DNA from: Treponema sp. J25
GTDB lineage: Bacteria; Spirochaetota; Spirochaetia; Treponematales; Breznakiellaceae
Length of the DNA stretch: 62,605 bases
Assembly (NCBI RefSeq): GCF_004343725.1
Contig: NZ_PTQW01000017.1
Coordinates: 1-62,605, forward strand
Direction of reading: 5' to 3'
The first letter of the stretch is position 1; every line of letters starts with the position of its first letter. Below, piece after piece: positions 1-62,605 of the stretch. The position numbers and the translations under genes were made by a program. The notes under the pieces were generated by a model. The model saw only the letters and a program-made list of their open reading frames with translations, was not told the DNA's origin and ran no database searches.

Positions 1-1129
1 TTCGAGTTTTTAGAGGTGCCTGGAACAAAAATTACAGTATATTAGGCATAATCTCCGGCCTCTTGGGGTTAAGGTAAGCACCCATGATCCTTTCATTTCT
101 GAAATTGAAGGAATTCTTTCTCGGGGTGATAGTAGAGTAGGGGAAATAATCTATAAGGCCTTCCTGAATGGCTGTCGTCTCGATAGTTGGGATGAATATT
201 TTAAAAGGGAGCTCTGGCAGCAAATTCTTGGTAATTTCCCCGAAACCGTACAAAGTGCGTTAAGAAAAAGAAGCCTCGAAGAAGAACTGCCCTGGGACTC
301 CATTGTGAGTACCACCGGAAAAGGGTTTTTAAAAAAAGAGTTACTTCGCTCTAGAAATTCAGAATTAACTTCAGTATGTTCAGAAAAATGTACAAACCCC
401 TGCGGGGTGTGCAATCAGAATGCCAAAATTGTATACAATAGTATACATATTGATAAAAAAAGTTTGCTTTGCGAAGAAAAAAAAGATGAGACGCCTCAAG
501 GATTCCCTGAAAACCATGGCCCCTCTTTTCCCAACAAAAAAAACAAGAAAAGAGATGCTTATCGTATCGTTTTCTCTTTCACTAAACAGAGCAGGGCTAT
601 CTTTATTCCTCATCTTGGTCTGATGGAAGTTTTTTCTAAAGCCTTAGTTCGTTCTGGTCTTCCTGTTCACTTTACCGAAGGCTTTAACCCGCTCCCGGCA
701 ATGGATTTTGCGGCGCCCCTGAGTCTTGGTATTGCTTCTCAGGAAGAAATTGCTACGATTGAAATGGAGGAGATAGTCTCTCCAGAGAATTTTCTTGCCA
801 TTTTGAACACCTGTCTGCCCGAGGGAATTCGCATAACCAGGGCAGAACTCTTTGTGATCCCCGAAGGGGTAAAAAAATACTCAAGCCCTGCTTTATTATG
901 GGGATCCTGTTATCGCATAAAAGGATCGTCTGCAGAGATATTCTTGCCATCAAAAGAGGATAAAAAAATAAAAGAGCTTGCTGAAAAACATCCGGAAAAA
1001 CTTCTTGCCATAGAACGAATTAGAACGTTAGCCTATAATCCTCAGGAGAAAAACCTGCCTTCCGGTTTTTCAGGAGCCTCATATTTTACGGTATACAGTG
1101 AATTGTATAAAAAATGGCAGGAAAGCTAA
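1..1129 (+). CDS. B12-binding-type radical SAM protein with C-terminal DUF2344 domain (3' part only)
   Basis: This is the C-terminal part of a large radical SAM protein of the family that carries a DUF2344 (radical SAM-linked) domain; its exact substrate is not known. The readable frame is open from base 14 to the stop at 1127-1129. It begins with the family stretch containing GVKVSTHDP, then PWDSIVSTTGKGFL and a Cys cluster (CSEKCTNPCGVC) that ends the radical SAM module. After a Lys-rich linker the DUF2344 domain starts near YRIVFSFTKQSRAIFIPHLG and contains EGFNPLPAMDF. The catalytic CxxxCxxC part lies outside the window. The same frame has a TAG at 11-13, whereas bases 1-15 read FEFLE in frame 1, which resembles the FQ(W/F)E motif expected just upstream. 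A one-base frameshift near 11-20 (error or decay) is therefore possible. The GTG at 305 is not a credible native start, because conserved family sequence precedes it. Confidence 0.75.
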
Positions 1130-1308
1130 AAATAAAATATATCTTAACTTAATCCGCTGCTAGCGTCCGTTCTCTATCAATATCAGATATTTTTTTATCA
1201 TACGTATTTAAGTAGACAGAATATACATTATGTATAGTATAATATATGAAAACAAATAGCAGAAGACGGTGCAATTTAATGTTCTCTTGAGTGTCTTCCC
1301 TTGGCTTT

Positions 1309-1989
1309 TTATTCTATTTTTAGAACCCCTAGCCACGTGGGATTGCTATAAATGGCACTCCCCCCGGTATCTGTCCCAAAAGCGATAATGTAGAACATTA
1401 CATAGGCATACTGGCCAGTACCTTCTACGTCTTCATCATCGTTTCCATTTTTGTTAATGTCAGATTTAGAGAAGCTTCTGCTTTTGTACCGCAATCCTGA
1501 ATTCAATGTAAGAGTAAACGTCACAGAGCTATCACTGGTAAGATTAACAGAGCTATCCGTTACTGAAAGTTCATAGAATCCTTTTTGATTAAAAATATCG
1601 CTCATATTATAGGAAACCACTGAATAATTGGCAGTCGATGTATAGGTGCTAAAATAAGAGTAGTGACTTGCCATAGCTGTATTGATAGAGGAAAGATCAG
1701 AAGAAGAGACGGATGAAAGGTTGTTGTCACTCAAATAGATCCGATAAAAAATAAGGTACCTATCAAAATACGAAGCCACGCTACTCTGGTCTGGGGTAGT
1801 AATGGTAATAGAACTTACTCCGTTTACCGAAACATTTGAAACCGGAAAAAGATAAATATACTCTTCTATACCGCAGGAAAAAAAAACAACCCCCAGAATG
1901 ATACAGAGATAGTTCACCTTTCTTACAAAAGTCTGTTGTATGTTATTTTTTTTCTTACACCACAAAATAAGTTTATCCACACTTAACAA
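1309..1989 (-). CDS. Putative exported lipoprotein, function unknown
   Basis: A 226-residue protein with no recognised catalytic domain. A hydrophobic stretch (YLCIILGVVFFSCG, about residues 27-40) ends in a Cys that fits the loose spirochaetal lipobox, so the mature protein is probably a membrane-anchored lipoprotein. The rest is very rich in Ser, Thr, Tyr and Asn and looks like a beta-rich extracytoplasmic domain; an acidic DINKNGNDDEDVEG stretch near residue 185 could bind a divalent ion. The start is uncertain. The longest frame begins with TTG at 1989; a GTG at 1917 would place the Cys at residue 15 but leaves almost no charged N-region. It lies downstream of the cyclase gene and converges with the radical SAM gene. 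Confidence 0.6.
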   Translation of the reverse strand: MLSVDKLILWCKKKNNIQQTFVRKVNYLCIILGVVFFSCGIEEYIYLFPVSNVSVNGVSSITITTPDQSSVASYFDRYLIFYRIYLSDNNLSSVSSSDLSSINTAMASHYSYFSTYTSTANYSVVSYNMSDIFNQKGFYELSVTDSSVNLTSDSSVTFTLTLNSGLRYKSRSFSKSDINKNGNDDEDVEGTGQYAYVMFYIIAFGTDTGGSAIYSNPTWLGVLKIE

Positions 1990-2106
1990 TCGCCACCAGT
2001 TTTTCAGTTTCTACCCACTTCTTGCTTTCGCTAAAGAATTATCTCTTTCGCCACTACAAGGGACCCCTCCCCTTCCCTTTTATTTTCTAGGGGGAAATCT
2101 ATATCC

Positions 2107-4485
2107 CTATAGGGGATCAACACTATCCACCAATTCGTAAATAACGACGGGCTTGTTCTTTCCTTTTACCCGGATAGTGTCTAGCTCTCGAACTATAAAG
2201 TGATCCTTTACAAGGCCATAGGTAAACTCGCTGATAATAATATGGGTCCCATATTGCTTGTTAGTTCCCTCTAGACGGGCCCCCAGGTTTACGTTATCTC
2301 CCATAAGGGTGTAATTCATCCTTCCGGGCGAACCCATGTTCCCCACCGTCATAATTCCTGAATTAATTCCGATACCAATGTCAATACGTTTACTTTCCGG
2401 CCAGGACTCATTCAGTTCTCTAAGTTTTTCCATTTGCCTCAGGGCACACTTACATGCCCGAATAGCGTGGTCTTCCTGAGAAATGGGAGCCCCCCAAAAA
2501 CACATGATTTCATCGCCCACATATTTATCCAGGGTTCCTTCGTATTCCAGAATAATATCGGTCATGGCCGTAAGGTATACATTCAGATGATTTACCAGTT
2601 CCTGGGGGGTCATGTTTTCAGAAAGGGTGGTAAACCCTCGGATATCCGAAAAAAGGACCGTTAGTTCTTTGTCAACGCCTCCCAATTCTGGAGGATTCTC
2701 AAGAATTTGGTCTACCACTTTGGGGCTTACATATTTTCCAAAGGTGGTGCGGATCATCTTTTTCTCTTTTTCTTCTGTCATAGCCCGATATGACACAATC
2801 GCAATAAACGAAAAGATCATTCCCACGGCGGGTTTTGGGAAATCAAACACCATATTGTAGGCTTCGAAGGCAACCGAAATCCCCAGAAAATAAAAGAGAA
2901 GAACTCCTAAAAGGGTTACTAGCCCCCAGAGCGTGGAATATCGAGAAACAAGAAAGGAAATAGCCCCTACCAGTAGTAAGAGCAACAAAACATCCAGCCA
3001 GCGAGGAACAGAGTAAAGGAAGTTATTCATGAGGATTGTGTTTAAAGCATTTGCGTGGATCTCAACGCCGTACATTAACCCATAGGGGGTAGGTTTTTCA
3101 TCCTCCGCAATCCCATCTGCGAAGGGCCCGACCATTACTATTTTGTTTGCCATGGCTCTGCTTCGGGGCCATGTTTCGGGGTCCGGACCGGTTACCCGTT
3201 CGGCATAACTCGCATATGAACGAATAGGGAACGTTCGATACCCATCGAGGGAAGGAGAAGAACGGTAGCCCATATAGTTGACCACCATTTGTCCCTGGTC
3301 ATTAATGGGAATTACGATTTCATCTAAGACTTTGCGGGGAGCAGGCTTGATGAGGTTCCCTTCTTTATCAAACACCGCTTTCCCTATAGGAATGCTATAT
3401 GGAATTCTCGTATCCGAAACAGGATCATAGACAGTTGGGTTGGGAAGTCGAATATGTTTTCCGATTACTACTTCCACATCATTTAAATTAATTCCAAAAT
3501 AAGAACAGGCAAGAGTTAGAGTAATAGCGGGAATGAAATAATCCTTTACCTTTCGCACAATGTAATATTGATTCTCTGGAATTCCGTCTTCATCCGCATC
3601 TTCTATCACCGGAGGGGCATATCGTTCGAGGTCTTTCTGTAACTGTTTAAGACCCTCAGCAGTCAGGGGTATACGTATATTATGACTCCGATTATCCCGG
3701 TCTATCCATACAAGTCGTTCATAGACTGTCTCATCTACCGTATACCCAACGATCAGCTCAGAAAGGGGTATCTGTTCCAGTTCTTCGGTAAGTTTAGCAA
3801 CCAGGGGCTGGCGTCGATATATTTCATCGCTATCCTGAATATAATTGGCATGCCCATAGCCTGCGCTTGCCCTGCCAAAGGGAATAAGGGGAGCCTGAAC
3901 ACTTTTAAAGTCGAACATCTCTTTCCATTTTCCCTGGATTTTCACAAGGCCTGGATGATGCCGAAGCAGTTCTTTCTGTCGGCGAAGCATTGTTTCGTGG
4001 GAATCATAATCACTTATCGCCACATCTAATAGCGTTTCAAGAAAAACCCTGCCCGACCGTTCTATACTTTGAAGAAGCCGCCCATCTTCCGCTGGCCGAG
4101 TATCACTTTCGATAAAAAATATATCAAGAAAAAGGGCCGCCTCCCGTTCTCGTTTATCTATGATACGAGAAAAATTATCGATGAGGTTCGCATGATAGGA
4201 TCGAGGGAAAGGCCATTTTCCAAACGTAGCAAGGGAACGATTGTCGATTCCTACGATAATGATATCCCGGGAAATCCGGGGATTTTCCTCGGTCGCCACC
4301 ACCCCTTCCTGAATAGTTTTAGGGGTTACCATCCCTTTTAAATAAAATTGAAAGTCCGTCGCCTTCGTGTTGAGGTCTTTAAAAATAGATGTAGAAAAAT
4401 CAAGTAAAAGGATAATCATCACAACGAGCAAACCTATTATGAGACCAAAATACTTTGTCTGTAATAGCTTTGCCCGTTTTTTCAT
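2107..4485 (-). CDS. CHASE2-domain class III adenylate/guanylate cyclase
   Basis: A membrane sensor that should make cyclic AMP from ATP. Residues about 13-30 form the first membrane helix. Residues about 50-480 are an extracytoplasmic CHASE2 sensor domain with the usual DIIIVGIDNRSL and GKWPFPR stretches. Three or so further helices lie between about 495 and 590, followed by the cytoplasmic class III cyclase domain (about 600-790). The two metal-binding Asp residues are present (FSDIRGF and YVGDEIMCFWG). The Lys before YVGD and the Asp in MGDNVN favour adenine over guanine, and the transition-state Asn and Arg are in NLGARLEG. A GAGGGG ribosome site precedes the ATG. It follows the TPR gene by 9 bases in the rpsA cluster. 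The ligand is unknown. Confidence 0.9.
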   Translation of the reverse strand: MKKRAKLLQTKYFGLIIGLLVVMIILLLDFSTSIFKDLNTKATDFQFYLKGMVTPKTIQEGVVATEENPRISRDIIIVGIDNRSLATFGKWPFPRSYHANLIDNFSRIIDKREREAALFLDIFFIESDTRPAEDGRLLQSIERSGRVFLETLLDVAISDYDSHETMLRRQKELLRHHPGLVKIQGKWKEMFDFKSVQAPLIPFGRASAGYGHANYIQDSDEIYRRQPLVAKLTEELEQIPLSELIVGYTVDETVYERLVWIDRDNRSHNIRIPLTAEGLKQLQKDLERYAPPVIEDADEDGIPENQYYIVRKVKDYFIPAITLTLACSYFGINLNDVEVVIGKHIRLPNPTVYDPVSDTRIPYSIPIGKAVFDKEGNLIKPAPRKVLDEIVIPINDQGQMVVNYMGYRSSPSLDGYRTFPIRSYASYAERVTGPDPETWPRSRAMANKIVMVGPFADGIAEDEKPTPYGLMYGVEIHANALNTILMNNFLYSVPRWLDVLLLLLLVGAISFLVSRYSTLWGLVTLLGVLLFYFLGISVAFEAYNMVFDFPKPAVGMIFSFIAIVSYRAMTEEKEKKMIRTTFGKYVSPKVVDQILENPPELGGVDKELTVLFSDIRGFTTLSENMTPQELVNHLNVYLTAMTDIILEYEGTLDKYVGDEIMCFWGAPISQEDHAIRACKCALRQMEKLRELNESWPESKRIDIGIGINSGIMTVGNMGSPGRMNYTLMGDNVNLGARLEGTNKQYGTHIIISEFTYGLVKDHFIVRELDTIRVKGKNKPVVIYELVDSVDPL

Positions 4486-4494
4486 AGGACCCCT

Positions 4495-5190
4495 CTATTT
4501 CAGTGTAGATAACATTAGTATACGGCTACGAGCGAGTTTTGTCCAATTGTCGTTTGGCCATTTTTCCACGAGCTTTTCATACGCTGCAAGAGCTTCGGTA
4601 TTGTTTTTTTGGCTCTCCTGGATACGACCTATGGCAAAATATACCCGGGGCATTAAAGGGAAGGTCTTCTCATACTCTTTCGCACAGCGAGTATACAACT
4701 CCAGTGCCTTAAGGGAATCTCCCCGCTCCTCTGCAGCGGTAGCCGCATTATAAAGAGCCACCGGTGCGAGGTAACTTGAAGGGGAAATTGATGCAACCTT
4801 AAGCCAGGCCTGCTCTGCTTCAGGCCATTCTTTTCTGTCCACATGAATAGTAGCAAGGGTCATATATGCCCGAGTTCCACTATACTTGCTTAACCAGGTA
4901 TGTTGCTCTGCAAATTTCTCAAGTTCTTTTATTAATGTTTGGATTTTCTCTTCTTTATCAGAAGAATCCTCGAGAATACGTATTTCTTCATAGGATTTTT
5001 CAAGTTCCGCTACCTTTACTATATTTGCTTTTCTAGCATTTTCCAAAACCGTATATCCAATTCCTACCCCGACAAGAACAACAAAGAGAACAATGAGAAC
5101 ACCCGCCAATATTTTTCGATTCCGTTGAATAAAATTGACCAGCCGGTCAGAAAAATTCACCGCCACTTCGCTTTTTTTTGCGCTTTCCAT
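4495..5190 (-). CDS. TPR-repeat protein with a single N-terminal membrane anchor
   Basis: A 231-residue protein with a short cytoplasmic N-terminus, one membrane helix (about residues 28-50, KILAGVLIVLFVVLVGVGIG), a coiled-coil-like stretch (about 55-95), then TPR-type helical repeats to the C-terminus (TRAYMTLATIHVDR, APVALYNAATAAEERG, PRVYFAIGRIQESQ). The topology resembles YfgM and similar membrane-tethered TPR adaptors, which bind partner proteins at the membrane. No partner can be named from sequence. It sits between the sigma-54 activator and the cyclase gene with 9-base spacings, so it is very probably co-transcribed with both and could link them physically. An AAGGAG site lies 12 bases before the ATG. 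Confidence 0.8.
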   Translation of the reverse strand: MESAKKSEVAVNFSDRLVNFIQRNRKILAGVLIVLFVVLVGVGIGYTVLENARKANIVKVAELEKSYEEIRILEDSSDKEEKIQTLIKELEKFAEQHTWLSKYSGTRAYMTLATIHVDRKEWPEAEQAWLKVASISPSSYLAPVALYNAATAAEERGDSLKALELYTRCAKEYEKTFPLMPRVYFAIGRIQESQKNNTEALAAYEKLVEKWPNDNWTKLARSRILMLSTLK

Positions 5191-5199
5191 ACTGTAGCT

Positions 5200-6720
5200 C
5201 TACTCCTTAGGATTTACGATTTCTAGCTCTTTAATAAGTCGAGAAAGATATGTACGCTGGATATCCAACACCTTTGCTGCTTCGGTCTGGTTCCAGTTAC
5301 ATTCTTCAAGAACTTTTTTTATAAAGTGCCGTTTAAAGCTATTCAAGGCATTTTTAAGATTTTTTGTATCCTGCGGCACCGTTGCATCGCTCGCGTTTGC
5401 GGTTGATCGTAATAACAGATCCTCTGGCTGAATCCATGGCCCATTACTGATAACGCAGGCCCGCTCAATACAGTTTTCCAGTTCCCGAACATTTCCAGGC
5501 CAATTATAGGTAAGCATTACCCGCATTGCCTCATCCGAGAAACCATCTATTTTTTTCTTCGTTTCCCGACTGAACTTCTTTAAAAAGAACTGGGCTAATT
5601 CGGGAATATCCTCGGGGCGCTGTCGTAATGGAGGAATATAAATAGGAAGCACGTTAAGCCGGTAGTAGAGATCCCGCCGGAACTCCCCTTTTTCCACCAG
5701 AGCTTCGATATCCCGGTTTGTGGCCGCCAGAATACGGACATCTACGGTAATACTGGTGTCGGACCCAACCTTTTCAAAGGTCTTTTGCTGGATAACCCGT
5801 AACAATTTAGCCTGCAACTTCAGCGGGAGATCACCTATTTCATCTAAAAAGATGGTTCCTCCGTTGGCCATTTCAAAGCGGCCCCGACGATTCTGAATTG
5901 CGTCGGTGAATGCCCCTTTTACGTGACCAAAGAGTTCACTTTCCAAGAGTCCTTCGGGGAGGGCTGCGCAATTTACCCGCACAAAAGGGCCATCCCGCCG
6001 ATTGCTCCGAAGGTGAATCTGTTCCGCAAAAAGCTCCTTCCCTACCCCACTCTCACCCAGGATTAATACGGAGGAATCGGTTTTAGCTACCCGTTCGATA
6101 ATTTCAAGCTTTTCTAAGATAACCGGGCTTGCCGCAATAAGTGTATGGTATCCCCTATCCGTTTGAATCTGATCTTGCAGGAAGTGGATTTCTTCTCGGG
6201 CCTTTTCGTAACTCCGGGCATTTTGAATCGCTATGGCTGCCTGATTAGCAAAAATTTCAAGCCACTCGAGGTCATCTTCTGAAAAGTAGCGCCCATTCTT
6301 TTTATTTATAAGCTCGATAACCCCCACGCATTCATCTTTGATGCGCATGGGAACCGCCAGCATGGTCTTTGCAGGATATCCAATGGACCGTGAAATTTCC
6401 GCCAGATGCCGGCTATCGTTTTCTACATCGTTTACAATAATAGACTTGTTGTGTTGAGCTACCCACCCTGCGATGCCCTCTCCAAAGTTAAGGGAGTACT
6501 TTTTTACCGCCGCTCCCTTGGATCCAAGGGCAATTTCAAAATACAGTTTTTGTTCTGCCTTGTTGAGCAAGAGGAGGCTCGAGGCCTCCCCTTCACAGAG
6601 GCGAGTAGCCGACTCAAGAATCTGGGTCAACAGAGACCGTACGTCCGTATAGTTCGAATTAATGAGAGTGTTAATCTCTATCAGGGTGTTGAACTTCTGG
6701 ACGTCGATCTGAGAAAGCAT
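5200..6720 (-). CDS. GAF-domain sigma-54-dependent transcription activator
   Basis: A 506-residue bacterial enhancer-binding protein that should activate RNA polymerase carrying sigma-54. Residues about 25-170 form a GAF sensor domain, so it is not a phosphorylated response regulator. Residues about 195-425 are the AAA+ ATPase with Walker A GESGVGKE (222-229), the sigma-54 contact loop GAFTDA (269-274) and Walker B FLDE (291-294). A Fis-type helix-turn-helix closes the protein (about 478-502, NQTEAAKVLDIQRTYLSRLI). The domain order is that of NifA-like activators. It starts 5 bases after rpsA and precedes the TPR and cyclase genes. No rpoN gene and no clear -24/-12 promoter was found in the window, so its targets are unknown. 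Confidence 0.93.
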   Translation of the reverse strand: MLSQIDVQKFNTLIEINTLINSNYTDVRSLLTQILESATRLCEGEASSLLLLNKAEQKLYFEIALGSKGAAVKKYSLNFGEGIAGWVAQHNKSIIVNDVENDSRHLAEISRSIGYPAKTMLAVPMRIKDECVGVIELINKKNGRYFSEDDLEWLEIFANQAAIAIQNARSYEKAREEIHFLQDQIQTDRGYHTLIAASPVILEKLEIIERVAKTDSSVLILGESGVGKELFAEQIHLRSNRRDGPFVRVNCAALPEGLLESELFGHVKGAFTDAIQNRRGRFEMANGGTIFLDEIGDLPLKLQAKLLRVIQQKTFEKVGSDTSITVDVRILAATNRDIEALVEKGEFRRDLYYRLNVLPIYIPPLRQRPEDIPELAQFFLKKFSRETKKKIDGFSDEAMRVMLTYNWPGNVRELENCIERACVISNGPWIQPEDLLLRSTANASDATVPQDTKNLKNALNSFKRHFIKKVLEECNWNQTEAAKVLDIQRTYLSRLIKELEIVNPKE

Positions 6721-6725
6721 GGCTC

Positions 6726-8456
6726 CTAATCCTGCCGGGCATCCCTATCCCGGGACTTTAAGAAATCTCCCAGCGTAAAGGTAGCGCTCTCGGATTCTTC
6801 CGCCGCCATATACTGGGAAATCTCTTCCCGCTGCATCTTTCGGTGATAATCCCGGATCGAAAAGGCTACCTTCTGTTTTTCCGGCTGAATTTCAATGACG
6901 ACCGCTTTTATCGGATCGCCCACCTTGTATTTTTTCAGAACCTCATCGGGATTTTCGTCCTTATTTTCGGTGAGGTTAGTTTTGTGAATCAGCCCCTCGA
7001 TTCCCCCCGAAACTCGAACAAAAATACCAAAGTCGGTTACCGAAGAAACTTCCCCTTCGATAGGAGAACCGACTTTATAGGCGGCAGCAAAACTCGTCCA
7101 GGGATCCTCAGTAAGCTGCTTCACCCCCAGACGAATATGCCGGTTTTCCGGGTCACAGGCGATAACCATTACTTCAATTTCCTGGCCTACCTGCAGTTCT
7201 GACCCGGGATGTTTAATTTTCTTTGTCCAGGAAAGATCGTCCACATGGAGGAACCCGTCGATTCCTTCTTCTAGCTGGACAAAGGCTCCCGCATTGGTGA
7301 GCTTTACCACCTTTCTCCGTAACCGGGTACCGACCGGATAGCGCTCCGTAATCGTATCCCAGGGATTGGCCGTAACCTGCTTAAGCCCAAGGGACACCCT
7401 CCCTGCCTGAAGATCATAGCCCAGGATCATGCAGTCCACTTCGTCCCCAATTTTGAGCATCTCGTCGGGCCGCTGGATCTTTCTGACCCAGGAGAATTCA
7501 GAAATATGGGCAAGGCCTTCGATTCCCTCTTCCAGTTCAATAAAGGCACCAAAATCGGTAAGCTTGGTAACCCGACCTTTTACGATATCATTTACATGAT
7601 ATTTTTCTTCAAAATGAATCCACGGATCGTCGGTAAAATGCTTTAAAGAAAGGTTGATACGCTTTTCTACCGGATCGAGCCGGATCACCTTCAGTTTTAC
7701 CTGTTGCCCCTTCTTTACATAATCCTTTGGCCGGGTCACATGGCCCCAGCTCATGTCATTAATGTGTAAAAGCCCATCGAATCCGCCAAGATCGATAAAG
7801 GCCCCAAAGGAGGTAAAACTCTTTACCGTTCCCACCACATCATCACCCACCTGGGTGTTGGCAAAGAAGGCTTCCCGTCGTTTCTCAATATCTTCTTCAA
7901 GGAATTTTCGACGGTTTACCACCACGTTTACTTTGCCATCGGAATACAAGCGTTCTACATAAAAGAAGGATTTTACATTTAAAAGCTTTTCTGGCTTATC
8001 AATCCGGCTGATATCGGCCTGGCTGATAGGCAAGAAGGCCTTTACCCCTGCTCCCAGATTAACTTCGTACCCACCTTTTACGACCGTTTCGATAACCCCT
8101 TCTACCGGGGTGTGATCCTGGAAGGCCTGACGCAGGTTCTTCCAGAACAGCTTGGCATCGGCTTTTTGTTTAGAAACAATCACTTCACCGTGCTTGTTTT
8201 CCTTGGTAATAAGCACCACCATGACGGTGTCGCCTATTTTGGGAATTTCAGTAAACTCCGCAATGGGAATCTTTCCCTCTGACTTATACCCAACATCGAC
8301 GAAGACCTGATCCTGTGTCACCTCAATGACCCTTCCTTCGACAAGCTGGCCTTCTTCGAGCTGTTCGAGGGATTTGAGATACTCCTCTTGTAATTGTGTC
8401 TGGATGTTGTCCGCGGAGTGTAAAGACCCACCCATTTCCACTTCCATCTGACCCAT
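6726..8456 (-). CDS. rpsA: 30S ribosomal protein S1
   Basis: The 576-residue, six-domain S1 protein, which holds mRNA on the 30S subunit during initiation. Six S1 (OB-fold) repeats follow one another at about residues 37-105, 125-190, 205-275, 290-360, 377-447 and 463-535; repeats 3-6 show the repeated GAFI(D/E)L and EG(I/F)(D/E)G(L/F)(L/A)H(I/V) signatures. The length and repeat number match the long proteobacterial and spirochaetal form. The ATG at 8456 has AAGGA seven bases upstream. It lies 9 bases after cmk, an order (cmk-rpsA) common in bacteria. S1 helps initiation on leadered mRNAs, which is of interest because several genes here look leaderless. Confidence 0.96.
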   Translation of the reverse strand: MGQMEVEMGGSLHSADNIQTQLQEEYLKSLEQLEEGQLVEGRVIEVTQDQVFVDVGYKSEGKIPIAEFTEIPKIGDTVMVVLITKENKHGEVIVSKQKADAKLFWKNLRQAFQDHTPVEGVIETVVKGGYEVNLGAGVKAFLPISQADISRIDKPEKLLNVKSFFYVERLYSDGKVNVVVNRRKFLEEDIEKRREAFFANTQVGDDVVGTVKSFTSFGAFIDLGGFDGLLHINDMSWGHVTRPKDYVKKGQQVKLKVIRLDPVEKRINLSLKHFTDDPWIHFEEKYHVNDIVKGRVTKLTDFGAFIELEEGIEGLAHISEFSWVRKIQRPDEMLKIGDEVDCMILGYDLQAGRVSLGLKQVTANPWDTITERYPVGTRLRRKVVKLTNAGAFVQLEEGIDGFLHVDDLSWTKKIKHPGSELQVGQEIEVMVIACDPENRHIRLGVKQLTEDPWTSFAAAYKVGSPIEGEVSSVTDFGIFVRVSGGIEGLIHKTNLTENKDENPDEVLKKYKVGDPIKAVVIEIQPEKQKVAFSIRDYHRKMQREEISQYMAAEESESATFTLGDFLKSRDRDARQD

Positions 8457-8465
8457 AGTTAATCC

Positions 8466-9098
8466 TTATAGCTGAATTTTCTCTATCAATCTGGCATAAA
8501 CTTGCTCGATGGTCAAGTCCGATGTATCCAAGTAGATGACCCCTTCTCCGATTTTAAGGCTCCCCTCAGCCTTGTTTTTGTCAATTTCGTCCCGTTCCCG
8601 GATACGTCGCTCAATCTCTTCAAGGGAAAGCTGGGACACCCCCTGCTCATAGCGGCGACGGGCCCTCGCTTCAGGAGAGGCGTCGAGATAAAACCGATAT
8701 TCCGCATCGGGAAACACCACGGTGGTCATGTCTCGCCCTTCGACCACCACCTGTTTTCCCTCTGCAATCCGGCGGATAAGGGCATTGATGTGATGCCGCA
8801 CCGGTACAATAGCCGACAGGGGGGCTACCCATCGATCGATCTCATCGGTGTGGAGTTCCGCTTCCACATCCCTCCCTTCGAGGTGAACCCGCCCATTGAC
8901 ATAGTCGATGGGGGCCTTTTCCGCATAGGCAAGGACCTGGCTCTCATCGGTAGGCACAATATGGTGTGTAAGGCAGCCCAGGGTAAGGGCGCGATAGAGA
9001 TTGCCCGAGTTGATATACACAAACCCCAGCCGCTCGGCAAGTAAGCGGGCAATAGTGCTTTTCCCCGAACCTGCAGGGCCGTCTATGGCAATAACCAT
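8466..9098 (-). CDS. cmk: Cytidylate kinase
   Basis: A 210-residue kinase that phosphorylates CMP and dCMP with ATP in pyrimidine nucleotide salvage. The P-loop GPAGSGKST lies at residues 7-15. The family stretches YINSGNLYRALTL and VVEGRDMTTVVFPDAEYRFYLDAS follow, as does the lid-like RIRERDEIDKNK. Length is normal. A GGGGGAG ribosome site precedes the ATG. The gene is separated from the rluB-type gene by 87 bases that contain two copies of CCGGTTC in direct orientation, and is followed closely by rpsA. Confidence 0.95.
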   Translation of the reverse strand: MVIAIDGPAGSGKSTIARLLAERLGFVYINSGNLYRALTLGCLTHHIVPTDESQVLAYAEKAPIDYVNGRVHLEGRDVEAELHTDEIDRWVAPLSAIVPVRHHINALIRRIAEGKQVVVEGRDMTTVVFPDAEYRFYLDASPEARARRRYEQGVSQLSLEEIERRIRERDEIDKNKAEGSLKIGEGVIYLDTSDLTIEQVYARLIEKIQL

Positions 9099-9185
9099 TT
9101 TCTCCCCCTTTGCGATAATCTTTCCGGTTCCTCAAACAATAGATTCAGCGTTTATAAGCTTCCCCGGTTCATTTTTTATTGTGAT

Positions 9186-9983
9186 TTAATGGGGAGCTTT
9201 CCCCCTTTTCCCTGCCACATCCCGGAGCGCCTCTATTTCCTCTGGAGTAAGCGGACGAGTCTTCCCTTCCGTCAAATCCCCCAACAACACGGGCCCAATG
9301 CGAATGCGGCGCAACACCCGGGGATGCAGGTGGAAAAACGAAAACACCCGTCGGATTTCCCGGTTTTTCCCTTCAATAAGAACAATTCGCAGAGCCTTTT
9401 TTCCCAGTTTTTCTATGGCCCGGCATGTGTAGGTGACCCCTTCGATATCAATCCCCTGCGGAAATTGTTCTAAAAGAACCTCGGGGATAGGAACCGTGGA
9501 TTCCACATAGTATTCCTTTTCGATTTCCGCAGAGGGATGCCCTACCTTTGCCGCAAAGGGTCCGTCATTGGTAAGAATAAGCAACCCCGAAGAACGAAAA
9601 TCAAGCCGACCGATAGTAAAAAGCCGTTCGGTGATAGAAGAAGGAATCAGGTCTCCCACCAGGGGGCGATGATAGGGATCCCGAGCACTGCACAGATACC
9701 CTGCTGGTTTGTGGAGAACCAGGTAGTGACGCCGTTCTTCCGGGTATACCTCTTTTCCATCAACCATCACGATATCCCCTGGCACCACCTTTACGCCCAT
9801 GGTAGTGACCAGAGTATGGTTTAGCGTCACCCGTCCTTCCTGAATAAGCTGTTCTGCTCCGCGGCGGGAAGCCACCCCACACCGGGCTAAATATACCTGG
9901 AGTCGAAGGCCTCCTTCGGGAATGTCCCAGGTGCCAGGCGCGTTATGTTCCTTGTAGTTCAAACCGTTCTCGCTCACTTTCAT
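9186..9983 (-). CDS. rluB: RluB/RsuA-family rRNA pseudouridine synthase
   Basis: A 265-residue enzyme that converts a specific uridine in ribosomal RNA to pseudouridine. An S4 RNA-binding domain spans about residues 28-75 (YLARCGVASRRGAEQLI). The catalytic domain follows, with the active-site Asp in GRLDFRSSGLLILTNDG (about residues 140-156) and the conserved GKNREIRRVF stretch. The exact target (23S or 16S) cannot be read from the sequence; next to scpAB the RluB type is usual. The frame starts inside scpB (41-base overlap) with a weak ribosome site, so translation is probably coupled. A later, unseen start is possible, because the family usually begins near the S4 domain. Confidence 0.9.
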   Translation of the reverse strand: MKVSENGLNYKEHNAPGTWDIPEGGLRLQVYLARCGVASRRGAEQLIQEGRVTLNHTLVTTMGVKVVPGDIVMVDGKEVYPEERRHYLVLHKPAGYLCSARDPYHRPLVGDLIPSSITERLFTIGRLDFRSSGLLILTNDGPFAAKVGHPSAEIEKEYYVESTVPIPEVLLEQFPQGIDIEGVTYTCRAIEKLGKKALRIVLIEGKNREIRRVFSFFHLHPRVLRRIRIGPVLLGDLTEGKTRPLTPEEIEALRDVAGKRGKAPH

Positions 9984-10491
9984 CTAGCTTTGGCAAATCC
10001 GCAATACTTTCGAGTCGGAACATCTTTAAAAATTCCTTTGTGGTTCCATACTGAATTGGTTTGCCAGGGACGTCCTTCTTGCCCACCTCTTTTATAAGTC
10101 CCCGCTCTAAAAGCAGGCGAATCATCGTATCCGCCGAGACCCCCCGGATTGCCTCTATTTCACTCCGGGTAATAGGCTGGGAATAGGCAATGATGGAAAG
10201 GGTTTCCAGGGCCGCCCGGGAAAGTTTGGCATCGTTTTTCTTTCCATACCGTTCTTTAAGAATGTCCCAGTACTCTTTCTTAGGGGAGATAACAATACCC
10301 CCGCCAATCCGGGAAAGTTCTACCCCGGAAATAGGCTCTCGATACCGTTCTTCCAGTTTTTCTAAGGCCTGTTCTACTACCTCTTTAGAGAGACCCGCAA
10401 TTCGGGCAAGTTGGGAAATTTCGAGGGGCTCTGTTTCAAGGTAGAGAATCGCCTCAATAAGGGCAACTTCTTTATCCAACTGTATCTCCAT
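9943..10491 (-). CDS. scpB: Segregation and condensation protein B
   Basis: The 182-residue winged-helix ScpB subunit of the SMC-ScpAB condensin complex, which acts in chromosome compaction and segregation. Two tandem winged-helix regions are seen (DKEVALIEAILYLETEPLEISQLARIAGL; ALETLSIIAYSQPITRSEIEAIRGVS). The latter is the most conserved ScpB motif. The start chosen is the ATG at 10491, which has GAAGGTG nine bases upstream; the frame stays open to 10533. It overlaps scpA by 20 bases and rluB by 41, which implies coupled translation. The C-terminus is slightly short relative to Bacillus ScpB, which is common. Confidence 0.93.
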   Translation of the reverse strand: MEIQLDKEVALIEAILYLETEPLEISQLARIAGLSKEVVEQALEKLEERYREPISGVELSRIGGGIVISPKKEYWDILKERYGKKNDAKLSRAALETLSIIAYSQPITRSEIEAIRGVSADTMIRLLLERGLIKEVGKKDVPGKPIQYGTTKEFLKMFRLESIADLPKLDESERERFELQGT

Positions 10492-11227
10492 GGGAATACA
10501 CCTTCTCATACGGTCGAATAATGATATCCCCAAACATCCGATTTTGATAAATAGAGACCATTCTGAATTTTACCGCCTCTAAAACCGCCAGGAAGGCACA
10601 GACAATATCCATAACCGATCCCCGGCGGACCACGAGGTCAGTAAAATTACATTCTCCCCGTTTTTCCAGAAGCTCATTCAAAAGGGTAAGCTTTTCATTG
10701 ATTGAAACTTCTTCATACAGATCTATGATTCGCTCGCTGGTAAGGTTACTCACCAAGGACGAAAAGGTTTTAAGAAGATCCCACACATCGACCCGTTCCC
10801 ATAGTTCCTCTTCTCCAAAGGGCAGAACTCGCTGCAACTTTTTTCGTTCAATGACCCACTCTGCCTCCCGTTCCTTTTCTTCCATGAGTTCTGTCAGTTT
10901 TTTATACTTTTGATATTCGATAAGCCGATCCACCAGTTCCTGGCGGGGATCTTCAATCTCTTCTTCCCCATCCATCTCTACTGGTAAAAGCATACGGCTT
11001 TTTATGTATAACAGCGTAGCGGCCATCACATGAAACTCGGTAAGCGACTCGAGGTCCAGTTCAGTGGCATAACGGACATATTCAAGGTATTGTTCGGTGA
11101 TTTCTGCAATGGGAATATCATAGATATTCACTTCGTTCTTTTTAATGAGAAATAACAGGAGGTCGAGGGGACCTTCGAAATCCCGAAGTTTTACCTGAGT
11201 TTTTGAAGTTATTTCTGGTTCTTCCAT
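10472..11227 (-). CDS. scpA: Segregation and condensation protein A
   Basis: The 251-residue kleisin subunit that bridges the two SMC heads and binds ScpB. The N-terminal helical region has the family signature FEGPLDLLLFLIKKNEVNIYDIPIAEITEQYLEY. The middle is acidic and coiled, and the C-terminal winged helix (TLLNELLEKRGECNFTDLV, then VVCAFLAVLEAVKFRMV-like sequence) contacts SMC. Length matches the family. The gene starts inside folK and ends inside scpB. No smc gene lies in this window. Confidence 0.95.
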   Translation of the reverse strand: MEEPEITSKTQVKLRDFEGPLDLLLFLIKKNEVNIYDIPIAEITEQYLEYVRYATELDLESLTEFHVMAATLLYIKSRMLLPVEMDGEEEIEDPRQELVDRLIEYQKYKKLTELMEEKEREAEWVIERKKLQRVLPFGEEELWERVDVWDLLKTFSSLVSNLTSERIIDLYEEVSINEKLTLLNELLEKRGECNFTDLVVRRGSVMDIVCAFLAVLEAVKFRMVSIYQNRMFGDIIIRPYEKVYSHGDTVG

Positions 11228-11748
11228 GAGGGCTGATTATAGTACTCCATATCAGTATAGTAAATACCCTGGTCCGGTAACTGTTCATATATTTGCCACA
11301 GGGGTATCCCCGTCCGGGGGTCCTGACAGAGGGGGCACAACTCCAGAAGAGGGAGAAGGGCAAATTTCCGTTCCAACAGCCGGGGATGCGGTATTTGAAG
11401 ACGGGGACCATCGTTGATGATAAGATTCCCCATGATCAGAATATCGATATCCAGTCTTCGGGCTCCCCACCGTTGTTCCTTGCTACGATCTCTCCCATAC
11501 CGCTCTTCTATTTTCTGGATCGAGGTAAGCAGTTCCTCGGGGCTCCCCTGATAGAAACCTACCACCGCACAATTGTAATACATCGGCTGTTCCACCAGGT
11601 GCCGGGGCTTGGTAAGGTATATTCGGGACATGCGCAGATCCTTTAGAAGAACCCCTAGCTCCTGGACTGCCTTAAAAAGAATCTCCCGGGAGAACCCCTG
11701 GTTTGAGCCAAGACCAAGAATGACCTCATACCCTTCCCGTTCCGCCAT
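11209..11748 (-). CDS. folK: HPPK, folate biosynthesis pyrophosphokinase
   Basis: A 179-residue 2-amino-4-hydroxy-6-hydroxymethyldihydropteridine pyrophosphokinase, which transfers pyrophosphate from ATP to the pterin in folate synthesis. Seen are LGLGSNQG (N-terminal), the VEQPMYYNCAVVG substrate loop, and the metal and ATP signature RWGARRLDIDILIM followed by IPHPRLLERKFALLPL. The start at 11748 has GGGGGAAG just upstream; the longer frame to 11838 adds 30 residues without family similarity. No folP or folB neighbour is present; instead it is embedded with recA and scpAB. Confidence 0.95.
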   Translation of the reverse strand: MAEREGYEVILGLGSNQGFSREILFKAVQELGVLLKDLRMSRIYLTKPRHLVEQPMYYNCAVVGFYQGSPEELLTSIQKIEERYGRDRSKEQRWGARRLDIDILIMGNLIINDGPRLQIPHPRLLERKFALLPLLELCPLCQDPRTGIPLWQIYEQLPDQGIYYTDMEYYNQPSWKNQK

Positions 11749-11873
11749 TTTTTCTTCCCCCGACTTTTCCCGGAGATTCACCAGGGCCGTGCCAGATGCT
11801 ATTTTACGCCTGGGGATCTTATCTACTCGCTCCCCCACGGCCCTGATGTTAGGCTATCATTATTTTCTTTTCC

Positions 11874-13253
11874 TCAGAAAAGCTCTTCCTCAGAGGACAC
11901 CGAAGAAGGGGCAGAACCTTTCTTGCTTGTCGGTTGTTCCGCCACGGTCTCGGGTTTCCGTGCGATAGAAGAACCCCGTGCTAAAGTCCCTGAAGGTCCA
12001 CTCAGAGGCTCATCCTTTTGGATGGCGCCGGTGGGCGCTTTGCCAGCGGGGGGTGTTCCGCTTCCAGAGGAAGCACCGAGGGGAGCCGTACCGGCTTTCG
12101 GTATTGCGGCAGAAGAAGCTCCGGTGTTTTGGATTGTAGGCCCTTTTCCCCCTGTTCCCGGAAGCGGAGATCCCCCACCCGCGCCCACCGGCGCCTCCGG
12201 TTCTCGCATACCGGGGAACATAAGGGCCCGGAGTTTTTTCTCTATCTCCGTCATAAGAGCGGGATTCGCTTCTAAATAGGCTACCGCATTATCCCGCCCC
12301 TGGCCGATTTTCTCTTCCCCATAGGCATACCAGGACCCCTTCTTATCGATAAGTTCGTATTTTACCGCTGCATCAAGGATACTACCCGCCGCAGAAATCC
12401 CTTTGCCAAACAGGATCTCAAGTTCCGCTTTTCTGAATGGGGGGGCCACCTTATTTTTCACCACCTTTACCCGTACCCGATTCCCAATGGCATCGGCATC
12501 TCCCTTTTCGATGGTCTCCATTTTTCGTACTTCTAATCGTACTGAGGCGTAGAACTTAAGGGCATTTCCACCGGTGGTTGTCTCCGGGTTCCCAAACATA
12601 ACCCCAATTTTCATACGGATCTGATTGATAAAAATCAGAATGGTTTTTGATTTTCCTATGGTGGCGGTCAGTTTACGCAGGGCCTGACTCATGAGGCGAG
12701 CCTGGAGCCCCACGTGGGCATCCCCCATCTCCCCTTCTATTTCAGCCTGCGGGGTAAGGGCTGCGACCGAATCCACAACGATAATGTCTACCGCACCGGA
12801 ACGCACCAGATTTTCCGCTATTTCCAGGGCCTGCTCTCCCGTGTCAGGCTGGGAAACCCACAGTTCATCGATGTTTACCCCCAGGTTTTTTGCATACACC
12901 GGATCAAGGGCATGTTCTGCATCGATAAAGGCGGCAATACCGCCCCGTTTCTGGGCCTCCGCTATGGCATGGAGGGCAAGAGTCGTTTTCCCTGAAGATT
13001 CGGGGCCATAAATTTCTATGATTCTTCCCCGGGGATAGCCACCAATACCCAGGGCTTCATCCAGAAGGATGGACCCCGAGGGGATTACCTCAATCCCGGC
13101 GGCATTCACATGGGTGCCTAACTTCATAAGAGAACCGGCTCCAAATTGTTTTTCTATTTGAAGCCTGGCAATTTCCAGGGCCTTGAGTTTTTCTTCCAGG
13201 CTCGGTTTTGTCTCCTGGGACTGTTCTAAGGATTCTCCATTCTTTGCCATCAT
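11874..13253 (-). CDS. recA: RecA recombinase with long low-complexity C-terminal tail
   Basis: RecA forms ATP-dependent filaments on single-stranded DNA for recombination and the SOS response. The core (about residues 20-347) is canonical: Walker A GPESSGKT (83-90), the [19 protein letters not shown] stretch, [21 protein letters not shown] for loop L2, and the usual C-terminal domain. The remaining 112 residues are an unusual tail rich in Gly, Ala, Pro and Ser, ending in SSEEELF; most RecA tails are about 25 acidic residues. Two ATGs are adjacent (13253 and 13250), and AAGGAG sits 4 and 7 bases before them. A weak -10 (TACTAT) is visible near 13290-13296 on this strand; no LexA box was recognised. 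Confidence 0.97.
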
Positions 13254-13335
13254 ATCGCTCCTTATAGGACTTCATCCTTTGATATACCTAATAGTATGCA
13301 CATCTCTTTTCTGCTTGAACTATGCTATACGAAAA

Positions 13336-13364
13336 AGTCCTTTCTCGCAAGGTAAAAAAGGACT
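13336..13364. repeat. 8-bp inverted repeat overlapping the prs -35 element
   Basis: AGTCCTTT at 13336-13343 and its exact complement AAAGGACT at 13357-13364 flank a 13-base spacer. The right arm shares its last base with the proposed prs -35 hexamer at 13364-13369, so the repeat could be an operator. It could equally be a weak hairpin with no role. Confidence 0.4.
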
Positions 13365-13392
13365 CGACGATTCTGAAGAGGGGGGCTATTAT
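13364..13392 (+). promoter_or_regulatory. Proposed sigma-70 promoter of prs, leaderless spacing
   Basis: -35 TCGACG at 13364-13369 (4 of 6 matches), a 17-base spacer, and -10 TATTAT at 13387-13392. The prs ATG begins 6 bases after the -10, so transcription would start at or beside the A of the start codon. The only purine-rich stretch upstream (GAGGGGGG) is about 13 bases from the ATG and overlaps the spacer. Confidence 0.5.
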
Positions 13393-13398
13393 TAAGAC

Positions 13399-14499
13399 AT
13401 GCAAAATGACTTTATCGTTTTGGCTACCCGTTCTATGCAGGAATATACCGACCGGGTGGTCCAACACCTGCTTCATTTCCCCAGTTTTCAGGAAAAAGCA
13501 GAATTGATTAACCAGGTGGGGAGCCTGCGGGTTGATCTCTTTGCAGATGGAGAACTCGAGGTTGCAGTAGGAACTTCCCTCAGAGGAAAGGATGTCTATC
13601 TTTTTTCCAGTGCTGCCCGGAATCCCGCGGGGATCCCCGTAGAAGAAGCAAAAATAGAGCTGTATCATGCTATTGATGCATTAAAACGAGCCCAGGCAGA
13701 ACGGATCTGTGTCTTTGAACCCTATGTAACCTGTTCTCGTTCCGATAGAACCACCCGTCGAAATTCGGTGGGCCTCTGGATTCACTTTAAGATCCTTTCC
13801 AGTTTAGGGGCCTGTCATATTATCACCTATCAGCTCCATTCAGATAAATCAAAAAGCATGGTTGATCCTACCATCTGTGCTATTGATGATGTGCCTGGCT
13901 TAAAATTACTGAAGCAGTACCTCTGTGACCGGTACATCCAATCGGTGGATTTTTTGAGAAACGTAGTACGCTCCCAATGGGCCTTCTGTTCGGTCGATGC
14001 GGGGGGTGAAAAACTGGCCCGAACTTTTGCTAATGCCTTCGGTGCTCCCTTAGTAGTGGCCCACAAACAACGGGATTATTCCCGGGCCAATACAGTGGAA
14101 TCAATCAATATTCTTTCAGCGGAACCCATCGAAGGGAAGGTGCTCTGGATTGTGGATGATATGATTGATACCGCCGGTTCGGTGTATAGTCTTATTAATG
14201 CCCTTGAAAAATTCCATCCCACCGAGATTAACCTGGCGGCGGTGCATGCGGTCTTTTCTTCCCCTGCCCTGGAACGGTTGACGGAACTAACCCGGCGGGG
14301 ACTCCTTAAGCATATCGTCGTAACCGATACGGTCTATTGTCCTGAATGTTTTGGCGAGGATTTACCCAATCTCGAAGTTGTTTCCTCTACGGAGCTTTCT
14401 GCCCATATCATCGCCACCATTGCGCTGGATAAATCTTTAGGAAAGCTCCTTGAACCATTTAATGCGGAAGCCTATTTGAGCCGTCCTCGCCTCTTTTAG
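13399..14499 (+). CDS. prs: Divergent ribose-phosphate pyrophosphokinase (PRPP synthetase)
   Basis: A 366-residue enzyme expected to make PRPP from ribose 5-phosphate and ATP, the precursor for nucleotides, His and Trp. The two-domain PRPP synthetase fold is recognisable: an ATP-loop region near SRSDRTTRR (canonical ARQDRK), the YQLHSDKSKSMVDPT stretch where most members have DLHADQIQGFF, and the ribose-phosphate loop IVDDMIDTAGS (about residues 250-260). It is about 50 residues longer and clearly more divergent than classical Prs, so substrate range or regulation may differ. It diverges from recA and converges with dtd. The start shown follows its promoter by only 6 bases and has no close Shine-Dalgarno. 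Confidence 0.85.
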   Translation: MQNDFIVLATRSMQEYTDRVVQHLLHFPSFQEKAELINQVGSLRVDLFADGELEVAVGTSLRGKDVYLFSSAARNPAGIPVEEAKIELYHAIDALKRAQAERICVFEPYVTCSRSDRTTRRNSVGLWIHFKILSSLGACHIITYQLHSDKSKSMVDPTICAIDDVPGLKLLKQYLCDRYIQSVDFLRNVVRSQWAFCSVDAGGEKLARTFANAFGAPLVVAHKQRDYSRANTVESINILSAEPIEGKVLWIVDDMIDTAGSVYSLINALEKFHPTEINLAAVHAVFSSPALERLTELTRRGLLKHIVVTDTVYCPECFGEDLPNLEVVSSTELSAHIIATIALDKSLGKLLEPFNAEAYLSRPRLF

Positions 14500-14508
14500 A
14501 GCGTTGCC

Positions 14509-14579
14509 TTGGCTCTGCAATCCTTTCCTCAAACGTTCCAAGCCGCCCATGATTCTTTTAGAATTTTATCCAGAGCCAA
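14509..14579. repeat. 9-bp inverted repeat between convergent prs and dtd
   Basis: TTGGCTCTG at 14509-14517 pairs exactly with CAGAGCCAA at 14571-14579. A smaller hairpin (ATTCT at 14552-14556 with AGAAT at 14560-14564, then TTTT) lies inside. In the 95-base gap between convergent genes this could form a bidirectional transcription end. Confidence 0.4.
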
Positions 14580-14594
14580 CTCTCCCTTATTTTT

Positions 14595-15089
14595 TTAAGA
14601 TTCGGCCTTACCCCGCCAATTTCCTCGTCGAGAGAGTCCTTCCAGTTCTTCCGTATCCAGGAGAATAGAAACGGGACCATCGTTCGTGTACTGGACCTGC
14701 ATGGAAGCCTGAAAAATACCAGAGGCTATGGGGAGCCCGTACTGGCGGGAACGTTCTATGGTGTACTCATAGAGTTCTTTTGCCTGAGCAGGGGGAGCCG
14801 CCCGGGAATAGGAGGGCCGCCTACCCTTCCGACAGTCTGCGAGGAGGGTAAATTGGGAGACCCACAGAATCCCTGCCCCTTCGATATCTAAAAGGGACCG
14901 GTTCATTTTCCCTTCCTCATCATCAAAAACTCTAAGATGTACGATTTTTTCTACTATTTCCTCGGCCTGGGTCTTTGTGTCTCCTTGGGCAACCCCAAGA
15001 TATACCAGGAGTCCCCGTTCTAAATGGGCCACACATGTACCTTCTACCCACACCTGGGCGTGCAGCACCCGTTGGATCAGGGCTTTCAT
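14595..15089 (-). CDS. dtd: D-aminoacyl-tRNA deacylase
   Basis: A 164-residue proofreading enzyme that hydrolyses D-amino acids from mischarged tRNA. The two family motifs are present: SQFTLLAD (about residues 78-85) and the Gly-Pro motif within TNDGPVSILLDT, here with an Asp inserted before GPV relative to the usual NGPVT. The N-terminus MKALIQRVLHAQVWVEG is typical. Length is slightly longer than the usual 145-150 because of a basic C-terminal tail (RRGNWRGKAES). It is the last gene of the rpe cluster. Confidence 0.94.
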   Translation of the reverse strand: MKALIQRVLHAQVWVEGTCVAHLERGLLVYLGVAQGDTKTQAEEIVEKIVHLRVFDDEEGKMNRSLLDIEGAGILWVSQFTLLADCRKGRRPSYSRAAPPAQAKELYEYTIERSRQYGLPIASGIFQASMQVQYTNDGPVSILLDTEELEGLSRRGNWRGKAES

Positions 15090-15135
15090 AGTTAGTCTCC
15101 TCTCGCTTTTAAGGATGTTTTCTGGGTCTGCCCTA

Positions 15136-16254
15136 TCAAGTATCCGGTTTTATAACCCTCGACTGATGGACCGCCACACCCCGCAGATATATTCCTTTCT
15201 TTTCAGGCATTACGACAATTTGCCCCAGGACCTCAAGGGGTTTTTCTACATCCACATCGATGGCAAAATCACAGCGGACGGGGATAATTCCCTGGAGCAC
15301 CTGCTTCGTATCATAGCCCACCAGAAGATCCCAGGAGGTGCGTTGGGCCTCTGCAATAACGTTGGCGGCCATCCCCCTCCAGATAACGTACACATCCTGG
15401 TATAATAAGGGATCTTTCATTACTTCATTGTATGAGAACCGATCGCGAAGGGTATCAAACCCGGGGGTGGCGGCATAATTTTTTAAAAGCCGTGCCTTAT
15501 TTTTTATTGGTTCCCCCGCATTGGATAGGAGGATGCGATTAATCTCTACCTTGGCAGCCTCGTCCCGATATTCGCTGAATAGCCTCAGGGCCCGCTCATA
15601 GGAACGAAGAATCTCCCCCTGGGTAAGAATGAGGTGATATGTTTCTCCTGTAAGAAGAGGGGCGGTCTTTTCTTCTGTAAGAAGGACGAACTGGTCCATC
15701 CCCGGGCGGGGTTTTGCCAGGGGATTAGGGAAAATTCCTACCCCAAGGCCAATGCCATAGATAAGGGCCATCCCTATGGCCACACTGACCACAAGGGTAA
15801 GTCTTCTCCTTCGAGAACTGGGAATTTTGGGAAGAGGTGGATAGAGGGGAAGAAGGCGCCCCTCCTCTACTAAGGAGAGAAGCTGTTCTGGATCTCCATG
15901 CTTTTTAATAAACTGGAGCCCCCGCTGGGCAAGACGGTGGTGGGGATCCTTTTCCAGAATATCCAGATACAGCTCAATGGCCCGCTCGGTCTCTCCCCGT
16001 CGTAAATGGAGTACCGCGAGTCCTGCAAGGATAGAAGGATCCTGCAATTTTAATTCCCGTCCCCGTTTAAAATAGGTCAGGGCTCCCCCATAGTCACCGG
16101 CATATAAACAGGCGGTGCCCAATAGATAATAAAACCGGGGAGAGTCATGGTATCGAACGATCTCAGTTTCCAAAAGCTGAATGGCCAGCCCGAATTTCTT
16201 TTTTCGGATAAGCCGGGTTGCTTTAATAAAAAGAGGATCGGGGACTATTGCCAT
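15136..16254 (-). CDS. TPR protein with central membrane segment
   Basis: A 372-residue protein of unknown function. Residues about 5-125 form three or more TPR repeats (FYYLLGTACLYAGDYGGALTYFKRG; AVLHLRRGETERAIELYLDIL). A basic RRRR stretch precedes one membrane helix at about 153-175 (LTLVVSVAIGMALIYGIGLGVG). The C-terminal half, after the membrane, is helical and then ends in a beta-rich region (about 290-365) that may be an OB-like fold. The positive-inside rule suggests cytoplasmic TPRs and an extracytoplasmic C-terminus. It is 36 bases downstream of the exported-protein gene and 46 bases before dtd. Confidence 0.75.
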   Translation of the reverse strand: MAIVPDPLFIKATRLIRKKKFGLAIQLLETEIVRYHDSPRFYYLLGTACLYAGDYGGALTYFKRGRELKLQDPSILAGLAVLHLRRGETERAIELYLDILEKDPHHRLAQRGLQFIKKHGDPEQLLSLVEEGRLLPLYPPLPKIPSSRRRRLTLVVSVAIGMALIYGIGLGVGIFPNPLAKPRPGMDQFVLLTEEKTAPLLTGETYHLILTQGEILRSYERALRLFSEYRDEAAKVEINRILLSNAGEPIKNKARLLKNYAATPGFDTLRDRFSYNEVMKDPLLYQDVYVIWRGMAANVIAEAQRTSWDLLVGYDTKQVLQGIIPVRCDFAIDVDVEKPLEVLGQIVVMPEKKGIYLRGVAVHQSRVIKPDT

Positions 16255-16290
16255 CGTACAACCCCACTTGGATAAGGAAATCCCCAGACG

Positions 16291-17334
16291 TTACTGGTTC
16301 GCCGGATATTTTTCTTCTAGTCGATCGAGGATTTGTTGAATAGTAGCCATATCTTCTGCCGAAATATTTCCCTGAGCCTTAAGCAATACATCCAGGCGTT
16401 TTAATACATCCTCTATGATAATGAGATCCCGTTTTAGGTCCTCCTGAGAATTGAGCGTTTCCTCGTAGGCCTTGGAAAAAATCCGTGAAAGTTCTTCGCT
16501 GTCTTTAACAGTTTCGAACCCCCCTGGCTGAGAAACCGCTAACAACAGCGTGCAGGTACGGCTTTGGCCAACTTTAATAAGCTGGGGATCAAAAAAGTAA
16601 CAGACCGCCGAATCATTGACCGAATAGGGTAAATAGGTAAAGGATCTTCCTGGAGACACCTTAATATTCCAACTGAGGTCATGGATACGTTTCCAATTGA
16701 CAAAAAGCACCGAAGAAGGGTTGTTTGCGGAAGAGATGAAGAAACTTCCCATAAGTCCACCCCGCTTACCTTCGCTTACCCAGTACGTATCCGATGCAGA
16801 GGGCTCCACCAGGGTTTCACTCTTAATTTGTCGATAGGGGGTATAGAAATGCAGATCCCCCTCTTCTCCAAGATTCGTGTCCAGAAGAAAACGTACGCCC
16901 CCTCGAATATCCTTTTCGCCTTTGTTGATTATCTGAATATCCATACGGATCCCGTTCGAAAGAACCGTATCCCCTATGCGAAGAAAGGAAAAAACCTGGC
17001 GCACCGTGATGGCCGGCGAATCAAACACCAGCGCAGGAGAAAGAGGGTTTGTCTCATCAAGCATAATCCGAAAGACAGAACTTTCCCCCAAACGGTACGT
17101 ACTATCATTTACGAGTAACGTGATGTAGGATGTTCGTGGGTCCTTATCAACAAAAAGAGGAATGTAGCGTTCTTTATCTATATCTTGAAGATAATAGAGC
17201 GAGAACCGTCCACTTTGCTCGTGGAGGACTAATTTTATCCGACCATCTTTAAAATCTCGACCAAAAGCAAAATTCCCGGCGATAAAAAACCACAGCAAGA
17301 GCAGCCATGTGCGACATCTTTGATATCTATTCAT
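16291..17334 (-). CDS. Exported protein of unknown function
   Basis: A 347-residue protein with a clear signal peptide (residues 1-25, hydrophobic LLLLWFFIAGNFAFG, likely cleavage after FAFG). The mature part is beta-rich (SGRFSLYYLQDIDKERYIPLFVD, GVRFLLDTNLGEEGDLHFYTP, SSVLFVNWKRIHDLSWNIKVSPG) and ends with a helical, coiled-coil-like stretch of about 70 residues. No catalytic motif was recognised. Its ATG overlaps the stop of the upstream TPR gene by 4 bases (ATGA), so the two are translationally coupled. Together with the flanking TPR proteins it may form a periplasmic complex; this is inference from context. Confidence 0.75.
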   Translation of the reverse strand: MNRYQRCRTWLLLLWFFIAGNFAFGRDFKDGRIKLVLHEQSGRFSLYYLQDIDKERYIPLFVDKDPRTSYITLLVNDSTYRLGESSVFRIMLDETNPLSPALVFDSPAITVRQVFSFLRIGDTVLSNGIRMDIQIINKGEKDIRGGVRFLLDTNLGEEGDLHFYTPYRQIKSETLVEPSASDTYWVSEGKRGGLMGSFFISSANNPSSVLFVNWKRIHDLSWNIKVSPGRSFTYLPYSVNDSAVCYFFDPQLIKVGQSRTCTLLLAVSQPGGFETVKDSEELSRIFSKAYEETLNSQEDLKRDLIIIEDVLKRLDVLLKAQGNISAEDMATIQQILDRLEEKYPANQ

Positions 17335-18320
17335 TTTTGAGGAGCCTCCTGAGATCGGGAAGATTCTAATGCCGCGATCCGATTGATGATCCGATTTTTT
17401 ATATCCAGGGCTTTTTGTTTTAATTCCAGCACCTGGGGATTTTCTTCTGTTTTCGAAGGGGTGGCGGGCGTTTCTTGAGTAATGGAAGGAGAAGGTGCTG
17501 CCGGTGTTTCCTGCGGGGCCGTGGCCGGCGTATTTCGAGCTACTGCCAATTCATCCTTAAGACGGGCTATCTGCAAAAGCAGGTCCCTATTTTCCTGTTC
17601 CAGGGTTGCAAGGCGATTATCCTTTAGAAGTTCGGCGATTCTTTTTTGATACGCAATGAGGGCCTGTTCGTAGGCCCGTTCTCGGCGTTCATACTCTTCG
17701 GTGATACGCAGGGCCTCTTCATGGCTCCATTTTAAAAGCCCTAAAAGCTCTGTTTCAATCTGTTTTTGCTGGATAAGGGCAAGCCGATAGCGGGCACCCT
17801 CATATTTAGGGCTCTGCGGGTACTGACTAATAAGGGAAGTATATATTTTTTCTGCCTCACCGTATTGTCCCATCGAAAATAGATTTTCCCCTATCCAGAA
17901 GAGCGCCAGGGATTTTCGGATGGGATCTTCGATTTTTGTAAAAAAATCCTGGAGTACCCCTATCGACGTTTCATATTGACCGGTTTCGTAAAGAGCCCGA
18001 CCTTTGATATAGGCCCCATCAATAACCCTCTGAGGAGGGCGCTTCGTCTTTTCTAAAGCCTCGATAGCGGCAATAGATTTACCATACTCTCCCCTGGAAA
18101 GGTATGCCTGCCCAAGCCAGTAAAGGGCTTCTCCCTGTTCATCCGCTTTAGAACTCTTTGTGGCAATCGGTACCAGGGTATCAATCGCCTCCTGATACTT
18201 CCCTTCGCTCAAAAGGGTAATTCCCCGAGAAAGAGAGGCCCCATAGTCCTGGGAAAACAGTACCATGGTCCATCCAAAGAACAAGAGGACAATTGCTCCC
18301 CATCGATAGGGACCTACCAT
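17331..18320 (-). CDS. Exported TPR/coiled-coil protein, CpoB/YbgF-like layout
   Basis: A 329-residue protein with a signal sequence (about 1-22, RWGAIVLLFFGWTMVLFSQ), then TPR repeats through about residue 190 (GITLLSEGKYQEAIDTL, GEALYWLGQAYLSRGEYGKSIAAIEAL, SLALFWIGENLFSMGQYGEAEKIY). A long coiled coil (about 195-260) and a Pro/Ala/Thr-rich tail follow. The start at 18320 is preceded by AAGGAG six bases upstream and 13 bases after the rpe stop; the frame extends to 18350 but would overlap rpe. TPR plus coiled coil is seen in CpoB-type periplasmic proteins, but the order is reversed here, so orthology is not claimed. Confidence 0.8.
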   Translation of the reverse strand: MVGPYRWGAIVLLFFGWTMVLFSQDYGASLSRGITLLSEGKYQEAIDTLVPIATKSSKADEQGEALYWLGQAYLSRGEYGKSIAAIEALEKTKRPPQRVIDGAYIKGRALYETGQYETSIGVLQDFFTKIEDPIRKSLALFWIGENLFSMGQYGEAEKIYTSLISQYPQSPKYEGARYRLALIQQKQIETELLGLLKWSHEEALRITEEYERRERAYEQALIAYQKRIAELLKDNRLATLEQENRDLLLQIARLKDELAVARNTPATAPQETPAAPSPSITQETPATPSKTEENPQVLELKQKALDIKNRIINRIAALESSRSQEAPQK

Positions 18321-18333
18321 ACGCAACTCCTTT

Positions 18334-19005
18334 TTATACTTTTCGGTCATACATAAGAAGACTCTTTAGATCTTCTACAAATTCCGCCGGATCAGGGGCC
18401 GTAAAGAACGCTGATCCCGTGATAAGGACATTCGCTCCAGCTTCAAGTACCAGGGGGGCCGTCTCATGGTTAATCCCCCCATCAACCGAGATGAAGAATG
18501 AAAGTCCCTCTTTTTTACGAAGTTCTGCCAGGGCTTCTATTTTTTTAAGCATCGAAGAAATAAAGCGCTGCCCTCCAAAGCCCGGATTTACCGTCATAAT
18601 CAGCACGAGATCAATGAAGGGAAGCAATTCCTCGATGGCACTCAGGGAAGTAGAAGGAACAAGGCTTATGCCTGCCTTTTTCCCGCGATTGTGGATATGT
18701 TCTACCAATCGATGGGCATGCACTACCGATTCAATGTGAAAGGTAAGGTAATCCGCTCCCGCCTCTACAAATTGATCAACCAGAGACTCAGGATGCTCTA
18801 CCATAAGGTGCACATCAAAGGTTTTCGCACTGTAGGGCCGCAAATCCGTCACCACTTTGGGGCCAAAGGTAAGGTTGGGAACAAAGAGCCCATCCATCAC
18901 ATCTATGTGCACCCAATCAGCGGGAACCTGATCAATTAACCGGACCGCCTCTCCCAATCGAGAAAAGTCTGCTGACAGAATCGACGGGGCTACTAATGGT
19001 TTCAT
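18334..19005 (-). CDS. rpe: Ribulose-phosphate 3-epimerase
   Basis: A 223-residue TIM-barrel enzyme that interconverts ribulose 5-phosphate and xylulose 5-phosphate in the pentose phosphate pathway. Motifs seen: APSILSADFSRLGE, the metal and substrate stretch WVHIDVMDGLFVPNLTFGP, DVHLMVEHPE, VLIMTVNPGFGGQRFI and VDGGIN. All active-site residues expected for the family are present. It heads the leftward cluster rpe-TPR-exported-TPR-dtd. No Shine-Dalgarno precedes the ATG; instead a promoter -10 ends 6 bases before it. Confidence 0.97.
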   Translation of the reverse strand: MKPLVAPSILSADFSRLGEAVRLIDQVPADWVHIDVMDGLFVPNLTFGPKVVTDLRPYSAKTFDVHLMVEHPESLVDQFVEAGADYLTFHIESVVHAHRLVEHIHNRGKKAGISLVPSTSLSAIEELLPFIDLVLIMTVNPGFGGQRFISSMLKKIEALAELRKKEGLSFFISVDGGINHETAPLVLEAGANVLITGSAFFTAPDPAEFVEDLKSLLMYDRKV

Positions 19006-19011
19006 ATGTAC

Positions 19012-19040
19012 ATATTAAGATTCCTGCTCCCCCTTGTAAA
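19012..19040 (-). promoter_or_regulatory. Promoter of rpe with leaderless spacing
   Basis: On the minus strand: -35 TTTACA (19035-19040), exactly 17 bases, -10 TAATAT (19012-19017), then six bases and the ATG at 19005. The predicted first transcribed base is the A of the ATG or its neighbour. Confidence 0.65.
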
Positions 19041-19145
19041 GAAGGTTGTAAAAAAGGGATTCTTGCGGCTGATGTGTCTTTCCTTCGCAAGGGTACCCCT
19101 AAGGAATATCATGGCTACCAACCCTACCGTACCGCAGGGGAAAGG

Positions 19146-19173
19146 TTGACTAAGGAATGATAAATGATATAAT
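19146..19173 (+). promoter_or_regulatory. Near-consensus sigma-70 promoter of the TPR-greA-VWA operon
   Basis: TTGACT at 19146-19151, a 16-base spacer and a perfect TATAAT at 19168-19173. Transcription would start near 19180, about 40 bases before the first gene. It is the strongest rightward promoter seen in the window. Confidence 0.75.
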
Positions 19174-19220
19174 ACAAAAGAGTGCAATGATTATATGGAA
19201 ACTGCACAAATGTTCAAGCC

Positions 19221-20159
19221 ATGGATGAAGAATCTGTTATACAGGGGCATTTGCAAAGGGCCTACGAACAGCTTAAAGCCTCTGATATTTCCTCAGCCCT
19301 GAATAGTTTGGAAAAGGCTCTGGAGATCGATTATGAACACCCTGAGGTGGTGTTCGCTTTAAAGTGTGTAAACTGGTGGCTTGAACGATTTAAAGCCCTG
19401 CCCGAAGGGGATGGGGCCTATGAAAAAGGCGAATATCTTGTTTCCCAATGGAAACAGTTTCAGTCTTTTGTGGAACGCATGGGAAACCGGTATGATCGCT
19501 GCCTGTATGGAATACGGCAGGGAGTGTTTCATCGAGCCCTCGGTTTTTTTACGGGTCTTCTGAAAGAGGGCGTGGAGCAAGTGGATGCGGAACTTTTGCT
19601 CCAACTCGGAAGGTGTTATAAAGCTTTGGGAGATTATGAAAAGGCCCAGCGCCTTCTTGAGGAAGCCCTGGGACAAAAGCAGGAGGATGCGGAGATTCTC
19701 GCGGAGCTGGCGGATGTATACGCCCTGGTAAATGAACCACGGTTAGCCAAGGTCCTGTTTCGGGAGGCTTTTTTTATAAACCCCCAGAAGATCGACATTC
19801 GGCTCATGGAATCAGAATTTATTCTGGTGCTGTATAGAAAAGTAAAAGAACTGGGATACAAAAGTCCTGAACTAGAGGAATGGATCCCCGTGTATGGGGT
19901 GTTATGGGGAATTTTCACTATTAAACGGGAATTACGGGCGATTGAGTTAGGAAAACTCAAGCAGTCCATTTTCTCTCTGGAAAACGAAATTCGGGCAAAT
20001 CCAGAGAAGGCTTCCCTGCTCGTTCCTCGGTTAATCAATCGATATTTCTGGTTGATTGACCACTATGTTAATGCGGGGGAAGATCAATCAAGGATAGAAG
20101 AAACGTTATTAAAGATCAAAATCCTTGACCCGATTGTGTATGATCGCTTTGTACAATAA
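19221..20159 (+). CDS. TPR-repeat protein upstream of greA
   Basis: A 312-residue soluble protein without signal or membrane segment. TPR-type repeats are visible at about residues 5-40 (QLKASDISSALNSLEKALEIDYEHPEV) and about 125-200 (LLQLGRCYKALGDYEKAQRLLEEALGQ; ILAELADVYALVNEPRLAKVLFREAFF). The C-terminal third is helical. No catalytic motif is seen. It is the first gene after a strong promoter and is followed by greA at 93 bases, so an adaptor role for the transcription factor or for the VWA protein is possible but unproved. No Shine-Dalgarno is visible before the ATG. Confidence 0.8.
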   Translation: MDEESVIQGHLQRAYEQLKASDISSALNSLEKALEIDYEHPEVVFALKCVNWWLERFKALPEGDGAYEKGEYLVSQWKQFQSFVERMGNRYDRCLYGIRQGVFHRALGFFTGLLKEGVEQVDAELLLQLGRCYKALGDYEKAQRLLEEALGQKQEDAEILAELADVYALVNEPRLAKVLFREAFFINPQKIDIRLMESEFILVLYRKVKELGYKSPELEEWIPVYGVLWGIFTIKRELRAIELGKLKQSIFSLENEIRANPEKASLLVPRLINRYFWLIDHYVNAGEDQSRIEETLLKIKILDPIVYDRFVQ

Positions 20160-20164
20160 GGAAC

Positions 20165-20239
20165 CTCAGGAATTTTTTGGAAGCCTGAGAGATCCACGAA
20201 CCCGATTCATCGGGTAAATATGTAAGCACCACGAAGGTG
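20165..20239 (+). promoter_or_regulatory. Three short hairpins in the greA leader
   Basis: CTCAGG (20165-20170) pairs with CCTGAG (20184-20189). ACCCGA (20200-20205) pairs with TCGGGT (20210-20215) across a TTCA loop. CACC (20227-20230) pairs with GGTG (20236-20239) directly before the AGGAG ribosome site of greA. Their order suggests a structured leader or an mRNA-processing site between two co-transcribed genes; no known riboswitch class was matched convincingly. Confidence 0.35.
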
Positions 20240-20252
20240 AGGAGTTGTCCAG

Positions 20253-22943
20253 ATGTCAGAAGCCCTCCTAAAGAAAGTACAAGAAATGCTCAATGAGGAA
20301 AAGTGGACCCGTGCCACCTTGAGTAACTATTCAATTGGTAATTTTAAAGAATTGGATGCCCTTATCGCGGAGGCCCGGGAAAAGCGGGCTATTGAGGATC
20401 TTAAGAAGATCTGCGAGGAACATTTAAGCCATACAAAAACAAGTATCATTGCACTGTATATGGCAGGTATCATCTCCGTATCCCGTCAGATCATCGATGA
20501 TACGGACATGGTGAATTTGATTACCATTTTTGTAGATAACCATAAGTGGCCTATTGTAAAGTATCTCAGCGAACGTATGCTGGAATACGGGGAATCAAAA
20601 TATGCCCTGAGGATGCTCATCGAATGCTATAAGAACGAAAACAATGAAGCTGCCCTGTATCCGGTGTACGAACGGCTTGTCAAAGTAGATTATGAAGAAG
20701 CGGATCTCGCAAAGGTTCTAGCAGAATATTATGAAAAACAGGGAAACCTGGAACAGGCTATTGATTTTTACAAAAAGGCTATCCATCGATACATTCACAA
20801 AAAGCTCATGACCAATGTAAAAGAAATTTGGTCTAAGCTCCTCGAGCTATGCCCTGAAGACATCGACTTTTTCTTTCATGTTCAAAAAAAGATTGCCAAG
20901 AATATCAGCGAAGATAAGGCCTCCCTTTTCCTTCAGGATCTTTACCAGATATACAAAAAGCAAAAAAAGTATGATGTGGCAATTGATATCTTGAAAACGA
21001 TTCTTTCCTATGATGAGCGGGATAGCCTTGCCCGAAAAGAAATCGTGGAATGTTATAGGGCCAAGTATGCAGGTCATAGTCAGTTAGAAGAATACATCAA
21101 ACTTTCTAATCTTTCTCAGTCCTGGCGGAATGTCCATGAGGCCATAGCGGACTTTGAAAAGCATATTGCCTTTGATACGGGGAATTTTGTGTACCACCGC
21201 ACGTGGGGAGTAGGACGGATTGCTTCGGTGGTAGGTGATGAGATTACCATTGACTTTGCAAAAAAGCGGGGCCATACCATGTCCTTGAAAATGGCGGTAA
21301 GCGCCCTCCAAATCCTTTCCCGGGATCATATCTGGGTTCTTAAGGCAACCCAAAAGAAAGAAAAGCTCCACGATAAAGTAAAGACCGATCCCGAATGGGC
21401 TTTAAAAATCATCATCCGGAGCTTTGGTAATTCCTGCGACATGAAACGGATTAAAGCAGAACTCGTCCCCGGCGTTCTCTCAGAAAGTGAATGGACGGGC
21501 TGGAGTAACCGGGCGAAGGAAATACTTAAGGCAAGTCCCGCGTTCGGCGTTAACCCTGATAAGGTTGATGAGTACATGGTTCGGGATCGCCCCATCAGCG
21601 TGGAAGAAAAAATCTTTAATGAATTTAAGGCTACCAAGAATTTCTTTGATCGCATTCAAATCCTTAAAAATTTTGTAGAACTTCGTGACATTGAACCGGA
21701 CTCCGAGTATTTTAACGAAATGTTTAATTACTTCACGGGCTACCTAAAGTCCTATACCACGGTGAATGAGCAAGTGATAGGGGCATACCTCCTGATAAAG
21801 GATCTGGTTTCCCGCTTCCCCTACCTGAATACGGGATTCTCTTTTAATTTTGTAGAACTCTTTGATCAAATAGAGGATGTGACCTCTATCTTTATCAATC
21901 TTAAAGATGGAAAACTAAAGGAAGAATTTTTAAAACACATAAAATTATTTGTGCCCCAATGGTCTGATATCTTTATTAAACTTTTCCCCAGCGCTCTTTT
22001 GTCTTCAATGGTAGTGGATTTAAAAAACGAAGGGTACGAAACAAAACTTGTTCAAATGGTTCAGAATGTATTCGAAAATTACCGGGAACATAAGGAGGCC
22101 GTTCTCTGGATATTTAAGAACCTTACCTCTGAACTCTGGTTTTCCAAAACGGGTATTTCCCGAGAAAAACAGATCATCACGTTAATTCATATTCTGGATC
22201 TTTCGTTTAGGGAAATCGAAAATCATCGGGACACCACAGAAAACCGCCGAATCAACAAGATGGTTTCGACCATCCTCTTTAGAGAAGGAATCATAGAGAA
22301 CTTTATCGAAAATTCCGATCGAGATACCATTACGCGGATCTACACCCTTGTGGAAGATGTAAAGGATCTGGATCCGGCTATAAAAATGAGATTGCGGAAC
22401 CTCATCCAGAAACGATATCCCGACTTTAAATTTTACGGGGTGGAAGAAAAAATCTTTACTCCCCGGGGACTTATCGTTACCGCCGCGAAATACCAGGAAA
22501 AGCAGCGACAACTGCAGCATATCATGGAGGTTGAGGTCCCGGCCAACTCGAAGGAAATTGCCTTTGCCCTTTCCCTGGGGGACCTTCGGGAAAATGCGGA
22601 GTATAAGGCTGCAAAGGAAAAACAGGAGATCCTCAACTCAACGGTAGCGAAACTCAAGGAAGAAATTGAACGGGCCCAGATATTCGATCCCTCCACGGTC
22701 AACACCAACCGGGTTTCCTTTGGTACGGTGGTGGTGCTGACAAATGAAACGAAGGGAACCGAAGAAACCTATACCATTCTTGGTCCCTGGGAATCGGATC
22801 CGGAACATCATGTGATTTCCTATCTGTCTCCCTTTGGGAGTACCCTGTTAAACAAGAAGGTCGGAGAACGCTTTGATTTTTCTATTGATAACTCGAAAAT
22901 AAGCTATCGAGTAAAAAGTATTAGCGCGGCCCCCTTAGAATAA
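20253..22943 (+). CDS. greA: Long spirochaetal GreA, transcript cleavage factor fused to large helical domain
   Basis: Gre factors enter the RNA polymerase secondary channel and stimulate cleavage of backtracked RNA. Only residues about 735-896 are GreA: the coiled coil carries the tip motif GDLRENAEYKAAK with the two catalytic acidic residues D777 and E780, and the globular FKBP-like C-domain follows (TYTILGPWESDP, VGERF). The first 735 residues are helical and TPR-like (YEKQGNLEQAIDFYKKAI, KKYDVAIDILKTIL), with a beta insertion near 310-345 (YHRTWGVGRIASVVGDEITIDF). Normal GreA is about 158 residues; the roughly 900-residue form is known from Treponema and Borrelia. GAGGAG lies 8 bases before the ATG. 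Confidence 0.95.
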   Translation: MSEALLKKVQEMLNEEKWTRATLSNYSIGNFKELDALIAEAREKRAIEDLKKICEEHLSHTKTSIIALYMAGIISVSRQIIDDTDMVNLITIFVDNHKWPIVKYLSERMLEYGESKYALRMLIECYKNENNEAALYPVYERLVKVDYEEADLAKVLAEYYEKQGNLEQAIDFYKKAIHRYIHKKLMTNVKEIWSKLLELCPEDIDFFFHVQKKIAKNISEDKASLFLQDLYQIYKKQKKYDVAIDILKTILSYDERDSLARKEIVECYRAKYAGHSQLEEYIKLSNLSQSWRNVHEAIADFEKHIAFDTGNFVYHRTWGVGRIASVVGDEITIDFAKKRGHTMSLKMAVSALQILSRDHIWVLKATQKKEKLHDKVKTDPEWALKIIIRSFGNSCDMKRIKAELVPGVLSESEWTGWSNRAKEILKASPAFGVNPDKVDEYMVRDRPISVEEKIFNEFKATKNFFDRIQILKNFVELRDIEPDSEYFNEMFNYFTGYLKSYTTVNEQVIGAYLLIKDLVSRFPYLNTGFSFNFVELFDQIEDVTSIFINLKDGKLKEEFLKHIKLFVPQWSDIFIKLFPSALLSSMVVDLKNEGYETKLVQMVQNVFENYREHKEAVLWIFKNLTSELWFSKTGISREKQIITLIHILDLSFREIENHRDTTENRRINKMVSTILFREGIIENFIENSDRDTITRIYTLVEDVKDLDPAIKMRLRNLIQKRYPDFKFYGVEEKIFTPRGLIVTAAKYQEKQRQLQHIMEVEVPANSKEIAFALSLGDLRENAEYKAAKEKQEILNSTVAKLKEEIERAQIFDPSTVNTNRVSFGTVVVLTNETKGTEETYTILGPWESDPEHHVISYLSPFGSTLLNKKVGERFDFSIDNSKISYRVKSISAAPLE

Positions 22944-22973
22944 AGGGCCGTTTATAAGGAGAGGAGCGATCCT

Positions 22974-25073
22974 ATGAAAAAGAAAGTGCTGCTGATTGGT
23001 ATACTGATCTGTATGATGCTCGGGACTGCCTATGGCATGAATGATGCTGCCATAGATCTCGTGGTGGTCCTTGATACTTCTTCAAGTATGTTTCAATACC
23101 ACCGTGAAGTAACCCAGTATGCGATCGGTCCCATGCTTAAGAATTTTTTGCGGATCGGCGATACCTTTCATCTCATTTCTTTTTCCGCTTCTCCCCGCAT
23201 TGAGCTTTCCCGTCGTATAGAAACAACGGGCGATATTGAGACGATTATCAGTCGTTTCTTACTTCTGTACCCCCTTTCTCCATATTCAGACCTTCTGGCG
23301 GCCCTGAATTATACCGCCCGGTATGTAACGGATTTACCTGAGGTTCGTCAGAAAACGGTGGTTTTTATTACCGATGGAGATCACTCCCCTCCTCCTACAA
23401 GTCCCTATGCTTCCTTAAAACCTGAAGCGATTCAGCAAGAAATAGAGAGGACCTCGGGCCGTCTTGTTGGAAATGGATGGAAATTCTATTTTATACGGAT
23501 CCCCCGCGATCTGGATGCGGCCACGGTGGTGCAAACGGAGGGGGGCCGTCCCGTCCAACGGCTTCCTAAAAACACCACCGACACGGGTGCTTCCCTGGCA
23601 ACTGAAGAGTCCTCGGGACGGCAGGGGTCACGAACAGAAGCGCCAGCCACTCAGGCTGGTTCAACAATCGTTCAACAGGATGGGGGAAAAACGGCGGGGC
23701 AGTCTCAAACAGGAAAGGATGCTTCTGCTCAGGATATTTCCCAGGCAATCGCCGACTCCTTGAATACCCCTGTGGTTGAAGTGATTCCTGAGGTAAATGG
23801 AGAAATCGTTTCAACTATTGTGGGGTCTATTTCGGTAAGTTTCCCTGAGAAAATTGGAAAAACGGGTCGAACTGTTCGGATCCCTATTCGCCTCGAGAAT
23901 CCCTCCCCTAGCCCGGTATACCTGGAAACAAAAGAAGTTCGGGTAAACGGCGTGAACCGCATGGCCCAAAAGGCCATGAAAAAGCTCGAAAGCCGAAGTG
24001 AGGGGACCATGGAACTGGTGGTGCGACTCCCTGACACCATTCCCCCTGGAACCTTTACGGTAAGCATAGAGCCTGTTTTTGAAGGTTCCATACGGATTAT
24101 TCCTCCCTCCGCTCAGGTAACCATGGAATTGGTCTCGGGAACCTTTACCCAATTTATGGAGCAAAGTCTCCCGTTGTTTTTACTCGTGGGAGGAGTGTTG
24201 ATAGCCCTGCTCGTGGCGCTGCTCCTTTTTGTTATGTTACGCCGGCTTTCTTCGGGATCCGAGCAGGTGGTCCAGGATATGGTGGGACCCCTTACAGAAG
24301 GAGCCCAGCCCGCGGGTGTGATTCGCCAGGGTGGAAAAGGCCCCATCTCTGCTGCTGCGGCTTCTATTTCTTCTTCGGCATCTGCGGTACCGGCCTTTTC
24401 AAAGTCCCGGGAAATCGAAAAGGGTGTTACCTCTTCTGACAAAAAGGAAGATGCGGAACTCCTGGCTCGCTTTGCCCAGCAACAAAAATCTGATAGTAGC
24501 CTTCCCCTTCTGTCTCAAGATACAAAGAAAATCTCCAGCCAAACGAAGGAAGAGCAACAGCGCACGATGCTTCAAAAGGCGGCGGCCCCTTCTCTTCCAG
24601 CTTCAGAGCGTTCTACCTCGGTGATGCGGCCTTCGCTTCTTGTGACAGATGATGAAGGGCCGGCTTCCCTTAGAATGCCTGAGGTGCCTTCTTTCCAGGT
24701 ACGTAAGAAAGAGGGGCGGCTCATGCTTTCCCTCTTTGTGGAAGATCAAAATCGGGCAATTGGGAAGCGAAATGTGCACCTCATGAAGAGTGGACATACC
24801 CTGTCTATTGGTGGTGGCAATTCGGATTTCCTTATCTTCCTGGTTCCTATTCCGCCCCGAATTGCGGATGTGCATTTTGATGGGGAACAATGTATCCTTA
24901 TTCCCCGGCGACCGGAATTCTTCCCCGAATTAGGGAACAAACCTCTGTATGATTGTGTAGGGAAAAATGTCCACGTGGTTTCCGCAAAAGGGTATCACCT
25001 GACGTTCCGCTTAGAACAATACAAAGATCCCCTGGAAGAACTGAACCGTTTACTCCGGTCTATTCAGAGCTAG
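22974..25073 (+). CDS. Membrane protein with VWA domain outside and FHA-like domain inside
   Basis: A 699-residue protein. Signal peptide about 1-21. A von Willebrand factor A domain follows, with a MIDAS metal site (DTSSS in VVVLDTSSSM, about residues 30-37, and TDGDHS near 135). A low-complexity region and a beta-sandwich-like stretch (about 270-385) come before one membrane helix at about 400-424 (LPLFLLVGGVLIALLVALLLFVML). The cytoplasmic part is Ser- and Lys-rich (about 430-585), then ends in a domain resembling FHA (about 590-695, SGHTLSIGGGNSDFLI, IADVHFDG). VWA binds protein ligands through metal, and FHA binds phospho-Thr, so transmembrane signalling is a plausible but inferred role. 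It follows greA by 30 bases. Confidence 0.82.
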   Translation: MKKKVLLIGILICMMLGTAYGMNDAAIDLVVVLDTSSSMFQYHREVTQYAIGPMLKNFLRIGDTFHLISFSASPRIELSRRIETTGDIETIISRFLLLYPLSPYSDLLAALNYTARYVTDLPEVRQKTVVFITDGDHSPPPTSPYASLKPEAIQQEIERTSGRLVGNGWKFYFIRIPRDLDAATVVQTEGGRPVQRLPKNTTDTGASLATEESSGRQGSRTEAPATQAGSTIVQQDGGKTAGQSQTGKDASAQDISQAIADSLNTPVVEVIPEVNGEIVSTIVGSISVSFPEKIGKTGRTVRIPIRLENPSPSPVYLETKEVRVNGVNRMAQKAMKKLESRSEGTMELVVRLPDTIPPGTFTVSIEPVFEGSIRIIPPSAQVTMELVSGTFTQFMEQSLPLFLLVGGVLIALLVALLLFVMLRRLSSGSEQVVQDMVGPLTEGAQPAGVIRQGGKGPISAAAASISSSASAVPAFSKSREIEKGVTSSDKKEDAELLARFAQQQKSDSSLPLLSQDTKKISSQTKEEQQRTMLQKAAAPSLPASERSTSVMRPSLLVTDDEGPASLRMPEVPSFQVRKKEGRLMLSLFVEDQNRAIGKRNVHLMKSGHTLSIGGGNSDFLIFLVPIPPRIADVHFDGEQCILIPRRPEFFPELGNKPLYDCVGKNVHVVSAKGYHLTFRLEQYKDPLEELNRLLRSIQS

Positions 25074-25099
25074 AGAAACGGAAAAACGCAAGAGCCTGA

Positions 25100-25166
25100 G
25101 CCCCTTTTTAAGGGACTAAGAATATGCTTAGGGAACAGGGGCCCTTTTCAATGGGCTCCGCGCCCC
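25100..25166 (+). terminator. Hairpins at the end of the greA operon
   Basis: GCCCCT at 25100-25105 pairs with AGGGGC at 25137-25142, with an inner CTAAG/CTTAG stem (25116-25120 and 25127-25131), followed by CCTTTTC. A second hairpin, AATGGG with CCCATT, follows at about 25150-25170. The gap separates convergent genes, so a two-sided terminator is likely; the U-run is weak. Confidence 0.45.
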
Positions 25167-25224
25167 ATTTTCAAGGCCCGGCCGTTTTTTCTATTTGAGA
25201 GGACAAGAGCAAGGTAGTATCATT

Positions 25225-26643
25225 TTATTCTTCCAGTTTTTTCAGGGTTTCCCGGGCTCGCAAGGCCAGGGCTCCGTTTTTTTCATCCGTAAGGCTACGG
25301 ACCGTATCGGCAAGATCGGTAAAACGGTTATTAGCAACCATCTGAAGGCCATAGTTTTTTTCGATTACATCCGAGGATGTCAGGAACTGAAGAGCCAGGG
25401 GCTTTACTGCCTGAGTCTTAGCATTTCCTAACACCCGGGCAAACCCATTGAAAAGATTTTTCTGTTTATCCTTTCGTGCTTCTTCCAGCGCTTTGATAAG
25501 GGGTTCGGCATACCGATCCGCATCAATGCGGATAAGCTCTTCTGCTGCCCCAATCCGCAGGGGGTCACTGTATTTTTTGCTAAAACAAATTTGAGAGAGC
25601 ACCTCCCAAGCCTCAGGGCTTTCTATGGCTCCCAGGGCTTTAATAGCGGCTTCTTTTACCGCAGCAACCGCATCGTTTTCTATTCGAAATTTAAGGAAAG
25701 GAATCGCCACCGTTAACTTTCGCTCTCCCGCTGCCCGGGCCGCCCCTATGCGGGTTTTATAAAAGGAATCCCGGAAAGCATCGAGAATAGCCTGGTCTAC
25801 TTCTGGCCCAGAGAAAGGTCCCAGGGCCCCCACCGCAGCGGCCCGCACATTGGGATCTGCACTGCGCAGGGCTTCAAGGATCGTAGGAAGGGTTTCCTGC
25901 ACTTGAAGGGCCTGGAGCGCCCCTAAGGCCTGGATTCTCCGAACCGGCCGCTCATCGTTATTTTTTGCTATCTCACTGATAAATGAAGCACTGCTCTTAT
26001 CTTGGAGTACCCCCAGGGCTTGGATAATTTGATTTTTTATTTCCTCCTTTTCTGAGGCTTTTGTTTCATAGTACTCCCGAAGATATCGTCCCAATTTTTC
26101 TTTTTCTTCAGAGTCACTGCCTATAGAACCCAAGGCCTTGATTGCGGCGCTTACAAGGCTTGTTTCTTCTGACTCCGCGACTTTTTTTATAGATTCCAGG
26201 GCGTTCTGTTCTTTCCGTACCCCCAGATAGGTAAGGGCCTGAATTACCGTTTCTTTTTTTTCATCATAAAAGTTGTCAATAATCTCAAGGGCCTTTTTTT
26301 CTAGCCCTTTTTTGTTAGCCTCCGAAAAAAAAGAAAAAAGGGCCGTTAAAATCTTAACATTTTTGGTGGTCTCCCCAATACGGATAAGTTCAGTATCCAG
26401 ATAGGTAACGTTTTCTTTTTGAAGTACCGGGATAAGGGCGGCTATTTCTTCTTCTGTCCCATACAGGATAGTATCCCGTCGTTTTTGTTCAATCTGGGAT
26501 GCGGTGTTTTCTCCTTCCTTATTTTGAGCATACACAAAAGGCAAACCGCTTACCTGAAAAAAGAAGGAGAAAAGCAACCATATAAGGCCTATATTCTGGA
26601 CAGAACCAGTTCTTCTAAGGGGTTTCCGCATCGGCTCTTTCAT
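25225..26643 (-). CDS. Exported HEAT-repeat protein
   Basis: A 472-residue protein with an N-terminal signal or anchor (after MKEPMRKPLRR, hydrophobic NIGLIWLLFSFFFQVSGLPFVYAQ). The rest is a chain of HEAT/armadillo-type helical pairs of about 30-35 residues (IQALTYLGVRKEQNALESIKKVAE; SAAIKALGSIGSDSEEKEKL; RRIQALGALQALQVQETLPTILEALRS; VRAAAVGALGPFSGPEVDQAILDAF). Such solenoids bind proteins; no enzyme motif is seen. It is the last gene of the rimP-to-HEAT operon and overlaps tgt by 29 bases. The ATG at 26643 has AGGAG about 13 bases upstream; a second ATG at 26631 is also possible. Confidence 0.82.
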   Translation of the reverse strand: MKEPMRKPLRRTGSVQNIGLIWLLFSFFFQVSGLPFVYAQNKEGENTASQIEQKRRDTILYGTEEEIAALIPVLQKENVTYLDTELIRIGETTKNVKILTALFSFFSEANKKGLEKKALEIIDNFYDEKKETVIQALTYLGVRKEQNALESIKKVAESEETSLVSAAIKALGSIGSDSEEKEKLGRYLREYYETKASEKEEIKNQIIQALGVLQDKSSASFISEIAKNNDERPVRRIQALGALQALQVQETLPTILEALRSADPNVRAAAVGALGPFSGPEVDQAILDAFRDSFYKTRIGAARAAGERKLTVAIPFLKFRIENDAVAAVKEAAIKALGAIESPEAWEVLSQICFSKKYSDPLRIGAAEELIRIDADRYAEPLIKALEEARKDKQKNLFNGFARVLGNAKTQAVKPLALQFLTSSDVIEKNYGLQMVANNRFTDLADTVRSLTDEKNGALALRARETLKKLEE

Positions 26644-27772
26644 ACTGAGAAAGGAACTCCTTTTTAAAGAGAATAAAACGATCTTCTTCAATTGCCTTTC
26701 GAGCCTCCCCTACCAGATTTTGCAAAAAGAATAAATTGTGGTAACTGGCGAGCATGGCATAGAGAATTTCCTTCGTTTTGTATAAATGACGAAGATAGGA
26801 ACGGCTATACGCACGGCACACCTTGCAGGTACACTGTGGATCAAGGGGAGAAAAATCCCGTTCATACTGTTCCCTTTTTATACTTATCGGTCCAGAGGCG
26901 GTAAAGAGTAAGCCGTTCCGGGCAGTTCTCGTGGGGAACACACAGTCAAACATATCGATGCCCTGTTCAATGGCTTCAAGGATGTATCGGGGTGTCCCAA
27001 TGCCCATGACATAGCGGGGTTTTTCTCGGGGAAGCATTTCTGCGGTGGCCGCTAAAAATTCTTGAAACACGGGAAAGGGTTCTCCCACCGAAAGGCCGCC
27101 GATGGCAATTCCCGGCGTATCGGAGGCAACCACCTTTTCGGCGCTCAGTTTTCTCAGGTCGTGATAAAAGTTTCCCTGCACGATAGCAAACAAGATCCCC
27201 TCGTAAGATGTCTTTTCGCGAATCTCCTTCCAGGCTTTTAGGGCCCGCTGTAACCAGAGGTCGGTAATGTGGAGGGCCCTTCGGGCTTCGGTATATTCGG
27301 TTCCCCAACTGGTACAGACATCAAGCTGCATCTGAATGTCACTCCCCAGAATCGCCTGGAGTTCCACTACCCGCTCAGGGGTAAGCAGATGATAGGAGCC
27401 ATCGATGTGGGAACGAAATTTCACTCCCAATTCGCTGATTTTACGGAAGGGGGCCAGAGAAAAGACCTGATATCCCCCCGAATCGGTCAGGATATTTCGC
27501 TCCCATTGGATAAATTGATGCAGGCCCCCTGCCTGTTCTATCACCTCCGGTCCAGGGCGTAAATACAGGTGATAGGTGTTAGAAAGGATGATTTCAAAGC
27601 CTATCTCCGTAAGGTCCTCCTTTGTAAGGGCCTTTACGGTTCCATTGGTTCCCACAGGCATGAACACCGGTGTATGGACTATTCCATGAGGAAGAGTTAA
27701 AAGACCGGTTCGGGCCTTTGAAGAACTATCTTCGTGAACAATGGTGTATACCGATGAAGTTTGCATGGACAC
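26615..27772 (-). CDS. tgt: tRNA-guanine transglycosylase
   Basis: A 385-residue enzyme that exchanges guanine-34 of His, Tyr, Asp and Asn tRNAs for the queuine precursor. Motifs: ILTDSGGYQVFSL (active-site Asp), GGLSVGEP, VMGIGTPRYILEAIEQGIDMFDCVFPTRTARNG (nucleophile Asp), and the zinc site CTCKVCRAYSRSYLRHL plus a later His. queA, the next enzyme of queuosine synthesis, is also in this window (53813-54832) but in another operon. It follows lptG by one base, so it is co-transcribed with it. Confidence 0.97.
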   Translation of the reverse strand: MSMQTSSVYTIVHEDSSSKARTGLLTLPHGIVHTPVFMPVGTNGTVKALTKEDLTEIGFEIILSNTYHLYLRPGPEVIEQAGGLHQFIQWERNILTDSGGYQVFSLAPFRKISELGVKFRSHIDGSYHLLTPERVVELQAILGSDIQMQLDVCTSWGTEYTEARRALHITDLWLQRALKAWKEIREKTSYEGILFAIVQGNFYHDLRKLSAEKVVASDTPGIAIGGLSVGEPFPVFQEFLAATAEMLPREKPRYVMGIGTPRYILEAIEQGIDMFDCVFPTRTARNGLLFTASGPISIKREQYERDFSPLDPQCTCKVCRAYSRSYLRHLYKTKEILYAMLASYHNLFFLQNLVGEARKAIEEDRFILFKKEFLSQYERADAETP

Positions 27773-27773
27773 C

Positions 27774-28838
27774 TCATGTTTTAGCGTAAAATATTCCCAT
27801 GATTCCTAAGATCAGAAAAAGGAACACCGGGAACCATGCCCCATACAGGGGAGGAATATATCCTGTTTTTGCAAGGAGCATCGAAATCATTTGAGCCACA
27901 TAATAAATCACCGCCGCAATAAGACTGGAAAGGAGACTCATGAGGAGAATATTTTTTTTAAAGAGCCCCCCTAAACTGATAGCCAGGAGAGTGACGATAA
28001 ACGTAGTCACCGAAAAGGCATAGCGCCGATAGTAGTCTGCCCGGAAGCGCCGCACAGAAAGACCCGCCTTTTCTAGTTCTTGAATCACAAGCCTCGCGTC
28101 ATGGACTGAAAGCTCTTCTATATCGACACTGCTTCGACGAAATGTTTCTGGTTCCTCCTGAATATCCACCTGCTCTGGCGTGGTAAGCCCTCGATAGAAA
28201 CCATCTTCCCAAACATATTCGGTCGCCCCCTCGATAGACCACCCCTGTTCCTGCCATTGGGCCCGTCGGATTCGGATGATTCGTTCCACCTTCCCTTCCT
28301 CATTTTTTGTCAGGATAAGAAGGCCCTGCAAACTTTTATCGCTATCATTATAAAAATCCGCGATATAGATAATCTTTCCCCCATCTTTTTTTACCACCAC
28401 ATCACTATTGTTCATACTACTTGTTTGACGCAAAAGCATCCGTGAAAGACTATTCTTCTGTCGCAGCGTAGGAATTACCACCCTATCTTCAAAAAAAAAT
28501 GAGGAAATCGAGAGTCCCAAGGAAAGTACGAAGAGGGGCATGACAAAGCGCCAGAGGGGAATGCCCGAGATACAAATGACGGTAAACTCATTTTTTGCAT
28601 ACAACTCGCCTAACACATAGGCCACCGCAAAGAGGAGAGAGACCGGCAAGGCATACGAGACGCACTTGGGAAGATAATACATCGAAACCATCATAATTTG
28701 GGAAAAAGAAACCTCATATGAAAGATACCGCCAGAGGTTTGCAAAAAGATCGATTAATGCGAGGAGAAGCACAAAGAAAAGGAGGGCGCTCACAAAGACA
28801 GGTATAAGTAACTTAAGAAAGTAGCGGTCAAGGGTCAT
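27774..28838 (-). CDS. lptG: LptG-type permease of the YjgP/YjgQ family
   Basis: A 354-residue inner-membrane permease of the family that, with LptF and the ATPase LptB, extracts lipid from the inner membrane for outer-membrane transport. Three N-terminal helices (about 12-35, 52-75, 97-120), a periplasmic beta-jellyroll domain (about 125-265, SSMNNSDVVVKKDGGKIIYIADFYNDS), and three C-terminal helices follow the family layout. The start at 28838 has GGAGG eight bases upstream and overlaps the lptF stop as ATGA; the longer frame to 28874 is unlikely. Whether the organism makes LPS is unknown, so the cargo may be another lipid. Confidence 0.88.
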   Translation of the reverse strand: MTLDRYFLKLLIPVFVSALLFFVLLLALIDLFANLWRYLSYEVSFSQIMMVSMYYLPKCVSYALPVSLLFAVAYVLGELYAKNEFTVICISGIPLWRFVMPLFVLSLGLSISSFFFEDRVVIPTLRQKNSLSRMLLRQTSSMNNSDVVVKKDGGKIIYIADFYNDSDKSLQGLLILTKNEEGKVERIIRIRRAQWQEQGWSIEGATEYVWEDGFYRGLTTPEQVDIQEEPETFRRSSVDIEELSVHDARLVIQELEKAGLSVRRFRADYYRRYAFSVTTFIVTLLAISLGGLFKKNILLMSLLSSLIAAVIYYVAQMISMLLAKTGYIPPLYGAWFPVFLFLILGIMGIFYAKT

Positions 28839-30187
28839 CGATGGAACCTCCAGAAGGCCAGTGCCCCCCCACAACCGATGGCTAAGAGGTTAGGTAGCCA
28901 CATAGCCACAAAGGGAGAAAAACCCTGTCGTATCCCTACGGTTTGCCCCCCTATCAGGAGGGCCCAATACAACACCGCTATAAGGAGCCCTATTCCAAAC
29001 CCGACACTCTGCCCGCTTTTTCGCGCCAAAAGACCTAAAGGGATCGCCAAAAACACAAAGGAAATTCCCCCAAAGGGAATGGAAAATTTTTTATACCATT
29101 CAAGAAGATAGAGCTTATAATTCCTATCTTCGAAAATCATCTTTTCTTCGTTTTTAAGGGCCGTCAGGGTTGAAAAAATAGAATCCAGCCTATTTCTTTG
29201 GTCCCCTTGACCTTGAGAAAGACGCACAAGCTGTTCTAGTTTTTGCCCTTGTTCAAAAATCTGTTTTTGTAGTTCCTTTTGCCGTTGTTGTAAGAGATTG
29301 TGTTTTTTTTGAATTTCCCTATATACATCGAGGGAACTCATTTCCCGTGGTCCGATGGCGACTATGTTTTGCATCATTTTTTGGGTTGAGATCGAATAAA
29401 GCAGCTGATCCGCGGTGGCAAAATCAAAGTCGGTTCGGCTATTTTCTTTGAATATCTGCATGAAGGTATCGGTAAGACGAATTTCTAAATCCTTTGTATT
29501 ACCTTGAGATGATATATTTCCCTCAGCGGCTATGATAAGGCGCCGCTCTCCATCGGCGGTCCTATCCACAATGATCACATCATGAATGGCCTGGGCGTCA
29601 GATTTACCCGTAATTATGAGGGAATCCCGATAGCGCTTTACTGAATCGGACTCAAGTTCCAGAGCGGGCGTAGCAAGCAGGATAGAGCGATACAACTTGC
29701 CAAAGGCAATGGTTCCTGCGGGAAGCAGAATATCATTGGCGATAAAAGAAATGGTTGATATGGCCATACCAAGCAGTATCAGGGGAACATACAAACTTCT
29801 GTAGGAAAGCCCCGATGTAAAAAGGACAAGAATTTCGTTATCTGAAGAGAGCCGTCCCACTGCCATAAGGAGCCCCACCAGAGACGCAAAGGGACTCGCC
29901 ATGGCAACAATAGCAGGAAGCGAATAAAGCAACAATAACAGGACCTCATGGGCAGGTACCCGCTTTGAAAGAATTTCCTCCGCCATAAGGAGCAACTGGT
30001 TCACAAAAAAAATGGCGAAAAAAAAGAAAAAGGCTACAAGAAAAGAAAATAGGGCTTCTCCCATAAAATAGCGAAAAAGGGTAAAAGAAAAGCCACGACC
30101 CGAGCTGCCAAGAGGAGAAGCCAGCGTTTTTTTCTTTAGAGAAAACAAACTATACGGTTGCTTTTGAAAAAAACTATAGCCCTTCAT
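28835..30187 (-). CDS. lptF: LptF-type permease of the YjgP/YjgQ family
   Basis: A 450-residue partner of the adjacent LptG-like permease. Helices are seen at about 45-65, 78-110 and 125-155, then a periplasmic domain containing a coiled-coil insertion (about 300-350, KKHNLLQQRQKELQKQIFEQGQKLEQL) and three C-terminal helices (IPFGGISFVFLAIPLGLLARKSG; VGFGIGLLIAVLYWALLIGG). The LARKSGQSVGFGIGL stretch is a hallmark of LptF/G proteins. The insertion makes it longer than the usual 360 residues. The N-terminal 40 residues are basic and cytoplasmic. It overlaps the M16 gene by 14 bases and lptG by 4. Confidence 0.88.
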   Translation of the reverse strand: MKGYSFFQKQPYSLFSLKKKTLASPLGSSGRGFSFTLFRYFMGEALFSFLVAFFFFFAIFFVNQLLLMAEEILSKRVPAHEVLLLLLYSLPAIVAMASPFASLVGLLMAVGRLSSDNEILVLFTSGLSYRSLYVPLILLGMAISTISFIANDILLPAGTIAFGKLYRSILLATPALELESDSVKRYRDSLIITGKSDAQAIHDVIIVDRTADGERRLIIAAEGNISSQGNTKDLEIRLTDTFMQIFKENSRTDFDFATADQLLYSISTQKMMQNIVAIGPREMSSLDVYREIQKKHNLLQQRQKELQKQIFEQGQKLEQLVRLSQGQGDQRNRLDSIFSTLTALKNEEKMIFEDRNYKLYLLEWYKKFSIPFGGISFVFLAIPLGLLARKSGQSVGFGIGLLIAVLYWALLIGGQTVGIRQGFSPFVAMWLPNLLAIGCGGALAFWRFHR

Positions 30188-31517
30188 AAAAAGAGGTGCT
30201 CCGACTTTTTATATACTTCCGAATTTTTTTAGGACCCGCCACAAAAATAATTGGGTCCTGCCCCAAAAATTCCTGCACAAGAGAGGCAATGTGTTCAATC
30301 TCGGTACGTTCAATAAGGGACTGACTTTCTGCAAGGCTGAGAATTCGATTTTGATACAAGGCTTGCCGACCCAGTCGACGCATCCGGTACTCCATATCCT
30401 GGCTGGAGATACGCAACATACCCTTAAGATGAGAACGACTTGTCACGAGTTCTTCCGTCGTACAGGGGATATTTCTCAACCGCTCTATTTCTCGGTCTAT
30501 GGCATCCATGGTTTTAAAAAGGTCCTGAGTCGAACAGGTGGCATATATTACAAGGAGCGAACAATCCCGGAAGAGCATTTCGCTGCTGTAGATGGTATAA
30601 CAAAGGCCCGCTTCTTCGCGAATATGCTGGAATAAGCGGGAACTTACCGAGTCTCCGATGATAGTATTCGCAAGCGCCAGGGTATGGTATTCCTCGATAG
30701 AAACCGTACGAGCCAAAGGAAAGGCATAAAAAAGCTGAACATACTGGGAGGAAAGTTCATAAAAACCAAGGGTTCCCGGTGTTGGTTCTGGTGCTAAGAA
30801 AGAAAATTGACTTTCTTCATTCCTGAAAGGGAATCCCCAGGGGCTCTCATAGGTAGCAGCAATATCTCTCCATGCCTTATACGCTTCCTCGGGAGCAATA
30901 GCTCCCGCCACCGAAATTACCGCAGGTTTATTCTGGATATGGTGAGTAAAAAACTGATAGACCTCATCCCGCGTAAAACGGGAAACCAGGGGTATGGTCC
31001 CGCCAATGGGGTAGCCAAGACTGTGACGAGGCCACAGAAAAGAAAAGAACGCTTCGTAGGCTACCTCTTCCACATCATCCTGAGCGGCTTCCAGTTCATT
31101 AATGATGACTGTTTTTTCTTTAGCAAAATCATCCTCGGTAAAAGAAGGGGAAGCGATCAGATCAGAAACGATATCCAGAACCGTAGCAAATCCTTCGGTA
31201 GGAACCACGGCGTGGAGCGCCATGGTTTCTCGCTCCGTAAAGGCATTGAGCATCCCCCCCAGAGAATCGATGGTACAGGCAATTTCCCGGGCAGAATAAC
31301 GACGGGTGCCTTTAAAAAGCATATGCTCCACCATATGGGTCATGCCGTTCTCTTTGGGGGCTTCGTCCCGGGAACCCACATTGAACCATACCCCAATGGC
31401 TACAACAGACGCTCCTCCCGTTTCTTCAAAAAAGGGGGTGATTCCCGCCGATTCGTGTGGTAGAGAACTTTCCACCACTAATTCACCCTGAGAGGGGAGC
31501 ACATACTCACGAATCAA
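30174..31517 (-). CDS. M16-family zinc metalloprotease
   Basis: A 447-residue pitrilysin/processing-peptidase-type protease. The inverted zinc motif HMVEH lies at residues 61-65 with the third ligand Glu in the later NELEAAQDDVEE stretch, so the enzyme should be active. Both halves of the M16 fold are present; the second half carries the SSRLFQHIREEAGLCYTIYS signature. No signal peptide is seen, so it acts in the cytoplasm. It directly follows pnp with no gap, the same neighbour relation as the pnp-linked M16 gene of Bacillus. Its substrates are unknown. Confidence 0.93.
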   Translation of the reverse strand: MIREYVLPSQGELVVESSLPHESAGITPFFEETGGASVVAIGVWFNVGSRDEAPKENGMTHMVEHMLFKGTRRYSAREIACTIDSLGGMLNAFTERETMALHAVVPTEGFATVLDIVSDLIASPSFTEDDFAKEKTVIINELEAAQDDVEEVAYEAFFSFLWPRHSLGYPIGGTIPLVSRFTRDEVYQFFTHHIQNKPAVISVAGAIAPEEAYKAWRDIAATYESPWGFPFRNEESQFSFLAPEPTPGTLGFYELSSQYVQLFYAFPLARTVSIEEYHTLALANTIIGDSVSSRLFQHIREEAGLCYTIYSSEMLFRDCSLLVIYATCSTQDLFKTMDAIDREIERLRNIPCTTEELVTSRSHLKGMLRISSQDMEYRMRRLGRQALYQNRILSLAESQSLIERTEIEHIASLVQEFLGQDPIIFVAGPKKIRKYIKSRSTSFYEGL

Positions 31518-33623
31518 CTATCCCCTCCGGGAATTTCCCCCCTCTTCTTCAAGGGCATCAATATAGGAAAGATTGAGCCGTCCCATCTTGTCAATTTCTA
31601 AGAGCTTCACCGGAATCTTCTGGCCTTCCTTTACCACTTCGGTAACACTATTAATCCGTTTACGAGAAAGTTTAGAAATATGAACCAGCCCCTCTTTACC
31701 TGGTAAAATTTCCACAAAGGCCCCAAAATCCATGATTCGCCGGACTACCCCTTCGTACACACGGCCGACCTCAGGGTCCTCCACAATGCCAATTACCGCG
31801 AGGCGAGCATTTTCCGCATCCCGGGCGTTTTTCCCATAAATGGTCACGGTTCCATCGTTTTCAGTGTTGATGGTTACCTGATATTGCTCACAGAGAGCTT
31901 TGATGGTTTTTCCACCCGGACCGATGAGGGCCCCGATCTTATCGGTTTCAATCTTGAGGGTTACGATTTTGGGAGCAAACTCACTGATACTCTCAGTAGG
32001 TTTATTCAATGTCTGGTTCATAATAGAAAGAATATGGAGCCGTCCCCGTCGAGCCTGATCCAGGGCTTTCCGCATAATCTCAGGATTAACTCCGGCAATC
32101 TTAATATCCATCTGGAAACCGGTAATACCATCTTCTGTTCCGGCTACTTTAAAATCCATATCTCCGAGGTGATCCTCTTCACCCAGAATATCGGAAAGCA
32201 CCGCGTAACGCGTCCCATCGGTGACGAGCCCCATGGCAATACCGGCCACAGGCTTTTTCATGGGGACCCCCGCATGGAGGAGCGACAGGGTTCCTCCACA
32301 GACTGTGGCCATAGAAGAAGAACCGTTTGACTCAAGAATTTCCGAAACCACCCGGATGGTATAGGGGAATTCCTCTTTGGAAGGAATCATCGCTTCAAGG
32401 GCCCGGCGAGCCAGGTTCCCATGGCCGATTTCCCGGCGTCCCGTACTGAGCCGGCCTACTTCTCCCACCGAGAATGGGGGGAAGTTATAATGAAGGATAA
32501 AACGCTCCCGCTTATCCCCTTCGATATCATCATAAATTTGCTCGTCAAAAACTGTCCCTAAGGTTGTAACCACCAGGGCCTGGGTCTCTCCTCGAGTAAA
32601 TAAGGCAGATCCATGGGTGCGCGGCAAAACCCCAATTTCACAGGTAATAGGCCGAATATCTTCAAGTCCCCGTCCATCCACCCGAATACCCCGATCAAGA
32701 ATACTAGACCGAAGAATTTCGTAGGTCATATCTTCAAAAAGGGCATCAAAAAGCTTTGCCTGATTTTCATCGGCCAACTGTTCTGCAAATTGGGCAGCCA
32801 CCGTCTCTTTTACCGCTTTAATTGCGTTACTCCGCTCGTGTTTTCCCTTTACAAAGAGGGCATGTTCAAGTTGAGGATAGGCAAGGGAACGAATTGCTTC
32901 CTTGTTAAGGAGTTCTACCGTCACTTCCTGAAGGGGCAGTTTTTCCTTCCCCGCCAGGGAACGAAGTTGCTCCTGTAATTCGCAGAGCTGAATAATAACC
33001 TGGTGGGCCTTTTCCAGGGCGGTAATCATCTGATCTTCACTTACCTCTTTTGCGCCCCCTTCCACCATAGTAATACCATCTTTGGTACCCGCTACCACGA
33101 TTTCAAGGGATGACCGTTCAATTTGATCATAGGTAGGATTGACCAGGTATTCCCCGTCCACAAGACAAATGCGTACCCCTGCTACGGGTCCATTAAAGGG
33201 AATATCTGAAATATGTACCGCCGCCGAAGAAGCGAGGATAGCCAGAATATCCGGTGGATTAATCTGGTCTGCCGAAACGGTAGTAGGAATAAGTTGAATT
33301 TCCCGACCAAACCGTTTATCAAAGAGGGGCCGCATGGGCCGATCTATCAGACGGGAAACAAGAATCTCCTTATCTTTTGGGCGGCCCTCTCGTTTAATAA
33401 AACCACCCGGAATTTTTCCTGCCGCATAGTACTTTTCATTATAATCCACCGTGAGGGGAACATAATCAAGCCCTTCCTGGGCACTGTCGGAAGCACATAC
33501 GGTGGCAATCACCGCTACCCCCGCATACTGGGCATAGACCGCCCCATTGGCTTGTTTTGCCATTCTCCCGGTTTCAAGGATTAACTCCTCACCGGCAATT
33601 GTCATTGATACTCGTTGAACCAT
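31518..33623 (-). CDS. pnp: Polynucleotide phosphorylase
   Basis: A 701-residue 3'-to-5' exoribonuclease that degrades RNA by phosphorolysis. Two RNase PH-like domains are present (about 10-220 and 310-540; the latter with FPPFSVGEVGRLSTGRREIGHGNLARRAL and FKVAGTEDGITGFQMDIK), followed by KH (IGALIGPGGKTIKALCEQ) and S1 (GRVYEGVVRRIMDFGAFVEILPGKEGLVHISKL) domains. The ATG at 33623 is preceded by AAGGAAGA. The frame stays open to 33704, but that extension crosses the terminator hairpin and is not protein-like. It follows rpsO, with a strong terminator in between. Confidence 0.97.
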   Translation of the reverse strand: MVQRVSMTIAGEELILETGRMAKQANGAVYAQYAGVAVIATVCASDSAQEGLDYVPLTVDYNEKYYAAGKIPGGFIKREGRPKDKEILVSRLIDRPMRPLFDKRFGREIQLIPTTVSADQINPPDILAILASSAAVHISDIPFNGPVAGVRICLVDGEYLVNPTYDQIERSSLEIVVAGTKDGITMVEGGAKEVSEDQMITALEKAHQVIIQLCELQEQLRSLAGKEKLPLQEVTVELLNKEAIRSLAYPQLEHALFVKGKHERSNAIKAVKETVAAQFAEQLADENQAKLFDALFEDMTYEILRSSILDRGIRVDGRGLEDIRPITCEIGVLPRTHGSALFTRGETQALVVTTLGTVFDEQIYDDIEGDKRERFILHYNFPPFSVGEVGRLSTGRREIGHGNLARRALEAMIPSKEEFPYTIRVVSEILESNGSSSMATVCGGTLSLLHAGVPMKKPVAGIAMGLVTDGTRYAVLSDILGEEDHLGDMDFKVAGTEDGITGFQMDIKIAGVNPEIMRKALDQARRGRLHILSIMNQTLNKPTESISEFAPKIVTLKIETDKIGALIGPGGKTIKALCEQYQVTINTENDGTVTIYGKNARDAENARLAVIGIVEDPEVGRVYEGVVRRIMDFGAFVEILPGKEGLVHISKLSRKRINSVTEVVKEGQKIPVKLLEIDKMGRLNLSYIDALEEEGGNSRRG

Positions 33624-33645
33624 AAATACTTCTATCTTCCTTAAG

Positions 33646-33702
33646 AAAAAATAAAAAAGCCCGGCGTCGGTTGCGTCCCACGCCATCCCGACCACACCGG
33701 GC
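33646..33702 (-). terminator. Intrinsic terminator between rpsO and pnp
   Basis: On the minus strand a GC-rich stem begins GCCCGG (33702 downward) and closes with CCGGGC (ending 33659), partly extended by GTCGG/CCGAC-type pairs, followed by TTTTTTATTTTTT (33658-33646). It is a textbook intrinsic terminator, yet lies inside an operon: pnp and five more genes follow. Confidence 0.85.
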
Positions 33703-33713
33703 ACCGATTCGCA

Positions 33714-33983
33714 TTACTTGCGAATACCTAGGTCTTTAATCAGCGTCCGATAGCCATTAAGATCGGTTCGCTGCATGTACCGGAGGAGGCGCCTTCGCTG
33801 CCCAACCAGCTTTAACAGCCCCCGTTCTGCGGACTTATCCTTTTTGAACTGTTTGCAGTGCTCCGTGAGCTGATTAATCCGCTCCGTAAGCAGGGCAATC
33901 TGGACCGCGGTATTTCCCGTATCCTTTTCGCTTTTTCCATACTTAGTGATAATACCGGCGGTTTCATGCTTCTCTAATGCCAT
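33714..33983 (-). CDS. rpsO: 30S ribosomal protein S15
   Basis: The 89-residue S15 protein, which binds 16S rRNA early in assembly of the small subunit platform. The conserved LTERINQLTEHCKQFKKD and GLLKLVGQRRRLLRYMQ stretches are present and length is exactly that of the family. GGAGAGG precedes the ATG. It lies between ribF and pnp; in many bacteria rpsO-pnp are adjacent and S15 represses its own translation, but no operator can be confirmed here. Confidence 0.98.
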   Translation of the reverse strand: MALEKHETAGIITKYGKSEKDTGNTAVQIALLTERINQLTEHCKQFKKDKSAERGLLKLVGQRRRLLRYMQRTDLNGYRTLIKDLGIRK

Positions 33984-34004
33984 ATAGTTTCCTCTCCTTA
34001 CAAC

Positions 34005-34787
34005 CTATACCAAAAATTCAATACGATCACACTGCATTGTTTCCGGCAATCCCACTTTTCCATCCCGACAGATCACCGTACCTACCGTTCCTCGGGAAGA
34101 TGAAGCAGCGACGCCATATACCGTGTACCGGCCTGGAGGCGGCATTATTCGGTGGGCCGCACCCACATCAAACCAGACCCTTCCTCTTTCCGGGGTTTGA
34201 GAAAGATCGGAAAGATCCAGTTCAACGTTTCGCCCGAGAAGAACCGTTGCCTCGACGAGGTTACCCGATCCAATCTCGTTGCGGATACGACTGGAACTTA
34301 CCGGCGCACCTCCTATCATGAGTGAAGGAACAATCTGAGTTTCTATTCCTTTCGACTCAAGCAAGCCTTTGATAGCAGGTGCATCCGTATCCAATCCATT
34401 CCCGCAGCGAAAATTGCTTCCCACTGCAAGATAATGCAGATTACCACGGTCTTGTAATAGATCTAAAAAATCCTTCCCGCTTAGTTTACTGAAATTTTGA
34501 GAAAAGTCAACCAGCACTACAACCTGGATTCCATAGTACTCTAAAAGGCGGAGTTTTTGAGAAATACTGAGGATATCTCCCCGGTATAATGCGGGATACA
34601 GAACCTTTTTGGGATTTTGGACAAAAGTAATCGCCATCGGAACAAGTGTGGGAGCCTTCCGGGTTATGTGAGCAATAAGAGCCTGATGACCTCGATGAAG
34701 GCCATCAAAGACTCCAATGGTAGCCGCCGTCGGATACGAAAGCGGGGCCGCACAAAATTGTTCCCAGCTAAGGATGGTCATAGACAC
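34005..34787 (-). CDS. ribF: RibF-like FMN adenylyltransferase lacking a normal riboflavin kinase domain
   Basis: RibF normally makes FMN and then FAD from riboflavin. The N-terminal adenylyltransferase domain is intact (IGVFDGLHRGHQALI near residue 25; LVDFSQNFSKLSGKDFL; VGSNFRCGNG; and ISSSRIRN as APVSSSRIRN near 170). The last 80 residues, where the riboflavin kinase barrel should be, are short and lack the GxPTAN nucleotide and metal motif; only a faint PPPGRYTVYG remnant remains. It probably does only the FMN-to-FAD step, or has a degenerate kinase. Start choice: a GTG at 34787 has GGAGG seven bases upstream; ATGs at 34793 and 34781 are alternatives. Confidence 0.85.
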   Translation of the reverse strand: MSMTILSWEQFCAAPLSYPTAATIGVFDGLHRGHQALIAHITRKAPTLVPMAITFVQNPKKVLYPALYRGDILSISQKLRLLEYYGIQVVVLVDFSQNFSKLSGKDFLDLLQDRGNLHYLAVGSNFRCGNGLDTDAPAIKGLLESKGIETQIVPSLMIGGAPVSSSRIRNEIGSGNLVEATVLLGRNVELDLSDLSQTPERGRVWFDVGAAHRIMPPPGRYTVYGVAASSSRGTVGTVICRDGKVGLPETMQCDRIEFLV

Positions 34788-35655
34788 ACCCATACCTCCA
34801 CAGGGTTCCCTCTCGCTGAATGATAGCGATCAGTTCCTCCTGATCTTGTACCAGGGCAACAAGGAGTTTTTCTTCCGGCAGGTTGGGAATGCAGCGATGG
34901 GGCGGAACCCCCTGTCGAATCGCCCTTATGACCGCCCCGTCAGAAACATGGTAGACTTCCATTCCGAGACGGCGGGCCAGTTCTGCGTTGGGACGTTGTA
35001 AGGGGAAGCCCCTTTCTCCCGACCCAGGAACCGCATCTTTAAGATGAAATGGTCCCACCGCCAGGCGACACAGCCGTTCAACATAGGCACAGGAAGCGGC
35101 CTCGCGAGCCAGGTCCCGGGCAAGAGAACGGATATATGTTCCCTTAGAACAATGAATTACAAGACGGGCCCTGCCCTCTATAAAATCCAGAAGTTCCAGG
35201 GCATAGATAGTAACCGGTCGCGGCGCCAGTTCCACAGATTCGCCCCGTCGAGCCCGTTCGGAGGCCCGCTTTCCTTCAACATGAAGGGCCGAATATGCAG
35301 GTGGAACCTGTTCATAGGTGCCTCGGAAACGATTGATCGCTTCTTGCAGATTCTCAAGAGAAGGGACTGGTCCTTCTCGAACAATTGCCCCCTCCGGATC
35401 AAGGGTATCCGTTTCTCTGCCAAAACGGATAGTGGCCTCGTACCATTTATCAAGGGAGGTAAAATAAGGGAGCAAACGGGTTGCTCGCCCCACCGCTACC
35501 ACGAGGAGCCCCGAGGCAAACCGATCCAGGGTACCCGCGTGGCCCACCTTGCCCGTTTTATAGTACTTTTTTATGGCGTGGAGGGTTTCAAAGGAGGTAT
35601 ATCCTTCTGCTTTGTGAATAAGCACCAACCCACTTGCATCAGTCTCCCGATTCAC
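34768..35655 (-). CDS. truB: tRNA pseudouridine-55 synthase
   Basis: An enzyme of about 295 residues that makes pseudouridine-55 in the T-loop of tRNAs. The catalytic Asp lies in KVGHAGTLDRFASGLLVVAVG, and KWYEATIRFGRETDTLDPEG, PPAYSALHVEGKRA and CSKGTYIRSLARDLA are the other family motifs. A PUA-like C-terminal part follows. Start choice: a GTG at 35655 has GAAGGG seven bases upstream; a TTG at 35670 is possible. It overlaps rbfA at one end and ribF at the other. Confidence 0.96.
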   Translation of the reverse strand: MNRETDASGLVLIHKAEGYTSFETLHAIKKYYKTGKVGHAGTLDRFASGLLVVAVGRATRLLPYFTSLDKWYEATIRFGRETDTLDPEGAIVREGPVPSLENLQEAINRFRGTYEQVPPAYSALHVEGKRASERARRGESVELAPRPVTIYALELLDFIEGRARLVIHCSKGTYIRSLARDLAREAASCAYVERLCRLAVGPFHLKDAVPGSGERGFPLQRPNAELARRLGMEVYHVSDGAVIRAIRQGVPPHRCIPNLPEEKLLVALVQDQEELIAIIQREGTLWRYGCVYDHP

Positions 35656-35998
35656 TATGAAGCCCTTCAATCTTTTTTATAATTTCGAAGCCCTCTTGAA
35701 TACTGTGATCCTCATGAAACCGAAGTCGGGGGGTCTGCCGAATATGGAGGGCCAGGTTAAGCTGGGATTGAATAAACCCCGCCGCATGTTGGAGGCCCGC
35801 AATTCCCCGATGTAAGGCCCGTTCTGACTTAAAAGTTGAAACATATACATCCGCGTAGGAAAGATCCCGGGACACCTCCACCCGGGTTATACTGAGTAAG
35901 GTATCTACCCGGGGGTCCTTTATCTTTCCCGATACGATAAGTTCTCCAATTTTCTGTTGAATGTATTGATTTATCCGTTCTAATCGATGCTCAGCCAT
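35639..35998 (-). CDS. rbfA: Ribosome-binding factor A
   Basis: A 119-residue KH-like protein that binds the 30S subunit and helps mature the 5' end of 16S rRNA. The N-terminus [27 protein letters not shown], the [16 protein letters not shown] stretch and [14 protein letters not shown] are typical. It overlaps infB by 8 bases and truB by about 17, within the conserved nusA-infB-rbfA-truB order. Confidence 0.97.
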
Positions 35999-38759
35999 TC
36001 TCCTGCCCTAATTTTCTTGCCACCTGGACAACCTCAAACACCTCAAACTGATCTCCCACCTGGATATCATTGAAATTCTCTAAGCCGATACCGCATTCAT
36101 AACCGGCCGCCACTTCTCGTACATCATCTTTGAATCGTTTAAGAGAGGCTATTTTACCGGTATGAATAACGATACCTTCGCGGATAACGTTGACACTGGC
36201 TGTCCGTTTCACGGTCCCTGATAGGACATAACAACCGGCCACCGTACCCACCTTTGGCACCTTGAAGGTTTCTCGCACTTCCACCATCGCAATGACTTCC
36301 TCTTTAGTATCGGGTTTGAGGAGTCCTTCCATGGCTTGCTGAATTTCTTCGACCGCTTTGTAAATGATGTTATACTTACGGATTTCTACTTTTTCTTGGT
36401 CCGCCAAGGCCTTCGCCTGCGGAGTAGGCCGTACGTTAAAACCAATAATAATGGCGTTTGAAGCGGCCGCGAGGTCCACATCTCCTTCGTTAATTGCCCC
36501 CGGGAGAGCCTGAATAACATTGAGCCGAACCTCCTTGGTAGAAAGTTTTTCCAGGCTTGAACGGAGGGCTTCTACCGATCCCTGGACATCTCCCTTAATG
36601 ATTACCTTAAGTTCCTTTATTTCCCCATCGGAGATGGTATCATACAGGTTGTCCAGCGTAATTTTCTTGATGTTCTTCGCATCCTCGAACCGCTTCAGTT
36701 CCTGCCGTTTGGCAGAGATGCTCCGGGCGGTTCGTTCGTCCTCTACCACTTGCAGAGGATCCCCCGCGTTGGGAATTCCATCGAAACCAAGGACTTCTAC
36801 CGGCATGGAAGGAGTGGCCTCTTCAATACGAAGCCCCTTATCGTTAAAGAGGGCCCGTACTTTTCCAGCCCACACCCCTGCCACAAAATTGTCTCCTACT
36901 CGGAGGGTTCCTCGCTGCACGATAACGGTAGCCACGATTCCCCGTCCATGATCGATCCGGGATTCAAGAATTTTACCTTCCGCCCGACAGGTATAATTGG
37001 CTTTCAGTTCCAGAATTTCCGCCTGGAGCAAAATGGCATCGATAAGTTTATCGATACCCAGCTTTTTCAGGGCAGAAATCTCAACAAACATGGTCTGTCC
37101 ACCCCACTCTTCGGGCATGAGTCCCAATTCGGAAAGCTGGGTCTTTACCCTATCGGGGTTCGCTTCGGGCTTATCAATCTTATTGATTGCTACGATAATG
37201 GGAACCTTTGCTTCCTTTGCGTGGTTTAATGCCTCGATTGTCTGAGGCATCACCCCATCGTCCGCCGCTACCACGAGAACCACGATATCCGTAACCTGGG
37301 CTCCTCGGGCCCGCATCCGGGTAAAGGCTTCGTGTCCCGGCGTATCAAGGAAGGTAATGGCCCCATGGGGGGTTTCTACCATATAGGCACCGATATGCTG
37401 AGTAATGCCCCCGAATTCGGTGGACGCCACATCACTACTTCGTATGGCATCGAGGAGCTTGGTCTTCCCATGGTCCACATGGCCCATCACCGTCACAATA
37501 GGAGGACGGGGTTTTAGGTCTTCCTGCCTATCCGCTTCGCTTTCGATGACCGTTTCATCGTAGAGACTAACAACTTTCACCTCACAGCCATATTCTGAGG
37601 CAAGAATCACCGCCGTTTCCGCATCGATCTGTTGATTGATGGTAACCATCATCCCCATGGACATGAGTTTCTGAATGAGATCGGAGGCTTTCAGGTTCAT
37701 CTTTTTAGCCAGTTCGGCTACCGAAATAACCTCGGTAATCTCAATCGATTTGGGGACTGGATTCGTAACGGTGGTCGTTTTTTTCTTAAGCTGGAGGAGT
37801 TTTTCCTCCATCTCCTCTTCTTTCCGTTGATAGACCGTCTTCTTTGCCTTAAAGGTCTTTTTTGCCGCCGGTTTCCCTTCCATGACAGGAACCACCGGTG
37901 CACCGAGGGGCCGGCCGGGGGCTCCGGGCCGAGGACCACCACCCATTCTTCCCGGCATTCCAGGTCTTTGACCACTCCGACTCTGAGGGGCCCCTCGTCC
38001 TCCGCTCCCCGAACCGTCTCGATTCCCTTCCCGGGGTACGCCAGTTCCGGGGGCATTCCGATCCCGATTGGGGAAACTACCTGCCGGAGCCCCCGGCCGG
38101 CCCGGGGTTCCGCTCCTTCCACCGGGAGCCCCCCGTTGGGTCCCAACGGGTCGTCCCCCTACTCGACCAGCTGCCGCCGCCGGTCGCTGCGGAAAAGGAG
38201 GAGCGTTAGTTGAGGAAGAGGTCCCCGGGGAAGAACTCGTCGGCCGTGCGGCTGGTTTTTCAGCACTTCCCCCGCTCTGCGAACCTTCAGAAGACTTTTC
38301 CACAGCTTTTGATTCTTCCTGAGGTATCGGTGCTTCATGCTTTGGCTTTTCCTGTTTACCTGCGGGAGTCCCTACCGGTTTTCCTCCCACGACACCTGCC
38401 GCTACGGCTGGTCGCTGTTGCACAGGCAGAACAGAAACCGTCTTTTTAGTATCCCCCGAATCCTGAGAAGAGGCGCCCTCCCCCTTCTCCTGGGCCGTCG
38501 TATGAACCACCACCTTTGGCTGAGGCTTTTTTGAAACCGTTCCCCCTGCGTCGGCACTGCCTTGAGCACTTCCTGCCGCCCCTGGTTGGGATGCACCAGA
38601 GGGAGGGGTCTTTTTTTTCACTACCACTACTTTCCGTTTTTCGCTTCCCTCAGAGCTTCCTTCCTTTGGAGATGGATTCCCCTCAGGAGATGCGGCCGAT
38701 TTAGCGTGTTTAATCAATTCTACCTTTGGTTTATTTGTCGTATCAAATTCCTCAGCCAT
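35991..38759 (-). CDS. infB: Translation initiation factor IF-2 with long low-complexity N-domain
   Basis: A 922-residue GTPase that brings initiator tRNA to the 30S subunit. Residues about 1-300 are a disordered region rich in Gly, Pro, Ser, Ala, Arg and Lys with repeated blocks such as [16 protein letters not shown]. An IF2-N domain follows (about 345-395, [21 protein letters not shown]), then the GTPase domain with GHVDHGKT (about residues 425-432), DTPGHEAF and NKID, and the EF-Tu-like and C2 fMet-tRNA binding domains (C-terminal [14 protein letters not shown]). AAAGGTG precedes the ATG. The N-region raises local GC content and produces many false antisense frames. Confidence 0.97.
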
Positions 38760-38768
38760 ATATCACCT

Positions 38769-40238
38769 TTATTCTTCATCCTCATATTCAAAGCTTAACC
38801 CTACCCCACAGTTCGGACAGGTGGTCATATCGAGGGTTATCTTTGCACCACATTCAGGACATTCATATTCCTCTTCTTCTTCCGAAGAAGCTACCTCTTC
38901 TTGATCTTCCCTTTCCTCCTCAGGGGCGGGCTCTTCTTCTACCACAACCTCAACATTTTCGTCGATAAGCCGCTGCAGTTCTTCAATCTGTTGTGGAGAG
39001 ATTCCCTGCAAGTTCTGTAGTTGTTCGTCGGTTAACTCAAGGAAATCTTCGATGTATTCTATCCCGTTCTGCAGGAGAAGGTCCACCACCACCGGGTCGA
39101 CACCGGGCAATTCTGCGATGCGGCTGATATCTTCTTCGTACCCTTCTTCTTCTCCGAAGAGCTGCGACACCGCCTTGCGGGACTCGGAATAGATATCCAT
39201 GCTCTCATACTGGGATTCGGTTTTTACATCGATGTTCCAGTCGACAAGACGATTTGCAAGCCGTACGTTCAAGCCCTGTTTACCAATGGCAAGGGAAAGC
39301 TGGGAATCGGCCACAATCGCCAGGGCTTGCCGCTTTGCCTCATCCAGGATAATAACATCCTTGACCTCTGCCGGAGAGAGGGCATTCTTTATGAACTTTC
39401 GGGGATCCGTTTCGTACTTTAATATATCAACCTTTTCGCCTTCCAGTTCCTTGATGATAGTCTGAATCCGTACCCCCTTAAGACCCACACAGGCTCCCAC
39501 AGGGTCTACCTCTTCTCGTTTGGAGTATACCGCAATTTTGGTTCGATAGCCCGGCTCCCGGACAATCTTATGAATTTCCACAGTTTTATCATAAATTTCA
39601 GGAACCTCTAGCTCCAGGATAGCCCGCACAAATTCGGTATGCGTCCGGGAAAGCACGATCTGAAGCCCCGAGGGTCCCTTGGTTACTTCCACAATCAGGG
39701 CCTTGATTCTGTCGTTCGGTCGATACACTTCTCGAGGGGATTGGTATTTTTTGGGAAGGATCCCTTCGGCCTTGCCGAGATCAACATAAATCGTTCCATT
39801 CCGTTCCCGTTGGTAGTACCCAATGATAATCTCGCCCACTTTATCTTTAAATTCCGAATAGAGACTATCCTTTTGAATCTCCCGGATTGATTGATGGGCT
39901 GTTTGTTTTGCGCTCTGAACCGCCCCCCGATCGAATTCTTTAGGGTCTATCTCTATGAGAATTTCATCTCCTATCTCGGCTTCTGGATCGAGTTGGCGAG
40001 CCTCCTCTAAAGTTATCTCCGTAACAGGATCTTCGAGCTCTTCTACAATCTGTTTTTTTGCATAGATAGCGACTTCCCGATTATCATCACTAAAGCGAAT
40101 GACCGCATTCTCCGTGGTCCCAAATTTGCGTTTATATGCCGCTAAGAGGGTGTTTTCTATAGTTTTAAGTACTAACTCTTCCGAGAGTCCCCGATCCTGT
40201 ACCAACTGACGGATCGCTTCTGACATATCTGTTGCCAT
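38769..40238 (-). CDS. nusA: NusA with added C-terminal acidic linker and zinc ribbon
   Basis: A 489-residue RNA polymerase-binding factor for pausing, termination and antitermination. Domains in order: N-terminal polymerase-binding domain (1-125), S1 (about 130-200), KH1 and KH2 (about 205-350, with VGACVGLKGVRIQTIIKEL and SLAIGKQGLNVRLANRL), and a helix-hairpin-helix unit (about 375-430, LPGVDPVVVDLLLQNGIEYIEDFLEL). A Glu-rich linker (435-458) and a four-Cys zinc ribbon follow, with C460, C463, C474 and C477. That ribbon is not part of classical NusA. AGGAGG lies 10 bases before the ATG. It overlaps rimP by one base. Confidence 0.96.
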   Translation of the reverse strand: MATDMSEAIRQLVQDRGLSEELVLKTIENTLLAAYKRKFGTTENAVIRFSDDNREVAIYAKKQIVEELEDPVTEITLEEARQLDPEAEIGDEILIEIDPKEFDRGAVQSAKQTAHQSIREIQKDSLYSEFKDKVGEIIIGYYQRERNGTIYVDLGKAEGILPKKYQSPREVYRPNDRIKALIVEVTKGPSGLQIVLSRTHTEFVRAILELEVPEIYDKTVEIHKIVREPGYRTKIAVYSKREEVDPVGACVGLKGVRIQTIIKELEGEKVDILKYETDPRKFIKNALSPAEVKDVIILDEAKRQALAIVADSQLSLAIGKQGLNVRLANRLVDWNIDVKTESQYESMDIYSESRKAVSQLFGEEEGYEEDISRIAELPGVDPVVVDLLLQNGIEYIEDFLELTDEQLQNLQGISPQQIEELQRLIDENVEVVVEEEPAPEEEREDQEEVASSEEEEEYECPECGAKITLDMTTCPNCGVGLSFEYEDEE

Positions 40239-40705
40239 TAGTTTGCAACCTCCTGAGAATGATCTAAACGGGCCTTGATGATGTTTTCATAGGGAATTTC
40301 CATCAGTTCTCCCTTTTTCCGTAACACAAGATGGGTAGTGTCGGCCCTTGCGATAACCCCTCCACACCAGTCGTTCGTATTCTGAAGATAACAGCGGACC
40401 CCCTTTCCCACATACAGAGGAAATTCGGAAGCATCCTTTATAGATCGATTGATGCCTGGCGACAGCACTTCGAGGTATACCGACTCACCGGGGAACGCCA
40501 GTTCGACCCGGGGAATAATGGCCCGGTGCACCCGGGAACAGTCATCAATACCTACCGATCCCTCTGTTTTGCTAATAATCACCTGCACCGCCGTTTTTCC
40601 CTTTTGGTGATGCACTTCCACGTCCACGAGCAACAGCCCCAGTCCCTGCACCACCGTATTGAGGGAGGCATAAAGGCTATCCCTTTCTTTTATGGTATAC
40701 GTCAC
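40238..40705 (-). CDS. rimP: Ribosome maturation factor RimP
   Basis: A 155-residue factor for 30S subunit maturation. The family stretches are visible: GLGLLLVDVEVHHQKGKTAVQVIISK, SVGIDDCSRVHRAIIP, and LEVLSPGINRSIKDASEFPLYVGKGVRCYLQ (usual EVSSPGLDRPL-like motif). The start is GTG at 40705 with AGGTGGAG upstream. It is the first gene of the long leftward operon. The start codon lies only 12 bases after the U-run of an intrinsic terminator. Confidence 0.93.
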   Translation of the reverse strand: MTYTIKERDSLYASLNTVVQGLGLLLVDVEVHHQKGKTAVQVIISKTEGSVGIDDCSRVHRAIIPRVELAFPGESVYLEVLSPGINRSIKDASEFPLYVGKGVRCYLQNTNDWCGGVIARADTTHLVLRKKGELMEIPYENIIKARLDHSQEVAN

Positions 40706-40717
40706 TACTCCACCTAC

Positions 40718-40749
40718 AAAAAAGGAGTCGCTTGCACGACTCCTTTTTT
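40718..40749 (-). terminator. Leader terminator (putative attenuator) of the rimP-nusA-infB operon
   Basis: GGAGTCG (40724-40730) pairs with CGACTCC (40737-40743) over a six-base loop, flanked by A6 (40718-40723) and T6 (40744-40749), which could also pair. On the minus strand the U-run ends 12 bases before the rimP GTG. It lies downstream of the operon promoter at 40777-40805, so it would stop the operon's own transcript unless read through. Confidence 0.85.
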
Positions 40750-40776
40750 CTATCCAAAATCTTTTATCGTGATCTT

Positions 40777-40805
40777 ACTCTATCCTTTCTCTCATGCTTT
40801 GTCAA
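40777..40805 (-). promoter_or_regulatory. Promoter of the rimP operon
   Basis: On the minus strand: perfect -35 TTGACA (40800-40805), 17-base spacer, -10 TAGAGT (40777-40782, 4 of 6). Transcription should start near 40770, about 27 bases before the leader hairpin. It sits just downstream of the comF-type stop codon. Confidence 0.7.
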
Positions 40806-40820
40806 CGGGCATGGGAGATA

Positions 40821-41546
40821 CTAATCATACAAAAGGGTAAGGGCAATAATATGCCGGGCCCCCGCCCTTCGGAGGGTAGCCGCACAGGCTTCGAGGGTCG
40901 CTCCGGTAGTAACCACATCATCAAAAAGGATAAGCTGTTCGGGAATGTTCCCACATACTTCGAAATTGCCACGCATGTTTTGTTCCCGTTCTTGCCGGTT
41001 TAATCTTTTTTGAATCCTTCCGGACCGTCGTCGTAAACAGGAAACCACGGAAAGAGAAAGCCCCTCCTTTCTCCCTATTCTCGGAAGGTATCTCCCAATC
41101 TCAGCTATCTGGTCCCAGCCGGTATGTCGTATTTTTCCCGGTCGGGGAGGAACAGGAACCCAATATAATCGAGAAGAAAAAGAAAGAGGAGTATAATCAA
41201 AACAAAATAGACTGTTAATCATCTGCTGGGCCAGGAAATACGCAAGGCTCCGATGACCTTCAAATTTATAGGTCGCCAGGAGTTTTCGATATGGTCCCTC
41301 ATAGGGGTATAGGGCATACATCTTATCGTAAGACCGGGGTCCCCTATCCCGGCATTCCATACATCGTTCTTGTTCTGAAATGAGCGGACGTCCACAGGAA
41401 CGACACCGTTCGCCCCGGTAGGGAAGAAATAACGATGCACAGGCGCTACAAAGGCCAGACAGAAGTTCCTTTTTAAAGACGAGGGGGATTCCACACAGAG
41501 GACAGGAAGCACCCCATAGCCAGGAAAGATACCGTAACCCCATCAT
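40821..41546 (-). CDS. comF: ComF-family phosphoribosyltransferase-like protein
   Basis: A 241-residue protein with an N-terminal zinc-finger region (CPLCG, CSAC, CRSCGRPL, CMEC: four CxxC pairs between residues 16 and 78) and a C-terminal phosphoribosyltransferase fold with the PRPP loop LFDDVVTTGATL (about 205-216). ComF family members help DNA uptake in competent bacteria, but the family also occurs in organisms not known to be competent. It lies 48 bases after mutS and ends just before the rimP promoter. Two adjacent ATGs (41546, 41543) lack a clear ribosome site; the gap holds a small GGAAG/CTTCC hairpin. Confidence 0.88.
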   Translation of the reverse strand: MMGLRYLSWLWGASCPLCGIPLVFKKELLSGLCSACASLFLPYRGERCRSCGRPLISEQERCMECRDRGPRSYDKMYALYPYEGPYRKLLATYKFEGHRSLAYFLAQQMINSLFCFDYTPLSFSSRLYWVPVPPRPGKIRHTGWDQIAEIGRYLPRIGRKEGLSLSVVSCLRRRSGRIQKRLNRQEREQNMRGNFEVCGNIPEQLILFDDVVTTGATLEACAATLRRAGARHIIALTLLYD

Positions 41547-41594
41547 CCATAACTAGAGGAAGTTTTTCCTTCCCGCATGAGTTTTTTCTATTTT

Positions 41595-44285
41595 TTATTC
41601 AAAAAGATCCTTCTCTTTTGGATAGGAACGATGGGGCGCCTTTTGGCTCTGTTTTAAAAGAAACTCCTTCCAGGCATAAATCCGCCCCAATGCTTCCAGG
41701 GGAGTAAGACGGTTGGGGTCAAGGCGAAGCAATTCTTCCAGAATAGGATGGGGCTTTTCTTTCTTTTCTGACGGGGTAAGGGGAGCAACTTCCCTTTTTT
41801 CAGCTTCCCCCTGAGGCGCCCCCTGAAACGTATCGATATGGTGCTGGAGGAGTTCTTCCTGTTCGCTCAAGGCTTTCATAATCTCCATTGCCCGTTCAAG
41901 CACGTTTGGAGGAATTCCCGCAAGCTGGGCCACATGAATCCCGTAGGATTCGGTCGTTGCCCCTTCCTTCAATTTTCTCAGGAACACAATAGTTCCATCC
42001 CGTTCTTCTACCCCCATAGAACGATTCATCATCCCCGGATGTTCTAGTCGAGAAAGCTCGTGGTAATGGGTGGCAAACAGGGTTCGACATCGAATGTGTT
42101 CAAGGAGTTCTTCACAAACGGCCCAGGCAATGGCAAGACCATCCTTTGTTCCCGTACCACGACCAACCTCATCCATGATAACCAGGCTTCGCTTCGTGGC
42201 GGATCTCAGAATACGGGCCGTTTCATTCATCTCTACCAGGAAGGTCGATTCTCCCCGGGCCAGGTTATCCGAGGCCCCTACCCGACAGAATATTTTATCC
42301 ACCACCCCAATACGGGCTTCCCTGGCAGGAACAAAACTGCCCATCTGGGCCATAATCGTAATAAGGGCGCTCTGCCGAAGGTATGTGGATTTTCCTGCCA
42401 TGTTTGGACCCGTAATGAGGGCAAAAAAGAAGCCCTCCCCATCAAGGTCGGTATCGTTGGGGATAAATTCTCCCCGGGGAAGGTGGGCTTCCACTACCGG
42501 ATGGCGTCCTTCTTTAATACAAAGCCGGCAAGATTCATCTATTTCGGGGGCATTCCAGCCATAGAGGGTCGCTGCCCAGGCAAGGGAAGCGGTTACATCA
42601 ATTTCCGCAATCCGTCGGGCCCCATCCAAAAGGAGGGGTATCGATTCTTTGGCTTTTTCTCTAATCTCGAGAAAGAGATTTTTTTCTAATTCGATGCTCC
42701 GTTCTGCAGCTCCTTCAATTTCAGATTCAAGGGCCATGAGTCGTTCGGTTGTAAATCGTTCTCCACCGGCGATCCCCTGACGACGAATAAAATACGGAGG
42801 AACCAGAGTCAGGTTCGCACGGCTTACCTCAAAATAGTAACCGATAAGACGGTTATACTTCATTTTAAGATTGGTGATACCCGTCTTTTTTCGCTCTTCC
42901 TCAAGATACTCTTCTAATAGGCTCCGCCCTTTTTGTTGAAGCTCCTTTAGGTGATCCAGTTCCTTGCTATACCCTTCTCGAATAAGATTTCCTTCGGTAA
43001 GAAGCACCGAGGGCTCATCACAAATGGCCTGTTCCAGAAGATGCTGCAATGCGACAAGCTGGCTCTGTTCCTGGCTCCCGAGCTTTAACTCATATTCAGA
43101 GGGAAGCCCACATTCATCAATAAGTTTCTGGAGGCGATGGAACTGTGCCAGGGCAGTCCTGATAGCCACGAGATCCTTCCCATGGGCCTTATCCATGGCA
43201 AGACGGGCTGAAAGGCGTTCCAGATCCGGGATGCGAGAAAGGAGTTCCCGAATTTGGGAGAGCCGTCCTTGATCGTGGTAGAACAGTTCCACCATGCGAA
43301 GACGAAGATGAATGGCACTTTTCTCCCGCAGGGGATGCAAAATTCGCCAGCGAAGGAGTCGCTTCCCCATGGAAGTCTTGGTGTGATCCAGAACTTCAAA
43401 AAGGGTGTACCGACTATCCCCCTCCCGTTGATTCTGGACAAGTTCCAGATTCTTCTGGGAGGCTTCATCTATGGCAACAAAATCCTCTTCCCCGTATACA
43501 TGGAGGGAACGAACATGGGGAAGCACACTTCGGGCAGTTTCATCCAGATACAACAGAATAGCACCGGCACTGAGAATTTCAGGGGATCCCTCCTCAAGCC
43601 CAAAGGCTTTAAGGTTCACCGCCTTAAATTGTTTGAGCAGCCGCTCATAACACTGATAGGAATCAAATACCCAATCGGGCCAGCGGTTTATAACCAGGTC
43701 CCCATACTCATGGAGTATGGCCTGAATCGATCCTTGTTCTTCCAGAAGAGACTCCTGGATAATAAGCTCCCGAGGAGCAAGCCGACCTAATTCCCGACGA
43801 ATACGTTCTTCATGATCCAGGGTATCTGGGTTCTCCTGAAAATGGGTTGTCCAGAACTCACCGGTCGATAACTCTATATAAGAAAAGGAAAAGAACCCAT
43901 TTTTATAGACTAAGGAGGCCAAGTAATTAGCGGTTCCCCGCTCAAGAAAATCCTCATCTACGGCGGTACCGGGGGTTACCACCTCGACCACCTGGCGTTC
44001 GATGAGCCCTTTCCCCTTTCCTGGCTCAGTGACCTGTTCGCAGATAGCGACCTTCTTTCCCAGGTTTAAAAGGCGGGCAATATAGGATCGGGCCGCATGG
44101 TAGGGAACCCCACACATAGGAAGTCCATTCCGACTGGTAAGGGTAAGATTAAGCAGGGAAGAAACCTCGAGGGCATCTTCCGCAAACATCTCATAAAAAT
44201 CCCCCAGCCGGAAAAAAAGGACCATATCCTGATAGTCCCGCTTAATTTTTCTGTACTGTTCAACCAGTGGAGTTGTTTCTATCAT
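41595..44285 (-). CDS. mutS: DNA mismatch repair protein MutS
   Basis: An 896-residue mismatch-recognition ATPase. The N-terminal mismatch-binding domain has the Phe-x-Glu wedge in FRLGDFYEMF (near residue 30). Connector, lever and clamp domains follow, then the ATPase with Walker A TGPNMAGKST, DEVGRGTGTKDGLAIA (Walker B and signature) and ATHYHEL. The C-terminus extends with a helix-turn-helix and a short tail typical of MutS1. No mutL is in the window. No Shine-Dalgarno precedes the ATG; a near-consensus promoter ends 9 bases before it. Confidence 0.98.
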   Translation of the reverse strand: MIETTPLVEQYRKIKRDYQDMVLFFRLGDFYEMFAEDALEVSSLLNLTLTSRNGLPMCGVPYHAARSYIARLLNLGKKVAICEQVTEPGKGKGLIERQVVEVVTPGTAVDEDFLERGTANYLASLVYKNGFFSFSYIELSTGEFWTTHFQENPDTLDHEERIRRELGRLAPRELIIQESLLEEQGSIQAILHEYGDLVINRWPDWVFDSYQCYERLLKQFKAVNLKAFGLEEGSPEILSAGAILLYLDETARSVLPHVRSLHVYGEEDFVAIDEASQKNLELVQNQREGDSRYTLFEVLDHTKTSMGKRLLRWRILHPLREKSAIHLRLRMVELFYHDQGRLSQIRELLSRIPDLERLSARLAMDKAHGKDLVAIRTALAQFHRLQKLIDECGLPSEYELKLGSQEQSQLVALQHLLEQAICDEPSVLLTEGNLIREGYSKELDHLKELQQKGRSLLEEYLEEERKKTGITNLKMKYNRLIGYYFEVSRANLTLVPPYFIRRQGIAGGERFTTERLMALESEIEGAAERSIELEKNLFLEIREKAKESIPLLLDGARRIAEIDVTASLAWAATLYGWNAPEIDESCRLCIKEGRHPVVEAHLPRGEFIPNDTDLDGEGFFFALITGPNMAGKSTYLRQSALITIMAQMGSFVPAREARIGVVDKIFCRVGASDNLARGESTFLVEMNETARILRSATKRSLVIMDEVGRGTGTKDGLAIAWAVCEELLEHIRCRTLFATHYHELSRLEHPGMMNRSMGVEERDGTIVFLRKLKEGATTESYGIHVAQLAGIPPNVLERAMEIMKALSEQEELLQHHIDTFQGAPQGEAEKREVAPLTPSEKKEKPHPILEELLRLDPNRLTPLEALGRIYAWKEFLLKQSQKAPHRSYPKEKDLFE

Positions 44286-44294
44286 GGGAGTTGC

Positions 44295-44323
44295 ATTATA
44301 CGCCAGGATGATTTAAAGTACAA
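44295..44323 (-). promoter_or_regulatory. Promoter of mutS, overlapping a divergent promoter for the STAS gene
   Basis: Minus strand: -35 TTGTAC (44318-44323), 17 bases, perfect -10 TATAAT (44295-44300), nine bases, then ATG at 44285. The predicted start lies 2 to 4 bases before the ATG. On the plus strand TTGCAT (44291-44296), 17 bases and TAAAGT (44314-44319) overlap it and could serve the STAS gene. Confidence 0.7.
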
Positions 44324-44357
44324 CTGATAGTGTGTGGAAAGAGCAAAGGAGTAGATT

Positions 44358-44855
44358 GTGGCTGAGTCATTATTATACACTGAAGAAAAGGGTGTTCTCT
44401 ATATTAAGGCGGTGGGACATATAACCGCGGCCCTCTGTGCAGATCTCCGGGAAATTGTTTTTTCTCGCTTAGATTCGGCACCGCCAGTGCAGGATCTTTA
44501 TATCGATCTTTCTCAATGCGACTATATGGACTCTACGTTTATGGGGTTGCTGGTGGGCTTTAATAAACGGCTCGTACGATCCGCAAAACATCCCATTACC
44601 ATCGTCCAGCCATCAGAGGCAGCACGGAATTTGCTGTCCGCTCTCGGTATCGTCAGTCTCGTTAAAACCTTGGACACCGCCGTAGAATTCCCCAAAAACA
44701 TGATCGATGTAATTCAAACCAAGAAGGCAGAGCTCGACCTCTTGCTCCATACCCATGAAAATCTCATGGAAATCTCAGAAGAAAACCGTAAGAAATTTGC
44801 TACCCTTCATGCGGTCTTAAAAAGCCAGATGAAAGACCCTTCCAAGGGGCAATGA
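44358..44855 (+). CDS. STAS-domain protein, anti-sigma antagonist type
   Basis: A 165-residue soluble protein. Residues about 1-110 form a STAS domain like those of anti-sigma-factor antagonists (LYIDLSQCDYMDSTFMGLLVGFNKRL). The usual phospho-site motif DSSG is here D58-S59-T60-F, so a Ser is present but the following Gly is not. Residues 112-165 add a Lys/Glu-rich helical tail. The start is GTG with AAAGGAG six bases upstream. No anti-sigma kinase, phosphatase or sigma factor gene is next to it, so its partner is elsewhere. It stands alone between divergent mutS and convergent ompH. Confidence 0.85.
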   Translation: MAESLLYTEEKGVLYIKAVGHITAALCADLREIVFSRLDSAPPVQDLYIDLSQCDYMDSTFMGLLVGFNKRLVRSAKHPITIVQPSEAARNLLSALGIVSLVKTLDTAVEFPKNMIDVIQTKKAELDLLLHTHENLMEISEENRKKFATLHAVLKSQMKDPSKGQ

Positions 44856-44960
44856 TTTTTTCAGATTTCTTTCTCAAACGTAAAAAATACTTTCTGCCTT
44901 TTTGAAGGGGCGGACATTCTTCTTTTCACCAGGAAGGAGAGGGATCTGTCTGTTTTCCTA

Positions 44961-45007
44961 GGGGATTTTCACAGAACGGAGTGCCCCCTCCTCCTGTGAA
45001 AATCCCC
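44961..45007. repeat. Perfect 14-bp inverted repeat between STAS and ompH
   Basis: GGGGATTTTCACAG at 44961-44974 and its exact complement at 44994-45007, separated by 19 bases. It begins 6 bases beyond the ompH stop and about 105 bases beyond the STAS stop. Neither side has a clean U-run. It probably acts as a two-sided transcript end or 3' stabiliser. Confidence 0.6.
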
Positions 45008-45013
45008 GTACTT

Positions 45014-45559
45014 TTATTGTTTTCCGGCCTTGGTCAGAAGATTCTGCAAGACCTTATCTGTTATGTCCACAGAGGGACTGTACCAGATAATTCCCGTGGT
45101 ATCTTTTATATTAAAAACCACACTGTATCCTTCACTTTCTGCAACAATCTTGATTTCATTGTATACTTGTTGCAAGAAACTACTCGATTGGGCGAGCTTT
45201 TTCCGCTGATCCTCTAATTCGGCGGTTTTAATCCGGTAGTATTCTTTAAGATACTCGGTTTTTTTATAAATCTCGTTATCTAATTGAAGAGCCCGACTGG
45301 AATCTTTTGCGGCCTCCGCTTCCAGTTTACTCTTTTGAAGGGCCTGGATTTCTTCGGTCATTTTGTTAATTTCTGCCTGAACCCGGGCACTTCGTTCTTC
45401 AAATTCCCGTACCGCTGCGGAATCCTTAAAAAAGGCGGTGTATATTTTGGGGACATCCACGACCGCCACCCGGGTTATCATTTGTGCATCCAGAGTAAAG
45501 GGAGTAAGTATCAGCCCCACTCCGATTATCAACACCATCAGTAATATATGCCTTTTCAT
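45014..45559 (-). CDS. OmpH/Skp-family periplasmic chaperone
   Basis: A 181-residue exported protein with a signal peptide (about 1-25, HILLMVLIIGVGLILTPFTLDA) and a long, charged coiled-coil body (about 45-135, AVREFEERSARVQAEINKMTEEIQALQKSK), the tentacle layout of Skp, which holds unfolded outer-membrane proteins. The C-terminal stretch IKIVAESEGYSVVFNIKDTTGIIWYSPSVDITDKVL is the conserved family end. It follows bamA by 15 bases, as in many bacteria including T. pallidum, and a GGAGGAG ribosome site is present. Confidence 0.93.
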   Translation of the reverse strand: MKRHILLMVLIIGVGLILTPFTLDAQMITRVAVVDVPKIYTAFFKDSAAVREFEERSARVQAEINKMTEEIQALQKSKLEAEAAKDSSRALQLDNEIYKKTEYLKEYYRIKTAELEDQRKKLAQSSSFLQQVYNEIKIVAESEGYSVVFNIKDTTGIIWYSPSVDITDKVLQNLLTKAGKQ

Positions 45560-45574
45560 ATCTCCTCCTCTCTT

Positions 45575-48067
45575 CTAATATGATGAAAGAGCAAAGGAAA
45601 GTACAAAGTCCAATCCCCAACTCCCAATGCCTCCATCTTGCCACTGGATCTGATTATCCACAACTTTGAATCGTTTAGCTAGGCTAAATCGGAAGGGAAA
45701 CTGAGGAATCGTAAATCGTAAGCCCGCCCCAAAACTAAAGCGGAAGTCTTCCAAAGAGAGACTACTTACAAAGCTCGCATAATCTTTTTTAATGGCCGCC
45801 GCATCAAAAAACCAGTCCAGAGCAAGTATATTGGGTACAAGGGGAAACCGCAATTCCGCCCAGTTTTCCCAAAGGGCCATTCCATAGGTAAGTCGCATAC
45901 TGTACCATCCCCGTCCCACGAACATTCCATCTATTACCAGTTTGTTAGAATCTTCTATCTGAGGAGTGCCATCTACTATCTGGGGAAATATAAAAGAGAC
46001 CCCCGAATGAAGTCCGAACACACCTTTAAAAGTAAAGGATTCTGAAAGAGGAATTCTAAAGAGGGTAAGGAAATATTCTGCCTTGGTATCGGTCCTCAGA
46101 TAATGTTCCCAATCCGCAGGAAAAAGACCATACAGCCCAAGGCGCTGAATCGCATAAAAACCAGAAGAAGGATCATACGAAATATCCCGATTATCAAGTG
46201 ATACCATTGACCAGATAGAATTGGAAGGAACCCAACGGTTATTCTTTTTTCGTAAGGTAGGATCAAAGGGACGATAAAGGGTCTCATCATAGGAATTGTA
46301 CACAATACCGAGACGCAGTCCTCCTCCCACATTCAGGTTCCCCATCGGTGTACCAAATCTATACCCCGTTGAAAATCCCAGGGAGAATTTCCATTGGTCA
46401 TAGGACATGAGGTATTCATCAAGGGGAGTCTCATCGCTATTTACGTATTGTTCGTAACTGTCAAAACCATCAGGATATGCATAATCCTCGTCGCCGTTAA
46501 AGATCGGAGCCAACGAATCCATGAGGGCCGTCTTAGTACTATGATTGAAGGTAAAATCGTAGGAACCACTCAAAGGTACTCCAAACATCCAGCGCTGGGT
46601 ATAGGTAAAACTAACCAGTTGGGTGTTCGGCGAGGCGGTGAGTTCCAGGCCAATGGTATTGCCTCCACCTAAAAAGTTCCGGTCGTTATATTTTAGAAGT
46701 CCCGATATGGGGAAGGCTTTTGGATCGGAGGAACCAGAGAAGGTAAGACCAAATTGGATATCCGTGGTAGGTTGTTCTTCTACATTAAAAACGAGATTCA
46801 TAAGGTTTTCCGCACTTCCCTGGGGAGTGTCAGGAATAATAGACGAAAAATACTGAAGATTATATAGATTTCTCAGTCCATCAAGAACTTTGTTTTTAGA
46901 AAAAATATCTCCGGGTTCAAGAGGAATTTCTCGAAGAATTACCTCTTCTTTTGTTTTTTTGTTTCCTCGAATAATAATATTTTCGATGTATGCCCGGGGC
47001 CGCTCCACAATGGTGATAGTGTAATCGATGGTCCCTGCTTCTTCATTCCGTTTTTCAGTACGGGTAATGGTATTAAAAATATATCCGTTTTCATAGTACA
47101 GGTCTGCCACCCGCTGCATATCTGCTTCAAGACGTTGGGCATTAATCGGTTGTTGTGGCTTTGCACTTATGAGACCCTCAAGTTGTTTGGTAGGAAACAG
47201 TTTATTACCCTCAAAGGTTATCTTCCCCAGGGTATACATTTTTCCCTCAAATATTTTAAACGTGAGGGTCATCAAATTTCGGCCCTGTTCATCCTTCCTT
47301 GTTTGTTTATATACATCTACCACTCGGGCATCCACATAGCCCCGGTTTCGGTAATACTGGGCAAGGGTGTTCTGATCCGCCAGGAGTTTTGCCTCCTGGA
47401 AAGCCCCATCATTAAAGAGAGACTTAGGTTTGAGAGAAAGCTGGGAACGGAGGGTATTTTCTGAAAAAACGGTATTTCCTTCAAAGCGGATAGCTTCAAC
47501 AACAACCCGCTCACCTTCTTCAATAATGAAACGAACTTCTACGGTGTTTTGACCTTTTGCAGAAGTCCCTTCTATCACCTGAGATTGCACAGAAACATCG
47601 GGATAGCCCTTTTCAAGGTACTTATTACGAATAGCCTCTTCGTCAGCCCGCAATTTAATGGTATTTACCACCTCATTTTGTTTGATAGTGATAGCATCCT
47701 GTAGTTCCCCACTCCGAATAGCCGTATTCCCCTGAAACTGAATACGGGATACCACGGGCTTTTCTTTTACAATAAACTTCAAAATAACCGCCTGGGCTGT
47801 TTCATCTGCGGGGATAGCCCGGGGAGTCAGGGTATCAAAATACTCCAAGGCATACAGTTTCCCCTGCAATTCCCAAAAAAGAGTATCCGTAAAAAAACGT
47901 CCGATATAGGGAGAGGTAATACCTTCCAATTCAGAGGTACTTACATGTTGTAACCCTTCAAAGGTGATGTCTTTTATGGGCTTACCAATGTACCATTCAT
48001 CGGATTGCTGGGCTCCAAGAAAGGTCCCTCCCAGGACAAAAACCAACACAAACCATAATCTGCGCAT
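45575..48067 (-). CDS. bamA: BamA, outer-membrane protein assembly factor
   Basis: An 830-residue outer-membrane protein that inserts beta-barrel proteins. Signal peptide about 1-19 (RRLWFVLVFVLGGTFLGAQ), then five POTRA domains to about residue 420 (IKDITFEGLQHVSTSELEGI; VSRIQFQGNTAIRSGEL; VEAIRFEGNTVFSENTLRSQL; LGKITFEGNKLFPTKQLEGL; IENIIIRGNKKTKEEVILREI). A 16-strand barrel with Omp85 features follows, ending in a C-terminal aromatic-rich strand. The start at 48067 has GAAGGAG six bases upstream. It lies between tamB and ompH. Confidence 0.97.
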   Translation of the reverse strand: MRRLWFVLVFVLGGTFLGAQQSDEWYIGKPIKDITFEGLQHVSTSELEGITSPYIGRFFTDTLFWELQGKLYALEYFDTLTPRAIPADETAQAVILKFIVKEKPVVSRIQFQGNTAIRSGELQDAITIKQNEVVNTIKLRADEEAIRNKYLEKGYPDVSVQSQVIEGTSAKGQNTVEVRFIIEEGERVVVEAIRFEGNTVFSENTLRSQLSLKPKSLFNDGAFQEAKLLADQNTLAQYYRNRGYVDARVVDVYKQTRKDEQGRNLMTLTFKIFEGKMYTLGKITFEGNKLFPTKQLEGLISAKPQQPINAQRLEADMQRVADLYYENGYIFNTITRTEKRNEEAGTIDYTITIVERPRAYIENIIIRGNKKTKEEVILREIPLEPGDIFSKNKVLDGLRNLYNLQYFSSIIPDTPQGSAENLMNLVFNVEEQPTTDIQFGLTFSGSSDPKAFPISGLLKYNDRNFLGGGNTIGLELTASPNTQLVSFTYTQRWMFGVPLSGSYDFTFNHSTKTALMDSLAPIFNGDEDYAYPDGFDSYEQYVNSDETPLDEYLMSYDQWKFSLGFSTGYRFGTPMGNLNVGGGLRLGIVYNSYDETLYRPFDPTLRKKNNRWVPSNSIWSMVSLDNRDISYDPSSGFYAIQRLGLYGLFPADWEHYLRTDTKAEYFLTLFRIPLSESFTFKGVFGLHSGVSFIFPQIVDGTPQIEDSNKLVIDGMFVGRGWYSMRLTYGMALWENWAELRFPLVPNILALDWFFDAAAIKKDYASFVSSLSLEDFRFSFGAGLRFTIPQFPFRFSLAKRFKVVDNQIQWQDGGIGSWGLDFVLSFALSSY

Positions 48068-48095
48068 GGAAGCTCCTTCTTTCATTAAATTACTC

Positions 48096-51000
48096 TTAAA
48101 ATGACCATTTCCATGTAATTGTCAATGACTGATCAGACATAAACAAATGCTCTTGATGTTTTGGCGTAATACTCCATTCTATCATGAAAAGAGGGGTTCT
48201 GAGTTCTAATCCCACTTCTGACTCGATAGACAACCCTCCTGCAAAGGTATTTGCCTGTTGTTCATCATACTTTAAAGAGACCAGAGATTGCAAGAACAAA
48301 TCCGGCCCAAAGTACTTGCCAATATAAACAGTGGTATTATCAAAATAGTTACCAATCCCCCTGTTTTTCTGAAGGGTACCTTCTTCTGTAACTCCTGAAA
48401 CCTGCACCAGGGCATTCTGGAGCACCTGGGTTCGAATAGAAAACATATCTAAACCCAGGGTAGAACGCACATTCTGTTCAAAATATCGCATAATTCCAAA
48501 TTGGGTAAGAACATCCGAGGAAATCGTAAGAAGAGTTCCCTGTAACGAGGTTCCTACAACATTTTGCCCGAGAATCGAAAGAATTTCCGATTGAGAAAGG
48601 GCAGGACTCGATTCAAAACGGGGAATAAAACGAGAAAGAGGGGTATTATCCACCACCATCGTAATGGTAACCGGTCCATTTTCGGTGCGATCCCGCAATT
48701 CAGCCTGGATGCTTATGGAGGGATCCACTTTTATTTCATTTTCGTTAAAAACAAGTTTACCTCTTCGCAGGAAAAAGCTCCGTTGTAAGTAATACACTTC
48801 TCCCGTCCGTAATTGAATGGTACCACGAAGCGAAAAACGACCGGTCTGACTATTAGAAAGGACTTGCAAAGAAGAACCAGCATCACTATAGGCTCGAAGA
48901 ATAGGGAAATCCTGAGAAGGCCAGAGGAAAGCCACATTTTTATCGGTATATATCATCAAGTTGGTAGTGATATGAGGTCCAGAGGAAGAAACATCTGTCT
49001 GCTTTAGTTCCTCGGGAAGGTACGTGATGGTGCTATTGGTTGCCCACAGGTTCCCCGTCAAAGCAAAGAGATCTTCTGTAAACGAAAGAGACAACGTACC
49101 ATAGGCGAATCCCTTGGCTGTGATCCCCAAGAGGGCAATACGATAGGGGATGGCCTTTTCTCGTTCTGTTTGGATGGTGAGCTGAAAATTTTGAGGAATC
49201 CAGCGTTCAAATTGCATGGTCGTCGAAAGGATCGTCTCGCCTGTTGAGAATATTCCCCGGACCGGTTCAAGACGAAGTAGGGAATTTTCAACGACAAAAT
49301 GAGCCTGTGGGACTGTACAGCTATCAGTAATCCACTCTGTAAGAGTAAACCGAAGATTTTCTCCGGTCACTGATCCTTCTATTTGAGGATCCTGGACGCT
49401 CCCAGAAAGTCGGAGATCTCCGATAAGGATACCTTGAGAAAAAGTAAGAAGGGTCTGAAAGGGAAGGTATTTCCACAAAGAGGGCACATCAACCACAAAA
49501 GAATGGATCTGAATATTCATCAGTTGATTCTGAATAGTCCCTTCAAATAATGCGTTAAGAGGAAGGGGCTTGGAAAGAGACCCATAGAGGTTCCCTTCTC
49601 TATCCAGACGAATTGAAATTGCCTCTCCTGGCCCCCCATAGATAAGCATATGCTGCCGATCCTGTTCGTAGTGCAAAGAAAAGGGTTCTACCGGCTGGTT
49701 ATCCCAGGTACCTTTGGTAAGAGAGAACACACTCACCAGCGGGGTCGTATAGAACTCAGGAGTGAGAAAATCGGCCCAGGAAGAAGGAGAAGTAAAGGTA
49801 CTCCGATTTTCAAAAAATATATTACTTTCCTTACCAAGGAGGGGGCCCGTTATTTCTCCTGTGAAAGTCAATACACCCTTTTGTCTATCCAGCACAATAT
49901 TAGAAAGGATTCCCTGTAGCTGTCCATATTGAATACTGGTTTTTTCGCTGAGAAGTTCCTGGTTATCCAAAGAACCAAGGGAGAACAGGGTATATTCCTG
50001 GTCATTAAGCAGCACCTTTACCGTTGGAAGAGCCCAGGAAAAATTAAATTGTCCCTTTTCATCAGCTACGTATCGTAGTTCACCAGTGGCTGATTTCACC
50101 GGGACCGTCGGAGAAAAGCGGCCCGCCAATGCTCCTTTAAAATTCAAACGGACTTCCAAGCCGCCAGCCTCAGGGGTAACCACTTCTAGCTGGTACTGTT
50201 CACCCGTGATAGCGTTTGAAAGAGCAAGGGAACCCTTCATTTTTTTCTGGAAAAGACCAGTAACCGTTAGTTCCCCATCAAGAATGGGCTGATTTACCTG
50301 TCGTATCTCCTGGAAACCAATACGAAGTTTTTCTGGTGACACAAGGCCTGATCCATAACAGGAAAAAGCAGGAATATCAAAAACATGGATATTCTGAAAA
50401 GAAAAGGAGGTAATATCTACATTCCATTGTTCAGGAGATACATACGAAAAAGAGGCTTCTCCTGAGAAATGGGGGTATTCTCTTATTGAAACCTTTGAAT
50501 CTATCAAATCCAGGGGCAAAGGAAGCTGATCAACATTGAAATGCCCCTGTACCGCGCCCGAAGGGTCCAGAGCAAGGGTGGCCAGTAAACCATAATTCCC
50601 GCGCAAAGTAAGGTAACGACCATCCAGGAGTTCTCCATCGACGGTATACAAGAGATCTACATACTGAAAAGATGTTGAAAAAAGGAGACTCTGCCGATCT
50701 TCGTAGAGGAAATTGCCTGAAAAGCCCAGTTGTCCCCCTGTCCAGAAAAGACGCCCATCCTGAATGGAAAGCTCCCGGTTGGTTCCGGCCATCGAAAAAA
50801 GGAGGAATAAGGGATTCGTTCCACCGGTAGTCAACATGATACGGGGACTGGTAAAGGTTATATTGGCATGATCCGCAAGAATATAGATATCGGTGGTACA
50901 GGTCATGGGTGGACCAGGGAGTTCCTCTGGAAAAGACGGGATAAAGGTGTGAACCATACGCTGCATGGTTTCTAAAGGAACATCCCGTAAGGAAATCTGG

Positions 51001-52487
51001 GACTGCAAAAAATTATCAGAGAAGGTATAGCTTCCTTCAAGGGTAATTTTTGCAACCTGGACATTCTCATAGGACTCTATGTTTTTAAAAAGAAGGGTAG
51101 AAACAATCCCATTGATGGTGGATCCATCAAATGAAAAACGACCATCTAAGGCTGAAAGATGGGTGTTACCAATCTGTAAGTCCTCACTCCAAAGGATAAA
51201 ATCCTTCTGTTCCTTTGAAAGACTTATCACGGTAGATACAAAAGGAGGGGCGGTTCTATCTTTCTGATACAGGGTAAGTGCCACTGTCCCTTCAGGACGG
51301 GCCGTAGGAATCTCGTAGTGCCCCTTATACTGGACAAAACCTTGAGGAAACGTAAGAGAGAGGTCACTAAAATACAGAGAACGAAGGTTCCCTTCCCCAA
51401 TAACCTTAAGAGTGGCAGGTCCCAATGAGTAGGGAAGATTCACCATTCCCCGTAAATTTGCTTCATATGAAAGATCGTTGCGGGTAGGCCAATAGTTCAC
51501 CAACACTTCTCCATCAAGAAGTGAAGGAATCCACTGTTGTACCGATTGCCAGCGGGATGAAAGTTTTATTATCGTAAAAGGATTAAATTGGGCGGTTCGA
51601 ACCTTCAGGCTAGCCCTTTGTTCTTCCGGAAAAAAAGAAAAGCTAAAATCGTAGGGAAAAGCATCCCGTATTTTTTTTACTTCAATTTCATGGGGCTGAT
51701 ATCGAAGGGTAACCGAAAAGGGTTGTACCGTAAAATAGGCTGTTTCAGTGATGGTGGTCGCCAGGTTTCCCGAAACAGACTCTAAAGAAGGGTCTACGTC
51801 AAGACGATAGGAAAGCTCGGTCCGTAAAAGTCCTCCGGTAACATTGTCTTCAGGACCTTTGTATTGAAGAACCGTGTTTCCTTGAAGATGCAGCTGATCT
51901 GCATCGTGACTACGGAATGAGGCCGAACATGAAAAGGAAGATAGCCGTATTTCCCTTTCACTATCGTTCCGTATCAGTAGTTCTCCCTGAACAATTCGAA
52001 ACGAAAAATTCTGAAAAGACCGTACTAAATTCTGGATATGCTGACTAAAAGGAACCCCTTTTCCCTGGCTAGTGGAGGACGTTCCTTCTTTCCCTATTTC
52101 TTTTAGTTGCAACTCAAGTCGGGGCTTATATAATTCTACCCGTCGCAGGGCTTCTTTCCAATCCTTCCCTCCCAGCAGGGCTCCCAGGGAAAACACTATC
52201 CTTACCCGATCTACCGAGACCACAAAGGGTTCTGTATCATGGGAGAGAATAAGACGATGAATTTCTAAATTTCCAAAGATATTTGCCCCCATGGAAGCAT
52301 AAAAAAGAGAAAAACCTGTTTTTTCTTGTATGAGTTCAAGAAGTTCTCGCTGGATAGAATGGGTACGAGCTACAATACCCCGTTGGAAAAGAACCCCCAG
52401 CCCGGAAGAAAGGAACAACACTATCAAAAAACTTCCTATTACCACGAGAAACGAAGGGCTTTTGTCTTTCTTCTTTTGCTGCTCCAT
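48096..52487 (-). CDS. tamB: TamB-family envelope protein (DUF490)
   Basis: A 1463-residue AsmA/TamB-type protein anchored by one N-terminal helix (about 10-35, SFLVVIGSFLIVLFLSSGLGVLF), with a very long beta-helical periplasmic body and a C-terminal TamB domain (about 1180-1450, GTIQLRTGEVYYLQRSFFLRRGKLVFNENEIKVDPSISIQAELRD; SEILSILGQNVVG). Such proteins span the periplasm and work with BamA-type barrels, and are now thought to carry lipids to the outer membrane. The position immediately before bamA supports that pairing. It diverges from tmk with overlapping upstream sequence. Confidence 0.92.
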   Translation of the reverse strand: MEQQKKKDKSPSFLVVIGSFLIVLFLSSGLGVLFQRGIVARTHSIQRELLELIQEKTGFSLFYASMGANIFGNLEIHRLILSHDTEPFVVSVDRVRIVFSLGALLGGKDWKEALRRVELYKPRLELQLKEIGKEGTSSTSQGKGVPFSQHIQNLVRSFQNFSFRIVQGELLIRNDSEREIRLSSFSCSASFRSHDADQLHLQGNTVLQYKGPEDNVTGGLLRTELSYRLDVDPSLESVSGNLATTITETAYFTVQPFSVTLRYQPHEIEVKKIRDAFPYDFSFSFFPEEQRASLKVRTAQFNPFTIIKLSSRWQSVQQWIPSLLDGEVLVNYWPTRNDLSYEANLRGMVNLPYSLGPATLKVIGEGNLRSLYFSDLSLTFPQGFVQYKGHYEIPTARPEGTVALTLYQKDRTAPPFVSTVISLSKEQKDFILWSEDLQIGNTHLSALDGRFSFDGSTINGIVSTLLFKNIESYENVQVAKITLEGSYTFSDNFLQSQISLRDVPLETMQRMVHTFIPSFPEELPGPPMTCTTDIYILADHANITFTSPRIMLTTGGTNPLFLLFSMAGTNRELSIQDGRLFWTGGQLGFSGNFLYEDRQSLLFSTSFQYVDLLYTVDGELLDGRYLTLRGNYGLLATLALDPSGAVQGHFNVDQLPLPLDLIDSKVSIREYPHFSGEASFSYVSPEQWNVDITSFSFQNIHVFDIPAFSCYGSGLVSPEKLRIGFQEIRQVNQPILDGELTVTGLFQKKMKGSLALSNAITGEQYQLEVVTPEAGGLEVRLNFKGALAGRFSPTVPVKSATGELRYVADEKGQFNFSWALPTVKVLLNDQEYTLFSLGSLDNQELLSEKTSIQYGQLQGILSNIVLDRQKGVLTFTGEITGPLLGKESNIFFENRSTFTSPSSWADFLTPEFYTTPLVSVFSLTKGTWDNQPVEPFSLHYEQDRQHMLIYGGPGEAISIRLDREGNLYGSLSKPLPLNALFEGTIQNQLMNIQIHSFVVDVPSLWKYLPFQTLLTFSQGILIGDLRLSGSVQDPQIEGSVTGENLRFTLTEWITDSCTVPQAHFVVENSLLRLEPVRGIFSTGETILSTTMQFERWIPQNFQLTIQTEREKAIPYRIALLGITAKGFAYGTLSLSFTEDLFALTGNLWATNSTITYLPEELKQTDVSSSGPHITTNLMIYTDKNVAFLWPSQDFPILRAYSDAGSSLQVLSNSQTGRFSLRGTIQLRTGEVYYLQRSFFLRRGKLVFNENEIKVDPSISIQAELRDRTENGPVTITMVVDNTPLSRFIPRFESSPALSQSEILSILGQNVVGTSLQGTLLTISSDVLTQFGIMRYFEQNVRSTLGLDMFSIRTQVLQNALVQVSGVTEEGTLQKNRGIGNYFDNTTVYIGKYFGPDLFLQSLVSLKYDEQQANTFAGGLSIESEVGLELRTPLFMIEWSITPKHQEHLFMSDQSLTITWKWSF

Positions 52488-52489
52488 GG

Positions 52490-52495
52490 TATAAC
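52490..52495 (+). promoter_or_regulatory. Extended -10 element of tmk, leaderless spacing
   Basis: TATAAC at 52490-52495 preceded by TGG (extended -10), seven bases before the tmk ATG at 52503. No good -35 and no Shine-Dalgarno were seen. The element lies at the 5' edge of the divergent tamB gene. Confidence 0.45.
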
Positions 52496-52502
52496 CGTTC
52501 CT

Positions 52503-53144
52503 ATGATACTACAAAACTTTGTGGTACTGGAAGGTACCGATGGGAGTGGAACAACCACCCAGCTTGAACTGTTACAAAAAAAACTACCCTCCTCTTTTTT
52601 TGTGGCGACCTTCGAGCCTACAAAAGGCCCTATTGGGAAGCTCCTTCGGGAGAGCCTTCGGGGAAAGATTCCATTAGAACCAAAGACCCTGGCCTATCTT
52701 TTTGCGGCGGACCGGCAAGAACACTTATATGCCCCTGAGGGAATTGTATCACACTGTCAGCAACAAAAACTGGTAATAAGCGACCGGTATGTTCCCAGTT
52801 CTCTGGTATACCAGGGACTTTTTTGCGGCGATGCGGTAGTAGAACAATTGAATCAGGATTTTCCGTATCCGGAACTGCTATTATATTTTCGACTTCCCCC
52901 TGAGATAGCCGCAGGTCGATACGAACAACGCTCGGAGCGGGATATATATGAGCGACTAGATTTTCAAAAAAAGATCCACCAGCGGTATGAAACGGTACTT
53001 CCCCGTTATTGCGAGAAAGGAGGAACCCGTTGTATCGTGATTGATGCAACAAAAAGTATCGCAGAGGTGGCTGAGGAAGTATGGAGGGCCCTCTCACATA
53101 TGCCGATACTAAAAACGATATGCGAAGCAGGAACATCACAATAA
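52503..53144 (+). CDS. tmk: Thymidylate kinase
   Basis: A 213-residue enzyme that phosphorylates dTMP to dTDP. P-loop EGTDGSGTTTQ lies at residues 9-19 (Gly-Thr replaces the usual GKSTQ, so the P-loop Lys is a Thr), with FEPTKGPIGKLLRE (DRX-type dTMP binding region), VISDRYVPSSLVYQG and a lid with RSERDIYERLDFQ. The missing P-loop lysine is a notable departure. The start is the ATG at 52503, where homology begins; the open frame extends back to 52326 through the tamB start and is not protein-like. The 3' end overlaps the next gene. Confidence 0.9.
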   Translation: MILQNFVVLEGTDGSGTTTQLELLQKKLPSSFFVATFEPTKGPIGKLLRESLRGKIPLEPKTLAYLFAADRQEHLYAPEGIVSHCQQQKLVISDRYVPSSLVYQGLFCGDAVVEQLNQDFPYPELLLYFRLPPEIAAGRYEQRSERDIYERLDFQKKIHQRYETVLPRYCEKGGTRCIVIDATKSIAEVAEEVWRALSHMPILKTICEAGTSQ

Positions 53145-53767
53145 CCAGAGGCAAACGACGACAGGGTATTCTTTTAGCCATTCTGTTCTTGATCGGAATA
53201 GGGGGAGACACCGCCAGAGCCTACTATGTCCAGTACAAAGAACAGTACTATCGGTTATTTCATCTTCATTACATCCAGTATCCCGATGATACGATGGAAA
53301 ACATCTACTGGCTTGAAAAGGCCCTGACCGCAGATTTTTGTAATCCCCTGTATGCCCTTGCCCTTATTGAAAACAAAACTCAATGGGAAAAATATCGCTA
53401 CCTGTTTATGATGCATATCAATCTAAAACTCATAGAGCAATACCTCTTGCTGGGAAACAAGTGGAACAAACGGAATGCCTATTTTTACAATGCCCCGTGG
53501 AAAGAGCAAAACCTGGAAAGCCTTAAAACCGCCGAAACCTGTTACCGCACTGCCCTTTTCTACTGGAAAGAGGCCATCCAGTGGGCAGAAAAGGCAAACG
53601 ATAAGCGGTTTCGCTTTATTAACCTGGAACGGGTGCAATTCTGGGAAGATGAGGCAGCCCGCATCGCCGATGGGTCTTTAAATTACCAGAAAACCATTGA
53701 ACGGGAACTGGCGCTCCTGCAAAAGGTGCGCGAGCAGTTTGAAGCAATGGACGAAAATACTTATTAA
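53120..53767 (+). CDS. Membrane-anchored protein of unknown function
   Basis: A 215-residue protein with one N-terminal hydrophobic helix after basic residues (GKRRQGILLAILFLIGIGG) and a helical, aromatic- and charge-rich body (YYVQYKEQYYRLFHLHYIQYPDDTMENIYWLEKAL; WAEKANDKRFRFINLERVQFWEDEAARIADG), possibly TPR-like. I do not recognise a family. The start is ambiguous: ATG at 53120 lacks a ribosome site, while ATG at 53081 has GAGGAAGT beside it but overlaps tmk by 64 bases. It is co-transcribed with tmk and converges with queA. Confidence 0.7.
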   Translation: MRSRNITITRGKRRQGILLAILFLIGIGGDTARAYYVQYKEQYYRLFHLHYIQYPDDTMENIYWLEKALTADFCNPLYALALIENKTQWEKYRYLFMMHINLKLIEQYLLLGNKWNKRNAYFYNAPWKEQNLESLKTAETCYRTALFYWKEAIQWAEKANDKRFRFINLERVQFWEDEAARIADGSLNYQKTIERELALLQKVREQFEAMDENTY

Positions 53768-53812
53768 CAGGTTAACAGGGGGCGCTAGAAAAAAGGTCCC
53801 CGGCGGAGGTCT

Positions 53813-54832
53813 TTATTGAATATACATGGCATCCCCATAGCTAAAAAAACGATACTGCTCCTGGATTGCCGCCTCATAGCTCTGGAAGATGAGATCCTTC
53901 CCCGCAAAGGCACAAACGAGCATGAGCAAGGTTGATTCAGGGGTATGAAAATTGGTAAAAAGCTGATCCACCACTTGAAAATGATAGCCCGGATAAATAA
54001 ATATCCGCGTCTTCCCGCTTTCCGCATGCAGGGCCCCGTCTCTCCATGCGGACTCTAACGTCCGAACGCTTGTCGTACCAATCGCAACCACCGGCCGTCC
54101 TTCCTGTTTTGCCTGGTTTACCAGTTGGGCCGTTTCCAGGGGAACGGTGTAGCACTCTTCATGCATCTGATGATCCTCTACCCGCCTGCTTCGTACGGGT
54201 AAAAAAGTTCCCATCCCCACATGAAGGGTAACAAAGGCCCGTACAATACCCCGCCGGTCAAGCTCATGAAGGATCTCTTCGGTAAAGTGGAGCCCCGCCG
54301 TCGGGGCCGCTACAGAACCAACTTCCCGGGCATATACGGTTTGATACCGTTCTTCGTCAGCCTGTTCATCCTTTCGCTTTATATAGGGGGGAAGCGGTAT
54401 ATGCCCATGCTGGTCGAGCCAGAGGTCATCTACGGGCTTATCAAATTCGAGGAGCACCTGCCCTTCCTTAAAATCGACGATAGTGCCCTCTCGTTCACCG
54501 GTAAATTGAAACTGTTCTCCCCTCTTTTTCTGCTTCATTTTTTTGGTAAGAGCCAGCCAACGGAAAGGAGACAGGGATTCCAAAAGGAGAAACTCTTCCT
54601 GCTTTTTATTTCGCAGAGAAGTCCCGTAAATACGGGCCTTCCGTACCCGGGAATTGTTGAATACTAACACCGCATTCTGAGGAAGAAGCTCAGGGAAATC
54701 TCGCATCCAGCGGTGTTGCCACGTCCGGGAAGAACGGGAGACTACCATCAACCGACTCTCTCCCCGTTGAGAAGAAGGATGCTGCGCAATAAGGTGGGAA
54801 GGTAAATTAAAAAAGAAATCCCCTGTTTCCAT
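53813..54832 (-). CDS. queA: S-adenosylmethionine:tRNA ribosyltransferase-isomerase
   Basis: A 339-residue enzyme that transfers and isomerises the ribosyl part of SAM onto the queuosine precursor in tRNA. Motifs: FNLPSHLIAQHPSSQRGESRL at the N-terminus, VLVFNNSRVRKARIYG, TVYAREVGSVAAPTAGLHFTEEIL, THHVG-like VTLHVGMGTFLPVR, and NFHTPESTLLMLVCAFAG. Length and order match. The ATG at 54832 lies inside the end of ruvB (26-base overlap), so translation is coupled. tgt, an earlier step of the pathway, is at 26615-27772. Confidence 0.97.
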   Translation of the reverse strand: METGDFFFNLPSHLIAQHPSSQRGESRLMVVSRSSRTWQHRWMRDFPELLPQNAVLVFNNSRVRKARIYGTSLRNKKQEEFLLLESLSPFRWLALTKKMKQKKRGEQFQFTGEREGTIVDFKEGQVLLEFDKPVDDLWLDQHGHIPLPPYIKRKDEQADEERYQTVYAREVGSVAAPTAGLHFTEEILHELDRRGIVRAFVTLHVGMGTFLPVRSRRVEDHQMHEECYTVPLETAQLVNQAKQEGRPVVAIGTTSVRTLESAWRDGALHAESGKTRIFIYPGYHFQVVDQLFTNFHTPESTLLMLVCAFAGKDLIFQSYEAAIQEQYRFFSYGDAMYIQ

Positions 54833-55868
54833 TCGTTTGAGGCTCCAGCTTAAGATGTTGATAGGCGAAGGGCGTTGCCATCCGACCACGAGGGGTTCGT
54901 TGCAAAAGCCCTGCCTGAATCAGGTAGGGCTCGTAGTAATCTTCTAGGGTTTCCACCGATTCTCCTACCGAAATGGCCAGGGTTTCAGCCCCCACGGGAC
55001 CTCCCCCATAGCGCTCGATGATGATCCGCAAAATTTCCCGATCGTACCGTTCAAGGCCAAGCTCGTCTATTTCAAGACGGACAAGGCCCTCCGCTACGAC
55101 CTCTTTGCTCACCGTTCCTCCCCCAAAAACCTGGGCAAAGTCCCGCATCCGACGGAGGAGCCGGTTTGCCACCCGGGGAGTCCCCCGACTTGAAGCAGCG
55201 ATAAGACGAATGGCTCCTTCTTCGATGGGCACCTGAAGGATGTCGGCGGAGCGTCGCACTATCGCTTCCATGTCCGCCTGCTCATAAAAAGAAAAACGAC
55301 AGGTGATGCCAAACCGACTAATAAGGGGACTCGAAACCATCCCCGCCCGGGTGGTGGCCCCTACTAACGTAAAACGGGGAATGGGAATACGGATAGTCCG
55401 GGCACTTGGACCCTGGCCTATAACCCAATCCAATTCATAATCTTCCATCGCAATATACAACATTTCTTCGATGGTGGGTTTTAAGCGATGGATTTCATCG
55501 ATAAAAAATACCGTTCCTTCGGTTACGGTGGTAAGAATTCCTGCCAGGTCCTTCGGCTTATCCAGGGCAGGAGCGGAGGTAACTTTAAAGTCTACCTGGA
55601 GTTCATTTGCCACAATTTGAGCAAGGGTTGTTTTTCCAAGCCCGGGAGGGCCAATTAAGAAAAGGTGATCGAGACTTTCCTTGCGCTGCCGGGCGGCGGT
55701 AATGAAAACTGAGAGGTTATCTTTTATGTTTTTTTGGCCAATAAATTCTCGTAGATACCGGGGACGCAGGGATCCCTCCGTGCTATCCTCTTCAAGGACT
55801 GTTTCAGGATGCAGCAGCGAGACGGGATGGGCTTGATTTTTGGGGTCTCCTTTTTTTTTATGTTCCAT
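54807..55868 (-). CDS. ruvB: Holliday junction branch migration ATPase RuvB
   Basis: A 353-residue AAA+ motor that drives Holliday junction branch migration with RuvA. Walker A GPPGLGKTT, sensor and Walker B VFFIDEIHRL, LVGATTRAGMVSSPLISRFG and the C-terminal winged helix (GGGPVGAETLAISVGE; PYLIQAGLLQRTPRGRMAT) are intact. The start at 55868 has GAAGGAA eight bases upstream; a GTG at 55892 would overlap ruvA. The N-terminal 35 residues are a longer, charged extension than in E. coli. Confidence 0.97.
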   Translation of the reverse strand: MEHKKKGDPKNQAHPVSLLHPETVLEEDSTEGSLRPRYLREFIGQKNIKDNLSVFITAARQRKESLDHLFLIGPPGLGKTTLAQIVANELQVDFKVTSAPALDKPKDLAGILTTVTEGTVFFIDEIHRLKPTIEEMLYIAMEDYELDWVIGQGPSARTIRIPIPRFTLVGATTRAGMVSSPLISRFGITCRFSFYEQADMEAIVRRSADILQVPIEEGAIRLIAASSRGTPRVANRLLRRMRDFAQVFGGGTVSKEVVAEGLVRLEIDELGLERYDREILRIIIERYGGGPVGAETLAISVGESVETLEDYYEPYLIQAGLLQRTPRGRMATPFAYQHLKLEPQTNGNRGFLF

Positions 55869-55884
55869 AGAGAAATTCCTTCTC

Positions 55885-56484
55885 TCATTCACCGCTTAAA
55901 ATGAGGATTGCCCGTTTAAAAAGGCGCTTTTCCCGTTCTTCCTGAGCAAGTGGCGCCCCATCCTGTAACTCCCGATTGGCCTGGAGTACCGCTTCCTGGG
56001 CGGCCCTTCGGTCATAACCCATGTTAGTAAGGGCCACCACAAGATCTTCATGGAGAGGAGGGAGCCCTTCTTTTTGAGGCGTTCCAACGAGTTTTCCCTT
56101 TAAAGAAAGGATAAGTTTTTGGGCTGTCTTTTTCCCCAAACCCGGCACTTCTTGTAATCGGAGAACATCTTCCTTCTCTAAGGCAGCCTCGAGGTCTTCA
56201 TCACTAATACCGCTCAGGATTTTTATGGCCTGTCGAGGCCCCACACCCTCTACTTTAATGAGTTCCAGAAAGGTTTCCCGTCGCTTTTCGGTGGTAAAAC
56301 CGAAGAGTTTCATCTGATCTTCCCGATGGTACAACCATACGACGAGACGCACCTCTGATCCTACAGGAGGAAGCTGTTCACTATCCAGGAGCGGTACGGT
56401 AATATCCCATTCAATACCACCGGTAGCAAGATACACCGTCTCTCCCATTCTGGCAGTAAGGATTCCCCGAAGGCTGTTAAACAT
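55885..56484 (-). CDS. ruvA: Holliday junction-binding protein RuvA
   Basis: A 199-residue DNA-binding subunit that forms the tetramer around the Holliday junction. The N-terminal OB-fold begins MFNSLRGILTA; the two helix-hairpin-helix motifs (LIKVEGVGPRQAIKILSG and LQEVPGLGKKTAQKLILSLKGKL) and the C-terminal RuvB-binding domain (VVALTNMGYDRRAAQEAV) are present. It lies 14 bases after ruvC and 16 before ruvB. Confidence 0.97.
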   Translation of the reverse strand: MFNSLRGILTARMGETVYLATGGIEWDITVPLLDSEQLPPVGSEVRLVVWLYHREDQMKLFGFTTEKRRETFLELIKVEGVGPRQAIKILSGISDEDLEAALEKEDVLRLQEVPGLGKKTAQKLILSLKGKLVGTPQKEGLPPLHEDLVVALTNMGYDRRAAQEAVLQANRELQDGAPLAQEEREKRLFKRAILILSGE

Positions 56485-56498
56485 GAAAATACTATAGC

Positions 56499-57002
56499 CT
56501 AGCTACTCAAGGCTACGCAAGCGGTACCATGGGCTAAACAAATTGCCGCCGCCAGGGCATCCGCCGCATGGTCTGGTTGGGGCACCGCATCAAGCCCTAA
56601 AAGAAGACGGACCATTTCCTGAACCTGATGCTTTTCTGCCTTTCCGCGACCTACAATAGCTTGCTTAATAACGAGGGGGGTATACTCCCGAACGGCAAGC
56701 CCCAGTTCAGCCATGGCCATACAGACAACCCCCCGGGCCTCGGCTACAGGGATAGCGGTAGCGGTGTTTTTTCCCATATAGAGGGTCTCCACCGCCCCTT
56801 CTTCTGGAGCATAGAGAGTAATAATATCCCGTATTTGGCGATAGATACACAATAAACGTTCCGGGCGGCTGAGATGTGGTTCAGTTTCTATACATCCATG
56901 GGCTACATGGATAAGACGATTCGATTCATATACCACAAGGCCCCAGCCCGTGGCCGCCAGTCCGGGATCTACTCCCAGGATCCGGCGAGGGGGGGTACGC
57001 AA
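56499..57002 (-). CDS. ruvC: Holliday junction resolvase RuvC
   Basis: A 167-residue endonuclease that cuts Holliday junctions. The four catalytic acidic residues are covered by ILGVDPGLAATGWG (first Asp), GAVETLYMGKN (Glu) and QPDHAADALAAAICLAH (Asp pair), with RGKAEKHQVQEMV between them. The start proposed is a TTG at 57002, giving the usual length. It has AAGAAGAG (the end of yebC) upstream. The open frame reaches 57077 but overlaps yebC and has no family similarity there. Confidence 0.93.
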   Translation of the reverse strand: MRTPPRRILGVDPGLAATGWGLVVYESNRLIHVAHGCIETEPHLSRPERLLCIYRQIRDIITLYAPEEGAVETLYMGKNTATAIPVAEARGVVCMAMAELGLAVREYTPLVIKQAIVGRGKAEKHQVQEMVRLLLGLDAVPQPDHAADALAAAICLAHGTACVALSS

Positions 57003-57006
57003 AGGA

Positions 57007-57747
57007 TTACTCTTCTTCAAACCCTTCAGGAATTTCAAGGTTATGATAGACGTTTTGCACGTCATCGTTTTCTTCAAGCCGCTCGATCATCTTAAGAACC
57101 TTGCTCGTCGATTCTTTGTCGAGGGATACTTCCATATCGGGGATCATACTGATTTCAGCACTCATCGATTCAAACCCACGGGCATTGAGGGCATTGAGGA
57201 CCGTTTCAAAATCTTCAGGGGCGGTGATTACTTCGATAACCCCATCGGAGGTACTTACATCCTCTGCACCGCCTTCCAGGGCGGCCTCCATGATCTGATC
57301 CTCCGAGTATTTCTCCCCATCAAAGGTAATGAGCCCCTTCCGCTTGAAAAGCCGAGAAACAGCCCCTGCCGTAGCGAGGGACCCCCCTGCCTTAGTCAGA
57401 ATATTCCGTACATCCGCCGCGGCCCGATTCTTATTATCCGTAAGAACTTCGATAAGAACCGCCACGCCACCGGGCGCATAGGCCTCATAGGTCAACTCTT
57501 CGTAGTTTACCCCTTCTAGTTCGCCCGTACCCTTCTTAATGGCCCGTTCCACGTTATCCTTGGGCATGTTCGCCGCCTTTGCCTTAAGGATGGCGGTCCT
57601 GAGTCGGGGATTTGCTTCGGGATCACCTCCACCCATTCGGGCAGCGATGGAAATTTCCTTGATAAGCTTGGTAAACAACTGGCCCCGCTTTGCATCGGCG
57701 GCACCCTTCTTGTGCTTTATGGTCGCCCATTTACTATGACCGGACAT
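57007..57747 (-). CDS. yebC: YebC/PmpR-family protein
   Basis: A 246-residue protein of the YebC family, annotated as transcriptional regulators and, in recent work on the family, linked to translation of difficult sequences such as poly-Pro. The signature [28 protein letters not shown] opens the protein, followed by [34 protein letters not shown] and the [16 protein letters not shown] stretch. Three-domain length is normal. It heads the yebC-ruvCAB-queA cluster from its own promoter and is followed by ruvC with near overlap. Confidence 0.95.
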
Positions 57748-57784
57748 GGTTACTCCTTATTGAGGGAAAATTTTACGATGTATA

Positions 57785-57814
57785 GTAATATCACGGCACG
57801 AAAAACTATGTCAA
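57785..57814 (-). promoter_or_regulatory. Promoter of yebC
   Basis: Minus strand: perfect -35 TTGACA (57809-57814), 18-base spacer, -10 TATTAC (57785-57790). The leader is about 30 bases and carries the AAGGAG ribosome site of yebC. Confidence 0.65.
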
Positions 57815-57861
57815 TTGAGGGGAACGGAACACACCTTCTGGCTTTTTTACTTTTGGTCTCG

Positions 57862-57883
57862 GAGGGGTACCCCCCTCTTTTTT
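57862..57883 (+). terminator. Rightward intrinsic terminator with no obvious gene
   Basis: GAGGGG (57862-57867), a four-base loop and CCCCTC (57872-57877), followed by TTTTTT (57878-57883) on the plus strand. No rightward gene lies upstream, and the U-run points away from yebC. The rest of the 238-base gap (57748-57985) holds the yebC promoter and a GGGCAG-TTTT-CTGCCC hairpin near 57940. Confidence 0.5.
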
Positions 57884-57985
57884 CCCTCGCTTTTCCGGGA
57901 ACCTCTTCTGAGGAACAGCTCTCTCCTCCTCAAGGGCAGTTTTCTGCCCCCGAGGTCCCCTTCCGGTTAAAACAACTTGAAACAG

Positions 57986-58222
57986 CTACTTTATTTCTTC
58001 AAACTTTCCCTTTTGAACCGCCTTTTCAATAGAATCGGTCATTAAGCGTTCATACCATTCGAAATTAAAAGGATACTTCTGGCGAACCACCGGTTTCAGT
58101 ACTATTTCCAGTTGGTCTTTACAGGACTCACAGAGATCCCGATCCTTAATATGAAAATAGTTACGGTCCTTTATAGGATTTTGAATCACCCGCTTACAAA
58201 CATCACAAATCAGGGTCTTCAT
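57986..58222 (-). CDS. Small CxxC zinc-ribbon-like protein
   Basis: A 78-residue protein with CDVCKRVI at residues 6-13 and CESC near residue 34, the two CxxC pairs of a small zinc finger, followed by a helical, basic tail (QKYPFNFEWYERLMTDSIEKAVQKGKFEEIK). GGAGAGG precedes the ATG at 58222; the frame extends to 58315 but overlaps neuB. Function unknown; two-CxxC mini-proteins often bind zinc and RNA, DNA or protein. It diverges from neuB. Confidence 0.75.
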   Translation of the reverse strand: MKTLICDVCKRVIQNPIKDRNYFHIKDRDLCESCKDQLEIVLKPVVRQKYPFNFEWYERLMTDSIEKAVQKGKFEEIK

Positions 58223-58247
58223 AGCCTCTCCTTCTCCGGTTGTAACG

Positions 58248-58277
58248 TATATAAAAAATAATACCCTATGGATACAA
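58248..58277 (-). promoter_or_regulatory. Probable promoter of the CxxC protein gene
   Basis: Minus strand: TTGTAT (58272-58277), 18-base spacer, TATATA (58248-58253). It overlaps the start of neuB, whose own possible -10 (TATAAA at 58250-58255) shares the same bases. Confidence 0.45.
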
Positions 58278-59458
58278 AAATGTCGAGGGTTCTTCTCGAA
58301 AAAGTGATTGCACAAAAGCCCCTTTCATGGAATGATGGGGCCATGGAGCACTTTTTCCAGACCCTATCGCCCTCTCCTCTCATTATTGCAGAACTGGGGA
58401 CATCTCATAATGGGAGTCTTACCAAGGCAAAGGAACTGGTTCACGCCGCTCGGGAAGCGGGGGCTGATTGCATTAAACTCCAGCACTTTTACGCCGACGA
58501 GATCCTCCACCCCAAAACAGGCATAGTTCCCCTCCCCGGCGGTCCCATTCCCCTCTATGAACGTTTCAAACAACTGGAAGTTTCTATCGACTTTCTTGCG
58601 GAACTTAAAGAATATGTCGAAGAGCAGGGAGCCTTGTTTCTCTGTACCCCCTTTGGGTTACAAAGTGCCCGGGAAATTCACGCGTTACACCCCAAGCTCA
58701 TGAAAATAGCAAGCCCTGAACTGAATTATGTGCAGCTTCTTGAAGAAATTGCTTCATATAAGCTTCCAACGATTCTTTCCACGGGGGTTTCGAAACTAGC
58801 AGATATAGAACAGGCCCTTTCTTTTTTCCCCGAAGACCAGGTGTGTGTGCTCCACTGTGTAACTGCCTATCCTACTCCCGAGACAGAGTACAACCTGCTC
58901 CTCCTGGAAAACTTGCGGGCCCTCTTTGGGGTAACGGTGGGAGTAAGTGATCATAGCATGGACGCAGAACTCGTGCCGGTACTTGCCACAGCCTGTGGGG
59001 CCCGGGTCATAGAAAAACATTTCTGCCTTTCCCGCCGGGATGTCGGCCTTGATGACCCCATTGCTCTTCCCCCAGAGGATTTTGCCCGACTGGTGCGATC
59101 CGTACGAAATGCCGCCGCGGTGCTTAATGAACGGGGTAGCCAGGAAGGAAAAGCGGAAATTCTCAGGATGTGGAGCGAGCAACGAGGAGAGACCCTGATC
59201 AAGGCAATTCTTGGGGATGGTCGAAAACGCCTTGCCCCTGCGGAAAAAGCAAATTATGAACGGACCAATCGCTCTATTCATGCTCTCCGAGATATTCCCG
59301 CGGGCAGCATCTTAACCGCCCAGGATATGGCCATCCTCCGAACCGAAAAAGAACTTCGCCCAGGGCTTGCTCCTCAGTGGTTTTCTCATCTTATCGGGAA
59401 GGTGGTAAAAGAGGATATCCCCGCTGGAGAAGGGATCCGTTTCGATGATATAGTATAA
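58268..59458 (+). CDS. NeuB-family sialic/nonulosonic acid synthase with SAF domain
   Basis: A 396-residue enzyme of the NeuB family, which condenses phosphoenolpyruvate with an N-acetylated hexose to make a nonulosonic acid. The TIM barrel (about 30-285) has IIAELGTSHNGSLTKAKELVHAAREAGADCIKLQ, PFGLQSA, KIASPELNYVQLLE, HCVTAYPTPETEYNL and GVSDHSMDAELVPVLATACGARVIEKHF. The C-terminal SAF domain (about 335-396, RSIHALRDIPAGSILTAQDM) is the antifreeze-like substrate lid. No CMP-transferase or epimerase gene is nearby, so it is an orphan here. The sugar made is not predictable. No ribosome site precedes the ATG at 58268; ATGs at 58280 and 58343 are alternatives. Confidence 0.88.
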   Translation: MDTKMSRVLLEKVIAQKPLSWNDGAMEHFFQTLSPSPLIIAELGTSHNGSLTKAKELVHAAREAGADCIKLQHFYADEILHPKTGIVPLPGGPIPLYERFKQLEVSIDFLAELKEYVEEQGALFLCTPFGLQSAREIHALHPKLMKIASPELNYVQLLEEIASYKLPTILSTGVSKLADIEQALSFFPEDQVCVLHCVTAYPTPETEYNLLLLENLRALFGVTVGVSDHSMDAELVPVLATACGARVIEKHFCLSRRDVGLDDPIALPPEDFARLVRSVRNAAAVLNERGSQEGKAEILRMWSEQRGETLIKAILGDGRKRLAPAEKANYERTNRSIHALRDIPAGSILTAQDMAILRTEKELRPGLAPQWFSHLIGKVVKEDIPAGEGIRFDDIV

Positions 59459-59496
59459 AGGCCCGACCTCTTTAGATATTTTCGATACATAGGCCA

Positions 59497-59526
59497 TTGC
59501 GTAAAAAAGAGGGCCATATCTATACT
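59497..59526 (+). promoter_or_regulatory. Promoter upstream of the possible PilZ-like gene
   Basis: TTGCGT (59497-59502), 18-base spacer and TATACT (59521-59526). An ATG follows at 59529, only two bases after the -10, so the ATG at 59547 with AAGGA seven bases upstream is the more likely start. Confidence 0.6.
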
Positions 59527-59546
59527 TTATGAAAAAGGATTGGTTC

Positions 59547-60380
59547 ATGGATACAGGATCAGGAAGTATGCATTACCTCCAGCGATACGGGGATCTCCAG
59601 ATTCCCTGTACTCCCTACACGTTAAAAAAGCTGGGATTTGAACAAAGCTTGTGTCTATTAAAGGTAGATGATTATAATCTCATGATAGCTCCGTTCCAAT
59701 TGGGCTTTAAGCGATCCGTGTTCATGGGCTCCCTTTCCATACAGGAAATAACCTTCTTCCAAAAATACACCAACAGTATTGCCGGCCTTTCCCTTGGATT
59801 CTCCGTGCCCACTCGAAAGGAGCCCCTCCTATTCTTTATTCGGTGCACCATCCTTTCTTTAAGCCCTATGAAAGGACGGGATACGGTGGCCCTCTTTACG
59901 TTGGACTATAAAAATTCCCCTGACGAATATATTGGAATTTTAGGATCCTATTTGGAAGGCCAGGAACAGCTTAAACAGCTCTATGAATCATACGGGAAAG
60001 AAGAGCTTCGTCTTACCCCTGAGGTAGCTCGCACCATGGGATACAACCTTTACGCCACTATTAAAGATTCAAGCGGGAAAGAAGGGAGAATCCAAATTTT
60101 TTCGCTTAACTCTAAGACCATCGTACACTTAGAAGGTCCCCATGTGCAGGAGCGAACGGCAGGAAGCAAGGTAATATTTCAGCTCTATTTTAAGAAATAC
60201 AAATGTACCATTTCGGGAACCATTCAAGAGTCAAATCGTCTTCCCAGCGGCATCCTTCGAACCAGATCCTTCATTGATTTTAATCCCCCCCTCATCGAAA
60301 TTCTCGACGATTACTATTTTACCGCCCGGGCCCGATCCCTCAATCAAACCCTATCACAGGAACAGCCCACCGCATCTTAA
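59547..60380 (+). CDS. Soluble protein of unknown family, possibly PilZ-like
   Basis: A 277-residue protein with two beta-rich halves and no signal or membrane segment. The N-half (about 1-125) contains repeated short beta strands (HYLQRYGDLQIPCTPYTLKKLGFEQSLCLLKVDDYNLMIAPFQLG; FFIRCTILSLSPMKGRDTVALFTLDYKNSPDEY). The C-half includes DSSGKEGRIQIFSLNSKTIVHLEGPHV and LPSGILRTRSFIDFNPPLIEIL. The layout recalls spirochaetal PilZ-N proteins that bind cyclic di-GMP, but the RxxxR and (D/N)xSxxG motif is not clearly met (only a K/S-G variant near DSSGKEG), so the assignment is weak. It follows neuB. Confidence 0.55.
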   Translation: MDTGSGSMHYLQRYGDLQIPCTPYTLKKLGFEQSLCLLKVDDYNLMIAPFQLGFKRSVFMGSLSIQEITFFQKYTNSIAGLSLGFSVPTRKEPLLFFIRCTILSLSPMKGRDTVALFTLDYKNSPDEYIGILGSYLEGQEQLKQLYESYGKEELRLTPEVARTMGYNLYATIKDSSGKEGRIQIFSLNSKTIVHLEGPHVQERTAGSKVIFQLYFKKYKCTISGTIQESNRLPSGILRTRSFIDFNPPLIEILDDYYFTARARSLNQTLSQEQPTAS

Positions 60381-60410
60381 CAAAAACTTCATCGTGGGGG
60401 ACCATCCCCG

Positions 60411-61187
60411 TTACGGCGAGGTAGAGGTTACTATTTCTGCAACCCGTTTCAACCCATAGAGGGTGAGGTCGGGATTGATAGAAGTAAATACCGTGGTCAG
60501 GGGACTTATTACCCGACAGAGTCCGCCGGTCCCAATCACCTGCAGAGGCTCCCCTAAGGATTGGCTAATTTTCTCTACCAGATACTCAACGAGGCCCGTA
60601 TAACCGTATACAATCCCTGCTTGAATAGCATGGACCGTATTTTTCCCATAAGGAGCCGGAGGAATTGCTAAATCCACCGGGGGCAGTTGGGCCGTATCCC
60701 GGGAAAGGGCAAGAACCGCCGTGTTGAGTCCCGGTGCAATAGAAACTCCCTGGATAACCCCCTTCCCATCGATAGCGGTAAAGGTAAGGGCGGTCCCAAA
60801 ATCAACCACCAGGGCAGCCCCACCCGCAAGCTCGTAGGCCGCCAGGGCGTCGGCCACCAGGTCCGATCCAATTTCATAGGGATTAAGGACCGTGATGGGG
60901 AGTTTTTCGTATACCTCCGGGCCAAGCACAATAGGCCGCTTACCCACCAGCCGTTCCAGCATTACCGTAAAAGGACCAGTAAGGGGTGGTACCACCGAAG
61001 AAAGACATGCCGCAGTAATATGAGTAATTTCCACCTTTTCGTCTATCAGTAAACTTTTAAAGATGGTCCCATACTCATCTTCAGTTTTTTTTATCACTGT
61101 ATGGATCCGCCAGCGGTGCTGAAGCCCTTTTTCATTCCACAGTCCTACCACAATATTTGAATTACCCACATCTACGGTTAGTATCAT
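60411..61187 (-). CDS. coaX: Type III pantothenate kinase
   Basis: A 258-residue kinase for the first step of coenzyme A synthesis. The ASKHA-fold motifs are present: DVGNSNIVVGLW (residues 5-16), YEIGSDLVADALAAYELAGG with the catalytic Asp, VVDFGTALTFTAID, GVSIAPGLNTAVLAL, and GTGGLCRVI. Type III kinases lack feedback by coenzyme A. AAGGG lies seven bases before the ATG. It diverges from hisS and converges with the possible PilZ-like gene. Confidence 0.96.
   Translation of the reverse strand: MILTVDVGNSNIVVGLWNEKGLQHRWRIHTVIKKTEDEYGTIFKSLLIDEKVEITHITAACLSSVVPPLTGPFTVMLERLVGKRPIVLGPEVYEKLPITVLNPYEIGSDLVADALAAYELAGGAALVVDFGTALTFTAIDGKGVIQGVSIAPGLNTAVLALSRDTAQLPPVDLAIPPAPYGKNTVHAIQAGIVYGYTGLVEYLVEKISQSLGEPLQVIGTGGLCRVISPLTTVFTSINPDLTLYGLKRVAEIVTSTSP
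61157..61184 (+). promoter_or_regulatory. Possible promoter of hisS inside the start of coaX
   Basis: TTGAAT (61157-61162), 16-base spacer and TAGTAT (61179-61184), each four of six matches. Predicted start near 61191, about 18 bases before the leader hairpin. Confidence 0.4.
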
Positions 61188-61208
61188 GATTTTCCCTTCT
61201 CAGTTTTT

Positions 61209-61232
61209 CCCCTGTACGTACAGGGGCTTTTT
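61209..61232 (+). terminator. Palindromic terminator-like hairpin in the hisS leader
   Basis: CCCCTGTACGTACAGGGG (61209-61226) is a perfect 18-base palindrome followed by CTTTTT (61227-61232). It lies 50 bases before the hisS ATG. It could be an attenuator of hisS, a rightward terminator, or a protein-binding palindrome in the coaX 5' region. Confidence 0.6.
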
Positions 61233-61281
61233 GTGGCATCATATCAGGAAGAATTTTTTTTTTCTATACGGAGAAACAGGT

Positions 61282-62604
61282 ATGGCCCAGTATATTGAAC
61301 CCCGGGTACTTAAAGGATTCCGAGATTTTCTTCCTCCTGCAGAAATTGAACGACGACTGCTCATCGAAAAGATAGAACAGTCCTTTCGTCTTTTCGGGTT
61401 CGTTCCCATCGATACCCCTGCCCTTGAATATGCGGAGATTCTTCTGGGGAAAGGGGGCGGAGAAACGGAAAAACAAATTTATCGATTTAAAGATCATGGA
61501 GAACGGGATGTGGCCCTGCGCTTTGACTTAACTGTTCCCTTTGCCCGTTTTATGGCCGAACACCGTCACGAATTACCCCTTCCTTTTAAACGATACCATA
61601 TCGCTAAGGTGTGGAGGGGCGAAAATACCCAGCGAGGGCGGTATCGCGAATTTACCCAATGCGATTTTGATATCGTGGGAACCGATAAGAGCGCCGCGGA
61701 CTTTGAAATTCTCTTGATGATGAAACAAACCCTCTCGGCAATTGGGGTCCAGAATATCACCATTCGACTGAACCATCGGGGCTTGTTTAATCGCTTTTTA
61801 CATCGTTTTGGCTGGCTCCCCCACAGCGTGGAAATTTTAAGGACCGTCGATAAACTTGCAAAGATCGGGGAAGCAGAAACCCGGGACCTCCTCGCAAACC
61901 TTGTGGGCCAGGAAGGAGCCGCTACCATTCTGTCATATATCCACACCGAAGGTTCCTATGAAGAAACCCTGCGCAAACTTACCGATATGGCAGGAGGAAA
62001 GGACAGCGATACAGAACGTCTTGAAACGCTTTTACAATTCATGAAAGACCTGGGCATTGAATCTTCCTTCGTATTAGATCCGTCGATTACCCGGGGGCTT
62101 GATTATTATACCGGCGTGGTGTTTGAAACCTTTTTAAACGACCTTCCTGATATTGGGTCGGTGTGTTCTGGGGGAAGATATGACAACCTTGTGGCCCTCT
62201 ATTCGCGGGAGCAGCTTCCCGGTGTAGGCGCATCCATTGGCCTCGACCGGCTTCTCGCCGCCCTGGAAGCCCTGGGAAAAGAGACCGCCCCCCGCTCTTT
62301 TGTCGTCGTAGCCATTGCCTGCGTTGATGAGCGACAGGGTGGGCGCTATCAGGCCCTGGCCCAGCAGTTCCGGGCCGCAGGCCTGGCCTGCGAAGTGTTT
62401 CCGGAACCTAAAAAACTGTCCCAGCAATTTGCCCTGGCGGAAAAGAAGGGGGCCCGGTTCATGGTTATCCCTCAAGAAGGAGAATCCTCCTACACCCTTC
62501 GGGATCTGAGCAGCCGGGAAAACAAGGAGCATCTGTCGGTAGATGAGATGCTTAAGCTGATCCGACAAACCGGATCCCCCGTAATGCCTCAAAATAAAAT
62601 CTAG
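61282..62604 (+). CDS. hisS: Histidyl-tRNA synthetase
   Basis: A complete 440-residue class II synthetase that charges tRNA-His. Motif 1 region (VLKGFRDFLPPAEIERRLLIEKI), motif 2 with KVWRGENTQRGRYREFTQCDFDIVG, the HisA motifs LDPSITRGLDYYTGVVFE and CSGGRYDNLV, motif 3 GVGASIGLDRLLAAL, and a C-terminal anticodon domain (about 345-430) are present. The ATG at 61282 is the family start; the longer frame to 61186 crosses the hairpin. GGAG lies about 10 bases upstream. The stop at 62602-62604 ends just inside the window. Confidence 0.98.
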   Translation: MAQYIEPRVLKGFRDFLPPAEIERRLLIEKIEQSFRLFGFVPIDTPALEYAEILLGKGGGETEKQIYRFKDHGERDVALRFDLTVPFARFMAEHRHELPLPFKRYHIAKVWRGENTQRGRYREFTQCDFDIVGTDKSAADFEILLMMKQTLSAIGVQNITIRLNHRGLFNRFLHRFGWLPHSVEILRTVDKLAKIGEAETRDLLANLVGQEGAATILSYIHTEGSYEETLRKLTDMAGGKDSDTERLETLLQFMKDLGIESSFVLDPSITRGLDYYTGVVFETFLNDLPDIGSVCSGGRYDNLVALYSREQLPGVGASIGLDRLLAALEALGKETAPRSFVVVAIACVDERQGGRYQALAQQFRAAGLACEVFPEPKKLSQQFALAEKKGARFMVIPQEGESSYTLRDLSSRENKEHLSVDEMLKLIRQTGSPVMPQNKI

Positions 62605-62605
62605 C

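Follow-up and report, generated by a model that had tools for sequence, protein, structure and literature searches.

The rimP-nusA-infB operon of Treponema sp. J25 is preceded by a promoter, a short leader and an intrinsic terminator. This element is likely to be a transcription attenuator of the nusA operon, with NusA itself the most likely regulator. The signal is conserved across the spirochaetes and remains at nusA in genomes whose neighbouring gene has been lost or moved, from which we conclude that the element probably enables the cell to adjust its own level of NusA.

The window, i.e. the entire 62,605-nucleotide stretch of DNA that was analysed, contains 13 colinear genes that run from position 40705 down to 25225 and are separated by tiny gaps or overlaps. 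Their order is rimP, nusA, infB, rbfA, truB, ribF, rpsO, pnp, a gene for an M16 peptidase, two genes for LptF/G-like permeases, tgt and a gene for a HEAT-repeat protein; the gene names were assigned by reading the translations. The features of the leader region and of the first three genes are collected in Table 1. The preliminary description, made from the same DNA, had placed a TTGACA-17-TAGAGT promoter in front of a hairpin that begins 27 nt downstream of the −10 box and had given 12 nt between its U tract and the GTG start codon of rimP at 40705. All of these assignments were confirmed. Ten of the 12 promoter positions match the consensus, and transcription is predicted from the position of the −10 box to start at about 40770 on the minus strand. 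Folding of the hairpin yielded a z score of −4.4, and none of 200 shuffled sequences was equally stable. A pattern-based terminator scan of the window did not flag the hairpin at 40749–40718 because A-T pairs of the stem consume the U tract. On the plus strand, A6 precedes and T6 follows the near-palindromic terminator, which may therefore also stop plus-strand transcription.

Table 1. Features at the head of the rimP-nusA-infB operon (positions refer to the window).
Feature	Position	Strand	Description
Promoter	40777..40805	minus	−35 TTGACA 40805-40800; 17-nt spacer; −10 TAGAGT 40782-40777
Leader RNA, 5' part	40750..40771	minus	Predicted start of transcription (~40770) to base of stem, placed by the −10 box; candidate antiterminator strand CACGAU 40771-40766, GAUUUU further 3'
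Intrinsic terminator	40718..40749	minus	14-bp hairpin AAAAAAGGAGTCGT-GCAA-GCGACTCCTTTTTT: stem AAAAAAGGAGTCGT 40749-40736, loop GCAA 40735-40732, arm GCGACTCCTTTTTT 40731-40718; U6 tract 40723-40718
Ribosome-binding site of rimP	40708..40715	minus	AGGTGGAG, directly 3' of the U tract; read from the sequence
rimP (operon gene 1)	40238..40705	minus	RimP_N PF02576, 53.6 bits, E 8e-14
nusA	38769..40238	minus	C-terminal zinc-ribbon-like CPEC..CPNC motif; translation, homologues
infB (IF2; operon gene 3)	35991..38759	minus	Translation

We gathered rimP loci from the family and from the phylum and inspected the DNA upstream of them. Using a strict rule (TTGACA-type promoter plus intrinsic terminator), the promoter–leader–terminator unit was identified at 75 of the 92 family loci. 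In the rest of the phylum a terminator was found within 130 nt of the rimP start at 83 of 99 loci, and 72 of the 99 also contained a promoter-like site; this promoter score is the best match in the region and hence lenient, and the background was scored alike. The background consisted of 364 genes from the window and from 20 stretches (400 kb) of five relatives. Six of these genes had a comparable terminator between −100 and +25, and none combined it with a strong promoter before the terminator. The TTGACA hexamer and the 17-nt spacer were conserved in nearly all relatives, irrespective of the upstream gene. Start sites were predicted throughout this survey, and many of the surveyed genomes are incomplete.

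Other lineages of the phylum contained their own stems in the same position, such as GAGTCG..CGACTC, GGACTCG..CGGGTC in many genomes of family f3, and GAGAGTGG..CCACTCTC in f31, f39 and others. The element was absent from a few genomes, including the 1.14-Mb genome G045 from a Treponema-like family. No terminator is present ahead of rimP in G045 (L051), an apparent loss of the attenuator. In family f4 (L037, L045, L049 and L052) the terminator is situated about 140–220 nt ahead of the rimP start, compared to 0–70 nt elsewhere. An A-rich sequence resembling AAAAAAAACTTGAAATT precedes the leaders of the more distant lineages f31, f39 and f20 (L182–L206), in which the promoter type apparently differs from TTGACA.

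Covariation of the hairpin was assessed with an alignment of 41 family leaders. Across the 12-pair stem, 93.5% of the cells were paired and 24 cells were double-changed, values that were not reached in any of 500 shuffles. Of 35 relatives searched with a covariance model built from the family (R1), 28 gave a match to the element at E ≤ 1. The strong matches corresponded to the head of the operon, and no second site in any of these genomes scored comparably. The model also recovered further family members beyond the strict-rule set; bulged stems, which the rule-based terminator finder misses, were among the structures recovered.

The position of the element was then compared with those of rimP and nusA, assignment to the nusA transcription unit being made by genome position alone. 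In genome G006 (L270) the R1 match is located directly before the GTG codon that starts NusA (MATDMSEAIHQL..), and rimP was not found. The same arrangement was observed in G150 (L268) and in G180 (L273), the latter from another family. These three assemblies are incomplete and rimP may be unassembled; the gene upstream of nusA is not rimP in any of them. In the five genomes of genus g18 (L297, L294, L300, L301 and L303; G017, G088, G117, G140 and G167) rimP is separated from nusA, lying about 9 kb away on the same contig in G117 and on another contig in the other four. In G088, G117, G140 and G167 the promoter, 5' region and terminator are all present about 20 nt before nusA, and in G017 the terminator alone precedes nusA at a contig edge. 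The full unit is also found before nusA in G157, in which no rimP was detected. The covariance model identified no element at the relocated rimP genes of G017, G088, G140 and G167; the G017 region was also read directly. The genes upstream of the nusA-linked unit are unrelated ones, encoding an oxidoreductase in G006 and ABC-type proteins in G150 and G157. With each lineage counted once, these cases amount to about four evolutionary events, and the outcome was identical every time. In several family genomes neither rimP nor nusA gave a match, which probably reflects assembly gaps rather than losses. Judged by these gene arrangements, the element tracks nusA and not rimP. Conservation and covariation therefore lend strong support to the earlier proposal that the leader is an attenuator of the nusA operon, and the strongest support comes from the retention of the element at nusA after loss or relocation of rimP.

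The preliminary description had also suggested that the extra zinc ribbon of NusA might be used in the regulatory loop, and this part found no support. Two f29 genomes and G180 (f21) encode a NusA that lacks the CxxC-N-CxxC ribbon, and all three genomes contain the leader. The leader thus does not need the ribbon as a sensor, and the two vary independently of each other. Among the loci L268–L289, the C-terminal CxxC-N-CxxC motif is present in f1, f13, f22, f24 and f33, and absent from f14, f18, f29, f42 and one of the two f21 genomes.

The comparison with nusA autoregulation elsewhere, which had been drawn at the outset, proved apt. The rimP-leader (Naville & Gautheret 2010) has been described as the most ubiquitous bacterial attenuator, NusA feedback has been proposed for it, and its general form has no visible antiterminator (PMC2965389). 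Like the rimP-leader (RF01770), in which an intrinsic terminator precedes the first gene of rimP-nusA-infB by 4–130 nt, the window has its terminator 12 nt from this gene and a large aptamer is absent. It differs in that the conserved GGGc(...)gCCC stem was not found, the window stem being GGAGTCG..CGACTCC with the core GAGTCG..CGACTC. A GGGC..GCCC stem occurs in several relatives, e.g. GGGCCGTTCAGACGGCCC in G012. At the RF01770 gathering score there was no match in the window, and 0 of 40 relatives were above the cut-off. As neither the motif nor the score identified it, we placed the leader outside RF01770 and regard it, from its sequence, as a divergent spirochaete variant that would work like the rimP-leader. 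Unlike the general rimP-leader, elements of the window type have a candidate antiterminator at the 5' end, and they also occur directly before nusA without rimP. Other Rfam families gave no match in the window, and weak matches were rejected as chance. A riboswitch, a T-box or an r-protein leader was likewise not indicated, as no large conserved structure was found upstream of the terminator (the median distance between the −10 box and the stem was 30 nt in the survey of rimP loci) and no Rfam match was obtained.

In B. subtilis, the nusA operon (ylxS-nusA) is reportedly controlled by NusA-dependent attenuation without antiterminator structures, as Mondal et al. are said to have described in 2016. 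The B. subtilis substrates of NusA are mostly suboptimal terminators. In both cases the untranslated region ahead of the operon contains a terminator that is likely to serve as a NusA feedback valve, but that of the spirochaete leader is strong and could face competition from another helix. The spirochaete leader is also shorter, about 50–60 nt compared to 180 nt in B. subtilis (PMC2965389). The rimP-nusA-infB operon of S. agalactiae (gbs0413-0418) is preceded by a single transcription start site from which both a short terminated RNA (+31) and a long mRNA originate, and NusA feedback was proposed for it as well (PMC4448216); this Gram-positive leader was mapped by RNA-seq, whereas the spirochaete leader is predicted from sequence. 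In the E. coli metY-rimP-nusA-infB operon, the leader terminators t1 and t2 are located ahead of rimP, and the operon is under NusA control and responds to cold stress (PMC6511841). The E. coli leader has the tRNA gene metY upstream and contains RNase III sites and more than one promoter; the spirochaete leader showed none of these features.

The 5' end of the leader RNA has the potential to compete with the terminator. In much of the family, GACAGUCGAAGAUUC is conserved at the expected start of transcription and is complementary to GRGUC-G-UUCG of the terminator. Base pairing of the 5' end with the terminator's 5' arm and loop would involve GUCGAA/UUCGRC and GAUUC/GRGUC and leave one G bulged, so that the competing helix could arise before synthesis of the terminator 3' arm. 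The corresponding partners in the window would be CACGAU and, within the hairpin, GUCGUG, the anti-state having a predicted energy of −5.2 kcal/mol, and in family f3 a 5' GAAC co-occurs with GUUC loops. In counts that ignore relatedness, 81.8% of the cells of the antiterminator pairing were paired compared to 26–62% in slid controls, and 15 cells were double-changed compared to 8.5 in shuffles, with 0 of 500 shuffles reaching this value. Duplexes between leader and hairpin also outperformed between-genus swaps (p 0.0004–0.005, not corrected for relatedness). Significance was not reached when the swaps were limited to the most similar pairs of the family (p 0.05–0.26), nor in the comparison with dinucleotide-shuffled family leaders, which gave a mean z of −0.4 to −0.6, with −0.28 for the control. 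At equilibrium the terminator always prevailed over the antiterminator, the full leader folding at −13 to −22 kcal/mol with U tracts of U6–U8. From these data we consider the 5'-end antiterminator a candidate whose chances are close to, and slightly below, even.

The mechanism that we favour is as follows. RNA polymerase would initiate at TTGACA-17-TAGAGT and synthesize a leader of about 50 nt before encountering a strong intrinsic terminator just upstream of the first gene, such that the read-through fraction alone would express rimP-nusA-infB and the remainder of the operon. High levels of NusA would slow polymerase and favour the terminator hairpin, low levels would result in read-through, and the NusA level would be kept steady. 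Many leaders of the family also begin with ~14 nt that could base-pair with the terminator's 5' arm and loop and thereby form a helix earlier than the terminator itself; this competing helix is a candidate timer or antiterminator for NusA-modulated pausing. A fuller version, which we put forward tentatively, is that spirochaetes possess a minimal attenuator with two states: the extreme 5' end of the RNA would antiterminate a terminator one helix away, and NusA would pick the helix through polymerase timing. In this version the 5' end would have co-evolved with the arm of the terminator separately in each lineage, and the device would move together with nusA. One point against NusA as the regulator is that the terminator looks strong by itself, as judged from the folding energies above (−13 to −22 kcal/mol), whereas in B. 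subtilis it is mostly weak terminators that depend on NusA.

Several other explanations were considered. The hairpin could be a mere 3' terminator of comF (in mutS-comF), since it is situated about 70 nt beyond the comF stop codon, with rimP being transcribed from elsewhere and the promoter match arising by chance; promoter-like matches are indeed common in the region (22 found, 19.8 expected). However, the position of the unit is unchanged next to unrelated upstream genes (comF-like, oxidoreductase and ABC-type), in almost all genomes TTGACA is interposed between the hairpin and the upstream gene, and just 12 nt separate the U tract from the start codon in the window. Since the unit does not depend on which gene lies upstream, this very improbable reading was rejected. 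Feedback by RimP, the first gene product, is a hypothesis mentioned previously (PMC2965389) that would account for the element being mostly directly before rimP. It is disfavoured by the relocated rimP genes, which lack the element, and by the persistence of the element at nusA where rimP is missing or elsewhere, such that we give RimP almost no chance of being the regulator.

The presence of a strong terminator in nearly all members and the absence of a ligand-binding domain would also be expected of an unregulated attenuator, in which a fixed read-through fraction sets the level of expression or insulates the operon. We consider this unlikely, as the conserved stem core and RNA 5' end exceed the needs of an insulator. 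Moreover, the same operon of B. subtilis is reported to be feedback-controlled by NusA. NusA feedback also acts on this operon in E. coli (PMC6511841). A further possibility, which we regard as conceivable though doubtful, is a two-state RNA switch with genuine antitermination by the 5' end, governed not by NusA but by another signal (cold-shock proteins, a ribosomal or RNA-binding protein, the speed of transcription or the NTP level). The complementarity of the conserved 5' end to the terminator, and the GAAC sequences that accompany GUUC loops in f3, are consistent with such a switch, and a precedent from E. coli, cold-stress induction of the operon together with Csp antiterminators, is described in PMC6511841 and in its reference 69. 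However, the covariation is weak once similar genomes are paired, the per-sequence energy is unexceptional, a large aptamer would not fit, and a leader ORF is absent.

As far as we have checked, three points are new: how widely spirochaetes carry the element, its association with nusA rather than rimP, and the candidate antiterminator at the RNA 5' end. At about 50 nt, the leaders are short enough for base-by-base testing in vitro, and the candidate antiterminator yields a clear prediction with respect to compensatory mutations. Which gene the rimP-leader serves is hard to tell, as rimP and nusA are nearly always found together. The spirochaetes in which rimP is missing or has moved provide evidence for a loop centred on NusA and against feedback by RimP.
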